A stretch of 64,000 nt of DNA from Siphlonurus alternatus (taxonomy: Eukaryota; Arthropoda; Insecta; Ephemeroptera; Siphlonuridae), in NCBI GenBank assembly GCA_949825025.1, contig OX463780.1, positions 39,288,979 through 39,352,978 of the forward strand, given 5' to 3'. The notes below the pieces were generated by a model. That model ran no database searches. It was not told the origin of the DNA and saw only the letters and a list, made by a program, of their open reading frames with translations. Of this stretch, positions 1 through 64,000 are shown one piece after another. How positions within the stretch are numbered: the first letter of the stretch is position 1; each line of letters begins with the position of its first letter. The position numbers were made by a program, and so were the translations under genes.

Positions 1-3000
1 ATTGTAGCTCTAGGACAATCAAAGCGCTATGAAAGTCAGCGTCGTAACAGGGTTCAAACATGGCGTATAGCTTTGGTGGCAAAAGCGGTCAATTTAAAAG
101 TTAACCAGTCCTCCCAGTAAACATTATTCTTGTATTATAAAGGTTGCATTCTTTTTGCACTACACTGTACATTTCCTGGTGCTGTAATTATATTTCCTTT
201 TCTATCACGTTCACTCAAAACTCTTTACTTGTATCAATTTACAATCGGTTCACTGATTCGTTTTAATCCTGTTATAAAAGACATTAAAGGAGGTACTAAA
301 TAATGTAGAGAAGGGAGATTTCTAATGATTTAAATATAATCACGAGTGATGATCATTGTAATTAGACCATTTCTGAGTTGCTCGCTTCACGATAAATATC
401 AATGCTGATGAGTACTTAGCCTACAGATGGGCATGTACTCACTAGAGGTATTAATTCCCAGCTATTACATTTTAATATAATGTGAAACTATTTATCTTAA
501 TAAGAAGCTAATGCATGCATGTGAGGTAAAATTATAATGTTACTATGAGTATATGTTTAATTGTGTTATTACGATTTAATCTCTTTTATAGTTATTCTAA
601 TCAAATGTTATATACGTTATAATGTGTCTGATTATATAAAAAAGAAGGTATTGTGTCATTGTTAGGATTAAAAAAAAATCACTACATTTTGGGAAAATTA
701 AGTTTAGTTGAAATTTATTTCTACAACAAATTAAATGGAATTTTAAATTTAAAAAAAAAATGCATATTTAATTATATTTATTTGAAGCAATTTTCATCAA
801 TTAGGCTGTGTTTAACAATTCTAAATCTGAAATAGTGTTTTGAATATTACGCTGTAAAAATTAATTTTTTTTTTCCATTTTGGTCTCAAAAAATTTACAA
901 ATTAATTCGTTTAAATATTCAGCCTAGAATTAAGTGACATCTCATTTTAATGTTACGAAGCATGTTGTGATACGTAAAGAAAGGTCCCAAGATGACCATC
1001 CAACAAGAGTTTCCTCAGTGAGTTGTGTTATTGTATCATGATAAGAATTTTTATGAATATAAATTGTTAAGAAGAATAAAGAAGATATATTTTTATAAAG
1101 TGAATATTTTTTTTCTTCGAAACTTCATAGAAACAAGTTTGTAAAGAAATTTCTTGTATTGTTTTTTATTTTATTCTTATAAAGATACCTCGAAAGACCT
1201 TTTTACCATAAACGAAAGAACAAGTCTTGTAAGCGTATATTGTGGGTTTCACACTTATTTCTTTTGAGAACAAACTCCCACAATATTTATGTAATTTGTT
1301 ATTTAAATTAGAGTAAAATTTCTGCTATCGTGAATTCAATATCAGCTATAAAAGTATGTTATCACCTTATTAAGTACGAGTTTTGCTGTAGCAAGGATTT
1401 ATATAACTGTACACTAAACCTTATGCTTATGGCATGATATATGCTTATTTATGGTTTATGATATATGCATAATATTCTTTATGTATATGATCTAGCCATA
1501 GAAAGTTCATGTATAAACTCTCACTTAGTTTTACTGAGGGATCCATGGAAACCTAATCAAAATGGTCATCAATAAGTTATCACTATATTAGTTGAAAAAG
1601 GTATTAAATCCAGCAGTACTTTTAATTTTTGTTAAGAAATGGTGTACTTAAGTAATTTAGTTCTTACTGCATTTGTGGTTTATTATAAAAAAAAATGAAT
1701 TTTCATCAGAAAAATGTGTGAATTTTGATGTAAGTTGTTGATCTTTCCTTGTTTTGTTTCCTCAAACCGTCTTGGGAGTTTGCAGAGTTTTGACAGGTTA
1801 AGACATTTCTTCTTTTGTATAAAGCTGAAGGATAGAGATGCTAGTAAAGAAGGAAAAGACAAGCCTGATGCCCTTTAGAAAAAAAAAAGAGAAAGAACTC
1901 AAGTTTTAGATCGTATCTAAGCTAGTCCTATTTATTATTCAGAGTCAGCCGTTGAATGTCCAACACACTTCATCCTCTATTTCTCTTTTTTTTTATATAA
2001 ATATAAATATATATTTTTTATTCCCTCTCGCTCTTTTTCTCATTCATGAAAAAAACACACTTGGAAAATTGTCCCGGATATCGCGCCGTGCATTATGTAT
2101 AAGGTTTGAACCATACTACTTGCCAAACTAGGAGGTGCTGGGAGGAGCAGAAAGGAAGGAATTGCGTCACTGTAGAAAAGTGGATGAATTTCGTTGCTAA
2201 CGGCAATGGGATCTAGCTAGCTATTCTTTTATCTTTGCTCTTTCTCTCTCTTCTCCATTTGCAAAGCAACTACTGTCATTCTCATGAATTTCACTAAAAA
2301 CGATAGAAAAGACGGCTGCTACATTTCCAGCAGCTCCGGTCTCCAATTCTTTCTTCGCATTCTCTGGAAACATTTTTATATATAATATATACACCTTGAC
2401 AATACATTACGAAATGAAAGAGTCGTAAGGAAATTTGTGCAGGCTTGATAAATATAAAATATTGATGCTCGTTTATTCGAGTATCTTGCTTGGATTGACG
2501 TCACTAAATTGCCCTAAATTTTTATCTCATAAATTTTACCATACACACTATAGTTTAAATTTTACTTTACCACTTTGGTTCATTTACCAATTTATAATGC
2601 ATTCTATATTATACTTTTATTTGTTAGTGATTTAAATATTTCCATGCATACATAATTTTATCATAGAACCTCATAATATGGTTTAACTTTTAACTGATTT
2701 AAATGATATGTTACTGCAAATCATTACATTTCACTGTTGAAAATATTAGAAAGTTCGTGTTTCTTAGAGTACTATATATCTAATTCACTTGCTTGTTTTT
2801 AAAACTTTATAAGATTGTTTAAAATCCATTTTATATTTTTTTACACTTGTAAATAAAAAAGCTAGAATGACATAAGAATGATAGATATATTATCATAATT
2901 ATATATATTATAGTAAAAACTTTATTTTTGTCAGCAAAATTAAAAATTGGCTTATTTATCATATAATTTATATTGAGATTAAAAATGTATTTTGTTTTTC

Positions 3001-4375
3001 AAATTTCTTAAAGTAATGTATACATAATAATAATAAAAATAATAATATTTATTAAATTATATTTTGTATAATAATATATAACAATTTTAAGTTTGAGATA
3101 TGGAATAAAAAAAGGCTGAAATTACAAGTATTTTCCTATCTTTGTGACGTACATCAATTATATGTTTCTTTGCAACTGTTATCTTCCCTCTGTGACAACA
3201 TTATTAAGAAATATTATTACACTTTTTAGTACTTTCAAAAGTGTTATAAGTGCACTTAAGAAAGAACATGCACCCCCTCCGACTTAAGCAAGTAATTTAC
3301 CATTTACGTCATAACTTAAAGTAAATAAAGATTAAAATCTTTCAGTATTGTGTGTCTCTTATGAATCCTCCCTCTTTGTTTTTTACTTTTAAGATATGCG
3401 AGATGTCCTTTATTAAATTGTTTGTTTTAACGTTTTATAAGAAGTTTTAGAGTAGAAGTTGGTTAAGACATAAGATGGGGGTGGGGGTAGCTAAAGATTT
3501 TGGGGTTTGAAAGGAAAAGGGTGGTTTATGGGTTTTATGGGGGTGGAAGTGAAAGGATATGAAACAGAAATAATATAACTTGTGCAGAAGACGAAGGGTT
3601 TGAGATAAACGGACTCATTTCATATAAATATATTATACTTTGAAATAAAGGGACGCTGCTGCTGTTCACAACCCTTATATTATTATTATATACAAGGTTA
3701 CATTCATGAAATATGACGGTGTAATAATTTAACAAAGAGAATACAGAGTTCATTAAGAGATATGATTTTATGTTATAATGTCGTAGTGAACATAAATATA
3801 TTGTTATAAGATAATGTGTGGAAACCATAATAGAAGACGAGAAAAGGAAATTTTAAGGTATTTAATTTTTAATTATAATTTAAAATTAATTGTAATTAAT
3901 TTATATCAATCATACAGTACAAGTATTATATATATAACAAAGAACATTTACTATAACAAAACTTTTCGGTTAAAATAGTTTTTTTTATATATTTGTAAAC
4001 AAGCAATCGATCAATCCCCAGTGAATATTTCATCAATTGAAAACAGGTATTTATATCAGTTATATTGTTAATTTTACCTGTCCTACATTACAGGTGAACT
4101 TTTGTGATTTTAATGCAAATTAATAATTAATTAGTAATCTATAGCTATTTAATAAGAGTGTTTTCATCATCAATATATTAAAGGAAATTTTCCATCAATT
4201 CCTTACTGCTCTGATGTAAGTGGTGATTCTTATTTAGCACTTCAGAGTTAACCATCAGTAGTTAATATTATCATTTGATATATATTTTATCAACACTACT
4301 TTCATTTTATTGTTAATTAGTATTGCATGATGTGAATCATATCTACTCTATATGATGTTTTTAAAAGAAATACCC

Positions 4376-4378
<3 letters not shown>
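1..4378. other. AT-rich intergenic stretch
   Basis: No gene is visible. The short open frames here are composed of F, L, I, Y, K and N codons and look like chance frames in AT-rich DNA. Notable contents are scattered A and T runs, one perfect TGACGTCA octamer at 2496-2503, and a G-rich strand at 3477-3546. Nothing resembles a coding exon or a transposon end. Confidence 0.6.
3477..3546 (+). other. G-tract cluster (possible G-quadruplex)
   Basis: Six runs of three to five G lie within 70 bases on the plus strand, in a region otherwise poor in G+C. The first two runs are separated by a single T. Loop lengths between later runs are 7 to 18 bases, so folding into a quadruplex is possible but not assured. 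No gene is adjacent. Confidence 0.3.
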
Positions 4379-7356
<2,978 letters not shown>

Positions 7357-7716
7357 AGGAGAAAACTGTTATTGTAAGTCATAAATCTGCATTATTAGAA
7401 AAAAGTCCACTCTACCAATCGGCAAAAATTTATGATTTTTTGCCAGCATGTATTAGAAATATTGAGAGTGATATTCTGTTTAAAACGAAGCTTAAAGATG
7501 TACTTATTAAGAAAGAATTCTATTCAGTTAAAATGTTTTTTGCAAATAAACTCTCAGAACAGTGTCTTCAAGATGGTTAAAAAATGTGCAAGTATTTTAT
7601 AGTGATATAAGACATTTCTTATGTTGATAATGAATTTTATTGTGTATTTTAAGGTTCATATGTTTGTTTGTGACGTGATCAATGTTGTATTGTACAACCA
7701 GTATCGAAATAAAATT

Positions 7717-7799
<83 letters not shown>
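7357..7799 (+). mobile_element. 5'-truncated non-LTR retrotransposon remnant (RT C-terminus plus 3' UTR)
   Basis: The plus-strand frame ending at the TAA at 7578-7580 encodes the extreme C-terminus of a non-LTR reverse transcriptase protein, including LYQSAKIYDFLPAC and LKDVLIKKEFYSVKMFF. About 32 of 56 residues match the C-terminus of the ORF2 protein at 37141. The 3' UTR shares an ACATATGTTTGT-like segment and TTGTACAACCA with the 3' UTR of that element, then AATAAA at about 7709. It ends in (ATT)n and (TA)n from about 7713 to 7799. The fragment lacks endonuclease and polymerase, so it is a dead insertion of a related family. Confidence 0.8.
7731..7799. repeat. (TA)n microsatellite at a retroelement 3' end
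   Basis: A pure TA run follows a short ATT run directly after the AATAAA of the retroelement remnant. It probably grew from the element's tail. Confidence 0.9.
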
Positions 7800-7803
<4 letters not shown>

Positions 7804-8962
7804 TTAATTGCAATCTGGGATATAATAATCATTCTAACATTTCGAATTAAATTTAATGCTATTTTTTTTTTTTTTAAATTTCATGCTAATTTTGGTTCCG
7901 AGTGTTCCGATGAATATTAGTATATTAGTGTTACCAAGAAATTTTAATTATTGCTTTAAAATAAAACAACTGCTATTTATAATAATGATATAAAAAAGTC
8001 TGAAAGTGGTCCAGAGAGTACGCAGTGTATTTCTGAAATAAAAAATTAAAAGAAAATTATGACATACCGCCATCATCAGCATTACACAATTAAAAAATTC
8101 AACTTACAAGTTTAGAATGTAATAGCATTTCAAAATGAGCTAGAAACGGTATTTTATAATTATAAATATATAGTTGAATTTGATGCTATAAGTTTATATA
8201 TATTATTTGTGCTAAATTGTGCTAAAACGACATGAAAAACTGGAAAACTTACTAAATATACATAGGAAAAAATAGTATGTGTACAGTTAAACCATACATA
8301 CAATTACAACTTTTTAATAAGAATTCTACAACAACAAAAGTATACAGATAGGAACACTTTTGCAAGAAAACCAAGGCAAGTAAAGATACAGGCTAAAACT
8401 ACGTACATCAAATTGAAAGAACAACTTTTTAATACGAGATTATATTGCCCTTTTTATTAACTAAGCGTAGCTTTATAAATTAATTAAAAAAATGTTTTCA
8501 GTCATAATTATTTTTCAAATAAAATTTCACTAAAACAAATATATATAAAAAATAGGCAAAACTTTTCACGAAATCATAATATTATCTATTGCAATATATT
8601 ACCGAGTGAAGTGTTGGATGATATATAGCTTAAAAACAAACCTTGAGATCCTGTCTCAGTGATCTCCTAAACTTAAGTTTAAGTTATATCTATCATCCCC
8701 TCTGAGATTGTTTGGCTAAAGATTAGTACAGTTTCAAAAAGTATCCTTCAACCAACCAATGTTTGTACTTAACTTAGGACAGACGAAAATGCAGCTGTGT
8801 AGAATAAATATTTAGCTCTAGATATAAACTATTGTATTAAAAAACTTCTATGAAAAAATGGTGAGAGCATGAGATCCGTATATTAATATTTAATAAATTT
8901 ATTTATGAAACAAATTAGCCAACCATTGCGTTAATTATTTTCTAGTTGCTGTACAGTAATCA
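7800..8962. other. AT-rich intergenic stretch, nothing recognised
   Basis: I see no gene, transposon end or long inverted repeat. Short homopolymer runs only. Confidence 0.5.
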
Positions 8963-9103
8963 TAAGCCTGTATGACAATACAATTTTGCATAAAATTTTT
9001 CCCTACAAGAAAAAGTTAACCCCATTTGTTTACATTGAGATGACATTTTCTTTTAAGGAAAAAGTGTACATGCAAAATTGTATCGTGTAATACATCAGGC
9101 TTA
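8963..9103. repeat. Imperfect 141-bp inverted repeat (fold-back)
   Basis: The outer arms are TAAGCCTG... and ...CAGGCTTA, followed by ATACAATTTTGCAT paired with ATGCAAAATTGTAT, then an inner TTTTTCC...AAGAAAA block paired with its inverse. Mismatches and small indels interrupt the pairing. It could be a decayed MITE or a hairpin-RNA locus. No clear target-site duplication flanks it. Confidence 0.6.
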
Positions 9104-11828
9104 AAGCACAAAGAAAGTTTGTGCATTTACTTAAATAATATACATATATATATATAATATATATATATAAAATATATAATTATACACTACTGAGGCTACT
9201 GGGACAATTATTGTAAAAAAAAAAAAAAAAAAAAAAATCAAATCAATGTTCATGTCAAAAAGTTATACATGCTCTTTACATTCATACCATGTACGGCTTT
9301 AAATATAAAATAAAAAGAAATATTGCATTCATATTTATTTGTGACTATTTTTTTCTTTAGTAAAATTTATATCAAAAGAAAAAGCTTACTAGTCCTATAT
9401 ATTTGGTTTATATCCTAAATCTCAATCAAGACACATAAAAAGAAATATTTCCAATTTTAAATTAATTTTCTTTACTTTTCATCATAGATTTAATTTTCTC
9501 TTACACAAGCTTATTTAAAATTGAATTTCAAACTTATCCCTTTTCTTTGAAGACAGAGAGAAAAAAAAAGGAGACGTTTCCGAAGTATATTCGTTTTCTT
9601 TTCGTCCTTGTATCTAGATTAAGTTACTGGATCGAAGCGAGTTGTGCGCATCCCTATCAATAACAAATAACATAAAACTTTTTTTTTTATCTTTATATAT
9701 ATTTATATGTTTTTTTAAGGAAAAGGAAATTAGATTTGCATATTCTGTTAGGTTTTATAACATTTTATTTTAGTTTATTTTTTTTAATATTACAAAACTT
9801 AGTTCCCTAAAGTTTCTAGTTTCTACGAAGTTAACGTATTCTAATTTAACACAAAGATTATCATAAACTTTGTGTAAAGTTTTATCTCAGTTTTTATTTT
9901 TTTTTATTATTATTTTATCTGCTGTTGTTATATTCACCAACAGACGTCACATGAATGCGAATTTAATTTTTGTTTAACCAAAAGTGATTTCATTAAAATT
10001 TTATTTTGTGGTTATATTCATGTTTCAAAAGAAGATATTTAAAGAGATTGCCCAGGGAGACAGAACAGAAAGATATAATCAGTAAATGAACATTAAAATA
10101 TATGTAGAATTTAAAAACAAGTAATGACAAAGAAAAAATATGAAATAATGGTATATACCATTATTCAATTTTCGAACAGAAAATAACAAAACCGGTAATA
10201 AATATAAGTTAAAAGAAAATATGACAAAAATAAAATCCATATAGTTGAAAACAGAGAAAAGAACAAAACAAAATATGACAGAGTAAAAAATAAAATAAAG
10301 TGCATGTTAGTGAATGAGAGCTGCTCAAAATGTATGATGTTATGCCAGTTTAGCAAAGAGCCATTAACACATCATAAAACGCTATTAAGCTCTAGGATTT
10401 ATGGTATTTGAAGCAAAGAGGGTTTTTAAAGATGATTAAAGTCTGGAGTTTCTGGGAGGTCAACTTCTGAGTGCTGGCTGGCCAAGGGTGCGGCTAGAGC
10501 TGTTGGATGCATGCAAGTGTTCCTCAGAGATTTGAGTTACAGCTCGTCTATAAGCCAGGGTACGATACAGATACAGGTCAGCGTGTATTTGATACATTAA
10601 TTTAACCCTGGCATTACCAAAGTCTCTCTGTTCCACATCCCCCACGCTACATCAAGGGAGGGGGGGGGGAATCCAAACGCCCACTATGTATTTTTTTGCG
10701 GAAATACGTTGCTGGTTGGCTAACTATAAAGATTACAAAAAAATCTGATATTTTGGAGATTTTTTTACACTCTTTACCCACTTTAAAAGAGTGGAGGGTC
10801 GTTTCTACCCCCCCCCTCTCCGGTAATGCTAAGGTTTTTGTAAAAATTTACCTCTTTTGTAAAATTTTTGCTGTAAACCGAGCAAATCGAATGTTGGGTG
10901 AAACGTGTAAAATAACAAAATTATTAGTTTAGATTTGAATGAAAAGTGAAATTTAATATATTAATTAGTTTCAATAAAATTAATGTAATCACAAACTTAA
11001 CTGTCAACTTCTCAGCCGCGATGTTCTCTCTTTGGCACGGGAGTGGCTGGAGTGAAAAATGTCGAAAATTAGAAGGTTGTGTGTGGGTGGCGATTTAGTG
11101 GATCGAGCAATCGCATTATAATATTTTCGCAACCCTCCCTCTCTCCTTGTATTCATGATTAATAGAGTGTAATTATAACGAAATCAATTTTAGGCGTAGA
11201 AAGTTCGCCTATAGCTATTAAAGTTAGGCAAATATTTGAGCACGCCTGTATGAAGATAACATACTTTACAGGCATTAACTTCAAAATATAAAATAATGGA
11301 ATTGAAATAATATATAATTTATATTATTTTTATTATGGTTTAGATATTGTACTAAATCTCTCCCTCCCCCCCCCCCTCACTCTCACTGATTTATGAGACA
11401 CATTCAAGTCTTTTACCTAATATACGAATATATTAATGAATAAATAAAATTTCATTTTTTTTTTTATTTCATTGTTATACTATCAGTTTAATACAGTGAG
11501 TGTGCATGATCTTAACTTTTATGATTTTTTTTTTTTTTTTTTTTTTTTGCATCCATGATTGCTTATATGGCAGGCACTGGGATGTAGGTCAAGTTGCCCT
11601 CCCCCCCATTTTTTCAAAATTAATTCAAAAATTTTAGTATCGTTTGTGCTTTGTTTGTGCTGGATTGTGCCGCTAATATTTTCGTTTGTGCGCATTTGCA
11701 TACTATAGTAATTAATGGTTTTAATTGGGGGGCCAACCTGACGCTAGCCCCCCCTGAGCCCGGTTGGCGGAATGCTGGGAGACTACATGTTCTTTGAATA
11801 ATGAGTGTAAATGTATAGTCGTCGCCTC
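9104..11828. other. Intergenic stretch; poly-A run and a mixed-composition patch
   Basis: A run of 23 A lies at 9215-9237. A patch of higher G+C at about 10456-10680 contains a minus-strand open frame of about 60 codons without an ATG; I could not match it to any family. G and C homopolymer runs occur at about 10660, 10810 and 11366, and a T run at 11525-11548. Confidence 0.45.
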
Positions 11829-11922
11829 GGAACATTTCCCCTTCCAACCTTGTTAGTCACCATGCCCCGTAAGAATAACATAGAACATGGTGATTAACAA
11901 GGTTGCAAGTGGGATATTTTCC
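11829..11922. repeat. 94-bp hairpin, pre-miRNA-sized
   Basis: The inner arms CCTTGTTAGTCACCATG and CATGGTGATTAACAAGG pair with one mismatch, and the outer arms continue to GGAA...TTCC with one bulge and a few mismatches. The arms are about 36 nt and the loop about 21 nt. The geometry resembles a miRNA precursor, but a small MITE remnant would look the same. Confidence 0.5.
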
Positions 11923-12696
11923 AAGACAATGAGTACACACCTTGAGACATGCACAAACCTTACCCTGCTTTGTTTGTAGGCGTTGTCACGAAGTCTGTGA
12001 AAGCGAGGTTTTTGTATGGTTAGATTGCATGCCATGGGTGTTGCCAAAATTACAAATATGCATCTCTTTGTTTCTAAGGAATCTAAAAGGGTTAAGTTCA
12101 TGATTTCTCTATATAAGTATACATGCAATTGTACACCCTGGCTCTAATAAATAAATAAAACAAAACATTATGTATATGCTCTTTACATGCTCGAAAATGA
12201 ATACATTATTTTCAGGAAGTCTGTACTTCCCTTTTGTATTACAATTTTCTTCTCTCCCACACAAATATCCAATACTAGTTTATCTAAAACTACAACGTTG
12301 TTGTTGTTGTTGTTTAAAAGGCTAATACTATATTATTTATTCTACCTTACCTTTATCTGATAGCCATGGACCTATAGGGGTTACTCAGAGGGAGAATTTG
12401 AAGAGAAGGGGTGGCGCGTATTTCACCCCAGAGAGATGGCGGCGAGAGGTTCGGAGGAATATCAGCAGTTCTAGATATCTACTTCTAAGTATATGAGGTT
12501 TCTCAGACTTGTCAATATTTATGGCAAAACATGATAGCATTATATATACTTCAGTCTTTTTTATATATATCAAATATCAAAGTAAGAAGAAAAAAATTAT
12601 AACTACTTGAATTATGGTTTTACGTTCCACCCCCTTTTACATACGTTTTAAAATTTTATATCTTTAAGATTGTGATGAAGGGGAAAGAGAGAGTCT

Positions 12697-12699
<3 letters not shown>
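11923..12699. other. Intergenic stretch, nothing recognised
   Basis: No gene or transposon end is visible. A short (GTT)n run lies at about 12298-12316. Confidence 0.45.

Positions 12700-12759
<60 letters not shown>
12700..12759. repeat. (GA)n microsatellite
   Basis: Pure GA dinucleotide run of about 60 bp, preceded by purine-rich sequence from about 12676. Confidence 0.97.
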
Positions 12760-12761
<2 letters not shown>

Positions 12762-13277
12762 GTATTACAGATTAAAATATATTTATGAATAAAATATTGT
12801 TAAGATCAGATATTTATATGAAAAAGTGCTTTTTCATGTTTTTAAGATTTTCGTTGTTAAAAAAAAAAAAAACATATTTTATAGCCCATTAAATTATGAA
12901 GTAAATAAACAGATAAAGTACAAAGTTAAAGATAAGAATTATAATTTAACTTCATATTCCGTGCGTAGTTATTAATTGATGTAGTAAAAAATATGGTGTT
13001 TGCAATAAAATATTCTTTTAACCTTTATATTTATATTTGAGCAATGGTGGGAATCTGACATGGTTTTGAACGAGAAATTCGATGTGTTTAAGTGAATTGA
13101 TAATGTTACTACGATGATATCGTACTTTGCGTGAAGAAGAAATCGCGTGGCAACAAAATGGTCGAAATATAAATTCAGAAAAATATTCTTGTTGCATCTC
13201 TTTCAAGAATCGCTCAGGTACAGCTTGCTTATTTGAATTTTTAACAAAGTATCTACTGTAGTTTATGCTGTTTCAAA
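12760..13277. other. Intergenic stretch upstream of a candidate small exon
   Basis: No gene is visible. It is AT-rich apart from a mixed-composition patch at 13040-13160. It directly precedes the candidate secreted-peptide exon. Confidence 0.4.
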
Positions 13278-13397
13278 ATGAAGTTCTTTCTTCTGTTTGT
13301 CATCCTCGTCATTGCATTGGTCTTTCTGCAAGTTATTTTTGTGCCAGATGTTAGTGAAGAGTTGGTTTTTCCAAAAAAAGGAAATGATACGAAGAAA
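13278..13397 (+). CDS. Candidate first coding exon of a small secreted peptide (partial)
   Basis: From the ATG the frame encodes MKFF followed by about 18 almost uninterrupted hydrophobic residues, which is a convincing signal peptide or membrane anchor. A charged stretch follows (DVSEEL, then PKKGNDTKK). The frame then meets AAA|GTTAGT, a reasonable 5' splice donor, at 13398. A polypyrimidine tract and CAG acceptor at 13689-13699 are followed in phase by a seven-codon exon (13700-13720) encoding KTCSSY and a stop. The joined peptide would be about 46 aa. There is no homology I can name. A chance hydrophobic frame in AT-rich DNA is a serious alternative, so this is tentative. Confidence 0.3.
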
Positions 13398-13720
13398 GTT
13401 AGTATGAGATTTATTTTTGTCATTTCCTCTATAAGCCATCAATGTAATGTGATAAGTTTTGACATCAGAATATTTCAAGGGTAAAATGACATTGAGTTAG
13501 AAAACGATGGAGGCTGCATTTCTACCAATGTAGAAAAAAAAATATAATCTAATTTTACGTGGCAGAATTCTTGTAATGTATTACATCTTTACGTTAGGAT
13601 ATTAAATCTTTATGGTAACGATTATTTTGTCCATTATTTCTAATGTGTTTCTAAAGAAAATATATATTTATGTAGCTATTATTGAGCTTATTTTTTCAGA
13701 AGACTTGCAGTTCATATTAG

Positions 13721-14863
13721 TTTTATCTCTTTAATCTAATCAATGTGATTCGTATTATTTTAGGTATTTACCTATAAATGTAACGATATCACAATAAGTT
13801 TTTTCATGCAGAATAATCCATCATGGTGCATCTGGGAGTTGATTACTGCTATTATTCATAAATTGCTACTATCCTGACTGAGATTTCCATGGTTTCTTCA
13901 ATCACAACTAGGCAGCTGCTATAATGAATTGCTAGGCCACCCCGGTTTGGGCGCTATGGATCGTGTTTATATAAGAAAATCGGAAATTTTAAATCTGCGA
14001 AGTCAATTTCTCACAGGTTCAGTTAATAATAATAAGAAAAAAGTAGTTTTACAAAGTGTCTAGAAAGTAAAAATATTCTTGTAGGACAATTTTAAATTAT
14101 CTGTAAAATAATCAAGAAGGAGTGCACCAAAGAATGTTGCTATTTCATAACGTAGAGAAAAGAAATTGTCTTATTAATTAAAATGACAAACTATAATGCA
14201 TTTTTAGAAGCAATTCTATCAACAATAAAAAAAAAAAAAAATCAACATTCTAGATAATAAGATAATAAACACTTTATAAATATTTATAACATTTTCATAT
14301 CAATATTTTTCTAATCTTATCTATGAAAAATGTATTCAGAACTGGTATAATAAAGAAATTAAGATAAAATATATAAAGACATTAAGTTAAAAACATATTA
14401 ACTGAATCAGTGAGGCTATAATATTCTTATCTGTGAGGCTTGCAGTGGTGTCAATCACGTAAACAGGTAATCAAGATCGTATCTGACAGGCTGTCGAGCA
14501 TGACGCCCCTCCCCTTTAAAATTATCCCCCACCCCTCCGTTTATTGACGTTAACATCATCAGAATCAGTATATGATGAAATTTCTGGCTAGTTTTTTTTG
14601 TTACAGGAAAAAATAATATGGGTTCAAAATTGACATCATCAAAATGTTAAAATAGTATTTTTTTATTTAACATGAAAAACGAGATTTTATATTATTCGTA
14701 CTTTAATGTTATAGCTAGTACACATTTAAAATTATAATTATATATTTTTGTATATTATATTTTATATAATTTTATTATTAAAACAAGATGGGCATACATT
14801 GATGTTATACGAACAATAAAATAAAGTACTCAATATTGTGAGTATTCATAAAGTATAATATAC
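13721..14863. other. AT-rich intergenic stretch, nothing recognised
   Basis: No gene or repeat ends are visible. A CCCC-rich patch lies at about 14500-14540. Confidence 0.45.
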
Positions 14864-15050
14864 CGAGCAGGATAGCACATAAGTTACGCGCCTCTCTCGC
14901 ATGAGAAAGGTTGCGGGTTAAAATTTGAGTCTATTTCACTAATTTTTCAGAGTTCGGTCGGGAGGGACACCTTCAGTTGTGTCAGGCTTTCTACAGAAGG
15001 TTTCCATAGTTTCCTGTAGCTAATAGACTGTTATTTTGCTTCTTCCATGT
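14864..15050 (+). mobile_element. Degenerate tRNA-derived SINE (candidate)
   Basis: The first ~70 bases resemble a tRNA. GATAGCACATAAGTTACGCG matches an RNA polymerase III A box and D arm. CCTCTCTCGCATGAGAAAGG forms a near-perfect stem-loop like an anticodon arm. GTTGCGGGTTAAAATTTGAG resembles a decayed B box and T arm. A non-tRNA body of about 120 bases follows, with no ORF. No true CCA-ready acceptor stem is visible, so it is not a functional tRNA. Boundaries, tail and target duplication are not clear. Confidence 0.5.
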
Positions 15051-15291
15051 TTTTTTTTATAGAGTGTACTAAATTTGCCCAAAAAAAAAACAAAGCTATA
15101 ATATATAATTTTAATGTTAATATACATAATTTCGAGACACTGCAAGTTAAAAATTCCCACATAAAACCTAGGCTCATAAGTCGTATTTGGTGTGATTATA
15201 ATTCTAGCTCGTTTTATTGTTATTGGTAAGAAAGTTTTTATACACTAATTATCAAGTAAGTTCGAGAGTTCATTGGACATTTTGTTTCTAG

Positions 15292-16019
<728 letters not shown>

Positions 16020-16174
16020 GGCGCGATTCACGAAGCATGCATTTATCCAGGTTTCTAACCACGTTTAGCTTAACCACGTTTAACTAGGTGGTTTAACACG
16101 TAAAACAGGTATAGTTAAACGTGGTTAAGCTAAACGTGGTTAGAAAGCTGTCTAACTTCTTCGTGAATCGCGCC
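16020..16174. mobile_element. 155-bp fold-back MITE with about 65-bp terminal inverted repeats
   Basis: The termini are GGCGCGATTCACGAAG and CTTCGTGAATCGCGCC. The inverted repeats extend inward about 65 bases per side, with a few mismatches near the outer quarter and near-perfect pairing across the inner 40 bases. Each arm holds two direct copies of AACCACGTTTA or its complement. The loop is about 25 bases. There is no coding capacity, so mobilisation would need an enzyme supplied in trans. Flanks CAATA(ATA) and CAATA(TAT) are similar but not a clean target duplication, so the superfamily is unresolved. Confidence 0.85.
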
Positions 16175-17587
16175 CAATATATTTATTTTTCAACAAATAT
16201 ATTTGAAGAAACAGAAGAATTTTGTTTAGGAATCCGTGAAAACAAAAATGAATGAAAATCATGAAAAAAATAAACATACAGGTATTATAAATACATAAAA
16301 TAACTTGAGTCTTAATGAAATAGTTTATAATTATGTCTGAATTATTGATAAAAATGAAAGGAGTAAAAACTAGCCGTATTTCAGATAGAAATATCCATTT
16401 TATATACTTGTGCTTCAGAGGTATTAAAATTTTTACATTTTTATGTACGTGCGAGAAAAGAGGAAAAAAGCAGCGGTGGTGACGGCTATACAAAGTTTAC
16501 AACTACCCACACCATATCTGCACCGCTTTCCCTAATTGAATTACATGTGAGAATCAAGCGGCAATTGTTTCCCTCGCTCTTTACACGTCGGGCGGGGTTC
16601 GTGATATTTCGACCTGGTCGCATAATAAGAGTCAGCCGTCCAACAACTTTCCTAATGAATTAATTAGATAAATTTTTATTTTCTAACAAATTTTACTTTT
16701 AAATTCAATTAATTTTAACGTGTACATGAATATATATTATGGTATAATAAAATAAAATTATATTAATACAAAAGTTTTCAAATAAATTTACATTATAAAA
16801 TAATATTTATAATTTAATTATTTATACAAATGAAATTTAAACATTTTAGTATTGTTATATAAAAATAAAATTGTTATAAATACGTAATTTATTGTATTGT
16901 AGACTATATAATTGTAATTGTATTCTTTAAAAAAACGTGTAATGATCATTAAGAAATAAATCTATATAGAGCATAAATTTAATAATCAGGAAATGAATAA
17001 GATATTAGAAAAAGGGACACGTTTGTTGAAGCTATGTAATTGACTTGTGTCATTTTGATTTTTTTACTTAACTGTTAGTAATACTTTTATGATCATGATA
17101 TCAACAGTTTGACAGAACTTTTTGCCATGGCTATATTTTAAAAGTGTCAGATGTTTCAATAATACATCATTATTTGTTTATTATAATGTACAGAGTTGGT
17201 CACAGACAAGGCTATTGGCGCAGAGTGTATAATACTTGCTGTCCCATTATATTTTACAGTGACTGTACTTTACTTTAATGTAAACATAAATCTTTTGAAG
17301 TAGATACTTACATTATAAAATATTAAAAAATATATATAAATATAGTATAATTATTAATAATGAGAGTAAAAAGTAACAAACGAAACAAAGAGACAGAGGA
17401 TAATGAATGGTAATTAATGCAACATCCAAAAATTGTCTGCTGCTGGGTAGATTTTGATTGTTTGAACATGGCCAGTACATTGTTCCTTTGGCTCTTTGAT
17501 TTGCGCAGGCACAAACAAGAATGCAGAACCGACTATCATTGAGTGTATAACATCAGCATAGTCAGAAAGTTCTTTTTATACTGTGAA

Positions 17588-17624
17588 ACTTAATTAATTT
17601 ATTAATTAATTTATTAATTAATTT
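17588..17624. repeat. 12-bp tandem repeat, three copies
   Basis: AATTAATTTATT is repeated about three times head to tail. It is also partly palindromic. Confidence 0.8.
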
Positions 17625-18574
17625 ATAGTTCATATATCATTAAAGAAAATATCATCATGTATTAATTTTAAAAAAGTCAAATATTGTAACTTGCACACAT
17701 AAAACACACATACAAATTTGACATTTGGACATTATTTGTATACATTAAGAAATTATAATAAAATTTATTTGCTACAAACTTAAAACGAAATAATACTTAA
17801 AATATTTTGTGTATATTTTTTTCTATACTTGCTATTAAAAAATTAACATAAAACATAATTAAGTGTTATGTTGCTCAATTCCATACTAATTAAAACAGCT
17901 CGTCACAGTTTCCACAAATTAAAATTGAGACATAATTCAATTGAATGATTTATATATAAATTTTGTATTTTATTTCAAATTTTGTAGCAATTTTAGTATA
18001 TGGAATATTATATATTATTAATTATGTAATGTATAATAGAATATTAGATTAATCCTGCAATCTATCGAGCTACTGCAATATAAAGTGGCATGTCTTTGTA
18101 ATAAATTTTGCACATTACTTAATCTTTATCTCATACTCATTTTAGTCTGTCGTATGTTATTAAACTTTTACTACCGTATGAAGTGCTTTAAAATTACGTA
18201 TGCTTTATTTAATACTGTCATATACTTTGAAAAGTAATACAAAAAATTTATGATGTTCATTTTTAAGCTTTTAAAAACCTTTATTATAAACGTTCAAAGT
18301 TACCCCATAAAAAAGTTTGATTTTCATTAAACCTAGCAATTTTTCTAATAAAAAATTAAACAGCATTTCTAGTAATTATTGTGGTTATTACGTTGTAGAG
18401 CCTTTTCTATAAAAAGTGACGTTTAATTGGGAGTGTCATTTCAATTAAGTGTTATGCATAAAAACATATTAAGTATAAAAAAGTTATAGCATCAGAATAT
18501 GAAGCATGACTTTATACATATAAAAAAGTAGGCATTAAAAATTGTTTATGCTGTAATTTGCTTAATAAACTATT

Positions 18575-18625
18575 ATTTATGAACATTTAAAAATTATTAG
18601 CAATAATTTTTAAATGTTCATAAAT
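18575..18625. repeat. Perfect 24-bp inverted repeat with 3-nt loop
   Basis: The two 24-base arms, running from ATTTATGAACATTT to the complementary AAATGTTCATAAAT, pair without mismatch around an AGC loop. It may be a cruciform-forming site or a recent short inverted duplication. It lacks the U-run expected of an RNA polymerase III terminator. Confidence 0.85.
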
Positions 18626-20949
18626 TAAGAATAGATTCCGATTCAATATCAACGTATTTAAACTTGGTTGAAACTGAATTAAATATAAAATTCAATATCA
18701 AATGAATAACTTCTAATAAGTAATGATATTATCAAACAAAATTTAATGTAAAAAAAAGCTAATTTTTATTTCCATAAAATAATATTTGAGAATGTGATAT
18801 TAATTTAGATAAATAGTTTTACAATATATTATGTATATAATACTTAATGAGGAAGTAATGTAAAAGGACTATAAATAAGTTCTTTTGATGCATTTTTAAT
18901 AAAGGAAAAGATTACAGTTTAATTGAACGTTCAGTGAACTCAAAGACTCACAAATCATCCATAATGAAACTGCAGTAAGTTGCAACTGACTGCAGTTCTA
19001 AAGCTGCACTCAATCATACAGAAATGCTTATTGCAATAACAAAGTTGTGAAATTACTTCTCTCGGGGTTTCATTATAATGCACAATACATGAAAACACTG
19101 TTTGTAATAATAATATCTTTATAACAAAGGAACTTTGAAATTCAGGAAGTATTAAAATTTATAATGTATTTATTTTGTTATAAATTAATAACTATTAATT
19201 ATTATGCTTGAATAGTTTGATAACATATTAATTAAATGATATCATATATTATTATAAATTTGTTATATTTCATTTTCTCTGCATATTTTTTGTTATATAC
19301 AGTTCAATATAATAGTAACTTTTGCCAAGTCTCTCTCTCAGAGATTCTACTTAGTATTTTCTTTTCTTCCGGAAACATTAGTTACCATCTCTCTAGCTAG
19401 CAAACTCTTCCTGCCTTTCGTTTGCCGACGCTTCTGTTTGTTACGCCCCCTTTCGACCCAAGATCTTTATATCTTTAACAAAAAAGCCAATAGAATAGGA
19501 CACAAGCTACTAGAGTTTTTTTTTATCGGGCCTTTACGTTACTACAATCGACAGCCCAGACGTCAATTTTTTTATTGCCATTTTTTTCTCTTTCTTTTAC
19601 ATATACTTTTACGTTATATTTTTATATATCTAAAAGGGAAATATCACTAATACGATCACATAACAATAAAAACATTGATTCTTATATTTTGTTATCCAAC
19701 TTTCTTCTTTACAAAGCATTGTATCTTTTTTTATCCATGTAAAACTTGTATATATATAAAATAATAACAATGGATTATAATTTTTTTTTTATAAAAGTTA
19801 AAATGTATTGTTAATTTCAGAGTAAACAATTAAATTTATTGTTGCGCACTCCAACAGTCCACAATAATATTTCGCCTCGAGATTAGGCAACTTGTTCAGA
19901 ATACAAATCGAGCAGTTGGTGTCAAATGCAATCATTCGCTGTGAGATAATAACGAAAGTACAGTAATAAAGTAAAAAGGCAGGCAGGTGTATCGGTACTT
20001 ACAAACATTACAAGAAGAACGTAACTATTTGACAAACCTACACACGACTAATATTAAGCTGGTATTACTTAATGCAATTTTCTTATTTTTTGCATAAACG
20101 ATTTTTCCTTACAAAAATATTTCATCTCGAAAACAAAAATAAGTGGAGTTTGTGGAGTGAATGGGTCTGCTGATCCAATATAGAATCATATATACTGTTG
20201 GTATCAATAAATAATTTATTATTATATAGAAATATAATACAGAACTTTGAAAGAGATTGTATTCAATTTTATCGAAAGTTACGCATCTACAGCAATTCAA
20301 TTGAACAGAATTAATTGTTGTCATTTTTCAAAAGTTTAAAATAAATGTTTGTATGTTTGCAATATTTTAGTTGAATTAATTTGAAATCACCACGAATATG
20401 GTACCCAGCATATGGAGATTTTTATTCTTCCTATTCGTATATATACTTGAAGTTAGAAATTTTGAAGATATTTTTTTTTTAGTACTGATTTGTTTGCAAA
20501 AACTTCAAAATTCCTGGAAACCTTTCACTTCTGGCTGCTTCCACCGACAATATCAGACAAATTTGAATGTAATTTCATGTATAAAAGCAAGTTTATTGAT
20601 TTTCATAATTTAGTTACAAGCCATGATATGAAGAATTCTGATCATTAGATTTTTATCACGGCTGGTAATGTAATGAAGATAGTATTTTCACCTTTTGGTT
20701 GAAAACGGTTATATTTTGTTGTACGATTATATATTTTTTATTATCATTTATTAAAAATTGTACTCTATGTATTATTTTAATTTATGTAGGTTATTTTTCA
20801 TTTTGAATGAGATACCTTTTTTATTTAATACATAAAATTTTATTTCAAACTTGAGAACCTTAACTATTTCTCAAGCTAAGTTTTTGCTCTTTTATGTCTT
20901 CTGTTGTGATAAATGTTAGTGCAATCTCAGATTCCTTTACACTGCCCCC

Positions 20950-20952
<3 letters not shown>

Positions 20953-21037
<85 letters not shown>
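20953..21037. repeat. (CT)n microsatellite, about 85 bp
   Basis: Pure CT array preceded by a short C run. Confidence 0.97.
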
Positions 21038-21040
<3 letters not shown>

Positions 21041-21480
21041 AAGCTACTCTCATATACTTTTTTGCCACTTCACTCACTTATATGATAATCAATAATTTCC
21101 AAATTATCCTGCAAAGTCTGCCTTGGAGCTACTATAAGTTCATTGCTTAAAGTTGTAGGGCGTTGAGTTATAAAAACCAAGACAATTATTTTCTAAAGGG
21201 TTCCTAACTATACTATAACTTAACTTAAATGAAACTATTGTAGGTTCAGATTTCACATCTTAAAATTTTAATACTAATTCAATTTTTATACATTACAACT
21301 AAAAAGATAGTATATAGTTTTGTTTTTTATACTTTTGTACCATAAATTTATTTTTTACGCTTTAACATTTTTACCGTTCTTAACTTTTATCATATAACAT
21401 GCTCAAACTTTTCACTAACGTCAATTGCAGGAAGTGTAATTATGTTTTTAATGTTGTCTATCTATTATATGTGGTAGAAT
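21038..21480. other. Intergenic spacer before a retrotransposon 3' end
   Basis: AT-rich with no recognised gene. Confidence 0.4.
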
Positions 21481-22872
21481 ATGAATAGAATAGAATAGGT
21501 TTTTATTTAGCAAAAACAGCTAATACAAACATTTCATACATATATAAAAATACAATTACATAATATTTTTTTCCCTGAGAATGAAAAAACATATTATTTT
21601 ATTTTATTTTGAACTGAACATTATTTTGTAACAAGTTACAATATTAATGGATTACAGTATTTTAATAATATTTCTTTCTTAAATACATTTTTTTAACAAC
21701 TTCAACACACTCTCTTTTAAATTTTTTAATATCTGTAATTTTTTTAACATTTCTTGGTAGTAAATTAAATAATTTAAATCCACTGACCATAATTGATTTC
21801 TGATAAAATGTTTTATTTTGACGTCCAATATGAATTTCCTCTGCTGCTCTAGTATTATACTTATGAACATCATTATTTAATTTTACATTACTGCACAAAT
21901 ATGAAGGAACTTTTTTGTTTACAATTTTATGCACTAAAATCAGCATTTGTAAGGCTAACCTTTGCTTAATGGAGAGCCATTGTAAGCAATTTAACATATG
22001 TTGAACTGGGGTGTATTTACTACATTTTAATATTACTCTCATTGCTTTGTTTTGTAATATTTGCATTTGCTTAATACTTTCTTCATTACAGTTCCATAGG
22101 ATACTAGAACAATAGTCAAAATGTGGTGATATTATAGATTTATAAATTAATATTTTTGTCCAAGGACTTAAAAATTTTCCAACTCTGGCTAAATAGGCTA
22201 TTTTACTACCAATTTTTTTATTGATATATGAAACATAACTTTTAAATTTTAAATGTGAATCTATTATGATTCCAAGGTATTTAATTTCATGCACAAATTC
22301 TAGTATTTCTCCATCTATTACAACATTCTCTCGATTTTCTTCATCCAACATTTTAGATTTAACAAGTGAGGAGGGTGTAATTAACATACATTTTGACTTA
22401 CTTACATTAAGCTTCACTTTGTTTAATTTTAACCATACATTAAGCCGTTCCAAGATTTTATTTATTGCATCACACGCCTCTTTATAAGTTTTTTTTGACA
22501 CTGAAACTAGAGTATCGTCAGCAAACAAATTTAAAAATACATCATCAAATTGAATATGCAAATCATTTATATATAATATGAACAGTAATGGGCCCAGTAC
22601 AGAACCTTGTGGGATTCCGACGTCATTAATTAAGTCATTAGAAACCTTTTCATTAAATTTTGTTCTTTGTTTCCTGCTTGTTAAATAACTTTGCAAAAGA
22701 TTTACACAATTTGGACCCAATCCGTATTTTTCCAGCTTATTAATTAAAATATTTCTGTCAATTGTTTCAAAAGCACGTTTAAAATCTAACATTACAGTAA
22801 TAGTTATGTACCCATCATTAGCCTTTTTTCTCCATTCCGATAAAACTAATTGTATTGCAGTCTCACATGAAA
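21481..22872 (-). mobile_element. 5'-truncated APE-type non-LTR retrotransposon
   Basis: On the minus strand the element begins inside the reverse transcriptase domain at about 22872 and reads through the C-terminus to a stop at 21662. A 3' UTR with AATAAA (TTTATT on the plus strand at about 21502) and a (TATTC)n tail at 21481-21497 follow. The endonuclease, ORF1 and the N-terminal part of the polymerase are missing, as expected of incomplete target-primed reverse transcription. The remaining ~400 codons have no stop, so the insertion may be fairly young. I could not define a target-site duplication. Confidence 0.9.
21662..22872 (-). pseudogene. Truncated non-LTR reverse transcriptase ORF
   Basis: The frame is open from the ATG at 23023, but the first ~51 residues do not look like any polymerase; recognisable similarity starts at CETAIQLVLSEW. 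Visible motifs are LDFKRAFETID (the first catalytic Asp), VGIPQGSVLGPLLFILYIND, and LFADDT (catalytic Asp pair). The IKYLG palm/thumb motif and a C-terminal YNTRAAEE / SGFKLFNLLPRNVK region follow. An intact protein of this class would carry an N-terminal endonuclease and about twice the length. Polymerase activity from this fragment is unlikely because the fingers are missing. The motif set is jockey/CR1-like; the exact clade cannot be assigned by eye. Confidence 0.88.
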
Positions 22873-25800
22873 AATAAAAACATGTTAAAATGATTTCATA
22901 TAATATTATATTTTTTTCTTGGTTTCCATCATGTGTTGGCTGTATATTAATTATCATAGCTGGAACATTCATCTTCATCATTTTGTTCAAAACATTATCC
23001 TCTGTGACAGAGCAGGCAAGCATTTCACAATTACGTAAAATTAATTGCTATACTTAAAAAAATGTACAATGTTTTTTTATGGTTATACTATATTAAATGA
23101 CAATTTTTATCGTAATATTAATAATCATTTTAATACTAAATTTTTACAATTTACTATATTCTCTAAAAAGTCTAAAAATTATAAAATTTGTTTACTTTCA
23201 CCCTATCATGTATTATACATACATATAAATGCATCATTAAAATATTGTTACACGGTTACATATAGATTTTAGTTTCAAGTAATGATGTTGAAAACTCTCG
23301 TTATTCTTGTCTTGTAACATTAATTATTTACTTTTAATCTTTTACGTCTATATTAAAATAGAGATGTCGTCGAATACATTACAATATAATATATATTGAT
23401 TATATTCCAATTCAGACAAAATCTAGCTGAATTGAGTTTTGAATAAACAAGTATCAAGTATAGGAAAAGGTTACTTGATATAATATATAGATATATATAT
23501 TATATATTGCATTTTTTAGGGTATGATTAAAAAAATAAGAAGAAGAAGAAATAAATTTAAAAAAAAAACATTTTTTGAGAAAAGTAATTTACAAAACAAA
23601 TTTAACATTTAAATATAAATTTATGAACATGCAGGTTTCATATAAGTTAAAAGTATTAAAGAGTATCACTTAAGACTTAAGAAATAGATTCTTAAGTTAA
23701 AATACATTGTACTGTATTTTATTATTACTTATTATAGTGTTATATAATGAATATAATTATATTTATATAAAATAAATTACATAAATTTTAATTATATAAT
23801 GTATGTTGCTATCCAAAAGAGTTAGCAAATATTATCCATTAAATTGTTTTCGTTGTTGTTGAAATTACCATAAAATAAATGCTAAAAGATTTTAGTGAGC
23901 TAGGAAGTTGTGAATTACAAGTTAGTGCTTCGCCTTACCGTGCAGTCACGACAACTTCAAATAAGGGAAATACGTAGGAAACAATTGCCGGAGTTAATGG
24001 CAGCAGCAAAACCTCAGCAGGCTAATTCAGGAAGGAAGCGGTAAAAGAGACCTTATAGACCATGTATATGAAAATAGTTTTAGTTAAGTGCCATCCCCTC
24101 CCCCTCCTCCTATACGTTATATAGTGGTGCTCCCTTTCGTACACAGCATTTCGTCCGTCATAGTTATAATAATATTGTTTTATATTGATACATCATTAAT
24201 TTGGAAAATATGAAAAAAAAAATCGGTCATTTTGTAAATAAACATTTTTTTATCTTGAATATTTATTTTTAACTAATAAAATATATGTATTAAATTAGTT
24301 TGCGAAGTAAAAAGTAACGGTTGTCTATAAAGACAAGTTAGTTCATTATGCAAAATTTAATTCTCATTAGCAATTTTATTACTATTATAAAATAAATGTA
24401 ATATTATTAAAGTAATGACGAACATTGCTAACTAGAATTATAATTAAAATTAGTTGAACTTACGTTAGTTTTATTTTATAATTTTAACTTTATTCATACT
24501 ATATATTTTAAAAATGACTAATATTTTATTTAAACTTTTATTTGTGTATTTAAATTTATATTTTTAGTAAAGTTGTAACGAAATTGAATTTTGTCGAGAG
24601 TGATAATCGAGTTGTTCGAGTTAAGTTGTTCATTAGTTCACTTTATACTTGGGCACCGTGACATTTTTCAGTTCACCGCCGCAAAGTTGTTTGCTCCAAA
24701 AATTCACCCTCTCTTCGCATCCCGAGTGATGGGGGAGGAGAGTGAAGATGGGGGAGGGGGAGGATGTGGACAAGGGCCAAGTCATGCAGAGACGACGACA
24801 GAGCCCGGGCACGCGCTTGATTGTACGATAAGACAAAATTATAACACTCAAGTCATTGCGTATATTTATAAAAAAAAATGTATAAAAAATGTTTTGTTTT
24901 TAAATTTTATTTCAAATAAAAAAAATCAACATTTTCAAAACCAAATCCACAATTTTATTTTACTTTTTAATGGACAACAATGTGATTACAAAATACATCA
25001 GAATTACGTCCAACAAGAATAATTTGCATGTGTGATAATACTATTTTGTAATATAAAGTGAATTTAAAGCTCCATAAATTAAAATATAAATTGGAATTAC
25101 GGTGTCTTAAATTAATGCTATATTTAGAGGTGAATATCATTACTATAAACAAGGAAAGTAATAAAACTGTACATATGTGTTCCACAATTAATAAAATTAT
25201 GGAATCTACATTTTATTGAGCTATAAATTAATTAACACAACAAGAATATCCTAAAATTTAAATCATTTAAATTTTATTACTAATAATATTCAAGGTAATA
25301 AAATGTTGTCTTAACAGAACATTATTTGTTTGTAACGCCTTCAATGGAAATTATAAACATAAACTAAAATTAGATGTAAAATTATACAACATGTTTTTCA
25401 GAATATTTTAAAAGAACGAACTTATAAAAAAAATCTTTGTTTTACGATGATTTTTGTATTTTTTGTCTTATTTAAAAATTCTGTTCAACCCATAGAGGCT
25501 TAATTATTTGAGCCTAGGAAAATTTGTTATATAAAAGTTGAATTATTTCTCATAATTAATAATTTAAAACCCTCCCCCCTTTTAGTAGCCTTCTGATTTT
25601 AAATCAAGAACTCATTTTCCTCTAAAATTTTGCTTCAATGCTGAAACAGCAAATTCAAGTTTTTTTACATAGTTTTTAAATAGGATAGTGGGAACACAGT
25701 AAAGTCAGCCCTATTATTGAGAAATGCATTTTTTATAAATTATTTTTCACTTCTTTGTATATTTAGAAGCTGCTTCTATTTTAACTCACAAGTTGAAAAA

Positions 25801-26272
25801 TTGTTCTTTAGGACGAGCTAATTGACAGCTGATCGTACAAAGTGAAACTTCAGATCAATCTTCCTGGAGTACATTAGTTTTAAGAAACGTCATTTTCTAC
25901 TCTTGAATAACAATAGGCTACTTTTAAAATATGTTTCCTCTCACACTCATGTCAGTCATAAAGCAAGAAAGCAATGAACTTGCTTATTTTAAGATGATCT
26001 TATAGTAGGTTTGGGGGGTGTATGGATTTTAAAAATATTTTAATAATTATTTTATTATATATCATATATTGAATTTTTAATATGTTGTACGATTAACAAT
26101 TGATTTTGCGCGATTTTTTTACAACTTTGCAACAATAATTTGACAAGTTTATTAGACATATAAAATTCTCTTTTCAATTTCGCAGTGAACATCAATCATA
26201 CTGTTTTATTTATAACATTATGTTATATTTTACTATATATATATTATTATATATTATGGCTTATTTTGTTGT

Positions 26273-26274
<2 letters not shown>
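22873..26274. other. AT-rich intergenic stretch with one GC-rich patch
   Basis: Mostly featureless AT-rich DNA. The exception is about 24590-24840, which is richer in G+C and contains the candidate exon described separately. Confidence 0.45.
24729..24863 (+). CDS. Weak candidate coding exon, Gly-rich
   Basis: From the ATG at 24729 the frame encodes MGEESEDGGGGGCGQG, then SHAETTTEPGHALDCTIRQN, in a patch clearly richer in G+C than its surroundings. The codon composition differs from the chance frames elsewhere in the window. No splice donor is convincing and the frame runs on into AT-rich sequence that looks non-coding. It could be a 5' exon, a CpG-rich promoter patch or a transposon fragment. 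I do not recognise the protein. Confidence 0.2.

Positions 26275-26363
<89 letters not shown>
26275..26363. repeat. (CT)n microsatellite, about 90 bp
   Basis: Nearly pure CT array with one TTTC variant near its end. Confidence 0.97.
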
Positions 26364-29300
26364 GCTCATAAACGAAATTAGACCTCCAAGCCTCGGCTAG
26401 AGAAACATTCTGTCACTCACATATATCCCAATGTAACTCTATAGTGTGTTAATTACTAGACGGATTGAGACGGATGGTAACAGAAACTACAAAACTATAT
26501 ACTAACGAGGTAATACTACACTATAAACAAGCTGACGTGTGTGTACCTCTAAACTTTACATTTCCTTAAACCTTCAAATGTACATACAATATATTTCAAT
26601 TGATATTGGCCAACAAATGGAATGCTAATGTAATTATACATTTATTTCTTTATTATATTTGTTATAAATATGCTGGATATATACAGTAATGAGAGAGGAA
26701 GAAATAGAGAAATTCTACAAATAGCAATAAGTGAATTTAATTTGGATTTTTGCAGAGTAAAATATTTAAATTTTCGTACTATACACATGACAGAGAAATG
26801 GTTTTACAAGCATTCAACGAAGTTCGTTGTCAGTAAGCCAATATAGATTTTAACTGCATATTAATAAACTCGACAATGCAGTATAATGTGTCATATGCAT
26901 GTGTTTGTTTTTTCAACCATCAAAATAGCATTTGTTCACATTGTATTTTTACGGATTTCTCCTATCCTTTGCATCTTTCAGTAACTTTTTTTTAACGTTT
27001 CATTTGTTCAACTGATAATGTCAAACAACCCGTGCGCGCGTTCGGAAGAGTTAAATATGTAAAAAAAAAATATATATATATATATATATAGAAAATAGAT
27101 TAAAATTTGTTGTGTCACATATTTGGTTGTTATTATATACAACATCATTTACATAACATTTCATTTTCTATGTCTAAGTTATATTGTACTTGCCAATAAA
27201 CCAACCACCGTTACTTAGGAGGGAATTTCCACTTACCTAGAACAAAGAGAAAGCAAGATATTTAATATTAAATATACAAAGCTCACACAAAATTAGTATA
27301 AAACACACACGTAAATCTTTAATCCTACTGAATACCACATCATTATGCAAAGTTATAGCCTAAGCTGCATTTTCATAAAAATATGAGGACTAAATTCTGT
27401 ACATTAAAAAAAAAGAAAACACCACAATTTTTTGTATTACATTTTTTAATTGATCTTTATAACTGTGGTAGTTAAAAAACCAACAGGAGTTTAATTTTTC
27501 ACAATCTTTGCTCTATATATAATTAAATTTTGGAAGTCGTATGGAAAAACAGGTTAACTGCTTTTTTTAGTTAAATGGCAACCCCACCTTTAGTCACCGA
27601 ATGTATGATGTTCAAAGCAAATTTTCTAGGTAATTCAGTTAACACTGTTTAGAAAATACTTTGCTGTAATCAATAAGGTAATGCTTACTTATCCTTCGAG
27701 TTAATAATAAATTATTTATACAATGACAACGCTGTGCAAACAGATTTATAAAATATTGTAAGTAAAGGTCATTTTTATTATCTTATTTCCTTAACCTGTA
27801 CTGAAAATCGTAATAACATTAACATTTAGTTGCACCTCAGGGTTTAAATAATATCTCTGGTTATTTAATTAAAGTTTGATCAGACATAAACAATTTGATA
27901 TGGAATTACCACACACGGTATTATAACAATTATTATACCTAAGTGTGAAACGTCAGTGTCAGTATTAGCGTGTATTTGTTAGGGATTCATTAGTCAGATT
28001 GCTATAAGGCTGGCTGGTGTACTGTACACGACATCTGATCGTTAGTTGGTGTTGCTGTGATTTGACGCCAGGCGCCAAGTGTGTTAGCATGGCACGTGCA
28101 AAACTGAGGTGCGTCAGAACGTAATTAACTTTTGTTTATTTTGATATTCGATTATTCAGTGTAAAATTAATTTAATACATCAAAGCAAAAGCAATTAACT
28201 TGGAAATTATTTGGATGAATGAGAAAATATTTTCAACATTCATGGAAATGACTCCGCCATTACCCCTGCTGATACAAACGTACGTAGTCTAATTTCTGTG
28301 CAAGAATCGTCTTCCTTCGATAACACACCAAAGCCCCAGGCCAAGAAGCATGAAGGTTGGCCTAATATTCAGAGGCTGTGATTACAATGACGATTGTCGC
28401 TTTTTATTTTTTTACATTTAAGATTACTCCTGAATAAAGTTCTGTAGGTCAACAGTTCTCATTGTTATATTACAGTCATATTGTATGCACAGTACAAAGA
28501 CGATAGCATTGGTTGGTATCACCGGATTTAATTTGCAGAACTTTGCTTAGCATCACAAATTTAACTGAAAAGAAAAAAAAATCAACTGTGTTTTAATTGA
28601 AAATTACAAAACGCTTTCAATTGCATACTTTTTATTGCAACTGACCTATATATAAATTCCAATTATTTTCTCATCTTTATTTCATACGATTAAAAAAATT
28701 TAAAGAATATTATTATGTTGAGTTCATCGTTGTTGTTGGTTTTTTCAAGTGATCTTTATAATATTGCTATTATTGTAACATCAAATTATACAAGTAGAAT
28801 TAAAATATTCAATTAATTTATATCACTAATAAAAATATATTTCATTTTCATTTCTATAAAAGTATATACAAATAATGTTGTTATTAAGTCCATGATTACA
28901 TTAATTATTATGGTATTGAGTTTTATTTAATACAATTTTATGGAAATTGGAAAGCGCTTCTTGTTAATCCTTAGAAAAAAAAAATTATAAAAGAAGCCTT
29001 AAAAAAATCCTTCCTATAATTTTCTCCCCTTACAGTATATTATATATTTAAACCATATCCGCTTTTTTATAAGAAGTACTGAATCATTATATATTTTAAT
29101 TCTAATGTTTAATATTAAGTATATGAAAGTATGTTCTTCTTATTTGCATCCTATTATATAAAATATCTCTACTGCCACAAAAATATAATCCAGCTTAAAA
29201 TTTATATAGTATTAAATGCACTACCTTTCTTACTTTAAATATCCTGGAATTTTGCTTGATCCACGAAAGCGCTGGTGACAAATGATGGTGTATTACAATT

Positions 29301-31751
29301 AGCTTGAGGCTGACTGACGAAACCCTCCCTCCCTCCCCCCACTTTTCCATCCATCTCATCTTAAAACCAACCATTTTAAAACGCAATGAACTTCTCAATT
29401 TTCAGAGAAAACTTATAAATCATGAACTAATATAATTTAATATAAATTAATAAGCTCCAACTTTTGAGTAAATATATTTTTTAAATAAAGTTTAATCATT
29501 CATATTATAGTTGCTGCTATTCCTTGCGTCATATAATGTAAATAAAAATCAAATTATTCAAATTAAAAAATACATATTTTTTTAATAACGATATTTCACA
29601 AATTACGTTGCTATTACATGATACAATAAATGCAGTTAATTTTAATAAATTTGTTTGTAGCATCATTAATTTTCTTACATTCACCAAAACTCTTTAAAAA
29701 ACAAATATCAAAAAAGAACATAAATCAAAAGTTCTTCTAAATATTTTTTCGTATTTATATATTTATTTTTTTTTTATCTCATTTTTATAAATGCAATGGT
29801 ATAAAATTTCAGATATATTTTTCTTACTTAATATTATATTATAACTCCTACTGGAGTTATATATTAGGTATCTCTTGTTATTTTATTTCATAGAATTTTT
29901 AAAATTGAAACTAATTTATTCATATACTAATTTCTAAAGATATGATACGATAAATAAATATAAATAAAGATAAATTATAAAATATGAATAATGAGCATTA
30001 CGTACTGTTATTAAATATACTATTTTAGTATTAAATCATACTGTTTGGGTATTTAAAAAAAGGTGAAATTATCAATGGTTTATTCAGTATTCAGAGATGT
30101 TCCTAATAATTGGGTCTTTATACATTGTGTGAACTGTTGGTAGAAATATAGGCAGACGACAGGCAGAAGCTAGACATAGAAATTACGTATTCTACTCAGA
30201 CATGTCAGCACCTGCTTCAAAGTAACTCTAGTCTCATGATCATACTAGCGCCTCTACTGGATAAATATACTACTATAGAGTCGGCGGAAAGAAAGGAAGT
30301 CATTAGGTCATTCGACTATGAAATTTCTCAAGCCATAATCACACATCAGTCGAGAAAAAAAAAAAAATAATAATAAAAAAAATGTGAAAAAGTGTGAGCT
30401 TTTCAAGGGGGAAAAAAATCAATATTTAATAGTTTTAACGTTTTCCGTGTTAAATATATTGAAAGTTTAATTTTTTCCTGGTATTATCGTTGATTTTATT
30501 ATTTATTAATACCAAAACGTCTGCAGTCTTTTCAGTAGTGCATTGTGTAGTGTAGTGCATTACAAATAATTTGAAGATTAATACAAATTAAATTGAAGAA
30601 ATTTAATTTAAAGAACATTAATTGAAAATTAAAATTTTAATAAGGATCATAAATGATGACAATTTATAAAAATCCTTATTCTATAATTATCTCAGATGTT
30701 AAATTTTATCCTTTTAATCAATGGTGAATCATCAATGGAAAATTAAATCTGATTAAAAAAGAGGTTTGGGGATGGTGGATTCGCTGACAGTTCATTACAC
30801 AAAACTAAAGCGTTCTTGGATATTTTCCTTGTCATTTCTTCCTAATAGATTTACTGAACAAAAAAATGCTGAAATCTAAATTTAAACTAAACCAATCATT
30901 AATAGGTTATTCATATAAAATATTAAGTTTTGAACGTACAGTCTGAGAAAGTTGAATTTGGGCATGAGTGTAAATTTCGATTTCCAATGTCCTTTTATAC
31001 ATGGTAACTATGACTGGTATAGTAAGTTCAGTCTAAGAGAGAAACTGTTTAAATTGTTTAAAAGTAAAATTAAGTTGAAAAATAAGTTTCATAGCTAATT
31101 CTACGAACAATTAATGAAAAAAATAATTCAATTATATACGTATACGTAAGTAGTCAATTTTATGTTCGTCATAAATATAGTGTGTTTGTAATAATCCAAG
31201 GATTTAAAAAAAATAATAACCCGAGGCAAACAAAGTTTTCAGAGAAGCTTGATTCAATTAGTGAAAGATATTAAGTAACAAAAACATTCATAACATTTAT
31301 CTAATTGCAAAAACAACAAGTTATATTGAATAAAATATTTATCTAAGCTTTTTGTTATACCTTGAGGCTAATTTATATATACAAAAAATCAATTAAATGA
31401 GGAACAAAGAAAAACATCAGCGTAAAAAACTAAAAAGTAAACAAGTATATTGAAATATTGCGTAACCTGAAAATCTACATTTATTTTGTTAGCATTTCCT
31501 AGAGTTAATTAATCTGTATACAAACCAATCCGTTTCATACATGTTGTGTACAGAAGACCTACTTATATTATATACCTAATAAAATTACCAATAAACGTAT
31601 TTATTTATCAGGTTTCGATACCATTTGTAATGACTTTTTAAATGTAAAAAAAAAAATACTTGAAAACGTTTTATATAAAATTATTGATCAATAAAATAAT
31701 AGAAAAATATTTTAATTATTTGTTGTTTTGTATTATTTACCACCGATATTT

Positions 31752-31754
<3 letters not shown>
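26364..31754. other. AT-rich intergenic stretch
   Basis: No gene is recognised. A short TA run lies at 27069-27090. At 28089 an ATG GCA CGT GCA AAA CTG AG precedes GTGCGT, a possible tiny first exon with splice donor inside a locally less AT-rich region (27990-28130), but nothing downstream supports it. A pyrimidine-rich patch lies at 29320-29345. The rest is A/T-biased sequence with chance frames. Confidence 0.4.

Positions 31755-31809
<55 letters not shown>
31755..31809. repeat. (TA)n microsatellite, about 55 bp
   Basis: Pure TA array. Confidence 0.95.
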
Positions 31810-31812
<3 letters not shown>

Positions 31813-32489
31813 GTAGGTCGTTGTTCTGTTTTAAAACAAAAAAAAATTAGCATTTATTTTAGTAATTTTAATGTAATACAAGAAGTATATCTTGTTTTAC
31901 AAGAAGACAAATAATTTAAACCAATATAAACAATATTACCAACTATTTATATGTATAATTAAATATATCTAATCTACAGCAATTCATAGATCATCATAAA
32001 TCTAAAATGTATACCAACCCAAGAACTATAATTTTAAAGAATATTCTTAATACGTGTTAATTGTAGCAATTTACAATTATTACAAAGTCAGTAAAAATAT
32101 GATTCTATATTATAATAATTAAATTAGATTCTAAAATAGTTAGATCATATTATAAAAAACATTTATTTTATATTATTATCTTTGTTATATGTCATAAACG
32201 AATGAATTTTGAAGTTTTGTGGAGGAAGATTTACCCTAAAGCATAAAGGTTAGCCCACTTTGGCGTGTAATCTTCAAAGTTTAGATTTGAATGTGTTTGC
32301 GTCCTGAATAAGGAAATTAAACCCTTGATTACGCTCTTCAAACTCGTGCATAGACAGAGATATGAAATAAAAAGGATAAATTGAGAGGGAGAGAGATTGG
32401 GAGGGAGGCAGGAAAGTAAAAGAAGTAAAAGTGATGAATGAAGAGAAAGGAGACAGAGAAAGAGAGAAAGAAAGCATAGAAGGAGGGGA
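31810..32489. other. Intergenic stretch leading into purine-rich DNA
   Basis: No gene is seen. From about 32380 the plus strand becomes strongly purine-rich (GAGGGAG, AAAGAAG patterns), a diffuse flank of the GA array. Confidence 0.45.

Positions 32490-32576
<87 letters not shown>
32490..32576. repeat. (GA)n microsatellite in a purine tract
   Basis: GA dinucleotide array with one GAAAG interruption, embedded in about 190 bp of nearly all-purine sequence. Mirror-symmetric polypurine DNA of this kind can form triplex (H-DNA) structures. Confidence 0.97.
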
Positions 32577-32579
<3 letters not shown>

Positions 32580-34313
32580 TCTTAGGCTGATGTCTAGCAC
32601 AATCAGGAGGTGGGCGTGAGGACACGTCAAGACTGAGAACAGATGAGGGAAATTTCTGTGAGGAGACAAAATTAACGTATGTAAAAGTTTTGTCGAGCAG
32701 AGAGACAGGAGAACTTTGAGACAGCTTTTACCCTCAATATGAGATTGAAAATTATACTTAGCCTCTAAGAGATAGATTATTATACGTGCAAGGCATGACA
32801 TATTATATATCATCATTGAAATAAAATCACCTGAGGATGTTAAAATTATAATAATAATAATTATACTATAACATTACTCCTTCTATATCAATAGTCTCTA
32901 TATTAGTTCCGTATAAATATCTTTGTTAAGGTAATTGAGAAGAAAAGCGGATGATTGGAAGTAGCAAAAAGCAATTCACAGAAGGAAATTACTAATTGAC
33001 GTCATAAAGACAGGTATGGACATCTGGTGGATTTTACCTGAGTGATACTAAAAGTGTCATTGTTTTGATATCTGAGCTCTGCTACTGGCTAAAGTACACG
33101 TGTAGTTGAGTCATACTGTTTCTATAGAGGCTGTTTTCAATGCCATCTCTTGGTACTTTATGAGGTCAATAGGGGGATGGAATGAGGTTTCCATATCAAC
33201 ATTTTGATTAATGTTAGATATGGTATAGAGAGTTTCTGAAAACTGTGAAATTTGTTTTATTTCAGTTTTTTAGAACTGCATATAAAAATAATATGTGTAA
33301 CTTGGTTTACAGATCCGATTTCAATACGTAAATAAGTACAGTTAATTCCTCAAAATTAAATGCACAATGAAATTTATTAATTAAATAAAGTCATTAAAAA
33401 TATCAAGTTAAATTAATTTTTAAAATAGTAATTTTTCAATCCTGTCACAAAGGACAATTTTCGTGTTAAATTCATTCTTTATCAAATTTATGAGTCACTC
33501 AGAGTGTTCATGAATAATTTATTTTTAAGTTCATAATTTATCTGATATATCTTCAAACTGTTATTTTATAATTCAAAATTCTTTTACTAGCTATAATTTT
33601 ATATTAAATTAGAAGTGTAGTAACGAATATATTTTTTATTAGGATATCCGACATTTTGACTCTAATTGATTTTTACAACGTTCTCCATGACAGCACGAAA
33701 CTTTCAAAATGTTCAATTCAAATTGTTACATAGTATTCTAAAATTACTCATAATTCTCAATTAGAGCAAAAACATTCACAAAGGATGTAGTAATCTTACC
33801 CTAAAACGCATCATGTAAGTTAGCCTGAGTTCCGGACTAGGGTCATTCTATGCAAACTAAATTCTAATTTCCCTTCTCCCATCAGCAACATGAATTACAT
33901 AGCAGATATACTGTAAGGTTACAGAATATATATGACGTCACAAATTCAATCTTGCTTTAAAAACAAGAAAAACATTTTTCTTTATATCTTTATCTACATG
34001 CATTCAAATAATGTTTTTCAATACATAATTATAATAACCACAGCTATAAATATTAACCTATTACTATTAAATTATTACGGAATTTAAGACATGATTTTCA
34101 AGAGTGTATATATGTTAGTTGGTTAGTTGTTGGTTTGCCAGAGTTAATGTAGCCTACTACCATGTTATGTAATACTAGAATTCCATAGGGAAAATAGAAG
34201 GGATGTACTATAGGATCAGTGAGTGCCCACAGAATCACCCCCTTACGCCCTCTTGTGTGCCCTTTCCCTCTATTTCCCTCTGACACACAATTATTAGTAT
34301 ATTCAAAGTATTC

Positions 34314-34317
<4 letters not shown>
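32577..34317. other. Intergenic stretch with two TGACGTCA sites
   Basis: No gene is recognised. TGACGTCA octamers lie at 32997-33004 and 33933-33940. A CTCF-like TGCCATCTCTTGG (minus-strand core AGATGGCA) is at 33141-33153. Confidence 0.4.
33141..33153 (-). promoter_or_regulatory. Weak CTCF-like motif
   Basis: On the minus strand CCAAGAGATGGCA contains AGATGGCA, which fits the AGRKGGCR core known for CTCF. The 5' half of the motif fits poorly. Sequence match only. Confidence 0.2.

Positions 34318-34356
<39 letters not shown>
34318..34356. repeat. (CT)n microsatellite, about 39 bp
   Basis: Pure CT array flanked by pyrimidine-rich sequence. Confidence 0.95.
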
Positions 34357-34359
<3 letters not shown>

Positions 34360-36683
34360 GTTTCAATTCTCAATCCCTCCCTCCCTTATACACCCCTTCT
34401 TACTAGGTACTAAAATAAAGTTACACCAATACAATTTGTGTTAATTCTATTTTAATACGATTAGTTTCTCTTTTTTTTTTCTATGTTTCTGAATGTAATC
34501 TCTCCCTTCCCTCGTAAAATAAAACTTTGAGATATAAAACTTTCCATTAGACTGCCATTTTCCCTTGAGAGATTTAGAGGGAAAAAACATGAACTGACGA
34601 ATAATACATTATTTATGTCTCACTTCAAATGCTTCATATGTTAATTACGTTATACTTTTTAAGCTACAAACAGTTGATCAACCCTCTCTCTTTTCATAAA
34701 AAAATCTTTATTCATTTATTTTTAAAAATCATAAATATTAATAAATGAATATAAATGTCAAACCTCCATATGTCCAGTTTTAATTATGAATCATGTCCCA
34801 TTTCCCCTCCTCTCACGTGTTATACAAAGTAGGGTAGGCATTAATGATTTCTGATTTTTTTTTTATTATGCTGTTATTAATTAACTATATATGCAAATAA
34901 ACTTATAAAAAGTATGCTAATAATAAATATAATTATAATAAATTAAAAAAATAAATTACACTGTTTTTAGCATGTAATTTAATATAATTTTATATTTGTT
35001 GAAAATAGACAGTCATAAAACGTTGAAATCGGAATTATAGATTTAACAAAAAGTTGTATTTTTTTATTTTCCAAATCATGTTTTCATTTAAAACGCTCTG
35101 TTGATTACAATACAAAAATTTTAGCAAAATTTTCAAAACTTTTAATGTTACCAAAAGCAAATATTCTCATTTATCTGAATTATCCTAATTCCATTGATAT
35201 AATATTTTTATCTTTTTCAACATTAACGATCCAACGCTGCTATAAATTCCTGTAATAATATAAATGCTGTATTGTCAACATGTAAAGATAACACAGAGGA
35301 GAGATTATGTAATTTACCTATATAACACAATTCAATAAAGTATCATGGTGGAATGTAGCGAATAATTCAATTTAATCACCAGCCGAACTCGTGCAAATGA
35401 AAATAAATACAAAAGTATAAATTTGGATTACTGTAATTAATACATAGTTAATTTAGAGATTATATTACAATTTATATAAAACAATGAAACATAATATGAA
35501 ATACATTTATTATTCTCAATTTATTTAAAATATCTCATTTATTATAATAATATATATTTTATATAGCAAGATATTTAAACATAGATGCGCAAACGTGATT
35601 TGAATAAAGCACGCGATTTGTAATTAAAATAATATAATTATACATATAATGATCAATTATACATTTTTTATATCATTTTAAACATAATATAATAAAATAT
35701 TGTCATAACAAAATGTTTGCATGCTGGATTAGAAATGGTATAGAAAATATATCCATTAAGTAATAACTAATAACATTCGTGCTAATAATTGCATCGAATT
35801 TATTGTAACGATTGCAAAGACCATTAAAGACCTCCGTGCGCTGCACTAGCGGCACCACGCTCAGACCCCGTGAAGCTCTGAAAATGTTGGTAAAATTTCT
35901 GGTTATAAGACACGGAGGTCTCTGTAACGACCGTCGATTAAAAAATGGTTAGCCTAGCAGCCCTAGCACAATAGCATTATAGAATTCCACTAGACCTAAA
36001 TCTGCTTTGATAATGCATGTTATACAGGGCTTACAAATTGAACATTAGGCTTTGCTGAGAATCACAATAATAATTAAACTAGAGATATTTAATTTCTACA
36101 TAAAATGTATGAAGTTTATAATAGAAAAGTATCGAATTTAACAGTTGATTATTTTTATATATTGTGTTTACAATGTTTATATTAATTATTATAATAAAAG
36201 TTATATAAAATAAAGAGAAAAGGTATTATTTTAAAATAAAACGGTTACGAAAGTGAAGCATTGCAAGAAATACATAGAAACCACTCTAGCTCCTCTCTTT
36301 CCTTGTTATCCCTCTACTCCCCGCTCTCTTCTTTTTATTATTTTTTTCCCTCGAGGTCTCCAGTGAATTTTTGTTTTAGTGTGTGTGTAGAAAATATGGC
36401 CGCTAGAGGGCAGACCAGACGCACCGCAAAGCATAACTATAGCTTGCAGTAAAATTGAGAACCTTGCAAGCACGATTCTAGTCAAGCTCTGCTCGCCTCA
36501 CAGACTTTTTACATTAGGTATACTTCTTTCAAATCACGTACAAAACTGAGATTTTGGTCCTACTAGTAGTAGTAGTGCTGGTTGGCTATTGCAATCATAT
36601 AAATATATATATAAAAAAGTCACTTACAGCAAAGCATGAAAAAATAAGTAGTAATGTCAATTTTGAAGATTTACTTACACACT
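34357..36683. other. Intergenic stretch; GC-richer patches at 35820-35940 and 36280-36510
   Basis: The patch at 35829-35922 begins with AGACCTCCGTG and ends with CACGGAGGTCT, an 11-bp perfect inverted repeat around a GC-rich interior. The patch at 36280-36510 is pyrimidine-rich and then contains a CTCF-like motif. No gene is recognised in either. Confidence 0.4.
36400..36413 (+). promoter_or_regulatory. CTCF-like motif
   Basis: CCGCTAGAGGGCAG matches the published CTCF core pattern (CCASYAGRKGGCRS) at all but one position. It sits about 270 bp from the 3' end of the macro-domain retrotransposon. The match is visible; binding is inferred only. Confidence 0.35.
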
Positions 36684-36700
36684 AAAAAAAAAAAAAATAA

Positions 36701-36727
<27 letters not shown>
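36701..36727. repeat. (TTTA)n tail repeat of the retrotransposon
   Basis: TTTA tetranucleotides on the plus strand correspond to an (AAAT)n tail after the AATAAA of the element. Adjoining A and T runs blur the exact element-flank boundary. Confidence 0.85.
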
Positions 36728-36731
<4 letters not shown>

Positions 36732-36926
36732 TTTTGGAACTTCTTTTTGGTTGTACAAGACAAACATATGTTCAAGTCAAAATTGGACAAAATACAACAT
36801 AAAAACATCAAACTTAAACACATTTACATAAGTTATTTAACACTATCAAACACAATCACTGACAATAATAATAAAAACAAAATACAAGCCAAAGTCACCA
36901 TTAATACTGATAAATTTTAGTTTATG

Positions 36927-36980
36927 TGGAACATATATATATATACATATATATATACATATATACATACATATATACAT

Positions 36981-37011
<31 letters not shown>

Positions 37012-37100
37012 TATATATATACATATATATATATATACATACACATATACACACACATACATATATGTATATATACATATACATACATATATATATATCA
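36927..37100. repeat. TA / TACA / CA compound microsatellite inside the retrotransposon 3' UTR
   Basis: About 170 bp of alternating purine-pyrimidine sequence with mixed (TA)n, (ACAT)n and (CA)n blocks. It lies between the ORF2 stop (37141) and the terminal 3' UTR segment. Frames rich in Ile, Tyr, His and Thr across it are translations of the repeat. Alternating CA/TA DNA can adopt Z-like or cruciform forms. Confidence 0.95.
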
Positions 37101-37140
37101 GTCAATACAATGTATATGTAAATTTATAATTTTGTTTATT

Positions 37141-40100
37141 TTATAATCCTGATAATACTTTTTCAGACATTTTATTACTCTCAAAAGCTTTAATAGAGTA
37201 AAACTCTTTATTGATCAATACATTCTTTAATTTTGTGCGAAAAAGTTTACTGGTTTTTATTTCTTTCAAACATGCTGGTAAAAATTCATAAAATTTTGCT
37301 GTTTGATACATTGCACAGTTTTTGAAAAATTGTGTGTTATGTCTTTCAGTAACTACATTCGATTTATTCCTAGTATTATAGTCATGATAGCCATCATTCT
37401 GAACATAAAAATTTGGATGATTTTTTTTGAATGAGGCACAATTTAAAATATAAATGCAAGGGACAGTTAACATTTTATTAGCCTTAAAATGTGAAACACA
37501 CGACTGTCCTTTTGGTATTCTTAAAATCGTTCTAAGTGCTCTCTTTTGCAAAACAAAACATCGATTCAATAGTTCCGATTTACATCCCCAATTTATTATG
37601 CCATATGCCAAATGTGGATAAACATACGCATAATATATGGTTAGCAAGGTTTCATGAGATACATGATTCCTGATTGTATATAACATAAAATTGGCCGAAT
37701 TTATCTTCTTACAAATCGCATTTACATGTAAAGACCAATCCAAACTTTCATTAATGTGTAGACCAAGAAACTTAACAGACTCTGCTCTTTTAATTGTTTT
37801 CCCGGCTAATTGCAACAAATAACTATTCAAAGGGATTTGTCTAGGGGAATGAAATTGGATGTATTCGGTTTTAGTTGAATTTAATATTAGCTTATTATTT
37901 GTACACCATGTATGTACCTCTTCAATAGTAAGTTTAATCTTACGAATTAATTCATCTTCGGCTTCTGCTGTGATTATAGCTGTAATATCATCAGCATACT
38001 TTACTAATACCGCATTCTTGACATGATCTGATAAGTCATTTGTTCCTGTATTAAACAATGTGGCTGACATTTTTCCTCCTTGAGGAATTCCAAGTGTAAT
38101 CGGTAATTTGTCTGATTTATATGTAATATTTTGACCGTTAGAATTTGAATTTAATTCAACATATTGTTGTCTGTTAGTTAGATATGAATCTAATAGATTA
38201 CGACTCGAAACTCCTATTCCCATGTTATCAAATTTATTCAATAATACATCTTTATTTAGACTATCAAACGCTTTAGATAAATCAAAAAATATTGCAACGC
38301 AAAATAGTTTATTATCTATTGCCATATAAACGTGGCTTAAAAGATCAAATAGTGCTGTATCAGTAGAACGGTCTTTCAAGAATCCATGTTGACAGGGAGC
38401 AATTAAATGATTTTCTGTTTGATAATCCGTAATTTGATCGTCTAATGTATTCTCAAACAATTTGCCAAAAACAGATGTATTTGATATTGGTCTGTAATTA
38501 TCAATAATGAAAGTTGGGCCTTTTTTATGAGTTGCATAAATCTTAGAATCCTTTAAACAATCAGGAAATATACCATCTGATATTGAATGGTTAATTAAAT
38601 TAGATAAAGGGACAGACAAAACAGAAGCACAATATTTTACAACAGTATATGGTATTTCGTCTGGGCCAGCTGCATACTTATTAGGAAGGGATTTCATTCG
38701 ATTTAAAATATAAATCGGGTCTATCGAACTAAAATTTAATTTCGTTTTACTTTTATCAGAATCGACAATAATTAAAGTATTAGAATAATTAAAAGGAAAT
38801 TTTTCTGTTATTATATTTTCAATTGTCTTGACAAAAAAATTATTAAATAAATTGCAAATTAGTTTGGGGTCTGTAATCGTTACACTATTTATACATAATT
38901 CATAATTATTCTTATTATTAACATTTGTTTTCTTTGTTTTGCATTCTTTATTAATTATATTCCACGTAGCTTTAATTTTATTATTAGCTCCTTTTATTTC
39001 ATGGTCATTCTCTTTAAATTTAGCGGTGGCCATATTTTGTTTATAAGATTTCATTTCTTTTTTATAAGTAGACTCTAAATTTGGGTCAGTAAATTTTACA
39101 TCATAGTGTAAGCGTTTTAAAGAAATCCCTTGTTCGTAAAGATGGGGGTTATTGAGTATCCAGGAAGGTTTATTTTTGTTACTTGAAATTTTTCTTTTAA
39201 CAACAGGAAAAGCCTCGTTGAAATGATAAATAAAAATTTCAAGAAATTTTGACCATCTCTCATTTGAATTGAGATCAGGATTTAATAAATCATTCCATTC
39301 TTCACGAATTAATAGGAGCAGAAAATTATCTAAATTGCATTTGTCAAATATTCGTTTATAATAAAATTGTTTTTCTTGTATTTTATCAATGTTCTTCGAG
39401 TTATTTAATGTTATTGTGACTATAGTATAGTTATGGTCCGACAGAGTTGTTTTTTCAGTTTTATAATTAGTATTAATAGCAGATGTACTTTTAATAATAT
39501 GATCAATTAAAGTAGCCGTTTTTATTGTTTCTCTAGTAGCGGAACTATTAACAATTTCCAACTTGTATGAGTCCAGTATATCTTTATATAAAATTACATT
39601 TGCATCATCAATAAATAAATTAAGATTTACGTCACCCGCAATAATAAAAAAATCATCATTATTTTTACAGTATTTAATTAATTTTTTGCATAACATTTCA
39701 AATTCTTTTAAGAATGGTTTTATATTATTTTCTGTGTTGTCAAAATTCTGAATTTTTTTCATCACTCTAGATATATTAGGTGGGCGATATATAGAAGCAA
39801 AATAAATGTTTGTTGTATTGTTAATTACTAATTTCGCTATGCAGCATTCAAAAACTGATTCAATGGATTTTATTTTAATATCATTTATATTTGAACCTTT
39901 ACGAGATAGAATTACTACTCCCCCACATTTTTGAATATCTCTACAGTAATATGAAACCATCATAAAATTTTTAAAATTTATTGTTATAATTTCAGATTCA
40001 TTCAGCCCATGTTCACATAATATAATTATATCACAATCAACCATTTCAAGAAAATACTCAAATTTTGGTAATTTATTTTTTAGGCCTGGTAAGTTAAGCT

Positions 40101-40182
40101 GAAGAATTTTAATATTACATGGGGCTGAGTGAACCTGAACATTAAGTTTTTTTTTTGTTGGGCAATTTGGTGGAGATACTGT
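37141..40182 (-). CDS. Non-LTR retrotransposon ORF2: APE endonuclease and reverse transcriptase
   Basis: The first ATG is at 40044 (967 aa), but the frame is open up to a stop at 40183-40185, and typical endonuclease N-terminal sequence ([12 protein letters not shown]) is encoded upstream of that ATG. Numbering from the ATG, endonuclease motifs are Glu11 (ILCEHGL), IYRPPN 85-90, GDVN 137-140, LIDH 179-182 and SDH 202-204. Reverse transcriptase motifs are NYRPIS 516-521, FFDLSKAFD 586-594, GIPQGG 652-657 and YADD 683-686. The C-terminal region YNTRNK 889-894 and FLPACLKEI 921-929 is shared with two truncated remnants in this window. The residues after GIPQGG ([13 protein letters not shown]) differ from the usual SVLGPLLFxxYxND. 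It would nick target DNA and copy its own RNA in place. The jockey/CR1-like grouping is approximate. Confidence 0.93.
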
Positions 40183-42478
40183 TTAGTGTACTGGCACGGA
40201 GCCGTGATCTCACAGGGGAAGATTGTGTATCTTCCTGAGAATTTTTAATGGGGGATTTCAATTGAGATGCCAGATTAAAATTATCAACATTTGAACTCAA
40301 AACATTATCATTAATAGTATCATTTTTACTAATAATGGATGGTGAGACAACAGATGAAATTTCATTAATTGATTTTTCTGAATTAATTGCACTTTTCTTA
40401 GCAGCGGTTTCATCATTTTTTAATAGATCATTTGTAAATTGGAATTTATTATCTAAAATCGTTAGTAAAAAAGCTTTGAGTCTTGGATGTAATGAGTTCA
40501 GATCTATAATATCTTGATTCAATTCAAGAGAACATACAGGATCTGGTAAGGGTGGTCCTGATTCAGGCAAACTATTGTTTACCAAAACAAGACTTGACTC
40601 CTCACTCGGGGCAATACCGTCGTTCGCCGGAGCGAGGCCTGACTCCTCGCCCGGGGTGGTACCGTCGTTCACCGAAACGAGGCCTGACTCCTCGCCCGGG
40701 GTGGTACCGTCGTTCACCGAAGCGAGGCCTGACTCCTCGCCCGGGGTGGTACCGTCGTTCACCGGAGCAAGGCCTGACTCCTCGCCCGGGGTGGTACCGT
40801 CGTTCACCGAAGCGAGGCCTGACTCCTCGCCCGGGGTGGTACCGTCGTTCACCGAAACGAGGCCTGACTCCTCGCCCGGGGTGGTACCGTCGTTCACCGA
40901 AGCGAGGCCTGACTCCTCGCCCGGGGTGGTACCGTCGTTCACCGAAGCGAGGCCTGACTCCTCGCCCGGGGTGGTACCGTCGTTCACCTGAGCGAGGCCT
41001 GACTTCTCGCCCCGGGTATTAGACATCTGCTCCTTCGTGGCTGGCACTGGCAGTCCCTCCACCCTCACTATGTCAGGCGTGACAATTGAGGGGCGTGTAC
41101 TCTCTCGCAAGGTAGAGGTCTGGCATTGCCCGGAACTTACAAGGACCGCCAGGTTATTAGAAGGAGGGGCCCTAGCGGTAATGACGTTTGCTAGAGTAGA
41201 TTGGGCTGATTCCTCAAAGAGTTCTTTAACAGCTGTTTCATCATCATTACTTGCAACTTTCTTTGCTAATGTCTTCCATCCATAATAAGCAACAATTTCA
41301 ATGTCAAGATCTTTGAACACTGAAATAATGTCTTGTTTTATAGTAGACCAGTTGAAACCGTCTCTGCCACATGCTAAACGAGGAATTGCGAGTTTTTTTA
41401 TACTTAAAATCTCACAGATATTTCTTAAATTTTTTAATGCAAGTAGTATATTTGAGTGGTCAGGATAGCTGTTATGGACAGATTTAGTAACTAAGTAGAA
41501 AATAAAACTGTCATCTGAAGATAAAACAGCTACTTCACCAGTATTTTTGAGTTGACTCTTTAAAAAAGGGGTTTGTCCATGTTTTTTTTTAAATTGAGTT
41601 GCAACTCCACGTCCTTGTTTAAATGTTTTATCAACGCAGTGGGCGTAGGATGTGCCTGGTGGTGCGTCAAACAAATTTCCTTTCTTTTCAATGAAACGGA
41701 AATTTTGATGTTTTCTTTTTATATTATGGTTATTGGTATTTTTCTGATGTAAAGTCGGAAAAGACTCATTATTAATATGTTGTAGTACTGAAAATGAGTT
41801 TGATGTTGGTACTGTCGCACCCCACGGATTATAAGGAGGTCTTGGGGGGCGCAATTGGGCACCCTGGCTTTGGCGCGGCAGCTGGGTAGGGTGCGGTCGC
41901 TGAGCGCTCAGTTGGTGTTGGAGCGGGCGACGAGGTTGATACTGACTTACAACGTGCTGCCGGCGTGTCTGCTGCTGGCGTGATTGCTCAGATTGTTGCT
42001 GCTGCTGCTGGCGTGATTGCTGCTGCTGCTGTGGCACTCTAGTGAACGACGTCGGCTGAGGTGGGCGTTGTTTTGTGTAACCAGCCGTCCTCCAAGGTCG
42101 CGAGAATTGAACTGGTGACCTGTCATAATCAGCTGTTTGTATATGACATTGATGATTTGAATTTCCCTCATTATTAAAGTTATTTGCAGAAGAAATTCCA
42201 TTTCTTTCATTTAACATTAATTTAATAGTGCATTTAATTTCTTCTCTAAAGTCAGTAAATAAGTCCTTAATATTATGTTGAATTAATTTGTACATTGGAT
42301 GTACAGTCAGATCATTTGATAGGCTTTCATTGGACATATGTATATCAGAATTATTTTTATCATAATTAATAAATTGTGAGTTAAAAACCTCCGGTGTAGT
42401 TCTAGCAGGTGGCGGCCAGTGTGGTACGAGCGGAGAGCAGAACTGAGGTGTAGCACGCATGGAGCGTAGGTCCGTCAT
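40142..42478 (-). CDS. Non-LTR retrotransposon ORF1 with TARG1/OARD1-like macro domain
   Basis: 778 aa. Residues 1-120 are polar with a helical segment at 60-92. Residues 121-220 are rich in Gln, Arg and Pro, including a poly-Q tract at 149-170. Residues ~261-400 form a macro domain: KGNLFDAPPG, SYAHCVD, a glycine loop QGRGVA followed by FKKKHG, GEVAVLSSDDSFIFYLVTK, then IPRLACGRDGFNW and IVAYY. This order and wording match human TARG1 (OARD1), an ADP-ribosyl-glutamate and O-acetyl-ADP-ribose hydrolase. The position of the TARG1 catalytic Lys is Ser320, while the catalytic Asp is kept (Asp373). The adenine-contacting Asp of the GD motif is Asn268. Residues 499-633 are nine 15-residue repeats (NDGTTPGEESGLASV). 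The tail is basic and ends at TAA. ORF1 proteins normally bind element RNA; no zinc knuckle or RRM is visible. Confidence 0.9.
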   Translation of the reverse strand: MTDLRSMRATPQFCSPLVPHWPPPARTTPEVFNSQFINYDKNNSDIHMSNESLSNDLTVHPMYKLIQHNIKDLFTDFREEIKCTIKLMLNERNGISSANNFNNEGNSNHQCHIQTADYDRSPVQFSRPWRTAGYTKQRPPQPTSFTRVPQQQQQSRQQQQQQSEQSRQQQTRRQHVVSQYQPRRPLQHQLSAQRPHPTQLPRQSQGAQLRPPRPPYNPWGATVPTSNSFSVLQHINNESFPTLHQKNTNNHNIKRKHQNFRFIEKKGNLFDAPPGTSYAHCVDKTFKQGRGVATQFKKKHGQTPFLKSQLKNTGEVAVLSSDDSFIFYLVTKSVHNSYPDHSNILLALKNLRNICEILSIKKLAIPRLACGRDGFNWSTIKQDIISVFKDLDIEIVAYYGWKTLAKKVASNDDETAVKELFEESAQSTLANVITARAPPSNNLAVLVSSGQCQTSTLRESTRPSIVTPDIVRVEGLPVPATKEQMSNTRGEKSGLAQVNDGTTPGEESGLASVNDGTTPGEESGLASVNDGTTPGEESGLVSVNDGTTPGEESGLASVNDGTTPGEESGLAPVNDGTTPGEESGLASVNDGTTPGEESGLVSVNDGTTPGEESGLAPANDGIAPSEESSLVLVNNSLPESGPPLPDPVCSLELNQDIIDLNSLHPRLKAFLLTILDNKFQFTNDLLKNDETAAKKSAINSEKSINEISSVVSPSIISKNDTINDNVLSSNVDNFNLASQLKSPIKNSQEDTQSSPVRSRLRASTLNSISTKLPNKKKT
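40580..40984 (-). repeat. 45-bp GC-rich minisatellite within ORF1, nine units
   Basis: Nine in-frame 45-bp units encode NDGTTPGEESGLxxV. Eight are nearly identical and the ninth (C-terminal) is diverged. Unit-to-unit changes fall mostly at A/V and S/P codons. The array is far richer in G+C than the surrounding element and genome. Uniformity implies recent expansion or homogenisation with the frame maintained. Confidence 0.95.
41279..41698 (-). other. Macro domain segment of ORF1
   Basis: DNA span encoding ORF1 residues ~261-400, the TARG1/OARD1-like macro fold. It is a complete domain by length (about 140 residues) and keeps the AHC, GxGxA and CGxD motifs. It is listed separately so that it can be extracted and searched on its own. 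Confidence 0.88.
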
Positions 42479-43190
42479 GATGTTGTTCTCAAGAGAATAT
42501 TTATCACACCTTTATATTTAAAGTTCAATGCACAGGACACTTAGTAGTAATGTATCACTTAATAGAAAAAAACTTCAACTTTCCGATGAACAGACTTTCT
42601 TTTTAATTAAATGATAGATAAAAAGGTTAATCTTTAAAAATTACGGAGCAGTGAAAATATTGTAGTTAAGCTCTCAGGTGCTGCCACCTACAATAAAATG
42701 GAAGCGAATAAAACATTTCTCTATTTATTTTAGCAAGTTTTATAGTTACCTATTATTTTTTTATAAAAGTTGAAAAATATCATTCAACATTATAACAGCC
42801 CATAGCCATCAGCTTTATTTATTTTAAGTTGAAATTAATCAAAAAGGAAAATTAATAAAAAAAAAACTAATGACAAGTTTAGTTATTTTTAATTAGTGAG
42901 ATTTAATAACAGTTTTTATAATTTATTGCAACAAAAAATTAAATTTGTAGGAAGAAAAAAAATGTATATTAACATTCTGCTATAGCTTAAAGGCAAAAAG
43001 AAAATGAAAAAAAAAAAAACTCTTTCACATTAAACATTCTTTTTTTTTTTTTTTATAAAAAAAAATAACAACGTCCAATTTATGTGTATTTTTATTTACG
43101 ATCAATTTCAAAATTTTTGGTGTGAGAGGCAGCTGTTGCTGCACTTGAAGCCGTTGTGTGCATGCAGGTCGTCGTAACAGCACGTGGCTC
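42479..43190. other. Presumed 5' UTR of the retrotransposon, then AT-rich flank
   Basis: Sequence just upstream of ORF1 should contain the element's 5' UTR and internal promoter, but no boundary or duplication is visible. A minus-strand TAGGTGGCAGCACCT, partly CTCF-like, lies near 42679-42693 and could be close to the element's 5' end. Beyond about 42720 the DNA is AT-rich with homopolymer runs. Confidence 0.35.
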
Positions 43191-43191
43191 G

Positions 43192-43257
43192 TATATAAAG
43201 TGAGACACACGTCATGCTGCGGGTACTGTAACGTGCCAAGTGCACTCGCCTTGAGGT
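43192..43257 (+). promoter_or_regulatory. Candidate TATA promoter with downstream splice donor
   Basis: TATATAAAG at 43192-43200 is a strong TATA box in a locally GC-richer region (43100-43300). Transcription would start about 25-30 bases downstream. CTTGAG|GTAGGT at 43250-43261 is a good 5' splice site, which would give a short non-coding first exon. A second TATAAAAAG lies at about 43297. No downstream coding exon is recognised, so the gene it might serve is unknown. Confidence 0.3.
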
Positions 43258-43261
43258 AGGT

Positions 43262-43647
43262 CACAAGCAATGTGTCATTCAGTTCATACTCGCCGTATAA
43301 AAAGCATAACCTTCATATGGAAGATTTGTTACACTTATGTGTAGTTTCATTTTGAAATTGTTACAAATAATCTGGAAGATTTAAGTGCATAAAACAAATG
43401 CATAGACACCTCAGAACATCACCCTTAGGTGTCTAGTTTGTTGGCGATGTCTAGAAAGACACCGATCGTAATAACAGGAAGGTAAGGAGAGCACACGGAG
43501 AGAAAATATCTCATTAAATGGTAAAATTTTACCTTACTGGCAAACGCAAGAAGATTCTAAAAAAACTTACAAACTAAGTAAGTGTGTAATATGGAAAAAT
43601 CAAACCATTTTAAGTGTTAGAATCAACACTTAAAATAGCTTTTACAT
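43262..43647. other. Intergenic stretch with a short palindrome
   Basis: ATTTTAAGTGTT and AACACTTAAAAT form a 12-bp hairpin around a short loop at about 43607-43637. No gene is recognised. Confidence 0.4.
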
Positions 43648-43783
43648 ATCGTTGCCTCAGAATATAAATGTCGTATAAACCGTGATTTGATGCAATTTTA
43701 GGTCCTATGTACATGAAGCATAAGGTCTATAATTGCTTCAAAACTTCTTGGTTTATACGACACTAAAATATTGAGACGACGAT
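43648..43783. repeat. 136-bp imperfect hairpin
   Basis: The arms are about 63 bases and pair from ATCGTTG...at the left to ...CGACGAT at the right. They include a 13-base perfect block GTCGTATAAACC(G/A) with its complement and a further 20-base block around GCAATT. Several mismatches would be G:U pairs in RNA from one strand. No target duplication is clear. It may be a decayed MITE or a long-stem hairpin RNA precursor. Confidence 0.6.
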
Positions 43784-45227
43784 ATTTTGCCTACTTATAC
43801 CTAGATATTTACAATCATGCATATTGGATTGGCCGATTTGGCCCCCAAATTTTACATGATTGAATTATAAGCAAAACTTTTATATTTGCCTACTTTTACT
43901 TAAACATATAATGGAACTTGGGACTTATTTAAATTTAATAACTGGTATTTAATACTATTGATTTAATGAATTTAAAGCCATACATTTTGAAAAAAAAATG
44001 CTTAATTAATACTATTCTTCCTTTTAAATTTTTTTTTCTATGTTGACTGCAATTTTTAACTTACTAAAAACATTGACAAATTTGCTGATAATGTTTTAAA
44101 ATAAAAAATGTACTTACTGAAAAACTTCCTGAAAGAAGCTTTCAATTATTTATACAATTAATACACGAAAGAACTAAATGACAAGAAAAAACTGTTTAAA
44201 TCCTGTTATTAAAAAAAAAATAATAATAATAATTTATTAACAGTGTTACCTACATAAAATTTATACCATGGATTATTTTGACCTAGGTTTGTTTTAGCTT
44301 GGGTTTTGTTGCTCTTGTAGCTGGTGCAATTTAATCGCGTGGTGAACAATAAAAACACGTTCTAACATAGCAGCCTGCAACCAACCAGGCAAGCAAGAGC
44401 ACAAGCAGCATTGTCGGATATTATGTTGGAAGCTGATAGTGATGCTGGTAAAACGTGGTATGGTGGTTGCCATAGCACGAGAAGCCCGAGAGTTTGAGTA
44501 TAGTGACATCTGTTACAAGTCCCATATGTCTAGCAACCCAGGTTGTATCAGTAAAGTCACCTTCATACAAATAATATTTTATGTTGTGTCGTCGTGTCAT
44601 AAAAAAACTAACTAATTTCCTTGGAACAACATTTATTATAAAATTTAATATCATGGTACAAAATCATTAAAATTTTTCAATATCTACAATTCATTAAATA
44701 TATTTTATTAACATCTTTTTTTCGTGAGCATGAAGATGTTGTCATGTTTTGTGTGCTACGTAACTTTTTTGTAAATTTAAATTTATTTTTGTATTAAATA
44801 ACTCGATAATAAGAATTCCAGCTTTATAGATTTATGATTTTTAATGTAGCTAATTAAATTTTACCATTGGAATGCATTTTTTTTTTAATCTTTTGTATTT
44901 CACTACTTTACCTACCAAGAACCCATCAAGTGGCTCATCGACCCAACCTCCTTGAATCTTCCTAAAAGTTCACCATCCCCACCTTATTTTTAACTAAAGA
45001 GCTCAGAGCTCTTATTTTTATTATTTTTGGGACTATTTTACGCATTTTTGTGTTCATTTGTTAATATCTGCCACCTGATTAATCGCAAGAAAAATGTTTT
45101 TGCATTAGAGTGTAATTATTATCAATTGGTGTTATAAACAAATAAAGTTAACTTTCGTTTCTTATCTCGTTTCACTGATAACGGGTTGGCAATTATAATA
45201 AAGATTTTCAAAACCTTTTGATTTGGT
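43784..45227. other. Intergenic stretch, nothing recognised
   Basis: No gene is visible. A mixed-composition patch at 44280-44540 has frames on the minus strand that I cannot assign. A short palindrome AAGAGCTCAGAGCTCTT lies at about 44998-45014. Confidence 0.4.
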
Positions 45228-45645
45228 AGATAGAATAGAATAGAATAGAAATAGAATAGAATATTTTTATTCGACCACTGGCGGTAATACAGTGACAAAA
45301 AATTGCCACAATACAGCATAAGTCTTGTCAAATTTTTACATTTAAAACATAACACATACATAGCACTATGACAGCAAGTTCCTAATATAAAAATAAAGGA
45401 TAAAACAATATCAAATCTATTTTTTACTTCAAAGTCACTATGAATATTTTCTTATATTACTTGATGTTGTAAATTTTAAAATGTCTCTCTCTACAATTTT
45501 AGACTCATTATGAAAAAACATTTTAACATCATAATATTCCTTATCAATCAATATTTTCTTCAGTAAATTTTTAAACAAAGTCTCATTTTTTACATTTCTT
45601 AGCATATAAGGAAGTTGATCATATAATTTAGACGTTTGATAATAA
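45228..45645 (-). mobile_element. 5'-truncated non-LTR retrotransposon 3' end
   Basis: On the minus strand 45438-45645 encodes the C-terminus of a reverse transcriptase protein: YYQTSKLYDQLPYMLRNVK, then LLKKILIDKEYYDVKMFF, ending at a TAG at 45438-45440. It is clearly related to the ORF2 C-terminus of the main element. The 3' UTR ends with AATAAA near 45262 and a (TATTC)n tail at 45228-45262. The 5' break coincides with an AT palindromic repeat at 45640-45690. It cannot encode any activity. Confidence 0.8.
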
Positions 45646-45695
45646 TTAATTATTAATTAATTATTAATTTATTAATTAATAATTAATAGATATTA
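45640..45695. repeat. TTAATTAA-type palindromic AT repeat
   Basis: Overlapping TTAATTAATTATTAATT units on both strands mark the 5' break of the adjacent retroelement remnant. It may reflect the insertion target or later microsatellite growth. Confidence 0.6.
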
Positions 45696-46996
45696 ATTAT
45701 TTCTACATAAAAATGTTTGTTACATATTATTATATATGTGCGTGTATTCAAATTTGATTTGACAATTTCATCGTTAAAAAAAATTCATAAAAAAAAATCT
45801 TACAGAAGCGTCAACCTTTATAACATACGAGCATAATACCACCCTATATTATGACGTAATCACTATTATTGTGGTTTCCACTCTATTTGCCAGCGGCTAC
45901 AAACCACCATGACACACCTATCTGTAGTTTTAACCTGCCTTGCCGGACATTATGTTTTACAATCCCCTACACTGATACGGCTTGTTCGGTGAAATCATTT
46001 GTATTTTATTTGTAACTGTTACATAAATTAAATCTAGTATCAACACGACTCCCAATATACAAGTCCTGCATGACTCCATATTATAAACTAAATGGATAAA
46101 CGTTCACAAACGAAAAGAAGAAAAAAGGAGAGAGAATTTGAGTAAGCTTGGACTCTCTGAAGTCATATAATTATGACATTTATAAGAATTAATGCAAAAA
46201 CGCTATTTAAAAAAATGTAATATTTTATAACAGCTGTAATATCATATTTATTATGAAGTTACACTTTTAGTAAGACGTGATTTTATTTCGTGATTTGAAC
46301 TTCATTTTCGGTGCCGCATGATCATTGACAATTAACAGATTGTATACTTCCATTTTCAATATGAGTCTTACTTGATTCACGTAAATAAATTTAACTTTCA
46401 ATCGAAAAATATATAAGGCTATAATATAATTATAAAATGTAAAGCAAATTAATTTAAATTCCCTTTAAAATAAAAATACAGGTATTTTTATAGTAATATC
46501 TCCACGAAATTTTGACAGAAAACTTCCTCTCAATGAGAAACAACAAATAAAATGTTTTGTTGGTTAAGGAAATGAAGTCATATTATAGTTTGTAGGATGG
46601 ATAAAGGAAAAAAATTATTTTTATGTAACCTCTCTCCCTACACGCAAAGATGAAAATACGATCAAACGACCATCGAGGGTATTTTTTTTTAAAAATGATT
46701 TTTTCAGGTTTTAAGAACGAAAGCTATAATATGCTTATGTATATAAAATGACAAAAGCATGATTTTAATTTAAAAAATAAAACATAGCTCTATATTATAT
46801 ACAAGCAAGCAAAGTTCAAAGAAATCAAATATAAAAAAAAAATGTACTCGTTTTAACGAGATACAATGTTAAAAGTTAATATAAACCTGAGGTCTTTTAT
46901 TTTTCATACAGCTTATAAGAATAGAAACATGAGCTTTTTCCAAACACAGGGAACATTTAGATGGCAATCAAAATAGCGATTCAGAATACAATTAAA
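45696..46996. other. AT-rich intergenic stretch, nothing recognised
   Basis: No gene or element end is visible. Confidence 0.45.
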
Positions 46997-47100
46997 AAAC
47001 TTATTTATTTATTTTTTATTCACTCAAGTACATGCACAGCATACATATGACAACCAGCAAAGATGTTATACACATGGTCAGAGACAGCAATATTACATAA
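46997..47100 (-). mobile_element. Possible retroelement 3' end with (AATA)n tail
   Basis: On the minus strand the sequence ends GTACTTGAGTGAATAAAAAA then AATAAATAAATAAG, the typical layout of a non-LTR 3' end with polyadenylation signal and tetranucleotide tail. No confident coding remnant precedes it, so the 5' limit is arbitrary. Confidence 0.4.
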
Positions 47101-47661
47101 AATATGTGGTATTACATCCATTGAAAGAAAATAACAACATAAATTTAATTAAAATTGAAATCAAATAATAATTAAGAAGTCTGTTATATTATATATTAAA
47201 AACAATGTTAATATATTAAAAGAGTTACATAACTTGATGTTACAAATTTAACTGTTATCATGCAAACATAAACCGACCACGTGAGACCTACATGAAAATA
47301 CAAAATCAATAAACTTTTCTGGTATAGAATTTTTGAAGGGGGAAAAAAGATTGTTTTACAAAATCAATTTTCAACAATTATTATCGTACTTTGATTTTGT
47401 ATATAAATTAGTTTTTGTTATAAATTATAACATTTATTCATTATAATAAATTTTCTTATTAAATAAAATTATATTAAAATTTTAATTATATATAAAATCT
47501 ATGTATTGTGTAAAATATTTTGTTAGTATTAGAAAATTTTATAGATAAAAAAAAAGACAAAGGGGTGTTAGGTTTATACTGTTAAATTGAGTGAAAGAGA
47601 CATGTTTGTTTAGTGGAATAATGCTTTTTCCCTACACACTAAAACTGGTTGGTAGATAGGG
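47101..47661. other. AT-rich intergenic stretch
   Basis: No gene is recognised. It may include more of the retroelement whose 3' end lies at 46997. Confidence 0.35.
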
Positions 47662-47865
47662 TTGAATGTTACGACAACACAGGGGATGAGGGAGGGAGAA
47701 ACTGCAGGTAGAGCTGCTACCGTGAAAAAGCATCGATGTGGTGATGACATAATCCATTATTCATTCTTACGTCAAGCGAAAAACACACTCGTCGTGCTGA
47801 AGGTTTGTTTTTCCAACTGCGGCGGGAAGCACGTGAGGTTAGTCTCATACCCGAGAGAAGTTCGC

Positions 47866-47925
47866 TCATTCGCCGGTAAACTTCCACCCTGTCAAACGTT
47901 ATACTCCAATCTCAGAACAACGTGA
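47866..47925 (+). repeat. Segment of an unidentified dispersed repeat (copy B)
   Basis: The plus strand encodes RSFAGKLPPCQTLYSNLRTT before a TGA, resembling the minus strand at 6835-6905. It lies at the end of an 88-codon frame (47662-47925) in a locally GC-richer patch. Family unknown. Confidence 0.35.
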
Positions 47926-47986
47926 GTCAAACAACACCTGCTTGTTGTGTTTTCATAATATTGAAAAATATTTTTTATTATAAAAA

Positions 47987-48010
47987 TAGAATAGAATAAA
48001 ATAGAATTTT
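47987..48010 (-). mobile_element. Possible retroelement tail, (TATTC)-like
   Basis: TAGAATAGAATAAAATAGAA on the plus strand is the same pentamer type that ends the remnants at 21481 and 45228. No AATAAA in the expected position and no coding remnant support it, so it may be an independent microsatellite. Confidence 0.25.
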
Positions 48011-48964
48011 AAACCTTATATTTTATTATGTTTTTTTTATAGAAATTTTTTAGTAAATAAAAGAGGAATCATGATATCTATTTAATTAAAATTAGTGAAA
48101 ATACAATAGTGCTACTGAGGATGGGCAATCAGCATGACATTTTTTTGTTGCATATTGAGAAAGAGTAGGTTGTCATATTTTCCCCCATATTTTTTATTTT
48201 TAGTCCTCTTAAAATTGTGCTGCAAAACGCTGTGACTTCAGTCATGTAAATATTTAGAATGCATGCAAACATAGGAGAAGACATTGCATGAATATGACGT
48301 CATAGCATTTTACAGTACAATTTTAATGGCCTCCAAAAAATCATCAATAGACAATTTGAGGTCCTCTAACATAACACGCAATAAAATAAAAATGTCATGC
48401 GGGATGTCCATTAAATAATGAGTGAAATAAAGAACTATAATATGCAATATGCTTGTTTTTAATCTTGCAAAATTGGATGGAGGATTATCGATAGTCATTT
48501 TTGGGGACCTCGTGTTATGCCAGGTTCATTTAAATAAATTATGTACTTTTAAAAAACTTTATAAAATTTTATTTTTGAAAAAATTATAAAATCTTGTTGT
48601 CAAGTGTGAGCTTGCATAATAAGTTAAATGCATGACACAAACAGGTGAACAGTTTGCAAGACTTTCATGGCTTGTTTTGTCTCGATTTTAAGAGTTTTAA
48701 AGGCACAAAAAAATAACAAATTTGGAATATTCTAAAAATAACTAAAGGTTATACATATTACTAAAATGCCTGCATTAAAAACTTCATTGTTTATTTCATC
48801 CACATTTTTTAAACATGACGTAATATCATAATTTAGCAATGAAAATAAGAAACGTATCAATTATAAAATAAGAAATCCAATTGCTTGTTATGATCGTTTC
48901 AAAGTTCTGCATTTTATGAGGAGGAACTTGAACACACCAAATATTCATATTTACAAAGGATCGC

Positions 48965-48965
<1 letters not shown>
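48011..48965. other. AT-rich intergenic stretch with one TGACGTCA site
   Basis: TGACGTCA lies at 48295-48302. No gene is recognised. Confidence 0.45.

Positions 48966-49007
<42 letters not shown>
48966..49007 (-). repeat. 42-base T run (poly-A on the minus strand)
   Basis: An uninterrupted run of 42 T. It could be the poly-A tail of a minus-strand retrocopy whose body would lie at higher coordinates (about 49010-49400). That region has a mixed composition, but I could not recognise a protein or RNA in it. Confidence 0.85.
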
Positions 49008-49010
<3 letters not shown>

Positions 49011-52000
49011 GTTAATTAAGTTAACAATAAAAAATTAAGTAAAAAGCAGCAATATTTTTTATACTTAACGATGAATCTCAGTTACTGCTGGAGTCAAAGA
49101 AAATTTCCCTGCAAATGAATCGAATGAAATAAATTTTAAATAATCGAGAATGTTCTAAAACTTAATCGCTTATGGTTTGAGCAAATTCAGTCTTACAGTT
49201 TTCTTACAACAGCTCCATTTCCGGTTTTCGTCCATAAGGCCAATGTTAAACTTCTACTTCAGTTTTCACAAAACTGATAAGACAGATTCGCTTCAAAATT
49301 TGTATACCACCTATTGATGGTGAGTTCCAAGTCTCCTGCAAGTTTTGTTGCATTCAGGCGGTACGATTGCGAGATCTCAACCTACTGAGATTCATCCTTA
49401 ATAAAAACAGTATCAATGCATTTTTGTATTTTGTTTTGTATAACAGAATAAAATAACAACACTAGCAATCAATTTAAATGTAAAGCGCAGTATAAAATTT
49501 CAAGTTTGTTTTGATGATCTCAACTTGCAGTAATATATTTGAAAATAACAAATAAACATTTGTAAGGATAAAATAAAACAACAAAAATCAATATTTTTTT
49601 ACAAAGGTAAAAAACAAAAATATTTTTTTTTTTTGACAGCTACGTGTGGTTTTTGGTTTTTATTTGAATGTCGCCAAAATGTGAAAATAAGGAGAAGGCG
49701 ATAGTTTTTAAGTTTTTGTTTACTTTCAAACCATTGAAAAGTAAAATAAAATGAATGCCAACAGTAATTGAGTTTTGCTGATAACAGAAAGTGACCTTCA
49801 TACCTCCTAATCCTAACAGTAAAAAGTTCACACACTTGGCAAAAAACTTGCAATTATAATATAATCCTTATAAACATAGTTTAAAATACCAATTTATTTT
49901 CCGACTCAAATAGTGCACTGCGGTTACAGGCTTCAAATTGTATTTTTTTAAATTATTAATAATATCATTTTAAAGTTGTAACGAAGAATTAAGATATTTT
50001 TTAATCATACAGTTTATCCTTTACTGTACATTTAGTGTGACAAAATTTAGCACGTTATTAAATACTTTTTCTCAAGAAATTGTCATAATTCATAATTCTG
50101 AGAGATTTCTAATGTTTTAATTTATTATTTATTAATTTAATTTGATAATGCTTTCTAAAACTCCAGGCGAGATAAAGATTCGTTATAGGTAAGAGGAGTA
50201 TCCAAAAAGTTTCAGTTTCCATAACCTTTGTTGTAACGTTTGTGATCTCTTCAAGTGTACATGTAAGGTGGAAACAATATGGTTTCATATTCTCACATAT
50301 TTACACATTTATGAGGAACATAACCTTAATAATACACTTCATTTATACGTTGATTAAAGACTTTAATCAACTAAAGATGCATATGGCGGTGGTTTAATTC
50401 TTTTACATTAAATGTGCTTTTTCGTAAGGGTGCTTTAATCCACCTTATAAAAAAGATTATATTTATAAGAATTGAAAGCATGACGGCTTTTAATAATATC
50501 TTAAAATGAAAGCATGTATATAACGTATATAAAACTGTATTATATATTATAATATATGTATATATTATTATATTAAATTAATTTATAATATATTTAAAAA
50601 ATAATTATATAATATTAAAAAAACATAATTTTATAATATAAAATCATTTAGGTTTAATATAAAGATATTATTATTAAAATAAACTTTTATTAAAAGTACT
50701 TATTATACATAATAGAAAATAAGTACAAAAAGCATTATTTTAAGTTATAAAACGGTTTAAACATAATCGTTTTACTGTATTATAGTTATTATGACTGTTG
50801 CGTGTTATTTATACAAAGTATTTATATTATAGAGATAAAATATAAAATGATTTACATAAAAGTATCATCAGTTAAATTTTGACTGAGGGTGTGATGTTCA
50901 TATAGCTGCCACGATGGTGAACGAACGTTTACTTCTATATGTATATAGAAGGAAGGAGAAGCGCTAAAGTTGAGCTCCGGCTATGAAAGATAATGCTTCT
51001 AGATAATTGTACAAAACAGCCCCATTAAAAGCTAGCTAGCTTTACTACTAGGTTTTGCACACCATGCAGTATATGCTACCAAGTCTTCACAATGCTGTAT
51101 TGCACAGTGACCTTTTCTGACCTAACCATACTATAGTCCAACCAAGTACAATCATCGACAAAAATTTATATACGATGTTAGTTGCAATTTTAACTTGAAT
51201 TAATTTTGAATGTTTAAATACAGAATTTGACACTTCAAATATTTTTATTTACTTTTTCATTTTATGTAATACAGTAAAGGAAAAGCTGTGATTGAAATGA
51301 AAATAAAATCATTTCTACTTTATTTTTTTTTCTAAAATGATAGCATTTATTTCTTAATTAGTGTTTCTTGGTATTTAAAGGCTTATTCATTAATTCTCGT
51401 TTATTAAAATGGTTTCAAACTCCATAATTAAATTAGTTTATGCTTAAAAGTAATATGTTGCTAAATTTCATAAGATCTTGTGTGTGATTGAAATTTATTA
51501 TTGTTACCAGAAAAAGGCTTCAAAACTAAAGGGAATTCTTTGTTATCTTTCAACAAAAATAAAATGTTAGTTTTAATAAAGAAAGGTAATTTCAACTTTA
51601 TTTTAAATATTTTTCGACAGCAAACAAATATGTAATTAAAAAAATCATTATTTTAAAATGCCTAGCTCTAAAAATTGCAAATAAAGCATTTTTTACGTAT
51701 TAGCAATCCATTTTTTTTTTTTCAAATTGATGAAAAATATCAGGGTTTCAGAATTTTTTTTTTATTAAATTGCATTATACTTGCAAAGAAGCTTGTTGAG
51801 TCAAGTTGATGATTCGCAAGGTTCGTCCTGTCAGCATGAAAAGAAAGAATACAGCAGGTTCGATCTGCATGACGTCACAACTTAAGTACAACTTGCAGTG
51901 AGCTACTTATTGCAAGTTTGTGCATTGATTATTATAAGCCTGTATTAATTTTGGGTATCACAGTAATAACAAGCATTCAAAGATTAAGCTGATCTGGAAT

Positions 52001-52751
52001 ATGGATATTATATTATGGGGGACTCTTGACATAAAGTTGAATTTACAAGAAAGATTTTTTTAGAGCAACGCGATCGGAATATTACGTAGTTATTGTAGTC
52101 ATCTTTGCTGTGATTTTGTCCTCGTAACGAGGCGAATTAACTTGAAAATTAATTAATTATCTATCTACCTGAGGTTTTGAGTCTACAAAATATACAAACT
52201 CTTGCATATTCAAATTGGTGTAACTTGACTGCCGAGTTCTGGTCCTGAATGAGGCAGATTGATATAACATTAAAATCTCTTAAGATAAAAAGCCTTAATA
52301 TGATTTCCAAAATACATGATATAGTCATTGTAACTCTTTAAATAGCTATATAATAAGAAGAAGGGAATCTAGCAAGTAAAATACCACAATACACTTCCTG
52401 AGAAACTTGAATAATTATTATTTCAATTTTTTCATTGCGTATACAATAAGTAACATACTTTTGTACGCGTAAATACGAGTATGCTGCTTATTATCAATGA
52501 AATAATTTCATTTTACGTTATGGTTCGAGAAATTCTTTTAAACGATAATGATATTGAAAGTCGCAAAAGAGGATTCATTATTTTTGTCGTATTGTCGTAT
52601 TGTCGTATTAAGTTGCCTGCAATAGTATACATTTCATACAAAAAATATTAAATTTACAAATGAAAGAATACACTCTTTGACATTTTGCAAATATAAAATG
52701 CATATATATTTATTTACACATTTTTTTATCTTTGTTTTTGCTGATGATGTA
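49008..52751. other. AT-rich intergenic stretch
   Basis: Contents noted: a mixed-composition patch at 49080-49400; a perfect 16-bp palindrome AAAGCTAGCTAGCTTT at 51028-51043; TGACGTCA at 51870-51877; three tandem copies of an 8-mer TCGTATTG at about 52588-52612. No gene is recognised. Confidence 0.4.
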
Positions 52752-52870
52752 GAATAGAATAGAATAATGTCTTTATTTAGGCGATGTTTGGTCTAATGAC
52801 CATTCTTACACATAACCTCTATATACAGAAATAGTTACATACTATACTTGGAACAATTAAAATAAGGTTT
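52752..52870 (-). mobile_element. Retroelement 3' UTR remnant with (TATTC)n tail
   Basis: On the minus strand the sequence reads ...GGCGCCTAAATAAAG-like 3' UTR, precisely CGCCTAAATAAAGACATT, followed by ATTCTATTCTATTC. The AATAAA lies about 10 bases before the pentamer tail, as in the remnants at 21481 and 45228. No coding part is recognised upstream, so the 5' limit is uncertain. Confidence 0.55.
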
Positions 52871-54008
52871 AACAAAGTTGCTAAAAAACCGTCTCAAGTT
52901 TACTTTTATAATTTTGTTTCATATTTGCATTGAATGACACGAATTTATAGCAACATTCAAATCTTCACTTAATTACGGATTAATAATGTTCAGGATGATT
53001 TATGACATATTTATATATTTAATTAAATCAAGCTAAAAATTACGTCATAGACTTGTAACTAGAACTCAAGTATATTTTTGTTGATAGTTCCCATAATCCG
53101 TGATAATATGCATGCATTCAGGAGGATGCACTTAGGGGTATACTAACTGCATATGGAGGATGCATTTACTGAATAATAATGAGGTAGTGATTAGCATGCT
53201 AGATGCACTAGGGAAATGGCTCTTGGCATGCACTCAACAGATTTACCTTGTTATATACTGTGTTATATGTAATAAATGTTGAAATTAACTTCGTCTTAAA
53301 AAATATTAATTTTTTTATACTAGTAGAAGATTAAAAAAAATATATATTATTATATAAATATTCAACATTATAATCTCAATTAAATCTAAGTATTATAAAG
53401 CTAATATTTTTATAGTATGAAAAATCTATGTATAAAAACGATTATACTATTAAATAAGTCATAATATTTAATGTTAGGATTACGTGAAAGATTATATTTT
53501 CTATAATGTTCAATGCTTTAAAAATAAATCCTATAGTGTATTTCTAAGCGGATTGAATGTTATTACATACAAAAGGCAGGCAAGTAGTATAGAAAAACAG
53601 ATCACCTCTCTCAAATCCTCCTCGATTTTATTGCGGACCCCAACTGGAAGTAGGTATAACAATAGTATACCTATTGTAGTAATACAGCATGCAAGGGTAT
53701 ATAATATTAGAAAAGCATATATATATACATTGATATCCCTGAGTTTCCCATGATAAATATTATAGTAATTTGCGTACCATAAAATATTATTGAAAATTAT
53801 TGTACACTTTAATACTTAACAAATGTCCAAATTGTTAAGCATTATTACCCTGAAGTTAGGTAACTTGTTGAGAGGGGTACATATATATCAGGGGGGAAAA
53901 GGTGATTCTTTGAAGTGTGACTCACAATCAGTTTTGATGCTAACAGGTTGCCTAGTCTCACGGCGAGATGGCAGGCAGAGAAGATACTAGTTAAAAAATT
54001 TGAATGTA
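52871..54008. other. AT-rich intergenic stretch
   Basis: GGAGGATGCAYTTA occurs twice in direct orientation near 53121 and 53156. No gene is recognised. Confidence 0.4.
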
Positions 54009-54239
54009 CAGTTGCGGTCAATAAAACTGGAACACATCACATGCTGGAGTGCTGACCCTCAGTCCCTCGCAGTGCTGACCAACAAGTCCAACAACGCTGC
54101 CTATTATTGTGGCCAGGTAGACTCGGAGGAGGACAATGAGTCATCTGAACTCCGACAGTGTTGCCACATAAGCCAAGCGAGTGAATTGATAGTGCTAATT
54201 TCAGCACGCGACGTGTTCCAGTTTTATTATCTATAACTG
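54009..54239. mobile_element. 231-bp Tc1/mariner-type MITE
   Basis: Terminal inverted repeats begin CAGTT at each end and share AATAAAACTGGAACAC after six unmatched bases; about 37 bases per side pair with roughly nine mismatches. TA dinucleotides flank both ends (54007-54008 and 54240-54241), the expected Tc1/mariner target duplication. The interior is GC-richer than the flanks and encodes no transposase, so it is non-autonomous. The open frames across it are incidental. Confidence 0.88.
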
Positions 54240-54241
54240 TA

Positions 54242-55024
54242 CTCATGTTTTAAGTGAGCTTGTACTAAATATTGAATATGACTGTGGTGGGAAATTAATT
54301 TATTAATACTTAACTAAAATTAATTCATGTTCTCGGTGACAGTAAAATAAAATATTTTTTTGTTTCATGTCAAAACGTATAACGATGATAATGATATAAT
54401 ATACCATATATATAGAATAGTCTCGATAAAATATTAAGTCGAATCTCTGTTATTTTACATGCCACGTAGAAAGGCTGTTGTGAATTATCCCCCCCCCCCC
54501 CCCCCCCGCCATTTTATTAAATGTACTCCAATTTATATTCAAGTCAATGAGCATAACTAAATACAATGTTAGAAAAAAACAAGTTAACTCCAATATTACC
54601 AGCATACCATTCCGGCCGGCTCCCAGCAAGCAAACCATATTAATTAAAAAAATTCATTATAAATCGCTTTGAATTTTTTCAAGTTTACCAATATCTTGCC
54701 TTCCAATTATTCACAAAAAAAAAAAAAAAAAAAAAAAGAGAGAACGACAAAGAATTTATCAATACTGCTGTCTCATAAAATTTATCTGTTAAAAATTATC
54801 AAGTAATTCATTGATTTAAAAAAGGCAACGATATTTTTATATTATAAATATATTTTTTTACATAATGCATACCTCCGCAAGTTAATTTCTAACACGGACA
54901 TAACTTAAAAATCGATATGAAATTGTTTCTCTTTTTAAAGCCAATAAGTTTAGTGTCCGGTATGTCTAGACCCCAAACCTCGGCAGAAAGCCGATTAGTT
55001 CTCTGTTGTCTTTTCTCCCCACAG
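54242..55024. other. Intergenic stretch with a C run and an A run
   Basis: A run of 19 C lies at 54489-54507 and about 23 A at 54715-54737. A splice-acceptor-like polypyrimidine tract ends at 55024. Confidence 0.45.
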
Positions 55025-55090
55025 GAACGCGTGCAAGCGATCAGGTTGAACTCTGGGTCAAACTTAAAACGTAAACTCAGTGGCTATTGA
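55025..55090 (+). CDS. Weak candidate terminal exon
   Basis: TTCTCTGTTGTCTTTTCTCC precedes CCACAG, a textbook polypyrimidine tract and acceptor. The phase-0 frame then encodes ERVQAIRLNSGSNLKRKLSG and Y before TGA. The composition is less AT-biased than the flanks. No upstream exon or homologue is recognised, so this rests on the splice site alone. Confidence 0.2.
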   Translation, partial: ERVQAIRLNSGSNLKRKLSGY

Positions 55091-55245
55091 AATTAAGGCT
55101 TCGTGCCATAGAACGTTTTAATGTTATCAATTTAGTCAAGAACTTGATCCCCTTTATGGTTTACTGTATACAAATTATCAGCCATTTATAATCATACTCT
55201 AGTTACTATAGCGTACGTATGCATTACACTATACTCTAAACATTA

Positions 55246-55565
55246 ATGGAGTACTGTCCTCAATTTTTTTTTATTGCAGAAATGGATAGAGCGTGCAAAG
55301 TTATGCTACCCTGATTTTTTTCAGATTTTTTAGAGCCCGGGAACTATTTTTAAAAAATTATTGAAAGTTATTTTTGTGACGTCACGAGACGCCGCTCCTT
55401 AAGAAAAAGATAGGACTTGCCGCCGCGTGACGTCACAAAAATGACTTTCAATAATTTTTTAAAAATACTTCCAGGTCTCAAAAAAATCTGAAAAAAATCA
55501 GGATAGCATAACTTTGCACCCTCTATCCATTTCTGCAATAAAAAAAATTGAGGACAATACTCCAT
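55246..55565. mobile_element. 320-bp fold-back MITE with 140-bp arms
   Basis: Two arms of about 140 bases (55246-55386 and 55426-55565) are inverted copies with more than 90% matching by eye, around a loop of about 39 bases. The ends read ATGGAGTA and TACTCCAT and are flanked by TTA on both sides, compatible with a 3-bp TTA/TWA target duplication of the PIF/Harbinger kind. Each arm carries a TGACGTCA octamer near the loop. There is no coding capacity. A transcript would form a very long duplex. Confidence 0.9.
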
Positions 55566-61266
<5,701 letters not shown>

Positions 61267-61343
61267 AGGTAGGGGACAAGGTGAGACGTTAGCAGCTTAA
61301 CCTCACCTCCCCTTCCACCCACCCACCTCACCTTCCCCTACCT
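61267..61343. repeat. 77-bp hairpin with 17-19 base arms
   Basis: AGGTAGGGGACAAGGTGAG pairs with CTCACCTTCCCCTACCT except for a two-base bulge, around a loop of about 41 bases. The loop itself is pyrimidine-rich and contains further CCTCACC copies that could pair alternatively. Confidence 0.5.
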
Positions 61344-61405
61344 AAACTTTAATCTTTTCCCCATACCCTGCGTGCTAGCATGAGGAATTGCTAAAAGTTT
61401 TTTAA

Positions 61406-61410
<5 letters not shown>

Positions 61411-61445
<35 letters not shown>
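61411..61445. repeat. (CT)n microsatellite, 35 bp
   Basis: Short pure TC/CT array. Confidence 0.95.
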
Positions 61446-61448
<3 letters not shown>

Positions 61449-62269
61449 TTATCGTATTTTTCAAAACAACTGCAGCACGAAAGAAACTTTACAATAGAAC
61501 TATAATTTTAGAAAAAAATAGCACCAAAAATATTTTAATTTTAATAATTATTCCTTTGTAATGTGTTATTATAAATGAATTAGACGTATTAATTTCTTTC
61601 TGCATAGACCATACCATACAGCATAGAATTAGTAACATGATACAATAATATTACACATTACGAAACCACTGATCAAAAATAAAATATTATTAAAAAAAAC
61701 TAACTAAGCATTTACATGGATTCTTATACATGTGTTTTATTAAATTACAAAATGAAAACAATAAAACAAAATTTCATGTAAAATGAATGAACCCTTTCGA
61801 TCCTCTCTTTCTTTTTATAAATGTTAATTAAGGTTTAAAAATAATATTTCTTTCCTTAAATTTTCAGCATATTTCACACTTTTTGTGGAAAATTTAGCAG
61901 TGCAAAAAACATTGCAAGAACTAAAAAGGTACCAAAATTATAGAAAACAGCTGCAATTCTAGCAGGAGGTGAATTTGCATAATTTTGGTTACATAAACAT
62001 TATATGAAACCAGAATATATAGAATATTTGCTTGAAGTTTGAGGGTGTGTTTTTTAAATGAGATTATAATAATAAATATTGACTTATGAATATTTTGGTT
62101 GAAAATTTGTTGTTTTAAACCCAAAATATTTAACATTGTGTTTATATACCGTGTACATCACAGTATATATAATAATATCAAGCAATATAGTTTCATAATA
62201 AATCTTAATTTAAATTTATTTATAATCAAGTTCATTTACATAATACGGCAATGTTGTTAGACTGAAGAA
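61446..62269. other. AT-rich intergenic stretch, nothing recognised
   Basis: No gene or element end is visible. Confidence 0.45.
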
Positions 62270-62512
62270 CACAGAACACTTTTTATCGATAGATTAAATT
62301 GATATCCAAAGTCTGGGGAACCATGATGCACACTCAAGTGCATCACTGCAATGGGTAGAAAGAGAGATTAATTTAACCCAGGGAGGGAACAACGTAATTT
62401 TTACTAGAAACGGTCACCCATCGAAGTACTAACCACACTCAAATTAGCTTGACTTCGGTGATCTAACGAGAACCGGTCAAGAAACTGTGTCACGCGGACC
62501 TCACGATGCACC
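62270..62512 (-). mobile_element. 5S rRNA-derived SINE (SINE3 type)
   Basis: On the minus strand, from about 62490 to 62411, the sequence CCGGTTCTCGTTAGATCACC, GAAGTCAAGC, then GGTTAGTACTTCGATGGGTG and ACCG follows the 5S rRNA order, including the internal promoter intermediate element and box C. The 5' part of 5S is diverged and the 3' part is replaced by an unrelated body of about 130 bases, as in 5S-derived SINEs. A functional 5S gene would continue into a matching acceptor helix, which is absent. The 3' end (low coordinates) and target duplication are not clear. Confidence 0.82.
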
Positions 62513-63793
62513 TGAAGGAAAAAAATCATGTATTTACAGTAAACTTTATATACAAAACTTCATGTACAGTACATAAGAAGTTTTTTTAATAAAAAATACA
62601 TTTGAAGAATAAGATTTTAATGTTAAAAGTATCATAAAAATAAACTTAAATCCTGTCAACGAGTATATGGAGAAACAAAACGAAAATCTCAGAAGAGCAA
62701 TCAAGCACTTCAGCGCAACACAAATTTTGGTGTTATAATTTTACGAAGTTTTCCTTTATTAATTATTAAATTTAATACAAAATTAAATGTACCCTATTTC
62801 ATAAATTATTACACAGCTTTTCCGCAAGTGCTGCTATAAAAAAAAAGTTACCCAACAACAGGTATTTAAAAAAAGGCTTACTATTTTTTATATGAAGAGA
62901 AAATTTTGCTATGTAAATTTTAATGATTTTTTTTTTATAACTTAATCTAATACAATTTTTATTCCTGACACATACGGCTAGGAAAGTTTGGATATTTAGT
63001 AAGCCTGACTGAATTATGAATTGTATTTTTTTTCCTTTACTTTTTTTAATACTGTACGTACTTCTTTCTCCAGCATCCCCTCCTTCTTTCTGTCTCTTTT
63101 GAACACAACGTGTCCCTTATTAGAGTCTCTGCTAACTCGAAAGCATGCCGATGAGTCCTAGCCTTTTCTACTTCTTTCAAATTCCTCTCATATCTCACTC
63201 AGTTTTGCTCACAGCTCACACATTTTTCTCTTTCTAAAATTTTTATCTCACTTTTCTAAAAATGTTAATTTATTATATTTCTTTTATTGCGGTTTAAAAT
63301 TTAGTTAGTTGACATAAAAAATATCTCCACTTGAACCAATTTTTTAAAATAATAATCTTTAGAACCCAGGGGGAAAATAAACTTGTAAATTTATTAGGAA
63401 GGCGAAAAGTAAGAAAAATATTTTATTTATTATTATGATTTTATTTTATTATTTTTTTTTTTTTTTTGCCGGAACTAATTTATATTCTACATATTAAATT
63501 ACAGAGTATTTTCTGCTTATAAAAACTTGTAAATAGCTATTACATTTTTAATTAATATAATTATTATTTTCTTTTTACAATTATTTTTATTGTTATAATT
63601 ATTATTACATTTTTTTTACAATTATTACTTACTACACTCTAATAAAATGAAACATTTACATTGGAATTAGCTAGAAGTTCAAATAATTTTTTACACTATA
63701 GTTTTTTCAATTTTTCTTTACTCCTAAAATTGCAGCATTATCGTCCTACTAAACAGCTGTTTCCGGCTGTTTAATACGCATTATAACGATAAA
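62513..63793. other. AT-rich intergenic stretch, nothing recognised
   Basis: T runs at about 63450 and short tetranucleotide AT patterns. No gene is recognised. Confidence 0.45.
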
Positions 63794-63944
63794 GGCGTTA
63801 AATTTGTCTATACACAGGCGTTATGGTTGATGTATGACATCAAGTTGAGTGATAAAAAGAGGAATATCGACTGACCATCACTCCACAAATTTAATACACA
63901 TTGTTGCCAAAAGGTTATTTAAACAACAATACAAATTTAACGCC
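63794..63944. repeat. 151-bp segment bounded by 14-bp perfect inverted repeats
   Basis: GGCGTTAAATTTGT at 63794-63807 is the exact inverse of ACAAATTTAACGCC at 63931-63944. The size suits a small MITE, but no target duplication is evident and the pairing does not extend inward. Confidence 0.4.
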
Positions 63945-64000
63945 CTCATCGGCCGTACCCCCAAATCGAGTGGTGACAGGAAATGCAACCATATGAAGTG

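Follow-up and report, generated by a model that had tools for sequence, protein, structure and literature searches.

A TARG1-type macro domain in ORF1 of non-LTR retrotransposons of Siphlonurus alternatus

What could a domain related to human TARG1 do in the first open reading frame (ORF1) of a retrotransposon? This question is raised by an element found in the window, the whole 64,000-nucleotide stretch of Siphlonurus alternatus DNA analysed here. The first-pass annotation had described a TARG1-type macro domain at 41279..41698, inside one open frame directly upstream of an ORF2 with an APE-type endonuclease and a reverse transcriptase (RT), and had considered it a possible new ORF1 architecture. 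The location is correct, the strand being minus, and all seven TARG1 motifs that had been listed are present in the ORF1 translation.

The element and the macro domain of its ORF1

The whole element is about 6.0 kb long and lies on the minus strand (36701..42689), with its 5' end near 42689 and a 3' (AAAT)n tail array (36701-36728) that ends near 36701. In 25 of the 29 other copies compared, the match breaks at the 5' end, at 42671-42699. A clear target-site duplication was not found at the window copy, which shows 6-base low-complexity matches only. ORF1 (40142..42511, minus) is a single open frame of 789 codons from stop to stop, with its first ATG at 42478. It is followed directly by ORF2 (37141..40182, minus; 1013 codons), which lies in a different frame. 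The two overlap at 40145..40182 (minus), in a segment with a run of ten A, and the first ATG of ORF2 is found 100 nt beyond the ORF1 stop.

The RT of the window ORF2 was recognized by Pfam (RVT_1, E 1.9e-30). Its endonuclease half gave no Pfam match at E <= 1, and in the ORF2 of a sister family (L043) Exo_endo_phos_2 was detected above the cut-off (E 2.4e-7). Seven APE/RT motif patterns, including YADD, all match the window ORF2 and 8 of the 11 ORF2 proteins tried; one pattern was missed in L079, and two each in L080 and L082. These matches bear out the ORF2 described in the first-pass annotation. With its dispersed copies, 5' truncation and short-repeat (AAAT)n 3' tail, the element has the features of a LINE, and it is a non-LTR retrotransposon with APE-type endonuclease and RT in ORF2.

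The macro domain occupies 41279..41716 (minus) according to phmmer, Pfam and AlphaFold2 with Foldseek, which corresponds to ORF1 residues 266-411 in the stop-to-stop frame and 255-400 counted from the ATG. In a phmmer search of PDB sequences, residues 3-144 of the 146-residue query aligned with human OARD1/TARG1 (4j5r) at E 9.9e-27. Pfam Macro is weak for the window copy (E 3.5e-4, 20.9 bits, slightly below the 22-bit cut-off) and passes the cut-off in some sister families (27 bits in L005). The AlphaFold2 model of the domain (pLDDT 79.9, pTM 0.79) has a clear macro fold, and Foldseek matches 1-8 in the PDB are all TARG1, with TM scores of 0.82-0.87 by query length; the best, 4j5q, scores 0.87 when normalised by query length and 0.90 when normalised by target length. 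Chance resemblance to TARG1 was rejected on the phmmer and fold matches. The top NCBIfam model for ORF1 is DarG (E 1.1e-9), at 38 bits far below its cut-off of 250; the DarG enzyme lacks the Asp of the Lys-Asp dyad (PMC9411070). By sequence and predicted fold, the ORF1 domain can be assigned to the TARG1 group of TARG1/ALC1-like macro domains.

The remainder of ORF1 gives few hints. Pfam Macro was found in 9 of 10 and 4 of 5 scanned ORF1s, and no Pfam match to RRM, zinc knuckle (CCHC), PHD, esterase or Transposase_22 (L1-type) was obtained at E <= 0.1 in these 15, so that by Pfam they do not fall into ORF1 types I-IV (RRM+CCHC, L1-type, PHD, esterase). Pfam may miss diverged RRMs, which were sought by HMM-HMM comparison in PMC4120745. 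The whole-ORF1 structure model is uninformative (mean pLDDT 31) and contains a possible helix, of low confidence, at residues 72-103 (42203..42298, minus). The C-terminal half bears a 45-bp (15-residue) tandem repeat in 9.4 copies (40595..41017, minus). The linkers of ORF1 are rich in Q and R and are alternative candidates for RNA binding.

Copies, linkage to ORF2 and evolutionary history

The genome yielded 315 candidate places for the macro domain and 715 for the endonuclease, and 150 of each were scored. All 150 scored macro places match (E <= 6.5e-27, identity from 100% to 37%). An open frame of at least 450 codons is listed for 146 of them, and a stop lies inside the domain in 3. In the 14 elements studied more fully (the window element and 13 others), the macro ORF1 is paired with endonuclease and RT frames in every case, and with this shared arrangement and the 150 matches a chance insertion or assembly join is ruled out. 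The copy count beside ORF2 that had been proposed as a check gave, for the window family, an endonuclease match within 3 kb downstream of 65 of 67 macro places. The 30 window-family places fetched have 30 different 5' flanks, and copies are very alike, with a median of 2 differences per 2.4 kb (the window's own place excluded). The window family is very young and the element was recently active.

Family copies lacking the domain had been named as evidence that would speak against its being part of the element. No scored macro place was found within 3 kb upstream of 37 of the 105 full-length window-family endonuclease places; all 10 examined of these 37 are 5' truncations, at window 40478-41359, and the idea of copies that are macro-less by design was rejected.

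The macro domain is the slowest-evolving part of ORF1. Across six ORF1 pairs, its dN amounts to 0.38-0.48 of the N-terminal and 0.26-0.74 of the C-terminal dN; compared with ORF2, it is about equal in 3 of 5 pairs and about 1.6 and 2.1 times higher in the other two. The comparison of dN/dS across copies, also proposed earlier, pointed to purifying selection, with values of 0.05-0.21 in 18 of the 20 usable macro pairs (0.05 < dS < 1.5; 508 of 528 pairs fell outside, and some of the 20 retained pairs involve the fragments L004 and L060). An autonomous element would show such selection in any part that it needs, and selection on the fold would arise equally in a domain limited to binding ADP-ribose or RNA. 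One family bears the ORF1 of another lineage, and a macro domain is present in both ORF1s; judging from the sequences, a natural ORF1 exchange has left the domain on both sides.

In the macro tree, which omitted the two fragments and L005, the host-like frames discussed below and human TARG1 fall outside the element domains. Inside them, beside L046 and on long branches, lies P0002, a gene model of Callosobruchus maculatus. Constraining the element rows to one group that excludes P0002 and L064 led to a mild rejection (p-AU 0.039). L064 counted as an element in this tree, although its wider surroundings (L078) contain no RT frame among frames of at least 180 codons. The macro tree does not prove a single origin of the element macro domains. 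The ORF2 tree was built by a quick method from 14 element rows together with 60 database rows, out of 118 usable ones. In it, a group with SH-aLRT 99 unites 12 of the 14 macro-bearing rows, and all 14 lie on one side of a branch with an SH-aLRT of only 70.

A viral or prokaryotic source of the domain was rejected on two scans with single-protein queries, which are sensitive to close relatives only. The viral-contig scan found no relative, and the genome-contig scan returned two loci, in a bacterial and an archaeal metagenome-assembled genome, whose identities of 37% and 25% do not exceed that of human TARG1 (35-37%). When a ten-ORF1 profile was compared with 5.8 billion proteins, in collections mostly not of eukaryotic genomes, P0001, a protein from an assembly, was the only one found.

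Catalytic residues and possible functions

The catalytic residues of TARG1 are Lys84 and Asp125 (PMC9411070). They align in the window copy with Lys343 (codon 41483..41485, minus) and Asp384 (codon 41360..41362, minus), whose spacing of 41 residues equals that in TARG1. After merging of identical rows, all 33 distinct domains have the Lys, and 30 of the 32 that cover the Asp position have the Asp; the 33 include two host-like frames and one domain of unknown kind (L064), and L001 and L002 gave no domain match. Active-site residues rank among the most conserved positions of this alignment, and the largely conserved active site suggests that the elements use the domain during copying to remove or recognise a mark of DNA damage or defence set by the host. 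One family (L005-L008; 4 places, with a 755-codon ORF1 frame) has Asn in place of the Asp and Thr in place of a conserved His, with the Lys kept, and hydrolysis by the TARG1 dyad is thus not needed in every family.

TARG1 strips ADP-ribose both off acidic residues and off DNA and RNA, where the tag sits on 5' or 3' phosphates (PMC8053099, PMC6582358). Most likely, the ORF1 domain is part of the ORF1 ribonucleoprotein (RNP) and works there as a mono-ADP-ribosyl hydrolase on the element RNA or the target site, a reading to which we give a probability of about 0.55. We infer hydrolase activity, substrate and benefit to the element as follows. Travelling on the RNP, the domain would remove ADP-ribose set by host enzymes on element RNA ends, nicked target DNA or nearby proteins, and the RNP or the priming step would be protected from an ADP-ribose-based block; host ADP-ribose writers would be needed. 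More tentatively, and at somewhat less than even odds, this retrotransposon group may encode its own ADP-ribosylhydrolase as a counter-defence, a transposon counterpart of viral macro domains, that strips host-set ADP-ribose from RNA or the nicked target during target-primed reverse transcription. If so, ADP-ribosylation would restrict retrotransposons in this host lineage.

Binding of ADP-ribose is common among macro domains, and the domain could be a reader instead of an eraser, anchoring the RNP at PARylated nicks or at damaged chromatin and aiding target search or the recruitment of repair factors. TARG1 gathers at damaged DNA in a PAR-dependent manner (PMC8053099), and the family without Asp and His yet keeps its long ORF1 frame in four places. 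The Lys-Asp pair retained elsewhere would, however, be unnecessary for a pure reader, and we regard this explanation as unlikely. It is rather improbable that the macro fold is a nucleic-acid-binding part that replaced the RRM or zinc knuckle, its active site being a remnant. TARG1 does bind RNA oligomers (PMC8053099), and the 15 ORF1s lack Pfam matches to the usual domains, but diverged RRMs can escape Pfam, the Q- and R-rich linkers could be the RNA binders, and the residues of the active site rank among the most conserved positions.

An anti-silencing role appears very doubtful. The domain would strip mono-ADP-ribose from chromatin proteins or consume O-acetyl-ADP-ribose, which TARG1 hydrolyses (PMC8053099), and so oppose sirtuin-dependent heterochromatin over the element. 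Mammalian SIRT6 mono-ADP-ribosylates KAP1 and packs L1 into heterochromatin (PMC4695847), but this pathway was described for mammals, with no tie to this host, and such a role would require ORF1 to work on chromatin in trans, which helps competing copies too. That a host TARG1 exon merely happens to adjoin a retrotransposon is next to impossible: the genome does have two short TARG1-like frames resembling host gene exons (L083, L084), but they share only 36% and 42% identity with the window domain, the window family has different 5' flanks in all 30 places, and the arrangement is common to 14 elements of different families.

Relation to known ORF1 types and macro domains

Within LINEs, the ORF1 proteins are less well understood than the rest (PMC4120745). 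Five ORF1 types were distinguished there among 448 elements (RRM+CCHC, L1-type, PHD with or without RRM, esterase, unclassified), and its list of ORF1 domains includes neither a macro domain nor an enzyme of ADP-ribose metabolism; a macro-domain ORF1 was not found in the literature searched either. The suspected novelty thus agrees with that classification, and the macro ORF1 is best read as a new ORF1 type, a stable feature of diverse related elements in this genome. Its catalytic pair is conserved, it has outlasted both deep divergence and an ORF1 exchange, and it has spread recently; it allows a direct test of whether retrotransposition is limited by the host when RNA, DNA ends or chromatin are ADP-ribosylated.

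The elements resemble those of the CR1/L2/Jockey group in architecture: two ORFs, APE and RT in ORF2, 5' truncation and ORF1 exchange are found in both, whereas the ORF1 types given for that group do not include a macro domain (PMC4120745). The esterase ORF1 of CR1/L2 likewise contains a hydrolase, which is believed to have passed from one lineage to another through ORF1 transfer (PMC4120745, PMC3905857), but it is not an ADP-ribose enzyme, and in PMC4120745 it occurs in two groups that are exclusively vertebrate. Human TARG1/OARD1/C6orf130 shares the macro subtype, by sequence and fold, and the equally spaced Lys and Asp; it is a small host protein, whereas here the domain makes up one part of a roughly 780-residue ORF1 and is flanked by long low-complexity stretches. 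P0002 is a partial gene model whose fusion may be an annotation artefact; in it, a TARG1-like macro domain that retains Lys and Asp comes after a Ty3/gypsy-type RT and RNase H. It differs from the present elements in its LTR-type RT.

A macro fold in a replicating genetic parasite is also known from alphaviruses and coronaviruses, and the VEEV and SARS macro domains reverse ADP-ribosylation of RNA and DNA (PMC6582358). With the ORF1 domain, the arms race around macro domains in RNA viruses would reach transposable elements as well. The viral domains differ in being MACROD-like and in residing within viral replication proteins, not in an ORF1; those of alphaviruses are 13-17% identical to the ORF1 macro domain in the structural alignments shown.

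Identity and fold of the ORF1 macro domain

The window element carries two single open frames on the minus strand, ORF1 (window 42511-40142, 789 codons) and ORF2 (40182-37141, 1013 codons). The first-pass annotation had claimed a TARG1/OARD1-like macro domain in ORF1, and this was confirmed on the minus strand: ORF1 residues 266-411 (window 41716-41279) match human OARD1/TARG1 at E 9.9e-27 in a PDB sequence search. The top five of the eight matches listed are OARD1/C6orf130, and the sixth and seventh, at about 1e-5, are DarG macro domains, named as such from the structure search. Sister families score 25-27 bits against Pfam Macro. The window copy reaches 20.9 bits, under the cut-off of 22, and the domain could therefore escape automatic annotation.

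AlphaFold2 modelling used the window domain and two homologues, P0001, a protein from another assembly, and P0002, a gene model from Callosobruchus maculatus. The model of the window domain (pLDDT 79.9, pTM 0.79) supports the proposed macro fold, since TARG1 structures fill Foldseek ranks 1-8 (TM 0.82-0.87 by query length, 35-37% identity), with Thermus DarG next. The catalytic pair of TARG1 is Lys84 and Asp125 (PMC9411070); ORF1 Lys343 and Asp384 align with them, and the spacing is 41 residues in both proteins. Among 33 distinct macro domains (those of elements, two host-like frames and the genomic place L064), the catalytic Lys is kept in all 33. The catalytic Asp and the AHC histidine each occur in 30 of 32, and 32 of 32 have the second GxG glycine and a tryptophan. 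The L005-L008 family is exceptional: it retains Lys, but Asp is replaced by Asn and His by Thr. These elements belong with L077 to one family, its ORF1 frame being 755 codons long, and judging from these residues its macro domain is possibly a reader-only version.

Genomic copies and constraint

The source genome (455.7 Mb, 102 contigs) was searched with the window macro domain. The search gave 315 candidates, of which 150 were scored, including at least one place that resembles a host gene exon instead of an element (C5:3515629, L083) and two that are apparently parts of a single copy (C1:39862941 and C1:39863152). All 150 match the domain at E <= 6.5e-27 and are 37-100% identical to it; 146 are listed with open frames of 450 codons or more, and in three a stop interrupts the domain. 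The proposed linkage to one ORF2 held in the window family, where 65 of 67 macro places have an endonuclease match on the same strand no more than 3 kb downstream. A scored macro place lies upstream of 68 of the 105 full-length window-family endonuclease places and is absent from 37. Family copies built without the domain would speak against the claim, and the ten macro-less places examined out of these 37 all proved to be 5' truncations of the same element.

Divergence was compared among 30 window-family places, comprising the window itself (L020) and 29 of 30 fetched. Their median difference is 2 bases per 2400, and the 5' flank is different at each of the 30 fetched places; the family has therefore spread very recently. 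Differences of 349-352 bases occur in 29 of 435 pairs, as expected if all involve L029, a copy with its 5' end within the stretch compared.

Selection was gauged by dN/dS across copies. Only 20 of 528 domain pairs had dS between 0.05 and 1.5, and these share branches and are not independent; 18 of them gave 0.05-0.21 and the other two 0.35 and 0.43. In six of six whole-ORF1 pairs, several with dS near or at saturation, dN is lower in the macro domain than in either the N-terminal or the C-terminal part of ORF1. The domain is thus the constrained core of ORF1, with ORF2 equally or more constrained. Between the window element and L040, dN is 0.65 in the N-terminal part, 0.31 in the macro domain, 0.70 in the C-terminal part and 0.19 in ORF2.

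Downstream of the macro domain, ORF1 contains a G+C-rich 45-bp tandem repeat (window 40595-41017; 15 residues, 9.4 copies, 94% alike), and the L039 family has a 15-residue repeat of the same kind. ORF1 ends inside ORF2, which is read in a different frame (overlap at window 40145-40182). Across 15 elements the offset between the two frames is +1 in some families and +2 in others, and in 7 of 15 the first ATG of the ORF2 frame lies at least 371 nt beyond the ORF1 stop or is absent from the stretch examined. Translation of ORF2 might rely on a frameshift or on non-AUG reinitiation close to an A-rich stop.

Diverged families and known ORF1 types

Fourteen elements were examined more fully (the window element, L039-L046, L077 and L079-L082), and in all of them an ORF1 frame with a macro domain precedes endonuclease and reverse transcriptase (RT) frames. 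ORF2 is split over more than one frame in L042, L045, L046, L077 and L081, and the endonuclease of L077 was recognised by its match to L043 (35% identity). The family of L045, L085 and L086, three places 99.6-99.7% identical across 4.8-4.9 kb, is chimeric, its ORF1 and ORF2 resembling different lineages that both have a macro ORF1. Its ORF1 shares 51% identity with the L044 ORF1 over 442 residues, whereas its RT part is much closer to L046 (55% identity) than to L044 (31%). In the macro tree its domain joins L043, L044, L062, L063 and L065 in a six-row set (100/99), and in the ORF2 tree its RT joins L046 (support 100). As L046 has its own macro ORF1, one macro ORF1 seems to have been swapped for another. 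Reticulate ORF1 evolution of this kind was described for other ORF1 types by Metcalfe and Casane (PMC4120745).

The same study distinguishes five ORF1 types among 448 elements: RRM plus CCHC, L1-type, PHD (RRM present or absent), esterase and unclassified. A macro domain does not figure in this list. In Pfam scans of ten and five ORF1s (one being P0001), no RRM, CCHC, L1-type, PHD or esterase domain matched at E <= 0.1, and Macro was present in 9 of 10 and 4 of 5. A profile of the ten ORF1s had P0001 as its sole protein match (72% identity in the searched part) in collections that are mostly not eukaryotic genomes. Searches of open-access literature listed no paper whose title or opening abstract lines describe a macro-domain ORF1; the papers checked included PMC4695847, PMC4120745, PMC3905857, PMC8003356, PMC12731758, PMC2825203 and PMC11088682. 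Immune TRADD-N genes fused with retrotransposons have been reported (PMC8195603), and the portion of that account consulted has no macro ORF1.

Possible roles and related frames

TARG1 strips ADP-ribose from acidic residues, as well as from dsDNA and ssRNA modified at a 5' or 3' phosphate; it also hydrolyses O-acetyl-ADP-ribose and accumulates at damaged DNA in a PAR-dependent manner (PMC8053099). Phosphates at DNA breaks are modified by PARPs 1-3 and RNA ends by PARP10, PARP11, PARP15 and TRPT1; RNA ADP-ribosylation is reversed by TARG1 and also by VEEV and SARS macro domains (PMC6582358). From these published activities we infer that the ORF1 macro domain would act as an ADP-ribose eraser riding on the RNP. 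A domain that binds ADP-ribose with no need to cut it is the best placed of the alternatives and still unlikely. TARG1 also binds RNA oligomers (PMC8053099), and the macro fold might serve as the nucleic-acid-binding part of ORF1, which we regard as improbable. Slightly less probable again is that the domain opposes sirtuin-dependent silencing of the element, for which there is a mammalian precedent in the mono-ADP-ribosylation of KAP1 by SIRT6, by which L1 is silenced (PMC4695847).

Related frames were also noted. In P0002 a TARG1-like macro domain that retains Lys and Asp is joined to RT and RNase H of the Ty3/gypsy type; this may represent a second class of retroelement equipped in this way, or a fusion created in the gene model. 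The region around L064 (L078, C3:10610300-10616300) holds a frame of 563 codons that includes two macro stretches (Pfam E 1.3e-12) and ends in a repetitive tail; its 6 kb contain no RT frame of at least 180 codons, and it is possibly a host gene. Two short TARG1-like frames, L083 and L084 (167 and 182 codons), both carry the splice-acceptor-like TTGTTGCAGG shortly before the domain, and on these features each resembles one large exon of a host TARG1 gene. The window itself has a second, different frame of 461 codons on the minus strand (21662-23047), reverse transcriptase-like by eye.
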